In this document: positions 1 to 32,133 of the stretch, in pieces
Layout: each line of letters starts with the position of its first letter
Numbering within the stretch: the stretch's first letter is position 1
Source of the DNA: Chloroflexota bacterium
GTDB taxonomy: Bacteria > Chloroflexota > UBA11872
Direction: 5' to 3'
Length of the DNA stretch: 32,133 nt
Assembly: GCA_028874175.1 (NCBI GenBank)
Contig: JAPPLN010000092.1
Coordinates: forward strand, 1 to 32,133
Translations under genes and position numbers: made by a program
Notes under the pieces: generated by a model
Told to the model about the DNA's origin: nothing
The model's database searches: none
The model's input: only the letters and a program-made list of their open reading frames with translations

Positions 1-51
<51 letters not shown>

Positions 52-71
52 CTCCCCCCTTCACCCCCGCT

Positions 72-180
72 GTCATTCCGAGCGCAACGCAGCGGAGCCG
101 AGAGCCCGCCCTGAGCCTGTCGAAAGCCTGTCCTGAGCTTGCCGAAGAGCCTGCCCTGAGCTTGTCGAAGGGAGGAATCT
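72..180. repeat. REP-like element with three 23-bp-spaced CCTGAGC-TGTCGAA copies
   Basis: Three near-identical 15-base units begin at 109, 132 and 155, an exact 23-base period. They read CCTGAGCCTGTCGAA, CCTGAGCTTGCCGAA and CCTGAGCTTGTCGAA. They lie between TGTCATTCCGAGCGCAACG (from about 71) and GAGGAATCT (172-180). Both flanks resemble ends of dispersed intergenic REP-type repeats seen in many GC-rich genomes; that comparison is from memory. No gene reads convincingly through the array. Copy number elsewhere in this genome cannot be seen here. Confidence 0.65.
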
Positions 181-364
181 CGCCTTCCTTCCGTGCTCCC
201 CCACCTCACCCCGCCGCCCAGGCCCCACCCCATCGCCCCGGCACGACCTCGCCCACCCGCACCCCGCTACCCGCTCCCACCACACCCCGATCCGTCCGTC
301 GCCGGCCCCGGCCTGCCGCGTCCCCGACACAGCCAAAAAAGCGCCCCGCAGCGACCAATCCGTC

Positions 365-387
365 ATTCCGGCGTCTTCAGCCGGAAT
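365..387. repeat. Inverted repeat ATTCCGGC / GCCGGAAT (REP-type hairpin)
   Basis: A perfect 8-bp stem, ATTCCGGC at 365-372 and GCCGGAAT at 380-387, encloses a 7-base loop. It lies in a CGTCATTCCGGC...GCCGGAATCCAG context typical of dispersed bacterial intergenic palindromes. There is no T-tract after the stem, so I do not read it as an intrinsic terminator. Confidence 0.6.
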
Positions 388-444
388 CCAGTTCTCGTCC
401 CCCAACCCGCCTCGGACCCACCCCAAAACGCCCCGCCGCGCCTC

Positions 445-468
445 AAGAGTTTTTTGGAAAAAACTCTT
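445..468. repeat. Perfect 11-bp A/T-rich palindrome
   Basis: AAGAGTTTTTT (445-455) is followed by GG and then AAAAAACTCTT (458-468), an exact inverted repeat with a 2-base centre. It stands out in a stretch otherwise made almost wholly of C and G. As RNA it could form a weak A-U hairpin on either strand. It could be a protein binding site, part of the surrounding repeat cluster, or a bidirectional terminator-like element. It sits 168 bases upstream of the first gene. Confidence 0.6.
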
Positions 469-636
469 ACGCGCGCAAACCCGCCGCATTTTCCGTCCCA
501 AAACGGTCCCTCCCACGCACCGTCCGGCGCCACCACAATCGGCAGTGCCAGGGACCGCTACGCTGCCCCACGCGCCGAAAACGGTTCCCGGTCAGTCGCC
601 CGGCTCCAACCGTTCACCGCCGCAAGGAGACCTTCG

Positions 637-1719
637 ATGACCAGATTCCGCCTGGGACTCATCGGCTGCGGCGGCATGGGCTCGCGTCACGCCGAGGGCT
701 TCGATCATCTCGAGGATCGCGTGCGCGTCACGGTCGCCGTGGACATCGAACCGCGGCGCGCTCGAGCCGTGGCGGACCAGTTCCCCGGCTGCCGCACGGT
801 CACCGACTACCGGGCAGTCCTGGACGACGTGGACGGCGTGCTGATCGCCCTGCCCCACCGCCTCCACCACCCCGCCGCCAGGTTCTTCCTCGACGCCGGC
901 AAGCACGTCCTCCTCGAAAAGCCCATGGCCACCACCGAGGAACACTGCCTCGACCTCATCGCGGCCTCGCAACGGGCCAACCGAGTTCTCATGACCGCCT
1001 ACGTCATGCGCTTCAATCCCCTAGTCATTCGCATGAAGCAACTGCTGGACCAGCGGGCCTACGGCGACGTGTTCCAGGTCTCGATCTGGACCGAGCAGTT
1101 CACCCGGCTGCCCGGCCAGGACGGGCTCACCACCGTGGCCTGGCTGGGCGGCGGCCAGCTCCTCAGCCACGGCTGTCATTACATCGACATCCTGCTCTGG
1201 TTCCTGGGCCGGCCCGTCCGTGGCACGCACCTGGGCACGAACACCGGCACACCATGGATGGAGCGCGAAGGCACCAGCCACGTAACCATCGAGTTCGAAG
1301 GCGGAGCGCTCGGCTACCACTTCGGCACCTGGGGCGCCCGCGGAACGAAGCTCGGATACTCGTTCCAGGCCCACTGCACCGAAGGCATGCTCGAAATCGA
1401 CTACACGAACGGCCAGCTTCTCTTGCACTCGAACCTGCGCGGCGAGCAGCGCGTCGCGGGTCGAACCGAAGTCTTGCTGGACGCAAGCACTGGCCTTCAC
1501 CCGGGCCGGAACGACGCTGTCCGCACTGAGCTCGGTCGACAAGCGCGCGTCGCCGAACTGTCCCACTTTCTCGATTGCGTCGAGACCGGCATCAGACCGC
1601 TCACCGACGGCCCCGGCAGCCTGCAGGGCCTGCGGCTAATCTGGCGCCTCTACCAGGCCGAGGAGCAGGGCGTCGTGGCAGATCTCAGCGGGTTGGGACT
1701 GGATGAGTACCGTGACTGA
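637..1719 (+). CDS. Gfo/Idh/MocA family NAD(P)-dependent dehydrogenase
   Basis: A 360-residue oxidoreductase of the glucose-fructose oxidoreductase / inositol dehydrogenase family. These cytosolic enzymes oxidise or reduce sugars, inositols and related polyols with NAD(P). The Rossmann motif GCGGMGSRH lies at about residues 10-18 and the family EKP motif at 94-96 (LLEKPMA), where the lysine contributes to catalysis. The C-terminal alpha/beta domain is complete and the length is normal. The frame stays open back to 193, but the ATG at 637 is chosen because AAGGAGA lies six bases upstream and the protein then starts directly with the dinucleotide fold. It overlaps the next gene by 17 bases, so the two are probably co-transcribed. 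The substrate cannot be predicted. Confidence 0.92.
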   Translation: MTRFRLGLIGCGGMGSRHAEGFDHLEDRVRVTVAVDIEPRRARAVADQFPGCRTVTDYRAVLDDVDGVLIALPHRLHHPAARFFLDAGKHVLLEKPMATTEEHCLDLIAASQRANRVLMTAYVMRFNPLVIRMKQLLDQRAYGDVFQVSIWTEQFTRLPGQDGLTTVAWLGGGQLLSHGCHYIDILLWFLGRPVRGTHLGTNTGTPWMEREGTSHVTIEFEGGALGYHFGTWGARGTKLGYSFQAHCTEGMLEIDYTNGQLLLHSNLRGEQRVAGRTEVLLDASTGLHPGRNDAVRTELGRQARVAELSHFLDCVETGIRPLTDGPGSLQGLRLIWRLYQAEEQGVVADLSGLGLDEYRD

Positions 1720-2581
1720 ACAGCGGCCGCAGCCCGAACCGCTCGACCGCGCTGCGCTGGTTCGCGACCTGACTCGTCTCGGCGTCCCCCGCAGCGGCCT
1801 GCTGATGGTGCATAGCTCCCTGCGCAGTCTCGGCCACGTCACCGGCGGCGCCCCCACCGTGCTCAACGCGTTGCTGCAGACGCTCGGACCCGACGGAACC
1901 CTGGTGCTTCCCGCGTTCACCTACCCTCTTTCTCGGGACCCGGACTTTGTGTTCGATCCGGTGCACACTCCGTCTCTTATGGGTGCGATTTCGGATGCCG
2001 GCCGGCGGCATCCCGAGGCTCGCCGCAGCCTTCATCTCTGGCACAGCATTACCGCCATCGGTCCGCTCGCCGAGACCATCGTGACGTCGGGCGGCGAATC
2101 GGCCTGGGACACCGACAGCCCCATGCGCCAGATCCGCGACTGCGACGGCCTGTACCTCCTGCTCGGCGTGCCCTACCAGAACCTCACCGCCGTACACGTC
2201 TCCGAAATCGAGCTGCAGGTGCCTTACCGCAAACCTGTCTGGAACAAAGGGACCATGCGCCGATCGGATGGCTCGCTGGTGCCGCTCGTAAGCGTCGGCT
2301 GCCCACCACAGCCCGGTCATCCCGGCAGCGACTTCAACCGCTTGGGCCAGCGCATGGAAGACGCCGGTTTGGTCAAGCTCGGCCACGTAGGAAACGCCAT
2401 CGCTCGCCTCTTCGGTGGCCACGATCTACGCCAGGCGGCGCGCGACCTCTACGAACAGGACGCCAACGGATTCCTACGGCAGGACGGCCTGGTTACTACC
2501 CTGGCCTACGGCCACAACATTGAAACCGACCGCGGCGAACACTGTGTGGCCAACCCGTCCCGCATGTACGGAGCGGAGTGA
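1703..2581 (+). CDS. AAC(3)-family aminoglycoside N-acetyltransferase-like protein
   Basis: A 292-residue member of the antibiotic N-acetyltransferase (AAC(3)/FrbF/YokD) fold, which moves an acetyl group from acetyl-CoA to a primary amine. VHSSLRSLG at 36-44, followed by the GGAPTVLNAL and GTLVLPAFTY stretches, matches the family's CoA-binding N-terminus. RSLHLWHS fits the catalytic RSxHPxxS motif, with leucine in place of the usual proline. Length is typical. The gene starts inside the end of the preceding dehydrogenase, so the pair is likely translated together. Environmental members with such neighbours may act on amino sugars or other amines rather than on drugs. Resistance should not be assumed from family membership alone. 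Confidence 0.85.
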   Translation: MSTVTEQRPQPEPLDRAALVRDLTRLGVPRSGLLMVHSSLRSLGHVTGGAPTVLNALLQTLGPDGTLVLPAFTYPLSRDPDFVFDPVHTPSLMGAISDAGRRHPEARRSLHLWHSITAIGPLAETIVTSGGESAWDTDSPMRQIRDCDGLYLLLGVPYQNLTAVHVSEIELQVPYRKPVWNKGTMRRSDGSLVPLVSVGCPPQPGHPGSDFNRLGQRMEDAGLVKLGHVGNAIARLFGGHDLRQAARDLYEQDANGFLRQDGLVTTLAYGHNIETDRGEHCVANPSRMYGAE

Positions 2582-2705
2582 CCGCATGCACTTGACCCAC
2601 GTCCAGTGCGGACGAGGCGTCTGCGACGAATCGACCGGCCCGAAGGCACCTCGACGAAATGGGAGCGCAATGCCCCCGCCCCCCGCGGCTACTTTCGCCG
2701 GTGGG

Positions 2706-4160
2706 CTACTTCTCGTCTTCCGACGGCGAATCCTCCGCCTCGACGGCGCCATTCTGCGCCGACTCGTCGGACACGATGCCGGGCAAGTTCTTCAGCGAAC
2801 TGATGAGATCAACACCCGTGAGCGACTGCACCAGGGCGGGCAATTGCGCGATGGTGGACGAGACGTCCTGGGTTACCTTGCTGGCCCCGGCGCCGGAATT
2901 GCTGTCGCCGCCGTTGCTGATCACGACGATGCTGTCGGTCTTGGCCAGCGGCTCCGCGACCGCGCCCGCGACGTCTGGGAGCGAGTCGAACAACTGCTGG
3001 ATCATGGCCGCCTGGCCGTACTCTTTCCAGGCGTCGGCCTTCTTGTTCATCGCCTGGGCCTCGGCAAGACCCTGAGCTCGAATGGCGTCGGCTTCAGCTT
3101 CACCACGCGCCCTGATGGCGTCGGCGTCCGCTTGGCCGCGCAGCCTGATGGACTCAGCACCGGCCTGAGCCTCGGCGATGATCCGGGATCGTTCGCCTTC
3201 CGCGACCGTCTCCAGCTTGTACCGCTCGGCTTCTGACTCGACCCTGATGCGCCGGCGGTTACCTTCGGCGATCAGCTCCAACTGGTCGCGCTCGGCCTCG
3301 GCCGGCCGACGGACCGTAGCGTCCAGTTCGCGTTCGCGCCGAATGATCTCCTGCTGCTGGACTTCGATCTGCTTCTGTCGCTCAACAACCTCGATCTGCA
3401 GTTCCTCGCCGCGGATCTGCTGTCGAGTCTTGGCTTCCTGGAGCGAGTACGCCAGCTCGGCCTCGGCGGTACGGGCGTTGACCTGCTGGTCGTAGGCGGC
3501 TTTCTGTGTCTGGAAGTCGCGCTCGGACGCGGCGATCGCCGTGTCGGCTTCGAACCGGGCCGCCTGGCGTTGCTGGTCGGCGGAGGCTTCCTTGATGCCG
3601 GCATCCCGCTCGGCCTGAGCTTCACCGATCGCCGCGTCCCGCTTGACCTCGGCGGTCCTTCGTACGCCAAGAGCCTCCAGATAGCCCTGCTCATCCTGGA
3701 TGTCGCGAATCGAGAAGCTGACGATTTCCAGTCCCATGTTGGTCATGTCGGTAGCCGCGACGTCACGGACCTGCTCCGCGAACGCCACACGGTCGCGGTA
3801 AATGTCCTCGACCGTCATCGTTCCCAGGATGGCGCGCTGTTGACCCTCGAGGGTTTGCAAGGCGACTTCGGCGATCTGTGTCGCGGACTTACCAAGGAAC
3901 TGCTCGGCGGCGGTGCGAATGGCTTCCTGGCTCCGCCCGACTTTCACCTGCGCCACACCGTCGACGGAAACCGAAACACCTTCCTTGGTGTAGACCCTGG
4001 CGGTGTTGACCTGGAGGGTCATCACCTCCAGCGAGATCATCTGCGCCTTCTGCAAGATCGGCAGCACGAACATGCGGCCGCCGACTTTGAGCTTGGGTTG
4101 GACGCTCCCGCCCGAAACAATGAGTGCGTGGTTTGGTCCTACGGTGTGGAAGCCAGCCAT
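2706..4160 (-). CDS. Flotillin-type SPFH membrane scaffold protein
   Basis: A 484-residue flotillin. Such proteins scaffold ordered membrane domains. Residues 1 to about 190 form the SPFH/PHB domain (VGPNHALIVSGG, GGRMFVLP, TLEGQQRAILG). Residues about 190-400 are a long coiled coil rich in Glu-Ala repeats (EAEADAIRAQG), and the tail carries the KVTQDV and LTGVDLIS segments of the flotillin C-terminus. The start is firm: GGAGG lies six bases before the ATG. The usual bacterial N-terminal membrane hairpin is absent, and the protein begins at the SPFH fold as animal flotillins do. It lies 51 bases downstream of the NfeD-type gene on the same strand, the common NfeD-flotillin pairing. The last residues are acidic (EDSPSEDEK). 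Confidence 0.93.
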   Translation of the reverse strand: MAGFHTVGPNHALIVSGGSVQPKLKVGGRMFVLPILQKAQMISLEVMTLQVNTARVYTKEGVSVSVDGVAQVKVGRSQEAIRTAAEQFLGKSATQIAEVALQTLEGQQRAILGTMTVEDIYRDRVAFAEQVRDVAATDMTNMGLEIVSFSIRDIQDEQGYLEALGVRRTAEVKRDAAIGEAQAERDAGIKEASADQQRQAARFEADTAIAASERDFQTQKAAYDQQVNARTAEAELAYSLQEAKTRQQIRGEELQIEVVERQKQIEVQQQEIIRRERELDATVRRPAEAERDQLELIAEGNRRRIRVESEAERYKLETVAEGERSRIIAEAQAGAESIRLRGQADADAIRARGEAEADAIRAQGLAEAQAMNKKADAWKEYGQAAMIQQLFDSLPDVAGAVAEPLAKTDSIVVISNGGDSNSGAGASKVTQDVSSTIAQLPALVQSLTGVDLISSLKNLPGIVSDESAQNGAVEAEDSPSEDEK

Positions 4161-4211
4161 GTCCCGCCTCCGTCTGCAGTTCTGCGGCTTCGTATCATAC
4201 CCTGTGCAGCG

Positions 4212-5624
4212 CTAGCGCTCTGGGTCAATTCTCTCAACCTTAAGAACGTCTCCATAGACAGCGATGACCCGTATCTCATCGCCTTCCTTGATTGAGACAT
4301 CGGGACTCGTGGATGCACTCCACTCCTGGCCCGACACGCGGACCTTTCCAGATGGTTCGAGGGTAGATATGGCTACGCCAATAGCTCCTTCTATGCTCGC
4401 TTGCTTCTGGGTCTGAAATCCGCTCGACGTCCCCCCACCCGAGACGACTAAGCGGAGGAACAAAATCCAAAGTGAGAGCGCAAGAAACGATGTGATTCCT
4501 ATAGTTACTGGACTTACCGTATAGGGTATTTCAGGAATGCTTGATGGATCAAACAGGTTTCCAAAGAGGAACACGGCGCCAAGAATAAGCGAAACAACTC
4601 CGCCAATACCGAACAGGCCAAGGCCAGGTGCCGTTGTTTCACCATAGAAGAGGCCCATTGCCAGAAGAATGAGCAGCAGCCCAATCCAATTGCCAGGTAA
4701 GTTAACGAAGCCGATGAAGGCTAGGACAATTAAGATGACACCTAGGGCTCCTGACAGACCAGGTCCGAACACTCCAGGGGCTGCCAACTCAATGAGAATC
4801 GCAAATCCCCCGATGACAAGCAGAATGAATACGAGGTTGGTGTTGGCCAAAAGTCCCACGATGTGTCCGATGAGCGATGTGTCCTGAAACTCAACGTTGG
4901 CATCGGCTGTATCAACGACCTTCGGTCCCTCTCTGGTTACGGCTGTGCGTCCGTGGAGTTGCTGGAGCATCGACGGCAGGTCGACGGCCAAGAGATCAAT
5001 GATTCCTAGTTGGAGAGCTTCTTGCGCCGAGTAGGCGTTCGTATGAACCACAGCGTTTTCCAGCGGCGTATGGTTCCGGCCTCGGAGCTGTGCGATGCTC
5101 CGAATGAAGGCGCGATCAGCTTCATTTAACTTACGCGCCATAGTGTCAGGGAGGTCTTTTCCGCCGGCGTCGACAACAGATGCCGCGCCGATGTAGGTCC
5201 CTGGCGTCATGACGGCAAAGTGTGCCGCGGCGGTGACAAAGGTGCCGGCCGACGAAGCGCGGGCACCGGCTGGGGACACAAAAACGGCAATTGGTACGTC
5301 CGATTCGACCATGTACCTGACGATTTCACGCATTGATCGATTGAGGCCACCCGGCGTATCCAACCTAATGACAAGCATCGATGCGTTGGAGTCTTCCGCA
5401 TTGTCGATTCCAAGCTTGATCTTCCCAGCTGAAACCGGATCAATACTGCTGTCGATGTCGATGATCAGGACGCTCGATCCACTCGCACCGGCCGCGTCGG
5501 CTGACGGTAGCGTCAGAGACAGGAAGACGACAATCGTCGCAAATGCGCCTGTCAGGCGACACAAGATTGAGCGTTTATCGCGAAGTGACATGCGTGCTAG
5601 CGGGAGTTCACCTGTAACCGTCAT
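4212..5624 (-). CDS. NfeD-family membrane-bound serine protease (ClpP-like)
   Basis: A 470-residue long-form NfeD protein. An N-terminal signal or anchor segment (about 24-46) precedes a ClpP-class protease domain. This has DTPGG at 89-93, probable nucleophile Ser125 in ASSAG and probable base Lys165, by analogy with the Ser-Lys dyad of archaeal PH1510. Four to five membrane helices follow at about 255-395, then a C-terminal OB-fold NfeD domain (412-468). Family members cleave membrane-associated partners such as stomatin or flotillin proteins, and the next gene downstream is a flotillin. Bases are much less GC-rich than its neighbours. No strong ribosome site precedes the ATG at 5624; the in-frame ATG at codon 12 is an alternative. 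Confidence 0.92.
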   Translation of the reverse strand: MTVTGELPLARMSLRDKRSILCRLTGAFATIVVFLSLTLPSADAAGASGSSVLIIDIDSSIDPVSAGKIKLGIDNAEDSNASMLVIRLDTPGGLNRSMREIVRYMVESDVPIAVFVSPAGARASSAGTFVTAAAHFAVMTPGTYIGAASVVDAGGKDLPDTMARKLNEADRAFIRSIAQLRGRNHTPLENAVVHTNAYSAQEALQLGIIDLLAVDLPSMLQQLHGRTAVTREGPKVVDTADANVEFQDTSLIGHIVGLLANTNLVFILLVIGGFAILIELAAPGVFGPGLSGALGVILIVLAFIGFVNLPGNWIGLLLILLAMGLFYGETTAPGLGLFGIGGVVSLILGAVFLFGNLFDPSSIPEIPYTVSPVTIGITSFLALSLWILFLRLVVSGGGTSSGFQTQKQASIEGAIGVAISTLEPSGKVRVSGQEWSASTSPDVSIKEGDEIRVIAVYGDVLKVERIDPER

Positions 5625-6204
5625 ACTGACTTAGCTCAGAAATCGAGGTCTACAGTGAGTCCAGTGGACCGCAACCATTGCTCGCAAGTATAGCCGATGA
5701 CCGTCCTCGCCGATTCAGCTGTAGGCGTAGAACGGGCAGTGCCGACAGGTTGGATTCAAAGAGTGAGAGTAATTCGGATGCGTGGCACCATATGCGTTGG
5801 CCCAGTCCAGCAACGCAGTGTGCCTGCTGTCTTCAGCGCATGGCTGCTTGAGTGACGGACGGCAGGACACGTGGCCCAAAGTGTCGATCGACCGAGTCCT
5901 TTCGAGACTCGTGTCACGTGTCGCAGTTTCGGCGATGTCCAAGAGTGTGAAATCGTTAATCAACGGGCAATCGGCAGTAGCGTCGGCACGGATAACCAAG
6001 GCATTGGGCTGGCCAAGTAGACTCGCATCTGGGAAGTAGTTGAACGCATTGCCGATGTTAGGCTGCTCGTCAACCCTCTCGACGAAATTCTGGTGCGACG
6101 CGTCACAAATCCAGAGTCATGAGAATGGCTCGGTGCGTCGAATGATCGAGACCACCGCGGTTCGTGGGCGCAGAGACAAAGTCGATCTGAGTCTGGGGTA
6201 GAAG
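5625..6204. other. 580-base region without an intact gene
   Basis: This gap separates the minus-strand NfeD gene from the plus-strand permease, so it should carry both divergent promoters. Apart from the possible gene remnant on the minus strand I see no intact gene, RNA gene or repeat. No convincing -35/-10 pair could be fixed by eye. Confidence 0.5.
5715..6116 (-). pseudogene. Possible 5'-truncated remnant of an unrecognised gene
   Basis: An open frame of 133 codons runs from a stop at 6117-6119 to a TGA at 5715. It reads like protein rather than chance: NIGNAFNYFPDASLLGQPNA, then ADCPLINDFTLLDIAE, ending in a CRHC motif. There is no ATG or GTG in it. The only start-like codon near the front is a TTG at 5999, which would discard the most protein-like part. 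Composition is balanced, like the NfeD gene next to it. I do not recognise the family. It may be a decayed gene missing its 5' end, or a frameshifted one. Confidence 0.3.
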
Positions 6205-7944
6205 ATGGCATCACGCCGCCGCAATGAGTCGATTCGGTACGAGCCCGACGAGAGGTGTCCGCCGTTGGTAGCCGTGGGCGTCGGCGCGCAGGGTGTGTTG
6301 CTGGTGCTGGCGCCGATTGTGTTGGTCGTGGCGGTGAGCGCGCTGGCGTCGGGGCAAGACGAGCGGTACCTGACGTGGGCCGTGTTCGCGGCGCTGGTTG
6401 TCAGCGGTTTGGTCACGATCCTTCAGGCAGCGCGGCTTGGGCGTGTGGGCCTGGGGCACGTGCTGGTCACGGGGGTTACCCCGAACTTCATCGCAGTCTC
6501 CGTCATCGCTCTCGCCGAGGGCGGTCCGGCCACGCTCGCGAGCCTGATTGTGCTCTCATCGTTCTTTTTCCTGGCGGTGGGCGCGTGGTTGCCGCTGTTA
6601 CGGCAGATCATTACGCCAGCCGTTTCGGGCACGGTCTTGATGCTCATCGCGGTGCTCCTGCTTCACATCTCGTTTGATCGGCTGCAGGAAGTGCCTGCAA
6701 ATTCGCCGGCGTTCGCGGGTCCGCTTGTGGCCGCGGTGACGCTGTCGGTCACGGTGGCCCTGGCCCTGCGCGGACCTCCGTTGTGGCGCATCTGGTCGCC
6801 GCTGATTGGAATCGGAGCCGGCTGCGCGGCAGCGGCTGCGTTCGAGCTCTACGACCTCAAGCTCCTGGGTCGAGCGGCATGGATAGGGATTCCGGAGCTT
6901 GGGTTTCCGGGCTTGGACTTGACGCCAACGCCAGGGGTACTGGCGCTCCTACCGATGTTCCTGGTGGTGACTCTCGTCCAGGCGATCAAGGCCATAGGCG
7001 ATGGAGTGGTGGTTCAGCAAGTCGGCCGGCGGCGGCCGCGGGCCACGGACTTTCGACTCATCCAGGGGACGCTGTACGCCGGCGGTCTGGGCATGCTCCT
7101 TTCGGGGATTGCCGGAACACCGCCTACGACCGCCTATTCGTCGTCCAGCGTGTCGCTGATCTCGCTTACTGGCGTAGCTGCGCGCCGTGTTGGCTACGCC
7201 ATTGGGGCAATTCTGCTGGTGCTGGCCGTTTTCCCGAAGCTCGGAGGCTTACTGCTCACCATTCCCAAACCGGTGATGGGCGCTTTCTTGCTGCTTGCCA
7301 TCGGGATGCTCTTCGTGGAGGGTCTGCGCACGGTAGCGCGGGGCGGGCTGGACGCTCAGACGGCCCTCGTCGTCGGGCTTGGCTTCGCAATTGGCGTCGG
7401 ATTCGAGCAGTACGACGTGTTCGACGGGATCGTGGGCCCTCCATGGAGTCTACTTTTAGGCAACGGAATAACCGCCGGCGCCGCTACCGCGATCGGCCTC
7501 ACTGCGTTTCTGAACCTCACGAAGCCTAAGCGGCAACGGCTCGTGGCCCGACTGGAAATCTCGGACCTGCCGCGAATCGACGCTTTCCTGCAAGCCGTTG
7601 CCGTGTCGATGAAGTGGAGTGACACCTCAACCGAACGCCTGCGCTCGGCGGGCGAGGAGACAGTTTCCAGCTTGCTTCGACCAAAAAATGAGGAGTCGAC
7701 GACTCGGGCATCGCGCCTGCTGCTAAGCGCGAGCCCCGAGGGCAGGTCTGTCGAGTTGGAGTTTGTGGCGGCTACCGACGAAGAGAACCTGGCAGACCAG
7801 TTGGCTTACCTGGCCGAGCAGGACCAGCTGCCAAATGAAGAAGAATTGTCGTTCCGGCTGTTACGGCACTATGCGTCGTCGGTGCGCCACCAGAAGTATC
7901 ACGGCCTGGACATCGTTACGGTCACGGTTGACGAATCGCCATAA
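6205..7944 (+). CDS. NCS2-family nucleobase permease with a C-terminal RsbW-like tail
   Basis: A 579-residue protein. Residues about 20-440 form the multi-helix transport domain of the xanthine/uracil permease (NCS2) family, recognisable from TPPTTAYSSSS in the substrate region and the AIGDG segment before it. Family members import nucleobases with protons. The normally present acidic or Asn residue in the (S/G)xN segment is serine here, so substrate is uncertain. Residues about 449-579 are a cytoplasmic extension that resembles an anti-sigma-factor type ATPase domain (AGEETVSSLL as N-box, a final FRLLRHYASS...DIVTVTVD), but without the ATP-lid glycines. The start codon at 6205 has only a weak ribosome site (GGGGTAGAAG). 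The gene converges on the hydrolase gene with 14 bases between. Confidence 0.82.
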   Translation: MASRRRNESIRYEPDERCPPLVAVGVGAQGVLLVLAPIVLVVAVSALASGQDERYLTWAVFAALVVSGLVTILQAARLGRVGLGHVLVTGVTPNFIAVSVIALAEGGPATLASLIVLSSFFFLAVGAWLPLLRQIITPAVSGTVLMLIAVLLLHISFDRLQEVPANSPAFAGPLVAAVTLSVTVALALRGPPLWRIWSPLIGIGAGCAAAAAFELYDLKLLGRAAWIGIPELGFPGLDLTPTPGVLALLPMFLVVTLVQAIKAIGDGVVVQQVGRRRPRATDFRLIQGTLYAGGLGMLLSGIAGTPPTTAYSSSSVSLISLTGVAARRVGYAIGAILLVLAVFPKLGGLLLTIPKPVMGAFLLLAIGMLFVEGLRTVARGGLDAQTALVVGLGFAIGVGFEQYDVFDGIVGPPWSLLLGNGITAGAATAIGLTAFLNLTKPKRQRLVARLEISDLPRIDAFLQAVAVSMKWSDTSTERLRSAGEETVSSLLRPKNEESTTRASRLLLSASPEGRSVELEFVAATDEENLADQLAYLAEQDQLPNEEELSFRLLRHYASSVRHQKYHGLDIVTVTVDESP

Positions 7945-7958
7945 GCTGCTCGCGAAGG

Positions 7959-8870
7959 TCAGGCGGTGCCAATCTGGTCCAGAAACTCACGCACAGACTC
8001 GGCGCACGCTTCGGGTTGTTCGAGCTGGAGGAAATGCGTGGTTTCCGGGAGAAAGTCGTAGTCAACCGTCAATACGTGGCTCAGGTCGAACGTTGGCAGA
8101 TACGAGTAGGGCAACGTCGGATCGGCTCCAACTACTTTGATTGGGCAGTGAAATGCGTCAAAGTCCACGAGCACGGCAAAGGCGCTGGCGTAGTCGACGA
8201 TTTGCGCTTCGTAGTCGCGCGGACAGCGCAGTTCATAGCCGTCGCGTTGTTTGCGCTCTCGAAGCGTCGTGCGCGCGGCAAGATCGAAGGTGCCGGGAAC
8301 CGAACGGTAAAAGGTCGGCACGAAGCTCAGGAGATCAGCGAACTGGTCGACGGACTGAAACAGCTCGGTGCGCCGCCTGGTCATCGCGGCGGTTCGCATG
8401 GCGGCGGCATCGAATTCCTCATAGCTGGCGCCGGGTCTGCACAGCGGGGGGTCAAACAAGACCAGCGCTGACAGACCGCTGCCCCTGGCGGGTGACAGCA
8501 GCGTTGTCAGCGCCGACACGGAATGAAATACGCCAGTCTTCGGCTTGTCCCCGAAGTTGGTATCAATTGCCTGCAGAATCCGGTCATGGTCGCGCACGAG
8601 AGTCGGCACGTTGTGGTCGGCGAGCGGACTGATGGCATTCCAGCCATGATTTCTGAGGTCGTAGACGACGAGATCGAAGTCGTCGGCCAGGAGTGACCAA
8701 AACGGGTAATAGAGATCGATCGCGAGGCCGTTCCCGTGGCTGAGAACGAGGCGTGGACCGGATGGATTTCCATGTCTCCGCACGCGGACGATGGTGTTTT
8801 CGTCAGCGCGTACTTCACAGACGGCCAGAGGCTCGGGGACTTCCCAGACGGGTTGTGCATCCGTGGTCAC
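7959..8870 (-). CDS. Alpha/beta hydrolase, last gene of the polyketide cluster
   Basis: A 303-residue alpha/beta-fold hydrolase. The oxyanion-hole motif SHGNG is at 44-48, the likely nucleophile is Ser117 in FHSVSA, and the likely catalytic histidine is His279 in ETTHFLQLE. The nucleophile elbow lacks both glycines of the usual GxSxG, which is uncommon. Translation starts at a GTG at 8870 behind a GGAGAAGG ribosome site. It is 108 bases downstream of the phosphopantetheinyl transferase and shares its direction. A role in releasing or trimming the polyketide chain is plausible from position alone. It could equally be an unrelated esterase. Confidence 0.82.
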   Translation of the reverse strand: MTTDAQPVWEVPEPLAVCEVRADENTIVRVRRHGNPSGPRLVLSHGNGLAIDLYYPFWSLLADDFDLVVYDLRNHGWNAISPLADHNVPTLVRDHDRILQAIDTNFGDKPKTGVFHSVSALTTLLSPARGSGLSALVLFDPPLCRPGASYEEFDAAAMRTAAMTRRRTELFQSVDQFADLLSFVPTFYRSVPGTFDLAARTTLRERKQRDGYELRCPRDYEAQIVDYASAFAVLVDFDAFHCPIKVVGADPTLPYSYLPTFDLSHVLTVDYDFLPETTHFLQLEQPEACAESVREFLDQIGTA

Positions 8871-8898
8871 AGCGTGGCCTTCTCCGGAAGTGGGACCT

Positions 8899-8914
8899 GC
8901 GATCGCTCGCGAGC
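8899..8914. repeat. Overlapping palindromes GCGATCGC and GCTCGCGAGC
   Basis: In the short spacer between the phosphopantetheinyl transferase and hydrolase genes, GCGATCGC (8899-8906) overlaps GCTCGCGAGC (8905-8914). Both are perfect self-complementary sequences. They may be an operator or restriction-type sites, or chance in GC-rich DNA. Confidence 0.35.
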
Positions 8915-8978
8915 GCGTAAGTGCGGGGGTGTTGCTCCGCGGAACCGTAATGCTATGCGTCGAGCGTTTCGTTCGCTA

Positions 8979-9710
8979 CTACTCAGCCGACATCAGGCTG
9001 TGACCAGGGTTCGTCTCAACCGCAACGGCGGCCGCAAACTTCTCGGTACCCAGGTCATTGACGCGCCATAGGCTTCGTGGCCGGTTTGGGAATCTTAGCG
9101 TTCCGGCTCTAGCGCCCCGGCGAACCGCGAGCGGCACTTCAAACTCGGCCGGGTCCTGCGAAAAACCGTGGCCGAGCGCCTTGATGAGGGCTTCCTTCAG
9201 CGTCCACATGCGATAGAAGAAATGTGTTCTTCGGTTTCCGTGAAGCAATACGAACTCGCGCTTTTCGTTCGGACCCAGCACGGCGTCGGTGAGGTCATTG
9301 AGGTCGTCGCGGGGGACTCGTTCCTCAATGTCCACTCCGATGCGCCCGCGCGGGGCGACGGCGATCAACCCGTGGCTGCCGGCGTGGCTGACGTTGAAAC
9401 CGACTGGACTCGGCGTCTCATCGACTCGAGCGAACGGTTTGCCATAGCTGGACGCGCCAAACGTGATCTGTTGGCCGTTACACGCGAGCCGATGACAGAG
9501 GACGGCCCGCAGGGCCGCGCGGCACAAGATAAACCGGCGTCGCGATCCGGCATGCAGATAACGACCGGAACGCACCCGTTCCTCGGCGCTCAGACACTCC
9601 AAGGCCCTAGCCTCATGCGCGGCATGGGGCAGAAGGTCAACGTAAAAAACCGTAGCCTCGGCGACTGACCTGAACGGCCGCCACCAGCGTCCGACCGCGG
9701 AGGAGCCCAT
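8979..9710 (-). CDS. Sfp-type 4'-phosphopantetheinyl transferase
   Basis: A 243-residue enzyme that moves the phosphopantetheine arm of coenzyme A onto the conserved serine of carrier proteins, converting them from apo to holo form in the cytosol. The signature motifs are all visible: YGKP at 89-92, FNVSHAGSHG from 105, GVDIE with metal-binding Asp127 and Glu129, and WTLKEALIKALG at 169-180. The length fits the Sfp/EntD class rather than the short AcpS class. AAAGGAG lies about 14 bases before the ATG. It follows the free carrier protein gene by 69 bases, so it very likely activates that protein and the carrier domain of the upstream synthase. Confidence 0.95.
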   Translation of the reverse strand: MGSSAVGRWWRPFRSVAEATVFYVDLLPHAAHEARALECLSAEERVRSGRYLHAGSRRRFILCRAALRAVLCHRLACNGQQITFGASSYGKPFARVDETPSPVGFNVSHAGSHGLIAVAPRGRIGVDIEERVPRDDLNDLTDAVLGPNEKREFVLLHGNRRTHFFYRMWTLKEALIKALGHGFSQDPAEFEVPLAVRRGARAGTLRFPNRPRSLWRVNDLGTEKFAAAVAVETNPGHSLMSAE

Positions 9711-9746
9711 GGTGGTCGTGGGCGCTCCTTTGCCAGCCCGACATGA

Positions 9747-9767
9747 GCGAGAGCCGGATGCTCTCGC
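9747..9767 (-). promoter_or_regulatory. Perfect 8-bp stem-loop between ACP and PPTase genes
   Basis: GCGAGAGC (9747-9754) and GCTCTCGC (9760-9767) pair perfectly around a five-base loop. It lies in the 69-base spacer between the carrier protein and the phosphopantetheinyl transferase. There is no following U-tract, so it is more likely an mRNA processing or stability element than a terminator. Confidence 0.45.
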
Positions 9768-9779
9768 AGGACTGTGCGG

Positions 9780-10025
9780 CTATGCGGCTTGCGAGTCGAT
9801 GTACGCCGCCAGGTCCTTCAGGGTGCTGAAGTCCGCACATTCGTCCGGGGTCAGCGGGACGTCGAACTCCCGCACGATCACCTTCGCAAACGCAACAAAG
9901 TCCATGGAGGGAACGCCGGCGTCGGTGAGGCTGACGTTCAAGTCGGCCGGCACGTTCACGGGCTGACCATCCACTTCAAGGTTTTCGGCGACGAGAGTTC
10001 TGAGGCGGTCTTCAGTCGAGGCCAT
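9780..10025 (-). CDS. Free-standing acyl carrier protein
   Basis: An 81-residue acidic carrier protein that would hold acyl chains as thioesters on a phosphopantetheine arm. The attachment serine is probably Ser40 in AGVPSMDFV, which fits the GxDSL position although Pro replaces the usual Asp before the serine. Helix-forming segments on both sides match the four-helix carrier fold in length and spacing. ATG at 10025 with only a weak upstream site. It lies 319 bases downstream of the synthase stop codon and just ahead of the phosphopantetheinyl transferase. The synthase ends in a KS with no carrier domain after it, so this protein is the natural acceptor for that terminal KS. Confidence 0.88.
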   Translation of the reverse strand: MASTEDRLRTLVAENLEVDGQPVNVPADLNVSLTDAGVPSMDFVAFAKVIVREFDVPLTPDECADFSTLKDLAAYIDSQAA

Positions 10026-10344
10026 GAGGGCAATTCCATCCTGCAGGGGCCAGACGGCCGTAGGGTTGGCAAGTCTAGCAGCGATGGTGCGCGATCTCTC
10101 GCGACAGCGCAGGCGCCGTGGTCGGCCTGGACTGCTTCAAAGCCACCACTACGTCCGAAACGGTTTGAGAGCGCCGGAATTGGGAGGTGGCCGGCGGGCG
10201 CGGGCGCCCACCCCAGGACGCGAACTGCCCGGCTCGGTCCGCGCGGGCATGACAGCAACGACGCGGCGACGATGACGTCCGGGCCAGGCAAGGCGAGTGC
10301 CCAGCGGATGCCTGACGAGCCCGGCTTGCCTGGCGCTACGAGGT
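10026..10344. other. 319-base spacer between the synthase and the free ACP
   Basis: This stretch follows the synthase stop codon (TAG at 10345-10347). Open frames here give proline-, arginine- and glycine-rich translations without domains. I see neither a decayed carrier or ketoreductase domain nor a clear terminator. It may hold a promoter for the free carrier protein, but none could be fixed. Confidence 0.5.
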
Positions 10345-13300
10345 CTAGACCCAATGGTGTCGCCGCTGGAAGGGATAGCTGGGCAGTGAAACCCGCCGTC
10401 GCGTTTCGCCCGCGAATAGGCCCGCGAAGGTGGGCGTAAGGCCAGCCTCATACGCGGCCGCAATTGCATCAACGAAGCCGAAGTCGGGCGATGGACCGTT
10501 GCCGGCGGGCCTCCGCAGCGACGTCAGCGCGACGGGGTCACGACGCGGCTCCGCGGCTGCCGAGGAGTCCGGCCAGGCTTCGATCACAATTGATCTGAGC
10601 GCGACGTCCGGACCTACCTCCACCACGACATCGCTGGCGAGGGCGGCGAGCGTCTCAACGCAGCGTGCGAACTCAACCGGCTCGCGTATCTGCCGATGCC
10701 AGTACGCGGCATCAAGCGCCTGGTCGGCTGCGACGACACGGCCGGTCGCGCTGCTGACCATGTTGAGCTTCGGGGAGCCGATCGACACACCGCGCAGAGC
10801 GGCGTCAAGGCTGCCTTCCAGGGCCAGGCCCGCACCCGGAAGCGCCGACAGCAGCGTGCCCCGGGCCAACGCAAAGCGGAGGCCGTCTTCGAGGCTGATA
10901 ACGCCGGCTGCTTGCGCGGCCGCGACCTCTCCAACTCCCTCGCCCACAACCACCGTCGGCCGGATTCCAATGCTGGCCCACAACGCGGTCAGCGCGCACT
11001 CCAGCGCGTAGACCGCCGGCTGTGCCCAACTCGGGTCATCCAGGTCGCTGGCGGTGGCTTCCCGACCAAACATGACGTCCAGCAAGGACGTGCCGCGCTC
11101 GTTACGCAGGACTGCATCGCAGTGGTCGAGTACCGCCCGCGCCACCGGCTCGCTCCGGTAGAGGTCCTGGCCCATGCCAACCCACCGGCTGCCGTGTCCG
11201 GAATACGCGAAGGCCACTCGGCGGGGTGATTGGGGCACTGGCTCCACGGTCGATTCCGCCAGTGCGACCAGCCTTTCCCGCAGGGACTCAGCGTCGGTAA
11301 ACGCCAGTCCCGACCTGAAGTCAAAGTGACTTCGCCCCACGCTCGCCGTCCAGGCCAGATCCGAGAGTTCGGCTCTCGCCGTCGCGTCCGGGGACTGCTC
11401 GTCGAACCACGACAGGTAGCGCTCCGCAACTTCTCGCAGTGCAACGTCTGACTTTGCTGACAGGGGGAGCAGTCGCGTATCGCGCTCACTCATTCCAGAC
11501 GTCGGCACCGGAATCCGGGCCAGGAGATCCGGCATGGACACCGGGACTGGCCGCGCGGCGCCCGCTGGAATACGGAGATCACGGTGCAGGACCGATTGAT
11601 TCTGCGGGGAGTCGTAGCCCTGGACGACGACGTTCGCATTCGTTCCGGACATACCGAACGCACTCACGGCCGCCACGGGTGGACGATCGGGCGCGGACGG
11701 CCACGGCGTGTCGCTCGCTGCCACTTGCACGGGCAATTGATCCCAGTCGAGTTGAGGGCTGGGAGTCTGAAAGTGCAGTTGCCGGGGAATCACCTGCTGC
11801 TGCATAGCCAGCACGGTCTTGATGAGACTGGCGATTCCGGCCGCCCACTCGAGGTGGCCGATGTTGGCTTTCACCGAGCCGATCAGCAGCGGCCGGTCCG
11901 GGTCGCGGTCCTGGCCATAGACGGTCGCCGCGGCCTGGACTTCGATGGGATCGCCGAGGGCGGAGCCGGCCCCGTGGGCTTCCAGATAGTCAATCTCGGA
12001 TGGATCAACGCCGGCCCGAGAAAGCGCGTCTTTGAGCACCTGTTCCTGGGCTGGACCGTTCGGAACCGTGAGGCCGGCGCTCGCGCCGTTCTGATTAATG
12101 GCAGAGCCGCGGAGCACACCCCAGATCCGGTCACCGTCCGCTTCGGCATCGCGCAGTCGCTTGAGCACGACCATGCCGCAGCCGTCGCTGCGCACGAAAC
12201 CGTCGGCTGCCGCGTCAAACGTCCGGGAACATCCGCTGTTCGACAACATGCCCAGGTCATTGAGGAAACGCGTGATTCCGCGGGACAGGGGTACGTTGAC
12301 CCCGCCAACCAGCGCCATATCTGCTTCCCCACGCTGCAGGCCGGCAACGGCCTGGTGCACCGCGACCAGAGACGACGCACAGACCATGTCCAGCGGCATG
12401 GCGGGCCCCTCCAGACCAAGGACATACGACAGACGTCCAACGGTCATGCTGCCGGCGGTGCCGACGAAACTGTCCTCCTCACCGCTGGCGAGGATCAAGT
12501 CTCTGTACTCGTTGCCGCCAACGCCGATATAGACCCCGGTCTTACTCCCTCGCAGTCCGTCGGGATCGATTCCGGCATCCTCGAGCGCGTGCCAGGTGGT
12601 TTCCAGCAGTAGCCGCTGGCGTGGATCCATCAGTCGCGCTTCGATTGGCGCAATGCGGAAGAAGCGTGAGTCGAACCGCTCGATGTCGTCCAAAAAGGCA
12701 CCGCGACGGAAGACGGGATCCTCGCCGGCAGGGTCGCCAAAGGCTCTGTACCAAGTACCGGTGTCCTGGCGTCCGTTTCTTACCGAATCCACACCAGCCT
12801 TCAGCTGTCGCCAGAAGGCGAGCGGGTCATCCGCGCCCGGGAAACGACATCCCATGCCGATGATTGCAATGCCATCGTCCGCGGCTGCAGCCCGCGGCCG
12901 GGATTCCGTGGCGACCACCGTTGGCAAGGGCGGGGTCTCGTCCGCCTGGCCGAGTTCTCCGACCAGGTGCTCGGCAAGGGTCTCGATGTCCGGATAGTCG
13001 AATACCATCGTGTTGGACGCGGTGTAGTCGCCGGCAAACGCGCGGTTGAGGCGATTGCGTAGCTCCACCGCCATCAAGGAATCCATCCCCAGATCGAAGA
13101 ATCCGACCGTGGGTGCCGGCGCTGTGGATAGACGGAGGACGGCCTGTACCTCTTGCTGTAGGAAGGACGCCATCACCTCCTGATGCTCGGCCGGAGGCGC
13201 ACTCCGTAACCGCGTGAGCAGGTCTTCGGATTCGGCCGCGGCGTCCATACCGTCGTCGGAGGCGGACGACAGCAGATCCTCGAGGAAGGTTGGCCGATCC

Positions 13301-13404
13301 TCGACGGCCTCTTCGAACACCGACCAATCCATCGACATCACGACGGAGGCCGTGGCGTCCTGGCGTACCAGCCGTTCAAGGACCTTGATGCCTTGCTGGG
13401 GGGG
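10345..13404 (-). CDS. Polyketide synthase, 3' part: ACP-KS-degenerate AT
   Basis: Continuation of the synthase in the next reading frame after a C7 run. About 1,017 codons start with [12 protein letters not shown], the normal end of a KR-to-ACP linker. The ACP domain (about 13190-12945) has its attachment serine in GMDSLMAVEL, codon 13078-13080. A second KS (about 12880-11615) keeps Cys (codon 12379-12381, DMVCASS) and both histidines (EAHGAGS, NIGHLEW), so it should be able to hold and transfer a chain. The AT that follows (about 11230-10570) is broken: the nucleophile motif GHSVG reads GEGVG, GQGSQ reads GHGSR, and the small subdomain with the second histidine is missing. The protein ends in the post-AT linker (LPSYPFQRR). 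No second carrier or release domain is present in this chain. Confidence 0.88.
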   Translation of the reverse strand, partial: PPQQGIKVLERLVRQDATASVVMSMDWSVFEEAVEDRPTFLEDLLSSASDDGMDAAAESEDLLTRLRSAPPAEHQEVMASFLQQEVQAVLRLSTAPAPTVGFFDLGMDSLMAVELRNRLNRAFAGDYTASNTMVFDYPDIETLAEHLVGELGQADETPPLPTVVATESRPRAAAADDGIAIIGMGCRFPGADDPLAFWRQLKAGVDSVRNGRQDTGTWYRAFGDPAGEDPVFRRGAFLDDIERFDSRFFRIAPIEARLMDPRQRLLLETTWHALEDAGIDPDGLRGSKTGVYIGVGGNEYRDLILASGEEDSFVGTAGSMTVGRLSYVLGLEGPAMPLDMVCASSLVAVHQAVAGLQRGEADMALVGGVNVPLSRGITRFLNDLGMLSNSGCSRTFDAAADGFVRSDGCGMVVLKRLRDAEADGDRIWGVLRGSAINQNGASAGLTVPNGPAQEQVLKDALSRAGVDPSEIDYLEAHGAGSALGDPIEVQAAATVYGQDRDPDRPLLIGSVKANIGHLEWAAGIASLIKTVLAMQQQVIPRQLHFQTPSPQLDWDQLPVQVAASDTPWPSAPDRPPVAAVSAFGMSGTNANVVVQGYDSPQNQSVLHRDLRIPAGAARPVPVSMPDLLARIPVPTSGMSERDTRLLPLSAKSDVALREVAERYLSWFDEQSPDATARAELSDLAWTASVGRSHFDFRSGLAFTDAESLRERLVALAESTVEPVPQSPRRVAFAYSGHGSRWVGMGQDLYRSEPVARAVLDHCDAVLRNERGTSLLDVMFGREATASDLDDPSWAQPAVYALECALTALWASIGIRPTVVVGEGVGEVAAAQAAGVISLEDGLRFALARGTLLSALPGAGLALEGSLDAALRGVSIGSPKLNMVSSATGRVVAADQALDAAYWHRQIREPVEFARCVETLAALASDVVVEVGPDVALRSIVIEAWPDSSAAAEPRRDPVALTSLRRPAGNGPSPDFGFVDAIAAAYEAGLTPTFAGLFAGETRRRVSLPSYPFQRRHHWV

Positions 13405-16400
13405 TAAACCAGCGGCCGCCGAGTGCAGCCCGGCGCCGCTCGATTCGCTCCCGTTGCTCTGCGGCTTCACCGATCTCTGACCACGCGCCCCAGGCAATGG
13501 CCTGGCCTGGGAGTCCGAGGGCACGCCGGTGACCGGCCAGCTGGTCCAGGAAGGCATTGGCTGCGGCATGGTTGGCCTGGCCGGGATTGCCCATGACGCC
13601 GACCCGGCTCGAGAAGAGGACGAAGAGATCCAGATCGCGGTTCTGCGTTGCACGGTGCAGGTGCCACGCCCCCAGGATCTTTGGCCAGAGCACCTGCTCG
13701 AAGCTTGCCCATGTCTGATTGGTGAGCGCGGCGTCCGAGAGCACGCCCACGCTGTGGATAACGCCACCGAGCGACGGCAGCGTCGCGTCGATTCGCTCCA
13801 ACATCCGATCGATCGCCGCGGGGTCGGTGGCATCCGCGAGTTCAACTTCAACCCGGACTCCGCGTCCGCGCAGCACATCAATGGCCGCCTGAGCCTCAGC
13901 ATCCGGGTCGCGGCGGCCGTTGAGCACGATGGCACCGGCGCCGTGATCAGCCAGCCAGCCGGCTACGGCGCATCCGATACCGCCGAGGCCGCCGGTCACC
14001 AGGTAGGTTCGATCCTGCCGAAGGCGGCCGCCGACGATTGGCGGGGCCGTCAAGACGATCTTGCCCACGTGCCGAGCCGAACGCATGAAGTCCAGGGCAG
14101 CTCCGGCCTCGGCCAGGGGCCATCGACTATGGATGATGGGCTTCAGGACGCCTGCCGCGAGCTGCGCCATCACGTCGCGCAGAACTTCGCCGACCCAGCC
14201 CGGATCGGTCTTTTTCAGAACGTCCAGTTCCAGAATGTCGTAGGCGACATCCGGACGTACAGCCGCCATCTCGTCCTCGGTCAGGATGTCGCGCCTGGCC
14301 AGTTCGACGAATCGACCACCACGGGCCAGGCAGGACAGGCTGGCCTCGATGAAGCCCTCGCTGGTGAGGCTGTTCAGCACCACGTGCACGCCCTTGCCGC
14401 CGGTGGCTTCGAGGATTTCCTCGCCAAAGCTGGTCTGGCGGCTATCGAACACGTGCTCGACGCCGAGCGAGCGCAGAAGCGCCTGCTTGGGAGCGCTGGC
14501 CGTGGCATATACCTCCGCCCCCGCCGCCTGAGCCAACTGGATGGCCGCGAGGCCGACTCCGCCAGCGCCGGCGTGAATCAGCACGCGTTCGCCAGCTTCC
14601 AGCCTCGAGTACCGGTAGGAGAGTGCAGCCGAGACGAACGCGCTGGGGATGGTGGCGAGGTCCGAGACCGACATTCCTTGGGGAGCCGGCGCCACCAGTT
14701 CCTCGCGGGTGACCATTTCCGGGCCGAAGGCGCCAAAGCCCAGTCCAACCACGTGGTCGCCGACGTTGACGGTCGAGACCTCTGAGCCGACATCGAGAAC
14801 GTGACCGCACATTTCCCGGCCGAGATCGCCCTCCTCGATAAACCCGAGCGAACGGAAGACATCCCAGAAGTTGAGGCCGGCGGCCTGGACGGTGACGCGA
14901 ACTTCCTTCGATTCGAGGGTGCGTCCAGGAAGTTGCTTGATCTCCGGTTGATCGAACACGCCGCTGCGGTCCGGTGCGAGGACCCACGACGAGTCGTCCG
15001 GCAGCGCAAGCCGCCGGGCCGCGGCCTCAGGCCGAACCAGGCGTGCTCCAAGGCGGCGCCCGGAGCGGTAGGCGATGTGGTTTTCCTGATCGGGATACAT
15101 CAGCTCGTTCACAAGGTCAGCCAGCAGGGGTGGGGCATTGGGTTCCACGTCGATCATTCGCGGCTGTAACTGGGGAGCCTCCAGGGCAACGACTTTCCCC
15201 AGCCCCCACAGGACGGCGCCGGAGATCTCTCCCATGCGTTCCCGCTCCAGAATCTGCGCTCCGCGGGTTACGAACCAGAGGCCGTTGGCAGGAAGGACGT
15301 CAGCGTCGGCAACGCCCTGCACCAGGGCCAGCGCACTCGATCCGGCGCGGCGCACGTCCTCTCCAATTTCGTCGGTGGTTGCCAGTGAGCCGTGGCCGTC
15401 AAGCGCTTGAAGGTGTACGACCCCGTTGAATGGGATATCCCGAGGCAGTTCCTCGATCAGCGACTGCCACGAGTCACGACTCTCGGTGTCCAGCACGGGT
15501 CGGAGAATCGCGGGGCTGTCTGTCGCAGGCTTGCCGGCGGCCGACGCTTCGGCGTTTGCCAGTACCACCGTCTGATTGCGCGCGGACATCTCCGCCGCGA
15601 GTTCCTCCGCCACGCCACCTCTGTCGGCTGTAAGCACCCAGACGCCCGGAGGCTCCGCCACCTGCGCCGGTCCCCGCGCCACGATGACGCCTTTGTCCAG
15701 GGTCTGGGTCGAGTCAGACTCGTCGACCCCAAGGACTTCAACCTCCTCAAAGCCCGAGTCACCGAGCGCCTGGCGCCAGACCGGGGGGCCGGCCAAGGCG
15801 TGGTGCGGGCGGTAGTCGTCGGCAAATCGCCACCAGCCGTCCAACTGGCCGAATGTCAGGTCCATCCAGCCGACGCCGCTGAGGTTCTCGAGCGCGATCA
15901 GTTGCCCGGACGGCGCAAGCAGATCGCGGCAGTGCCCCAGCGTTTCCTCCAGGTAGCGCGTGGCGTGCAGCACGTTGGAGGCAATGAGCAGGTCGTAGCC
16001 GTGCCGATCGAAGCCCTGCGCGATGGGGTCGCGCTCGATGTCCAGCGGACGGTACGCAATGCATCCGTCGCCATCGCCGAAGCGCGCCTCGGCCTCGGCG
16101 AAGAAGCCCGCGGAAATGTCGGTGTAGGTGTAGTCGAACCGACCCGTTGGAAGCTCGGGAAGCACGGAAGCGGTCGCAGACCCTGTACCGGCCCCGACTT
16201 CAATTACTCGAAGCCGCCGTCCGTCGGGCAGCGCGGCGACTAGTGGCTGGATCGCGTCGGCCAGCATTCGGTTTGCGGCGCGCGCGACGGGCGCCTTCAA
16301 GTAAAGATCGGCCGCGGTCGGTTCGCCGCTGCTGAATAGGAGCGTCAGCGGATCGGCCTGGCCGCGGAGAACCTCGGCCAGCGCGCGGCCAGACCGTCGG

Positions 16401-19400
16401 AACAGCCCGATTTCGGTCTGGCCATCCGGGTACAGGTCCATCATCCGGTCGGCGAAGTCTTCGAGATCGCCCGGCATGCGGTCCGGCAGCGGATCGTCCG
16501 GACCCACGATTACCGTGAAGCCGCTATCCGTCTCCTCCACGACACCTGACCTGGTGAGCATTTCGAACATCCGGCGAAAGACACGTTGGTGTTCCGGAAG
16601 AACGTCGAGCTGTGGTCGCAGGGCTTCGGGATCCACGGTTTCGCCGACGATCCGCTGCCACCCCAATTCCTCCAACGTGGCAAGCGCGCGTGAGCGCGAC
16701 CACCGCTCCAGGTCGGCTAGCAGCGCGTTTCGGCCCTGAGGATCGACTCCCGCGTCGGTCAGATAGCCGGTGAACAGCTGCGTCCTGGCGGCTATCTCGG
16801 AAGGCCCTGGGAAGAAGTCTGCGGCTTCGATTCCGGGCGGCAGTTCACGTTCGCGCCAGGCCACTTCGTACAGCAGGTCATCTATGCCCTCGACCGCCGA
16901 AAGGAGCGCTGCCCGGGTGGCCCGCTTGACCGTGTATCCGGTCAGGCCACCGAGGAGCACGCCGTTGGGATCGTAAATGCGGAGTTCGCCGCTCAGGACT
17001 TCCGGCGGCTCACTCGACTCTGACTCCCTGGAAGTCTCATCCATGAATACGTGGCAGAAGACTCGATCTGGCAGATGTCGCGTCAGCCACATCCGCTCCC
17101 AGCCGAATGGGAGATAGGTTGCCTCGCCGGGAGCGCCGGACATGTTGCGGGCCAGGCCAACGACCTGGAAGCAGCCGTCAAGCACGAGCGGGTGTATGTC
17201 CAGGTCGTTACGGCCAACGGGATCGGGCAGGCGGACTTCAGCCAGGGCCTCACCCGGACCAGACCAGGCATTCTCCAAGGTGCAGAAAAACGGACCGAGA
17301 TCGATCCCAGTGCTTGTCTTGGCCTGGTAATACGCCGGCACATCGGCCGGCGAAAGACGCGACTTCAGCTCTTCGAGATCGACCCGATCGACGCCTTCGG
17401 GCAACGGGGCGACCGCCGGCACTCGGCCCTCCACGTGCAGCGTCCACTCCTCGTCACTGCCCTGGCTGTAGATCTGGATTTCCCGCGACGACGATTGCTC
17501 GGCAGCGTCGAGAACGACCTGCATCTTGCGGCCTTCCTCGCCTGATCGGTCCTCGGAACTCTGGTCGGAAAAGACCATGGCGCTGTGCAGTTGCATGTCC
17601 TCAACGACCAGCGCGCCGCTGCCTTCGACCTGCGAGGCCGAGGCCGCCATGGCGGCGTAGAGGGCGCCGGGAGCCACGAGGCGGTTGAAAACGCGATGGT
17701 CATTCAGCCACGCTGGATCCGACGGAAACACTTCCGTTTCGAACGTGACTTCACCGCGAGCGGACTCGTGGCGGATTCCCAGCAGGGGGTGACCGGCGGA
17801 CAGACCCCGTTGCCTGGAGGGTTCCAGCCAATGGCGGCGGCGTTGGAATGGATAGCTGGGCAATGAGATCCGGCGCCGGGTTTCTCCGGCAAAGAGCCCC
17901 TCGAAGGAAATCTCCAGCCCGGCCGCGTAGGCCTCCGCCACGGCGTCGGTGAAGCTGCTCTCCGCTTGCGGACTCGACGCATCCCGTGGCGGCCGCCGCA
18001 GGCTGGCGAGCACGCGTGGGGCCTCGGCAACATCCTGGCCAGACGCCGGGTCGGGCCAGGACAGCGTCGTCATGGGGCCGAGCACCGCGTGCGGACCTAT
18101 CTCGATCACGAGGTCGACGCCGAGATCCGCCAGCGTCCGTACCCCACTGGCGAATGCCACGGGCTGCCGGGCGTGCCGCCGCCAGTAGGCGCTGTCGAGC
18201 GTGGTGCCGGGCTCGACCGTCCGCCCGTTCAGGTTGCTGACGAGGGGCACATTGGGAGGCTCAAATGCCACACCGCGAAGGGAGGCTTCCAGCGTGGCGA
18301 CGGCTGGTTCGACCAAGGCGCTGTGAAACGCGCGGGTTGTGTTCAGCCGTCGTACCCGGATGCCCTGTGACTCAAAACGCTTCGAGATGGTCTCGATGTC
18401 CGCAGCTGTACCGCTCACCACCTGGTGGGCGCCGTTGTCGGCCGAAACGCTCAAACCAACGTCATCGGATGCCGCGTTTGCCTCCGCAACCGCTGACGCG
18501 ACGAGTGCCGGAGGCGCGAAGACCGCGGCCATGGCGCCGAGCGGTGTTGCCGACAGCAGGGCGCCTCGGGCCGCCGCGAACCGCATCCCGTCTTCCAGGC
18601 TGAATACGCCGGCCGCCTGCGCCGCTGCCAACTCGCCGACGCTGTGCCCCATGACGACGTCGGGTTGGATGCCGACGCTGGACCAGAGGGCGGTCAGGGC
18701 GCATTCCAGCGCATAGAGGGCGGGCTGCTCCCAAGCGGTGTCGCCCAGTTCGCCCGTTGCTCCGGGCCTCCCGAACATCACGTCCAGCAGCGAGGCCCCG
18801 CGCTCTTTTCGGAATACGGCCTCGCAGCGGTCCAGCACCGATCGCACCGCGGGCTCGGTCTCGTAAAGGTCCTTGCCCATGCCGAGCCACTGGCTGCCCT
18901 GACCGGTGTAAGCGAAGGCCACCTTGGTCACCGCCCGAGGCTGTCCACCTGGACCGGCCTCGGCCACGGATCGGAGTTGCTCCCGCAATGACGTGGTGTC
19001 GCTGAATACGGCGCCGGACCGATGCTCGAGGTGGCTCCTTCCGATGCCGGCGGTCCAGGACATGTCCGACAGAAGCGGATCCGAGGCGGCATCCTCAGCG
19101 GCGAGTGTCGCGGTCCGTTCGTCGAGCCATGTCAGGTAGCGCTGTACAAGTGCACGGAGAGCTTGGTCTGACTTGCCCGAAAGTGGCAGGAAGCGATCCC
19201 GTCGCTGAGCGAGATGCTCCTCGGGCCGCGCTTCATGGGGCATCGGTACGGCCACCGTCTGCGGAACGCCTGCCATCGGCGACTCTTGATCTGGCGCGCC
19301 GTCAAGCCCGCGATACTCCTCAACCAGGATGTGGGCGTTCGTCCCGGAAATGCCGAACGAGTTCACGCCGGCCAAACGTGGCCTTCGATAGCCGTCCGGC

Positions 19401-20689
19401 CAGTCCGACATTTCCGAGGTGATCCGGATCGGGAGGTGGTCCCAGTCAAGCGCCGGGTTGGGATTGTCGAAGTGCAGGTGCTTCGGGATCAGACCGCGAT
19501 TCACAACCAGGGCAGCCTTCATGAGCCCAGCGACTCCGGCGGCGGACTCCAGGTGCCCAATGTTGGTCTTCACGGATCCAATCAAAAGCGGATGGTCGGC
19601 CGCGCGTTCGCGGCCGTAGACGCTGGCCACGGCATCGATTTCGATGGGATCGCCGACCGACGTTCCGGTTCCGTGCGCTTCCAAGTAGTCGACTTCCGAG
19701 GCGGCGACACCGGCTTGAGCGAGCGCTGCTTCAATGACCTGTTCCAGCGCGGGCGTATGCGGAACGGTTAGACCTGTGCTCGCCCCGCCGTGGTTCACGG
19801 CCGAGCCGCGGATGACTGCCCAGATCCGGTCGCCGTCGGCTTCGGCCTCGCTCAGCCGCTTGAGAACGACGACCCCGCATCCTTCGCCGCGGACGTAGCC
19901 GTTGGCGGACGCGTCGAAGGCCTTGCACTGCCCGTCCGGGGACAACATCATCGAATCGGCCCGAAGCTCGTAGATGCGTCCATTGAGGATCGCCTGAACG
20001 CCGGCCGCAATGGCAAGGTCGGCCTTCCCGTATTGGAGGTCCGACACGGCGTCGTGCACTGATACGAGGGACGATGCACAGGCAGCGTCCACCGCCTTTG
20101 CCGGGCCCATAAGACCCAGGACGAATGAGACCCGTCCGCTGGTGCCGTTCAGATTGGTGCCGCTGAGGGCGTAGAGGCAGCCAGCGGCTTCGGTTGGCCT
20201 CACCGAGTCCACGACCAACATTCGGTATTCGTCGTTGCTGATCCCGGTGTAGACGCCGGTTCGACTGCCCTTGAGCCGATCGGGGTTGATTCCCGCGTCT
20301 TCGAGCGCCAGCCAGGTCGTCTCCAGCATCATGCGCTGCTGCGGATCCAGCAGTTGCGCCTCGACCGGTGAAATGCGGAAGAACTCGGCGTCAAACTGGT
20401 CCAAGTCCTCGACAAAGGCGCCGAATCTGCATGCCTCGCTCCGGACACGATCGTCCGGGAAGAGCTCGCCCATTCGTCCGACGCCGGAGCCCGGATCTCC
20501 CTCGCTGACCGCGTTCTCGCCGGCTTCCAACAGGCGCCAGAATTCAGCCACGCTCGACGCCCCAGGGAAACGGCAGGCCATGCCGACGATTGCGATGGGT
20601 TCCACAGCTTGAGGAGGTGGTTGGCTCCGACCGGTTGTCGGAACGGGATCCTCAGCAGTCAGCGCAGCGTTCTTGGCTCGCTTAGTCAT
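13376..20689 (-). CDS. Type I polyketide synthase, 5' part: KS-AT-DH-cMT-ER-KR
   Basis: 2,437 residues before the frameshift. KS 31-460 has Cys204, His339 and His379. AT about 588-900 has GHSVG with Ser683 and AFHS at 787-790, pointing to malonyl-CoA. DH about 965-1255 has His998 and Asp1171, although Asn1002 replaces the usual glycine. The C-methyltransferase, about 1440-1660, has the SAM motif [12 protein letters not shown] structural KR-like part precedes the ER at about 1915-2215 ([13 protein letters not shown]). KR about 2225-2425 has TGGLGGIG. In the KR active site His2374 stands where Tyr is expected (GQANHAAAN); this variant occurs in other synthases, so I do not call it dead. This set would add, fully reduce and alpha-methylate acyl units, most likely iteratively, giving a methyl-branched chain. 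No loading module or docking region precedes the KS. The true protein, with the next part, would be about 3,447 residues. Confidence 0.93.
13398..13404 (-). other. C7 homopolymer frameshift site in the synthase gene
   Basis: Seven C residues on the coding strand separate two frames of one continuous synthase. Removing one C joins the frames as [14 protein letters not shown], the usual linker sequence between KR and ACP. As written, the first frame stops after PARHQGP at 13376. The cause may be a homopolymer sequencing error, a true inactivating insertion, or ribosomal or polymerase slippage on the C run. An error is the simplest reading because both halves are otherwise intact. Confidence 0.85.
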
Positions 20690-20715
20690 GTTTTGTCCGC
20701 GAGTCTGAAGCCCAT
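20686..20715 (-). promoter_or_regulatory. Possible nine-codon leader overlapping the synthase start
   Basis: AGGAG at 20730-20726 stands ten bases before an ATG at 20715 that opens a nine-codon frame (MGFRLADKT). Its stop overlaps the synthase start as ATGA. The synthase ATG itself has only a poor ribosome site, so translational coupling through this leader would make sense. The frame is very short and could be chance. Confidence 0.35.
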
Positions 20716-20954
20716 AGCAGCACGTCTCCTCACCGATAGCGCGTGGCTTTGCCTTCGGCTCACTTCGCGCTCAGTGTCCGCCCATGAATCAATGCACGTA
20801 CCTCTATCTTATTGTCCGAACGTCAGCGGCTGTTAACCGGCGCGGGGCCAGGCGATTGAGACCAGTTGCCAACGCGTTCCGGCCAGGCGGGCGCCGGCAG
20901 ATAGCTGATTGATGACCGGCATCCAGCTAGTGGCGCAGAGTGGAGCGGATCGGG
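20690..20954. other. Upstream region of the polyketide cluster
   Basis: These 265 bases lie between the tRNA-Leu gene and the synthase, both on the minus strand, and should carry the promoter of the cluster. A locally A/T-rich patch (about 20795-20820) is the best candidate for a core promoter, but no -35/-10 pair with proper spacing could be fixed. There is no other gene here. Confidence 0.4.
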
Positions 20955-21039
20955 TGCCGAGGGCGGGACTCGAACCCGCACAGCCCGAAGGCCACTAGCC
21001 CCTCAAGCTAGCGCGTCTACCAAATTCCGCCACCTCGGC
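20955..21039 (-). tRNA. tRNA-Leu (anticodon GAG)
   Basis: 85 nucleotides on the minus strand fold as a class II tRNA. The acceptor stem is GCCGAGG paired with CCTCGGC, the anticodon stem CTAGC/GCTAG holds loop TTGAGGG with anticodon GAG (reads CUC and CUU leucine codons), and a long variable arm has a CTTCGGG turn. The T arm is GCGGG-TTCGAGT-CCCGC. The discriminator base is A. The 3' CCA is not encoded; the genome reads CCC after the discriminator, so CCA must be added enzymatically. Confidence 0.96.
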
Positions 21040-21061
21040 CCGCGCCTATTGTAGACGGGAG

Positions 21062-21808
21062 TCAACGAGTCTCCGCGCCCGCTCGTTCCTCGACCGCGTC
21101 GACAAACGCGGCGAAGAGCGAGCAGTGTTGCGGGTGGTTCAGCATTTCTTCGGGGTGCCACTGCACGCCGAGCACAAAACGATGGGCTGGGTCCTCGAGG
21201 GCTTCGACCAAACCGTCGGAGGTCCAGGCCGTGGGTCGCAGATCTTGCCCAAGCCTGCGCACGGCCTGGTGGTGGAATGAGTTGGTGTCCAGGCGCTCGG
21301 ATCCGACGATTCGGTGCAGCAGCGACCCTCTCTTTATCTGGACTTCGTGGCCGGCGGAGTGCGGATCTCCGCGTTGGCTGTGGCCCAGGCCGTCGGGTCG
21401 CTGGGTAGGAAGGTCCTGCCAGAGCGTTCCGCCGCGTGCAATGTTGAGTAGCTGGTGGCCCCGGCAGATTGCCAATATCGGCACGCGGCGACTCAGCGCA
21501 CTCTGGAGCAGGGCCAGTTCCAGCGCGTCGCGCTGCGGACTTGGGTCGACAGTATCGTTCAGCACCGCTTCCCCGTAGTTGGCGGGATCCACGTCCAGGC
21601 CCCCCACCAGCATGAGACCGTCGATGCGCGACACGACCAGATCGGTTGCCGGCGTGGCTTCCGGAGAGACGACGAGCGGGATAGCGCCGGCGCGCGCTAC
21701 GGCATCCAGGTAGTCCTGCTTCAAAGCGGCGTGGGGCCGATTCGGCACGCCTTCGGCCGAGCGTTCGCGAAATGCATCACCAGCCGTAACGCCGACGATG
21801 GCCAGCAC
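21062..21808 (-). CDS. Class I glutamine amidotransferase-like hydrolase (PuuD/peptidase C26 type)
   Basis: A gamma-glutamyl-gamma-aminobutyrate hydrolase-like enzyme, in which a Cys-His-Glu triad cleaves gamma-glutamyl amide bonds. ILAICRGHQLLN holds the nucleophile cysteine, and GVQWHPEE holds the histidine and glutamate. The segment VGGLDVDPANY is typical of the family. The frame extends to a GTG at 21868, two bases from the divergent isomerase start, but the protein similarity begins near AIVGVTAGD. I therefore chose the GTG at 21808; the longer form (268 residues instead of 248) remains possible. The known role in putrescine breakdown is in enterobacteria. No other putrescine genes are nearby, so its substrate here is open. 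Confidence 0.85.
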   Translation of the reverse strand: MLAIVGVTAGDAFRERSAEGVPNRPHAALKQDYLDAVARAGAIPLVVSPEATPATDLVVSRIDGLMLVGGLDVDPANYGEAVLNDTVDPSPQRDALELALLQSALSRRVPILAICRGHQLLNIARGGTLWQDLPTQRPDGLGHSQRGDPHSAGHEVQIKRGSLLHRIVGSERLDTNSFHHQAVRRLGQDLRPTAWTSDGLVEALEDPAHRFVLGVQWHPEEMLNHPQHCSLFAAFVDAVEERAGAETR

Positions 21809-21870
21809 GTCAGTTACTTCTAACGGCGACCCGCGTCGCAGCGCCGCCGTTTGGATGCCACAATGCACAC

Positions 21871-22701
21871 ATGCGCTTCAGAGTATCCGGATTCGGCGAC
21901 GAGATCTCCGACGAGCTGTCGGTTCAGTTGGACGTAATGTCAGATCTCGGCGTCGACGCGCTGGAGCCACGACGCGTTCAACTGCCGGGCGGCAACACCA
22001 AGAACATCGTCGACATGGCCGACTCGGATCTCCAAGTCATGCGGCGGATGCTGGACGATCACGGGATGGCCTGTTCCCAGATCGGGTCGCCGGTGGGAAA
22101 GGCGCCCCTGGATTCCGCTCTGCAGGTTCAGATGCAGCAGCTCGAGGGCGCAGTCCGTGCGGCTCATGTTCTGGATGCGGCCTACATTCGAGTCTTTGGA
22201 TTTCAACCTGTGCAGGGGGATCCACTCCCGGCCGATCGCCCGGCGGCGCTGGACAAGTTTCAGCGGGTCGCCGAGCACCTGGCGACGCTCGATCCCGACA
22301 TCACGTTGAGCCTTGAGAACGAACACGATCTATACGACGACACGCCCACCGCCTGCGCTGAGTTCCTGGCACTGGATGGCGCGCCGATCAGCATGTGCCT
22401 GGATCCCGGCAATTTCGTACGGGCCGGTGTGCGTCCGTTCGATGAGGCGTGGCCGGTGCTTGGCGCGTCAACGCGCATGATCCACGTGAAGGACTACGAC
22501 TCCGCCATCGCCGACTGGGCGCCTGCAGGCACCGGCGACGGTCAGTTGGCTGCTGTTTTAGGCGCGGCTGACCCCGAGCAGGTGGCGTATTTGTCGCTTG
22601 AGCCCCACCTGTCGGGCACCGTGGCTGGCCAGAGGCGTGATCGCGCGGACGTGTGGCGTGACGCGCACGCGGCGCTGATGCGCGTTCTCAACTCTCAGTG
22701 A
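21871..22701 (+). CDS. Sugar phosphate isomerase/epimerase-like TIM-barrel protein
   Basis: A 276-residue protein of the xylose isomerase-like TIM-barrel (AP endonuclease 2) superfamily, whose members isomerise or epimerise sugars and inositol derivatives with a divalent metal. The pattern is clear: an opening GFGDEIS strand, the metal-ligand strands ending LSLENEHD, CLDPGN and IHVKD, and a closing LSLEPHL. Length is normal. No ribosome site lies before the ATG at 21871, and the divergent gene may start within two bases, so a leaderless transcript is possible. The stop overlaps the MOSC gene by four bases. Confidence 0.86.
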   Translation: MRFRVSGFGDEISDELSVQLDVMSDLGVDALEPRRVQLPGGNTKNIVDMADSDLQVMRRMLDDHGMACSQIGSPVGKAPLDSALQVQMQQLEGAVRAAHVLDAAYIRVFGFQPVQGDPLPADRPAALDKFQRVAEHLATLDPDITLSLENEHDLYDDTPTACAEFLALDGAPISMCLDPGNFVRAGVRPFDEAWPVLGASTRMIHVKDYDSAIADWAPAGTGDGQLAAVLGAADPEQVAYLSLEPHLSGTVAGQRRDRADVWRDAHAALMRVLNSQ

Positions 22702-23156
22702 GCCTGCCGCCTCATGTGGCCTGGGTTCGGGTTTCACCGAGGCCGGGGCGTAACGAGGGGATGTCCAGTCTCAACTTGATTGAAGGGCTGGGTATCGAAG
22801 GCGATCGCCATGCTCGAGCGGAAAAGCGAAATCAAGTCCTGGTGATGGACGTGGAGACGCTGGACGAGTTCGGGCTACGGGCCGGCGACATCCGCGAGAA
22901 CATCGCGACCCGAGGTCTGGGTGTGGCCGACCTGGCCGAAGGCGACAGGCTCCGATTTGGTGTCGACGCCGAGGTGCTGATCTCACATCCGTGCGCGCCG
23001 TGCTACAAGATGGACGCGCTTCGGCCGGGCCTGCAGCAGGAAATCAAAGGCCGTCGAGGCATGCTGGCTATCGTCACTCAAGGCGGAACTGTTCTACCGG
23101 GCGACGTCATCGAAGTGACCCGAAAGCCAGACGGAGACAACATCAAAGCCGACTAG
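22698..23156 (+). CDS. MOSC-domain protein
   Basis: A 152-residue single-domain MOSC protein. MOSC domains occur in molybdenum cofactor sulfurases and in mARC/YiiM-type reductases, where a conserved cysteine binds the cofactor or handles sulfur. GIEGDRHA (about 33-40), the HPCAPCYKMD segment with two cysteines, and the closing LPGDVIEV match the family core. It starts with GTG overlapping the isomerase stop as GTGA, so the two are translationally coupled. It converges on the second Gfo/Idh/MocA gene with two bases between. Whether it acts in cofactor delivery or as a small oxidoreductase partner cannot be told. Confidence 0.87.
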   Translation: MSLPPHVAWVRVSPRPGRNEGMSSLNLIEGLGIEGDRHARAEKRNQVLVMDVETLDEFGLRAGDIRENIATRGLGVADLAEGDRLRFGVDAEVLISHPCAPCYKMDALRPGLQQEIKGRRGMLAIVTQGGTVLPGDVIEVTRKPDGDNIKAD

Positions 23157-23158
23157 TC

Positions 23159-24262
23159 CTACTGGATCGCGACCTCCCGCCCACTCTCGGCCGACTCGTA
23201 TGCCGCCTCAACCCAGCGGTGCGTGCGCAGCGCCTCGTTCCAGTCCGGCGAGTAATCGGCACCGGTAGCCACGCTTCGTACGAAGGCCCGCAGCTGGACC
23301 TCAAATGGGTCGACCGCCGTCGTCGGGACCGAGCCCCAACCGCTCAGCGGGTCGTCCTGTTCCGCCGCCGGATCGTAGAAAAACAGCGGGCCGTCTCCAC
23401 GCTGCACCCAACAGCGGTTGGCTGTTACGAGCAGACCGCCACGGCTGCAGTCGATCTCGATGGTCGGAACGTCTTCATGGCGACGACGGACCCAGCTCGA
23501 AAAGACCTGCCCGATGGCGCCGTTCTCGAAGCGCAGGTTGACCGCGCACGAGTCCTCGACATCACTGTGAAACGGTCCACTCTCCGGGTCTTCCCGTTCG
23601 GTGATGCCCTCAAACGTCAGGCAATGAGTGCTGGCCACCGGACCGACCAGCCAGCCCAAGAGGTCGTAGAAGTGGGCCATCATGTCGTGTACCACGCCGC
23701 CAGCGGACTCCTCACGCTTGAAGAACCAGGGCGGACGATTGCTGACCAGCGGCGGGACGAAGTAGCCGAACACCACCCGCGCATGAAACACGGTGCCCAG
23801 GTCGCCCGACTCCAGAATCGCCTTGGCTGCCTGCGGTCCGCCCTGGAACCGCATGTTCTGGATGATCCCGTGCCGCACGTCGGCGGTCGTGGCAGCCGCA
23901 AGTAGCTCCTCGGACTCTTCCAGCGTGGCGCCGAGCGGCTTGTCCGTGAACACATGCTTGCCCTCGCCAATGGCCTGCATCAGCGGCTCGTAGTGCAGCC
24001 GGTTCACCAGGCAGTTGTCCACCACGTCCACGTCGAATCGGGCAATCGAGCCTTCCAGATGGTCACTTGAGAAGTCGGCGCCGTAGGCGTGAAAAACCTC
24101 GCGCAGACGCTCAGGCGTTCGGCCGTAAACGCCGAGGCGGACCGAAATCTCGTCACCATCGATGACCTCCGGCTGCGCGCGGATCTTGGCCAGGGCGGCC
24201 GCGTGGCGGTGGGCCATGCGGCCGGTTCCGAGGACGAGGAACGTAATGGGGGTGGCGGGCAC
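23159..24262 (-). CDS. Gfo/Idh/MocA family dehydrogenase (second copy)
   Basis: A second NAD(P)-dependent sugar or polyol dehydrogenase of the same family as the first gene but clearly diverged from it. LGTGRMAHRHA forms the Rossmann turn, and TDKPLG replaces the usual EKP catalytic motif with Asp-Lys-Pro. About 367 residues from the GTG at 24262. The frame runs on to 24451, but the added N-terminal part is low-complexity and outside the family fold, so I rejected the longer form. The ribosome site is not convincing, so the exact start is uncertain. It is divergent from a sugar-type transporter, a common layout for a catabolic enzyme and its importer. Confidence 0.88.
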   Translation of the reverse strand: MPATPITFLVLGTGRMAHRHAAALAKIRAQPEVIDGDEISVRLGVYGRTPERLREVFHAYGADFSSDHLEGSIARFDVDVVDNCLVNRLHYEPLMQAIGEGKHVFTDKPLGATLEESEELLAAATTADVRHGIIQNMRFQGGPQAAKAILESGDLGTVFHARVVFGYFVPPLVSNRPPWFFKREESAGGVVHDMMAHFYDLLGWLVGPVASTHCLTFEGITEREDPESGPFHSDVEDSCAVNLRFENGAIGQVFSSWVRRRHEDVPTIEIDCSRGGLLVTANRCWVQRGDGPLFFYDPAAEQDDPLSGWGSVPTTAVDPFEVQLRAFVRSVATGADYSPDWNEALRTHRWVEAAYESAESGREVAIQ

Positions 24263-24292
24263 GGGCAGTCTCAGGGACGACAGTGGGCGAAG

Positions 24293-24298
24293 TCTATA
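24293..24298 (-). promoter_or_regulatory. Candidate -10 box (TATAGA) for the second dehydrogenase
   Basis: On the minus strand TATAGA stands about 30 bases before the GTG start of the dehydrogenase, in otherwise GC-rich DNA. No good -35 element is found 17 bases upstream. The call is weak. Confidence 0.25.
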
Positions 24299-24486
24299 TG
24301 AGGGCGGGCCGTGATCTTGCGCTGGAGCCGGGGCCGCTGTCAGAGTTTCGGGGCGCTGGCTGATTGGTCTCCAGGAAGCCGCTCGGCTAGCCTTTCCTGT
24401 CAGGCGCGCAAGGGACTGCGAATGGTCTCGCCAGAAGGCCGGGGCAGCCAAGCGGCGCGACGAAACCCGCGGCGGGCCACGATGCC

Positions 24487-25791
24487 ATGAGCTTGGACGC
24501 GCCGGTCGCTGAACCGCGTCCCTCCGGCTGGTTCTTCACGCGCATCAGCCTGTTTTGGGTCGGCCTCTCGTTCATGTGGGGCGCCGTGAACATCCAGGTC
24601 CTGCCCTCGGTTGTGCCCGACATGGTGGGTTCGGATCTCCAGGGCACGGCCATAGGCGCGATCGTCTTCGTCGGTCTTGCCATCGCGGTCGTGGTGCAAC
24701 CCTTGGCGGGTGCGGTCAGCGACCGTGCGCGATTTCGGGTGGGACGCCGTCGACCTTTCATGCTTGCCGGCGTTCTATTCGTGATTCCGTTTCTCGTGGT
24801 CATAGGGCTGACGCCTTACTACTGGCTGTTGTTCCTGGCCGTGGTTGGCGTGCAGGTCGGCGGAAACATTGCCCACGGCCCTTACCAGGGCGTAATCCCG
24901 GATCAAGTTCCACCGCCCGCCCGCGGGCGAGCCTCGGGGTTTTTTGGCGTTGCCAATCTCATCGGCACGATTCTTGGCGCCGCGGTTGCCGGACAGTTCC
25001 TGGCCGAAGGCCAAGTGTTCGCGGCCTTGCTAACGATAGCCGTCGTGCTGGTCGCAATGTCTGTGATGACCTGGATCTTCGTGCGGGAGTCGCCGCCGCC
25101 GCCCCCGGAAACCTACGGCCCAGTCTGGAAAGAGGTCCGCCGCCGCGTTCGCGAATTACGGGGCAAGCAGGCCTTCGTCTGGCTGATGGGCTCGCGGCTT
25201 CTCTTTTTCATGGGCTTGCAGTCGATGGACAACTTTCTGCAGCTCTTCATTGGCCAGGGCCTCGGCGACGAGAGTCCTGAGGGCAAGACCACCATCGTGC
25301 TGGGCACGGTGTTGATCCTGGCTGTGCTTACGAGCATTCCCGCTGGCTGGGCATCCGACCGCTTCGGCAGGCTGCGCCTGGTGGCAACGGGCACATGCCT
25401 TGGCCTGGGATCGGCTGTCCTCCTGGTGTTTGCGCAGGACTTCATCCAGGTCGTTGCATTTGCCAGCCTGCTCGGCATCGGGTTGGGGCTGTTCACGGCT
25501 GCGGACTGGGCCGCGGCGATCGACCTGGTTCCCGATGCGCGCGCGGCGGGGCTTTACATGGGGTTGACGAACGTGGCTACGGCCGGCGGGGATGCCCTGG
25601 CAACACTCTCGGCTGGGATCGCGCTGGACGTCGTGAACCAGATTGCCCCGGGCTATGGATTTCGAGCGGTGTTTGCGCTCATGGGGCTCTATTTCCTGCT
25701 GAGCGTGGTTGTGCTGGGCAAGGTGCGTGCGCACGTGCATGCCGCACCGGAATCCCGAGTTCTCGCTCCGGAGGCACGCGAGGCCCGTTAG
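24487..25791 (+). CDS. Major facilitator transporter, sugar/cation symporter type
   Basis: A 434-residue membrane protein with about twelve hydrophobic helices. The loop between helices 2 and 3 reads GAVSDRARFRVGRRRPFML, the typical D-x-x-R-x-x-x-GRRRP signature of sucrose- and melibiose-type (GPH) symporters. A second copy in the C-terminal half reads ASDRFGRLRL. It would import a sugar or glycoside with a cation. The preceding 224 bases separate it from the divergent dehydrogenase, which suggests shared regulation. The ribosome site before ATG 24487 is weak. The tail is charged and low in structure. Substrate cannot be predicted from the sequence. Confidence 0.86.
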   Translation: MSLDAPVAEPRPSGWFFTRISLFWVGLSFMWGAVNIQVLPSVVPDMVGSDLQGTAIGAIVFVGLAIAVVVQPLAGAVSDRARFRVGRRRPFMLAGVLFVIPFLVVIGLTPYYWLLFLAVVGVQVGGNIAHGPYQGVIPDQVPPPARGRASGFFGVANLIGTILGAAVAGQFLAEGQVFAALLTIAVVLVAMSVMTWIFVRESPPPPPETYGPVWKEVRRRVRELRGKQAFVWLMGSRLLFFMGLQSMDNFLQLFIGQGLGDESPEGKTTIVLGTVLILAVLTSIPAGWASDRFGRLRLVATGTCLGLGSAVLLVFAQDFIQVVAFASLLGIGLGLFTAADWAAAIDLVPDARAAGLYMGLTNVATAGGDALATLSAGIALDVVNQIAPGYGFRAVFALMGLYFLLSVVVLGKVRAHVHAAPESRVLAPEAREAR

Positions 25792-25899
25792 CAGCCGTGA
25801 CCCGACCGCAACGCCCCGCAACGCGAGGCGTGGGCAGCAGCCGGGTCCCTTCACGTCGGAGGCGTCGCGTAGCGGTATGCGCGAATCGGAGATGTTAGG

Positions 25900-25905
25900 C
25901 ATAAT
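25900..25905 (+). promoter_or_regulatory. Candidate -10 box (CATAAT) for the small membrane protein
   Basis: CATAAT lies about 93 bases upstream of the 36-codon gene, matching TATAAT at five of six positions. No good -35 was found. If used, it would give a roughly 85-base GC-rich leader. Confidence 0.25.
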
Positions 25906-25998
25906 CTCGGGTGTGGCCCCGTCTGGCGTGTGGGCAGGGCCGGTACGTCCGAGCCAGCCCAGCCCTTATGCACGGGCCGAACTGGAGGAAGTCCGGAA

Positions 25999-26109
25999 AT
26001 GCAGACAGTTGTTTTCTATCTCGTGATTGGGGTCTCGTTTGGGGGCCTCATCATCGGACTCCTCTACTGGATTTACTCGCTGATTCGCGGCTCGGCCGAG
26101 GACGAATAG
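25999..26109 (+). CDS. 36-residue single-pass membrane protein, unknown function
   Basis: A tiny gene with strong signs of being real. GGAGGA at 25984-25989 is a near-perfect ribosome site nine bases before the ATG. The product opens MQTVVFYLV, has one hydrophobic helix over about residues 4-29 with a GG pair in its middle and aromatic residues near the end (YWIY), and closes with Arg-Gly and an acidic tail (SAEDE). This fits a small inner-membrane protein with the acidic tail probably in the cytosol. Such proteins often act as small subunits or regulators of membrane complexes. I do not recognise the family, and neither neighbour (MFS transporter upstream, convergent hisF downstream) reveals a partner. 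Confidence 0.72.
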   Translation: MQTVVFYLVIGVSFGGLIIGLLYWIYSLIRGSAEDE

Positions 26110-26209
26110 CCAGAATACCGAGGTAACGAATCAGGGCCCTGCTTCGGCACGTCTCTAACGGTTCATCTACCGCCGAACGGGGCTTCCGCGTCAGTCTGGC
26201 CTGATCACG

Positions 26210-27031
26210 TCAGGATGGGCGATTGTGCGGACCCAGCCCGCCACCGCTGGGTTGCCCGTAAGGGTCTAGTCGCGTCGGGATGCCGGCAGCCGCCAGAAAC
26301 TCCTTCGCTTCTTGCACGCTATAGACTCCGAAGTGAAAGATCGACGCGGCCAGCACCGCGTGCGCGTTGCCCAGCGTTATCGCATCCCGCAAGTGCTCGA
26401 GAGACCCGGCCCCGCCTGAGGCGATCACGGGGATCGACACAGCATCAGTTACGGCGCGCAGAAACTCCACGTCGTAGCCCTCCCGCGTTCCGTCCGCGTC
26501 GATGCTGTTGAGCACGATCTCTCCAGCGCCAAGTTCCTGCCCGCGCTGCGCGATTTCGACGGCGTCGAGGTTCGTGCGGACACGCCCGCCGTTGAGGTAG
26601 ATGGTCCAGGTCGGCGGATCGCTGTGTGAGTCGCGAAGGGCGTCAATCGAGAGCACGACGCATTGCGAACCAAACCGATCGGCGCAGGCGCGAATCAGGT
26701 CAGGGTCCTGATGAGCCGCGCTGTTGATCGAGACTTTCTCGGCGCCACTGCGTAGCATCAGGTACATATCGTCAATTGTTCGGACGCCGCCGCCGACAGA
26801 AAGCGGAATGAAAACCTGCGAGGCCACGCGCTCCACGAGGTCCACCATGATGTTGCGGCCCTCGGCCGATGCCGTGATGTCGTAGAAGACAAGCTCGTCG
26901 GCGCCTTCGCGGTCATAGCGTGCCGCCAACTCGACCGGATCTCCCGCGTCAATGTCGGCCGAGAAACGAACGCCGCGTACGTTGCGCCCGTTCTTCACGT
27001 CCAAACACGGGATCACGCGGCGCGTGAGCAT
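26210..27031 (-). CDS. hisF: Imidazole glycerol phosphate synthase, cyclase subunit HisF
   Basis: A 273-residue TIM-barrel enzyme. With HisH it uses ammonia to turn PRFAR into imidazole glycerol phosphate and AICAR, a middle step of histidine biosynthesis. Catalytic Asp11 (CLDVKNGR) and Asp130 (SIDAL) sit at the standard positions. The phosphate-binding loops SVGGGVR and ASGGAGS are intact. The last 20 or so residues (proline- and glycine-rich) extend beyond the usual end. It lies three bases after hisA and is the final gene of the long minus-strand operon. Confidence 0.97.
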
Positions 27032-27034
27032 CGG

Positions 27035-27760
27035 CTAGGCTCGCGCGGCGCGTCGCGCGTCGGCCAGCGTGACGGCTCCGGTATACAGGGCCCGTCCAAT
27101 GATTACCCCGGCGGCTCCGATTCCGGCGAGCTGCGACACATCGTTTTGGCTATGCACCCCGCCGGAAGCGATGACGCGCAGTTGTTGACCATGGCGTCGA
27201 ACCAACTCGGCCGTGCCGTCAAAGTTCGGCTGCGCCAGCATGCCGTCGCGGTTTACATCGGTGAAGACGAGCGCCGCCGCGCCCGCCTCTGCCGCGGCCG
27301 CGGCCAATTCAGTTGCGGTCATCGAACTGTCTTCCGCCCACGCTTCGATTGCGACCTGGCCGTTGCGGGCATCCACGCCAACGGCGATGCGACCGGGGAA
27401 TGCCTGGACCGCAGCAGGTACGAGGTCGGGATCGCGCACGGCGGCGGTGCCAATGACGACGCGGGCCGCGCCGGCGTCAAGAACTTCGCGAACCGCCTGT
27501 AGGCTTCGGATGCCGCCGCCGACCTGCACAGGAACGGATCCGGCGAGGCGGATGATTTCGCTCACGAGCGTGCCGTGCGTGCGCACGGCGCTGCGCGCGG
27601 CGTCCAGATCCACAAGGTGGATCCAGTCAGTCCCGCTGTCGACGAAGTAGCGAGCGGCCTCGCGTGGATCCTCGTAGAACATCGTCTCGCGAGCAAAGTC
27701 GCCCTGGATGAGGTTGACGCACTTGCCCCCGCGTATGTCTATGGCGGCGTAAATGTCCAT
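27035..27760 (-). CDS. hisA: ProFAR isomerase HisA
   Basis: A 241-residue TIM-barrel isomerase that converts ProFAR to PRFAR, the substrate of HisF-HisH. Catalytic Asp8 (AIDIRGGKCVNL) and Asp129 (GVDARNG) are present, as are the two phosphate-binding loops (QVGGGIR, IASGGVHS). RDGM replaces the common RDGT near the second active-site segment. Length is normal. In some actinobacteria a related PriA enzyme also serves tryptophan synthesis, but the motif around Asp129 does not by itself decide this. It lies three bases after hisH. Confidence 0.96.
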   Translation of the reverse strand: MDIYAAIDIRGGKCVNLIQGDFARETMFYEDPREAARYFVDSGTDWIHLVDLDAARSAVRTHGTLVSEIIRLAGSVPVQVGGGIRSLQAVREVLDAGAARVVIGTAAVRDPDLVPAAVQAFPGRIAVGVDARNGQVAIEAWAEDSSMTATELAAAAAEAGAAALVFTDVNRDGMLAQPNFDGTAELVRRHGQQLRVIASGGVHSQNDVSQLAGIGAAGVIIGRALYTGAVTLADARRAARA

Positions 27761-27763
27761 GGG

Positions 27764-28393
27764 TCAGTCGAACTCTGGTGCCGGAGTCTGGCCGGCCACG
27801 CGAATGAAATTTGCATAGATCCGCAATCCCACAAGACCGCTCTTTTCGGGGTGAAACTGGGTCGCGTACAGGTGGTCGCGACGTACGACGCTTGTGAACT
27901 CCAGACCATAGTCGGTCGTGCCGGAGACGCGGGCCTCATCGGAAGGCCGGGCGTAGTAGGAGTGCACGAAGTAAAAGTTGGAGTCCTGCGGTACGCCCGC
28001 GAACAAGGGGGAATCGCCGACTTGCCGCACCTGATTCCAGCCCATGTGCGGAACTTCCAAGCCCGCTGGAAAGCGAACGACTTCGCCGGGAAGCACACCC
28101 AGGCACGGCGTTTCATTGTCCTCTTCGCTGCGGTCAAACAAGACCTGGAGTCCCATGCAGATCCCCAGATAGGGAGTGCCGCGCGCGATAGCGGTAACAA
28201 CCGGATCGTCCACACGTGCATTGCGCAGACCGCGCATCGTGTCGGCCGCGGCACCCACGCCGGGAAGAACAACTGCGTCCGCGGCGGCTACGGCAGCCGG
28301 ATCGGCCGTGACGGCAAAGCTTGCGCCAACGCGTTTGAGCGCCCGCGCCACGCTATGGATATTGCCCGCACCGTAGTCGACGACAGCGATCAT
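27764..28393 (-). CDS. hisH: Imidazole glycerol phosphate synthase, glutaminase subunit HisH
   Basis: A 209-residue class I glutamine amidotransferase that supplies ammonia to HisF. The triad is Cys79 (GICMGLQ), His181 and Glu183 (QFHPEKSG). VLPGVGA at 42-48 is the oxyanion-strand motif of the family. Its ATG overlaps the hisS stop codon by four bases, so translation is probably coupled. Length and order (hisH-hisA-hisF) are standard. Confidence 0.97.
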   Translation of the reverse strand: MIAVVDYGAGNIHSVARALKRVGASFAVTADPAAVAAADAVVLPGVGAAADTMRGLRNARVDDPVVTAIARGTPYLGICMGLQVLFDRSEEDNETPCLGVLPGEVVRFPAGLEVPHMGWNQVRQVGDSPLFAGVPQDSNFYFVHSYYARPSDEARVSGTTDYGLEFTSVVRRDHLYATQFHPEKSGLVGLRIYANFIRVAGQTPAPEFD

Positions 28394-29658
28394 GATTCGC
28401 CTGTCAAGACAGCCTGGATTCGATTCACGGCGTCAGCGTGACGAACCTCGACCTGAGCGTCGCCGTTGAGCGGCTTGAGCGCCACGACGCCCCGTTGCAG
28501 CTCCCGCGTACCGATCAGGATCGCCACTCGTGCCTGCGATCGGCTCGCGCGGCGCAAGTGCGAGCGCGGACTGGCCCCACGGAAGCCGCACTCGACACCG
28601 ATGCCCGCGTGACGAAGCTGGCGAGCAAGCCGCATTGCGTCGGCGACAGCAGCTTCGACCAGCGGCGCCACATAGGCGTCAGTGATTCGAGGATCGCGTG
28701 CGGTCAAGCCGTGGCGCTCAAGGTTGAGCAGCACGCGTTCGATGCCGCTGCCAAATCCAACGCCGGGCACGTGGTTCGCTCCAATCAGTTCAGCCAGGTA
28801 GTCGTAGCGTCCGCCACCTCCCACCGTGCTCTGAGAACCAGCGTCGGGTGGGACAAATTCGAAGACTGTGCGGTTGTAGTAGTCCAGACCGCGAACTAGG
28901 CGATGGTTGATCGCGAACGGTATCTCAAGCGATTCCAACAGCCTTTGGAGCACATCAAAGTGGGCGCGCGCGGGTTTGCCAAGAAAGTCCAGCGACCGCG
29001 GCGCGCCTTCGCACAGTTCGGCGACCGCCGGGTTCTTGGAATCGAGGATCCGGAGCGGGTTGGACGTCAGCCGCTCGCGACTTTCGGAGTCCAAGTGGTC
29101 GGCCATGGGCGTGAAGTAGTCCACGAGCGCCCGCCGATATGCGGGTCGGGTGTCCGGGTCTCCTAGTGAGTTCAATTCAAGCTGCAGGTCGTCGATCCCT
29201 AGGGTCCGGTACGTAGACCAGAGCAGGTCAATCACCTCAGCGTCGACGGCCGGACTTGCATCCCCGAGCGCTTCGGCGCCAATCTGGTGATGTTCCCGAT
29301 AGCGGCCCGCCTGTGGTCGGTCGTAGCGAAATATTGGGGTGATGTAGTAGAGCTTTACGGGCTGCGGCAAGTTGTGTAGGCCGTTTTGAACGTAGGCGCG
29401 TACGACGGGCGCCGTGCCTTCGGACCGAAGCGTTAGTGAGTCACCACCACGGTCCTGGAAGATATACATCTCCTTCTGCGCAAGGTCTGTCGCATCGCCG
29501 GTCGTACGGGTGAACAACTCGCTTCGCTCAATCGTAGGCGTACTTATCGGTGCAAATCCGCGCAGTTCACACTGGCGCTCAAAGGTCGCGGCAACCAAAC
29601 GCCAGGCAGGCGCCATGTCCGGAAGGCGATCGGCAGTCCCCCGCGGACGCTGAATCAC
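28390..29658 (-). CDS. hisS: Histidyl-tRNA synthetase
   Basis: A 422-residue class II aminoacyl-tRNA synthetase that charges tRNA-His. Motif 2 is visible in LRSEGTAPVVRAY, the histidine-binding signatures in VRGLDYYNRTVFE and GGGGRYDYL, and motif 3 in GFGSGIERVLL. The C-terminal anticodon domain (from about residue 325) is present. Full length for the bacterial enzyme. It sits directly upstream of hisH-hisA-hisF with a 4-bp overlap, and is itself overlapped by four bases by the DUF167 gene. The synthetase may therefore share one transcript with the pathway that makes its amino acid. Confidence 0.97.
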   Translation of the reverse strand: MIQRPRGTADRLPDMAPAWRLVAATFERQCELRGFAPISTPTIERSELFTRTTGDATDLAQKEMYIFQDRGGDSLTLRSEGTAPVVRAYVQNGLHNLPQPVKLYYITPIFRYDRPQAGRYREHHQIGAEALGDASPAVDAEVIDLLWSTYRTLGIDDLQLELNSLGDPDTRPAYRRALVDYFTPMADHLDSESRERLTSNPLRILDSKNPAVAELCEGAPRSLDFLGKPARAHFDVLQRLLESLEIPFAINHRLVRGLDYYNRTVFEFVPPDAGSQSTVGGGGRYDYLAELIGANHVPGVGFGSGIERVLLNLERHGLTARDPRITDAYVAPLVEAAVADAMRLARQLRHAGIGVECGFRGASPRSHLRRASRSQARVAILIGTRELQRGVVALKPLNGDAQVEVRHADAVNRIQAVLTGES

Positions 29659-29939
29659 GAGTCAATCTCCAAGCTCGCCAGTGCCACTCCTGTGCCGGGG
29701 GGATCGTCGGTGGTCACGGCCATACGCTCTTCCAGGACCTGTGCACCGCGATTGATGCTGATCTCACGGCGGCGCAGATTCAGTGCCTTGGCCAGCAGGT
29801 CAATTCGGGCACGGTGGGCGCGGCCATGGGTCGGCGGCGCAGCGGTGTGAGCAGCTAGCGACCCGGCACCCTGTCGCCGCAGGTCACTAAGTCGTGCTCG
29901 CGGAGTAGCTCGGGCACGGAGTCGCACTGTGATCGGCAT
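29655..29939 (-). CDS. DUF167 (YggU-family) protein, divergent
   Basis: A 94-residue member of the YggU/DUF167 family, small alpha/beta proteins of unknown biochemical function. Recognition rests on the central APPTHGRAHRARIDLLAKAL, which corresponds to the family's ApPvxGkAN...LLAk core, and on INRGAQVLEERMAV at the end. The family's conserved GKAN is GRAH here, and the N-terminal strand is arginine-rich, so this copy is divergent. Its stop overlaps hisS by four bases. In many bacteria yggU lies next to yggT and yggS, as it does here. Confidence 0.75.
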   Translation of the reverse strand: MPITVRLRARATPRARLSDLRRQGAGSLAAHTAAPPTHGRAHRARIDLLAKALNLRRREISINRGAQVLEERMAVTTDDPPGTGVALASLEIDS

Positions 29940-29962
29940 GTGGAGGCTCAGTCATCGATCAC

Positions 29963-30223
29963 TCATCCAAGTGCGAGTGAGCGCACAAGGTTCCAGAGCA
30001 CCTGGATCACCAGGATCGCGATGAGCGGAGAGAGATCAATCATCCAGGATTCAGGTAGTGCCCGGCGGATCGGGCCCAGGATCGGCTCCGTCACGTCGAT
30101 CAGGAGTCGCATAAATGGGTGAGAGGGGTCCCGGACGAACCAGGAGAGGATTGCGCGACCGATGATGGCAAAGACGATGATTGTCACCAGCCAGTCGAGA
30201 AGTTGGACGAGTGCTACCAGCAC
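29963..30223 (-). CDS. yggT: YggT-family membrane protein
   Basis: An 86-residue membrane protein with two hydrophobic helices (about 5-25 and 62-84) joined by a loop. It carries the family pattern of ILSWF followed by PHPFMR-like and EPILGPIRR segments. Family members (YlmG in Gram-positive bacteria) lie near division genes and have been linked to membrane, septum and nucleoid organisation; their exact role is unresolved. It follows yggS by six bases. Confidence 0.93.
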   Translation of the reverse strand: MLVALVQLLDWLVTIIVFAIIGRAILSWFVRDPSHPFMRLLIDVTEPILGPIRRALPESWMIDLSPLIAILVIQVLWNLVRSLALG

Positions 30224-30229
30224 GCTGAG

Positions 30230-30940
30230 CTAGGAACCTGGAGCCGAGGAACGCGCCCCAAAGATAGCGCGTCCAACGCGAATGATCGTGGCGCCTTCCA
30301 CGAGCGCCGCGTCAAGGTCGTCAGTCATGCCCATAGAGAGTTCGGCAATCGGCTGGTTGGGCAGGCTAACTCGCAGGGCGTCCCGCTCATCACGCAACCG
30401 GCGAAAGCAGGCGCGGCTGGCCGCCACGTCACTGCCGATTGGACCTATCGTCATCAGTCCGCGCAATGTCAGGCCAGTCTCGCGATCAATGACGGACGCC
30501 AACTCCGACAGACCTAAGGGCTCAATGCCACCCTGCGTCTGAGCACCGGTGAGATTGATCTGGATCAGCACGTCGCACGGACGGCTTTCTCGCACAGCCT
30601 CGAGGCGGCGCGCCAAGCGCACCGAATCCACCGAGTGGATCAGCGAGAAGAGTTGCGTTGCAACGCGCGCCTTATTGCGCTGTAAGTGGCCGACGAGATG
30701 CCAGCGTCCTCCTCCGACTTGGGGGATCTTGGCCTGCGCTTCCTGTACCCGATTTTCACCCAGTTCACTCAGCCCCGCTGCCAGACCGTGCCGCACCGTT
30801 TCCGCGCCAAAGGTCTTGCACACAGCCACCAGTGTTACTGAATCCGGCGAACGGCTGGCCTCGCGGCAGACCGCAGCGATTCGTGCCCGGATCATCGCCA
30901 CCCGCGCGGCAATCCCGGCGGCTGCATCGACCTGTGTCAT
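30230..30940 (-). CDS. yggS: Pyridoxal phosphate homeostasis protein (YggS/PLPBP)
   Basis: A 236-residue PLP-binding protein of the alanine racemase fold type that buffers free pyridoxal phosphate and affects vitamin B6 and amino acid balance; no enzyme activity is established. Lys42 in AVCKTF is the Schiff-base lysine. GENRVQEA, HLVGHLQRNKA, LSMGMTDD and the closing IRVGRAIFG are the expected cofactor-pocket motifs. It begins 19 bases after ftsZ. The ftsZ-yggS-yggT order is like the ylm division cluster of Gram-positive bacteria (ylmE, ylmG), but sepF (ylmF) is not between them. Confidence 0.95.
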   Translation of the reverse strand: MTQVDAAAGIAARVAMIRARIAAVCREASRSPDSVTLVAVCKTFGAETVRHGLAAGLSELGENRVQEAQAKIPQVGGGRWHLVGHLQRNKARVATQLFSLIHSVDSVRLARRLEAVRESRPCDVLIQINLTGAQTQGGIEPLGLSELASVIDRETGLTLRGLMTIGPIGSDVAASRACFRRLRDERDALRVSLPNQPIAELSMGMTDDLDAALVEGATIIRVGRAIFGARSSAPGS

Positions 30941-30959
30941 GCTCTGGTGCAGAAGCGGA

Positions 30960-32133
30960 TCAGCGGCCCTCCGAGCGGCGGCGCAGAAAGGCCGGAATCT
31001 CCACTTCGCTCGACTCGCGCGAGCGGCTCGAGAAATCGAGCTCGCGGACCACCGGGCTGCTCGATATCCGAGAACTGCGCCGGCGTGTCGGACGCGCCTC
31101 AGCCGTACCGGTCTGGAACCCGGTCGCGATGACCGTTACCTGCAGGCGACCTTCCATGGCCTCGTCGATGACCGTCCCAAAGATGATGTTGGCATTCGGC
31201 TCCGCAGCCTTGGCCACGATGTCGGCGGCCTCGTTCACTTCATGTAGCGTCATGTCCGGGCCGCCGGTGAAGTTAAGAAGCACACCCCGTGCGCCATCCA
31301 CCGACACGTTAAGCAGGGGGCTGTTGAGGGCCTGCTGAATCGCTTCCGTGGCTCGGTCTTCGCCTTGGGCCTCGCCAATGGCCATCAAGGCTGTGCCGGA
31401 CTCCGTCATCACCGCACGCACGTCGTTGAAGTCGAGGTTTATCAGGCCTGGCTGTGTTATCAGGTCGGAAACACCCTGGATACCCTGGCGCAGCACGTCG
31501 TCCGCCAGAGCAAAGGCCTCAGTCACCGACATCTTCGGGTCGGCGACCGCAAGCAACTGCTGGTTTGGAATCATGACGAGGGTGTCGACGCGCTCTTGGA
31601 GGTTTCGGATGCCTTCCTCGGCGTAACGGGCACGCGTGCTGCCCTCGAAGTCGAACGGTCGAGTTACGACACCGACCGTGAGCGCACCGGATTCGCGCGC
31701 GACGTCGGCCACCACTGGTGCGCCGCCGGTGCCGGTTCCACCACCCATGCCGGCGGCGATGAAGACCATGTCGGCACCTTCTACAGCTTCGCGAATCTCA
31801 TCCATGGACTCTTCGGCGGCCTTCTGTCCCAGTGAAGGCTGGCCACCCGAGCCGAGGCCGCGCGTTGCCTTGTCGCCGACGCGGATTCGTGTAGGTGCGC
31901 TGGACCGCACCAGCGCTTGGGCGTCGGTGTTGACCGCAATGAAGTCGACGCCCTGCACATGCTCTTCGATCATTCGGTCGACGGCGTTGCTTCCGCCGCC
32001 ACCAATGCCGACGACCTTTAGTTCGGCTAGAGAGTCACCGCCGAGCGGATGGCGCGACTCCCGTCCTGTCGCCCCCGCACGCGGCTCACCATCGGGACCC
32101 GTCAGCCGCGTGATTCGACTTCCACCGCGGCCT
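30960..32133 (-). CDS. ftsZ: Cell division protein FtsZ (5' end outside the window)
   Basis: Bacterial tubulin homologue that polymerises with GTP into the division ring. Only the part down from 32133 is visible. The GTP-binding start (LKVVGIGGGGSNAVDRM), the tubulin signature GGGTGTGGAP, the T7-loop region (NLDFNDVRA) and a C-terminal conserved tail SEVEIPAFLRRR are all present. The frame is open across the window edge, with no ATG, GTG or TTG in frame between 31974 and 32133. At least 35 residues rich in Gly, Arg and Pro therefore precede the globular domain, a longer N-terminal extension than usual. First gene seen of the eight-gene operon leading to hisF. Confidence 0.95.
   Translation of the reverse strand, partial: GRGGSRITRLTGPDGEPRAGATGRESRHPLGGDSLAELKVVGIGGGGSNAVDRMIEEHVQGVDFIAVNTDAQALVRSSAPTRIRVGDKATRGLGSGGQPSLGQKAAEESMDEIREAVEGADMVFIAAGMGGGTGTGGAPVVADVARESGALTVGVVTRPFDFEGSTRARYAEEGIRNLQERVDTLVMIPNQQLLAVADPKMSVTEAFALADDVLRQGIQGVSDLITQPGLINLDFNDVRAVMTESGTALMAIGEAQGEDRATEAIQQALNSPLLNVSVDGARGVLLNFTGGPDMTLHEVNEAADIVAKAAEPNANIIFGTVIDEAMEGRLQVTVIATGFQTGTAEARPTRRRSSRISSSPVVRELDFSSRSRESSEVEIPAFLRRRSEGR

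Follow-up and report, generated by a model that had tools for sequence, protein, structure and literature searches.

Organization of the locus

The window analysed here, a stretch of 32,133 nucleotides, is one contig (C53) of a 3.3 Mb genome that is distributed over 121 contigs and estimated to be 92% complete. A polyketide synthase (PKS) is encoded on its minus strand as two overlapping open frames, at 13376-20689 (ORF1) and 10345-13935 (ORF2). Three genes for a free acyl carrier protein (ACP), a phosphopantetheinyl transferase and an alpha/beta hydrolase follow it, all on the minus strand and thus in the same direction, as described in an initial annotation of the sequence. The domain order proposed at that time, with a second ketosynthase (KS) and a degenerate acyltransferase (AT) directly before the stop, was confirmed by Pfam: KS-AT-DH-cMT-ER-KR are found in ORF1, and ACP, KS2 and AT2 in ORF2, which then ends. 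The features are as follows:

13376-20689, minus strand: ORF1 of the synthase, KS1-AT1-DH-cMT-ER-KR (open frame and Pfam)
19466-20602, minus strand: KS1, HGTGT intact (PF00109, PF02801)
18077-18916, minus strand: AT1, with intact active-site motifs GHSVGE and AFHS (Pfam and motifs)
16904-17791, minus strand: DH (Pfam)
15899-16204, minus strand: C-methyltransferase, cMT (Pfam)
14051-14911, minus strand: ER (Pfam)
13475-14008, minus strand: KR, with His in place of the catalytic Tyr (codon 13568-13570; Pfam and alignment)
13398-13404, minus strand: homopolymer run, frame break between ORF1 and ORF2 (reading frames)
10345-13397, minus strand: coding part of ORF2, comprising the end of KR, ACP1, KS2, AT2 and the stop (Pfam)
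12964-13164, minus strand: ACP1, in cis (PF00550)
11770-12873, minus strand: KS2, with Cys at 12379-12381, His at 11974-11976 and His at 11854-11856 (Pfam and alignment)
10348-11211, minus strand: AT2, dead, with GEGVGE at 10927-10944 and the small subdomain deleted; ends with the post-AT linker
9780-10025, minus strand: free ACP, carrier Ser in GVPSMD
8979-9710, minus strand: 4'-phosphopantetheinyl transferase (PPTase), open frame with an uncertain start
7959-8870, minus strand: alpha/beta hydrolase with conserved HGNGLA, HSxSA and a late TH
6205-7944, plus strand: permease (PF00860), adjoining the cluster and recurring beside related clusters

Near the contig edge, at 1703-2581 on the plus strand, there is also a gene of the Antibiotic_NAT Pfam family (aminoglycoside 3-N-acetyltransferase). 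A KS family search of the source genome returned nothing beyond KS1, KS2, a single stand-alone KS and a weak partial match.

The synthase had initially been taken for a single continuous protein. Its domain order stands, but it is not one open frame in the window: the frame breaks near 13,400, within the homopolymer run at the end of KR. The frame of ORF2 extends up to 13935, but it is genuine only downstream of the homopolymer, where coding begins at about 13,395. The frame is uninterrupted at this site in the eight nearest of the matches listed, and intact copies therefore exist; a single open frame from KS1 to KS2 is present in 55 of the 68 loci that include KS1 and broken in the other 13. 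The break in the window may represent either a sequencing or assembly error or a recent mutation, two alternatives that look alike in the sequence.

Related loci

A peptide-pattern scan of bacterial and archaeal genomes yielded 82 confirmed matches, of which 80 were kept, corresponding to 79 distinct loci. Going by record titles, these belong to metagenome-assembled genomes (MAGs) of about nine phyla, and the six best matches are MAGs titled Chloroflexota or Chloroflexi. As the initial annotation had suggested looking for, the same domain order is found in related genomes: a KS2 match lies at most 1.5 kb after ACP1 in all 79 loci, and this conservation excludes a chance origin of the arrangement. 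The result was checked for sampling bias. Since the only scan pattern carried by 61 of the 79 loci lies upstream of KS2, these loci were not selected for having KS2.

Complete KS2-AT2 ends are available for 63 loci and the window (n=64). The remaining 16 loci, where KS2-AT2 is incomplete through contig-end cuts, frame breaks or, in L051, L054 and L061, larger losses, were left out of the AT2 counts. The window might have held a truncated copy of a synthase whose relatives possess a full second module, as had been considered at the outset; no such module is present in any of the 64 complete ends.

The terminal ketosynthase

In the window KS2 keeps its Cys, both His and the Lys. The initial annotation had concluded from the intact triad that KS2 is probably still selected, and had regarded triad loss in close relatives as a sign of decay. 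Both points were resolved in favor of retention. The Cys is present in 79/79 loci; the first His is retained in 75, replaced by Asn in 3 and unreadable in 1, and the second is His in 75, Arg in 1 (L076, which appears to have a frame break inside KS2) and unreadable in 3, i.e. the two His are kept in 75/78 and 75/76 readable loci, and KS2 is under purifying selection (see section on selection). Close relatives show no triad loss; only one distant group of three loci, L027, L057 and L080, with Gemmatimonadota or Gemmatimonadetes titles and an otherwise identical synthase end, has Asn at the first His. The first His is typically absent from non-elongating KS domains in trans-AT systems, whereas it is present in 75 of 78 readable KS2 and in the window. 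The HGTGT motif of KS2 is altered, its second Thr being replaced by Ser in 61/64.

A rooted tree was built from 27 KS1 and 27 KS2 sequences (26 of the 79 loci and the window), using the stand-alone KS of the source genome as outgroup. KS1 and KS2 each form a clade, with support of 1.0 and 0.97, and the doubling is therefore old and single within the tree set.

The terminal acyltransferase

Over 723 aligned columns, KS2-AT2 shares 52% identity with KS1-AT1. The view that AT2 is dead is fully supported. In the window, GEGVGE is found where AT1 has GHSVGE, so that the nucleophile Ser is lost, and roughly 75-80 residues including the catalytic His are gone. AT2 is broken in all 64 complete ends: the span of the small AT subdomain comprises 0-28 residues, compared with 84-111 in the 64 AT1, and the nucleophile Ser is present in 64/64 AT1 vs 1/64 AT2. 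The sole AT2 with Ser, that of L022, is also devoid of the small subdomain. In each of the 64 the protein ends 0-22 residues past the post-AT linker motif; L051, L054 and L061 also reach this linker, with still larger losses.

An AlphaFold2 model of KS2-AT2 has a mean pLDDT of 75.9 (59 to 76 among five models). Its best structural match is the CurL KS-AT didomain (TM 0.76 by query length). Among KS-AT didomains such as those of CurL and DEBS module 3 the model is thus closest to CurL, but AT2 is without the small subdomain and the nucleophile. Because AT2 is constrained despite its missing catalytic residues, it is likely to serve as a structural body or docking surface. A possible DH relic after the stop was considered and discarded: it scored p 0.03 against shuffles in the window, but p was at most 0.05 in just 7 of the 64 ends, and the matches were mostly to other parts of DH.

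The ketoreductase

In an alignment covering all 79 loci, the position of the catalytic Tyr of KR is occupied by His throughout, encoded by CAC in 42 and CAT in 37. The Ser, Lys and Asn, which we take to be the rest of the active site, are retained in 79/79. The best solved sequence match of KR, mycocerosic acid synthase (MAS), has Tyr at the aligned position. KR is nonetheless under strong constraint (dN/dS 0.03-0.10), so that either His replaces Tyr functionally or the reducing loop may be silent.

Partner genes

A profile search found the free ACP in 54/79 loci, and a loose carrier-Ser motif is present in 55 of 56 free-ACP stretches including the window, the exception being one of two pieces from L076. 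The hydrolase is present in 57/79 loci, the PPTase in 32/79 and the permease in 43/79. Free ACP and hydrolase occur together in 51/79 loci, at most 2 kb apart in 46 of these 51. Neither is found in the examined stretch of 19/79 loci. Although several of these stretches are truncated, at least 6.9 kb of sequence follows the synthase in 10 of the 19, and close linkage of the partners is therefore not universal.

Where the examined stretch lacked a partner, the whole genome was searched in 15 cases, including those of the 10 loci just mentioned. A strong hydrolase match was found in 14, and the same 14 have a free ACP match (weak in G005, G012 and G013). The remaining genome, G011, gave no free ACP match and a weak hydrolase match, possibly owing to genome incompleteness. 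With both partners held by 14/15 genomes, the partners can evidently be positioned after the synthase, before it or elsewhere.

Among 24 genomes of the order, KS2-AT2 is present in 20 and the hydrolase in exactly those 20; the odds of identical sets arising by chance are 1 in 10,626 when kinship is ignored. Two genomes of the same genus, G022 (76% complete) and G033, are without both the synthase end and the hydrolase in this search, which suggests a joint loss.

A model of the hydrolase has an alpha/beta hydrolase fold (pLDDT 86), and its first Foldseek match is the curacin thioesterase, amid many generic alpha/beta hydrolases. It is the probable releasing enzyme. Two paralogues are encoded in the source genome, at G000:C21:42319-43200 (57% identical) and G000:C34:33289-34170 (56%). 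No ketosynthase was found on their contigs, and inspection of their surroundings, made without a family search of the frames, gave no functional clue.

When neighbouring genes were grouped into families over 80 stretches (79 loci and the window), the most frequent were the hydrolase (54), the permease (42), the PPTase (26) and the free ACP (20), the last being undercounted since short frames are under-called. No other family occurs in more than 11/80 stretches. Eight of the rarer families were annotated with Pfam as a repeat protein, an ABC transporter, a sulfatase, a sugar-type dehydrogenase, a penicillin amidase and a redoxin, with two giving no match. Among the neighbour families, with these eight annotated, no recurrent loading enzyme (ligase, acyltransferase or malonyl loader) was seen near the cluster. 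A large protein with leucine-rich and bacterial Ig-like repeats lies beside the cluster in 8 loci (e.g. L027:13582-16626), mostly with Gemmatimonadota titles.

Selection and co-divergence

dN/dS was measured against 11 near loci (10 for the hydrolase and the PPTase), leaving out the KS1 value of L002, which reflects a cross-match to KS2. Values are 0.04-0.15 for KS2, 0.18-0.22 for AT2, 0.10-0.22 for AT1, 0-0.14 for the free ACP, 0.03-0.10 for KR, 0.04-0.13 for the hydrolase and 0.18-0.31 for the PPTase. KS2, AT2 and the free ACP are under purifying selection.

Co-divergence of the partners with nine domains of the synthase was analysed in the 41 of 79 loci that have all domains, with the free ACPs of L057 and L076 dropped. 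The divergence of the free ACP tracks that of KS2 best (r 0.74, rank 1 in 159/200 resamples), compared with r 0.33 for KS1, and that of the hydrolase tracks AT2 best (r 0.81, rank 1 in 172/200). When the other domains are factored out, the free ACP is assigned to KS2 in 98/200 and to AT2 in 79/200 resamples, and the hydrolase to AT2 in 199/200. DH also scores high for both partners, so that co-divergence counts as support and not as proof. Taken with its distribution, the free ACP is supported as a real, constrained and co-inherited partner of the synthase. In the same 41 loci KS1, MT and ER diverge unlike the other synthase domains and the partners, as if they had been exchanged or homogenised between lineages.

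A proposed split terminal module

The best explanation, to which we give a probability of about one half, is that of a terminal module that is split and conserved: the chain would pass from ACP1 to KS2 and on to the free ACP, to be released by the hydrolase. Anatomy, conservation, selection and co-inheritance of its parts are observed, and every catalytic step is one that we infer. Judged by its domain content, the first module would build a methyl-branched acyl chain iteratively on ACP1. The synthase would then end in a half-module, KS2 with the dead AT2 as structural or docking body, and the free ACP would provide the missing half, an ACP, in trans. KS2 would take the chain from ACP1 onto its Cys, as any downstream KS does, and pass it to the free ACP, either in a final decarboxylative condensation on malonyl-ACP, which we slightly favor, or by simple transfer. 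For condensation to occur, an AT acting in trans, possibly AT1 or the cell's own malonyltransferase, would have to load malonyl onto the free ACP. The alpha/beta hydrolase would finally release the chain from the free ACP.

The initial annotation had proposed that KS2 takes the place of a thioesterase by handing the completed chain to the free ACP. The hand-off itself gains from the conserved KS2, the lack of a second module and the constrained free ACP. A bare transfer does not fare as well, and a final condensation would be at least as likely, because both His of decarboxylative condensation are kept (75/78 and 75/76 readable). The idea that KS2 stands in for a thioesterase is weak, as a conserved alpha/beta hydrolase co-travels with the synthase and could itself be one. 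Several observations speak against the split module: the replacement of His by Asn in L027, L057 and L080 argues against an obligatory condensation in those loci, no malonyl-loading gene was seen to recur nearby, 19/79 loci have neither partner in the stretch, and the PPTase is present in only 32/79.

It is possible, though rather doubtful, that KS2 is a pure (non-elongating) transacylase, which would move the completed chain onto the free ACP and add no carbon. KS2 has neither an active AT nor an ACP behind it in cis, bare transfer requires nothing further, and the Ser in its HGTGT motif and the Asn in the three-locus group fit as well; however, nearly every readable KS2 retains the Lys and the two His, and bare transfer would not obviously preserve both of these His. 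A loading system would likewise be consistent with the set of free ACP, hydrolase and PPTase: the free ACP would deliver a starter unit to the synthase, the hydrolase would act as an editing thioesterase and KS2 would have another role. No recurrent ligase or acyltransferase gene was seen that could fix the direction. Since the divergence of the free ACP follows that of KS2 more closely than that of KS1, we consider starter delivery unlikely.

Release by bond formation to a nucleophile not on an ACP has been proposed for some terminal ketosynthases, and the terminal position and conserved Cys of KS2 are in keeping with it, but no partner gene for such a reaction was seen to recur nearby and the free ACP and hydrolase would be left unexplained, which makes it improbable here. 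The constraint on an AT2 without catalytic residues could also indicate that KS2-AT2 is only a scaffold, e.g. a dimerisation end; given the active-site Cys in all 79 KS2, this too has a very small chance of being correct. A decaying, truncated second module, to which the broken AT2 and the still larger losses in L051, L054 and L061 might point, is rejected in view of the identical end in 64/64 complete ends, the purifying selection and the separate KS1 and KS2 clades.

Within the preferred split-module reading, a more specific proposal can be put forward tentatively. The dead AT2 might have become a docking platform, bringing KS2 together with the free ACP and a dedicated hydrolase, so that the chain would be finished off the synthase, with His acting in place of Tyr in KR.

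Relationship to known systems

MAS and related iterative reducing PKS make methyl-branched acyl chains, in the case of MAS with branches that come from methylmalonyl units. The synthase described here is likewise a reducing PKS, and its KR has MAS as best solved sequence match; it differs from MAS in possessing a methyltransferase domain, a second KS and dead AT after the ACP, and His for Tyr in KR. Some trans-AT PKS modules contain AT-docking remnants and non-elongating KS. The succession of a KS and AT remains, with other parts supplied in trans, resembles these modules. In contrast to them, the present synthase has an intact AT1 in cis, an AT2 whose large subdomain is preserved and the first His in 75/78 readable KS2; nor was a recurrent separate AT gene seen nearby.

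The synthase most likely belongs to the SupA family ("sponge symbiont ubiquitous PKS"), an assignment that is strong by context and made independently of a comparison with named SupA sequences. A methyltransferase is part of the original SupA definition, and the complete reducing module KS-AT-DH-MT-ER-KR-ACP found here is fit for methyl-branched chains. In the passages that deal with it, sup is described as a type I PKS that is dominant and diverse in sponge metagenomes, unusually small and mono-modular, with mid-chain or methyl-branched fatty acids as proposed product (PMC4245539, PMC3908369). In a table of PMC3908369 a permease named SupE is listed for a sup clone. A permease adjoins the window cluster too and is present in 43/79 loci; by its description, as opposed to a sequence comparison, the window permease (6205-7944) is possibly SupE. 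Unlike the synthase found here, sup is presented as mono-modular in those passages of PMC4245539 and PMC3908369, which mention no terminal KS-AT, free ACP or hydrolase. In the accessible parts of the literature on sup and on sponge branched fatty acids no description of a terminal KS-AT was found, although the founding papers of 2007 and 2010 may draw it.

The hosts of the related loci appear to be sponge-dwelling bacteria. Sponge hosts in a list in PMC8163846 have initials matching the bin names RHO, COS and IRC, and these bins presumably come from those hosts. SwfA, a second sponge-specific PKS, is reducing and widespread in sponges (PMC3908369). It differs from the present synthase in that it is listed there as KS-AT-DH-ER-KR-ACP only, with a reductase-sulfotransferase protein and with no methyltransferase or second KS (PMC3908369).

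Implications for the sup family

Sup synthases are reported to be the dominant PKS in sponge metagenomes, and in the part of that report concerned with their product a product class is proposed and no release route is given (PMC4245539). Candidate parts of the last step can now be named: KS2-AT2, the free ACP, the PPTase and the hydrolase. Because two likely partners lie outside SupA, sometimes elsewhere in the genome, SupA expressed alone may fail. If the dead AT2 is indeed a docking platform for the free ACP and hydrolase, the dominant PKS of the sponge microbiome would finish its chain off the synthase.
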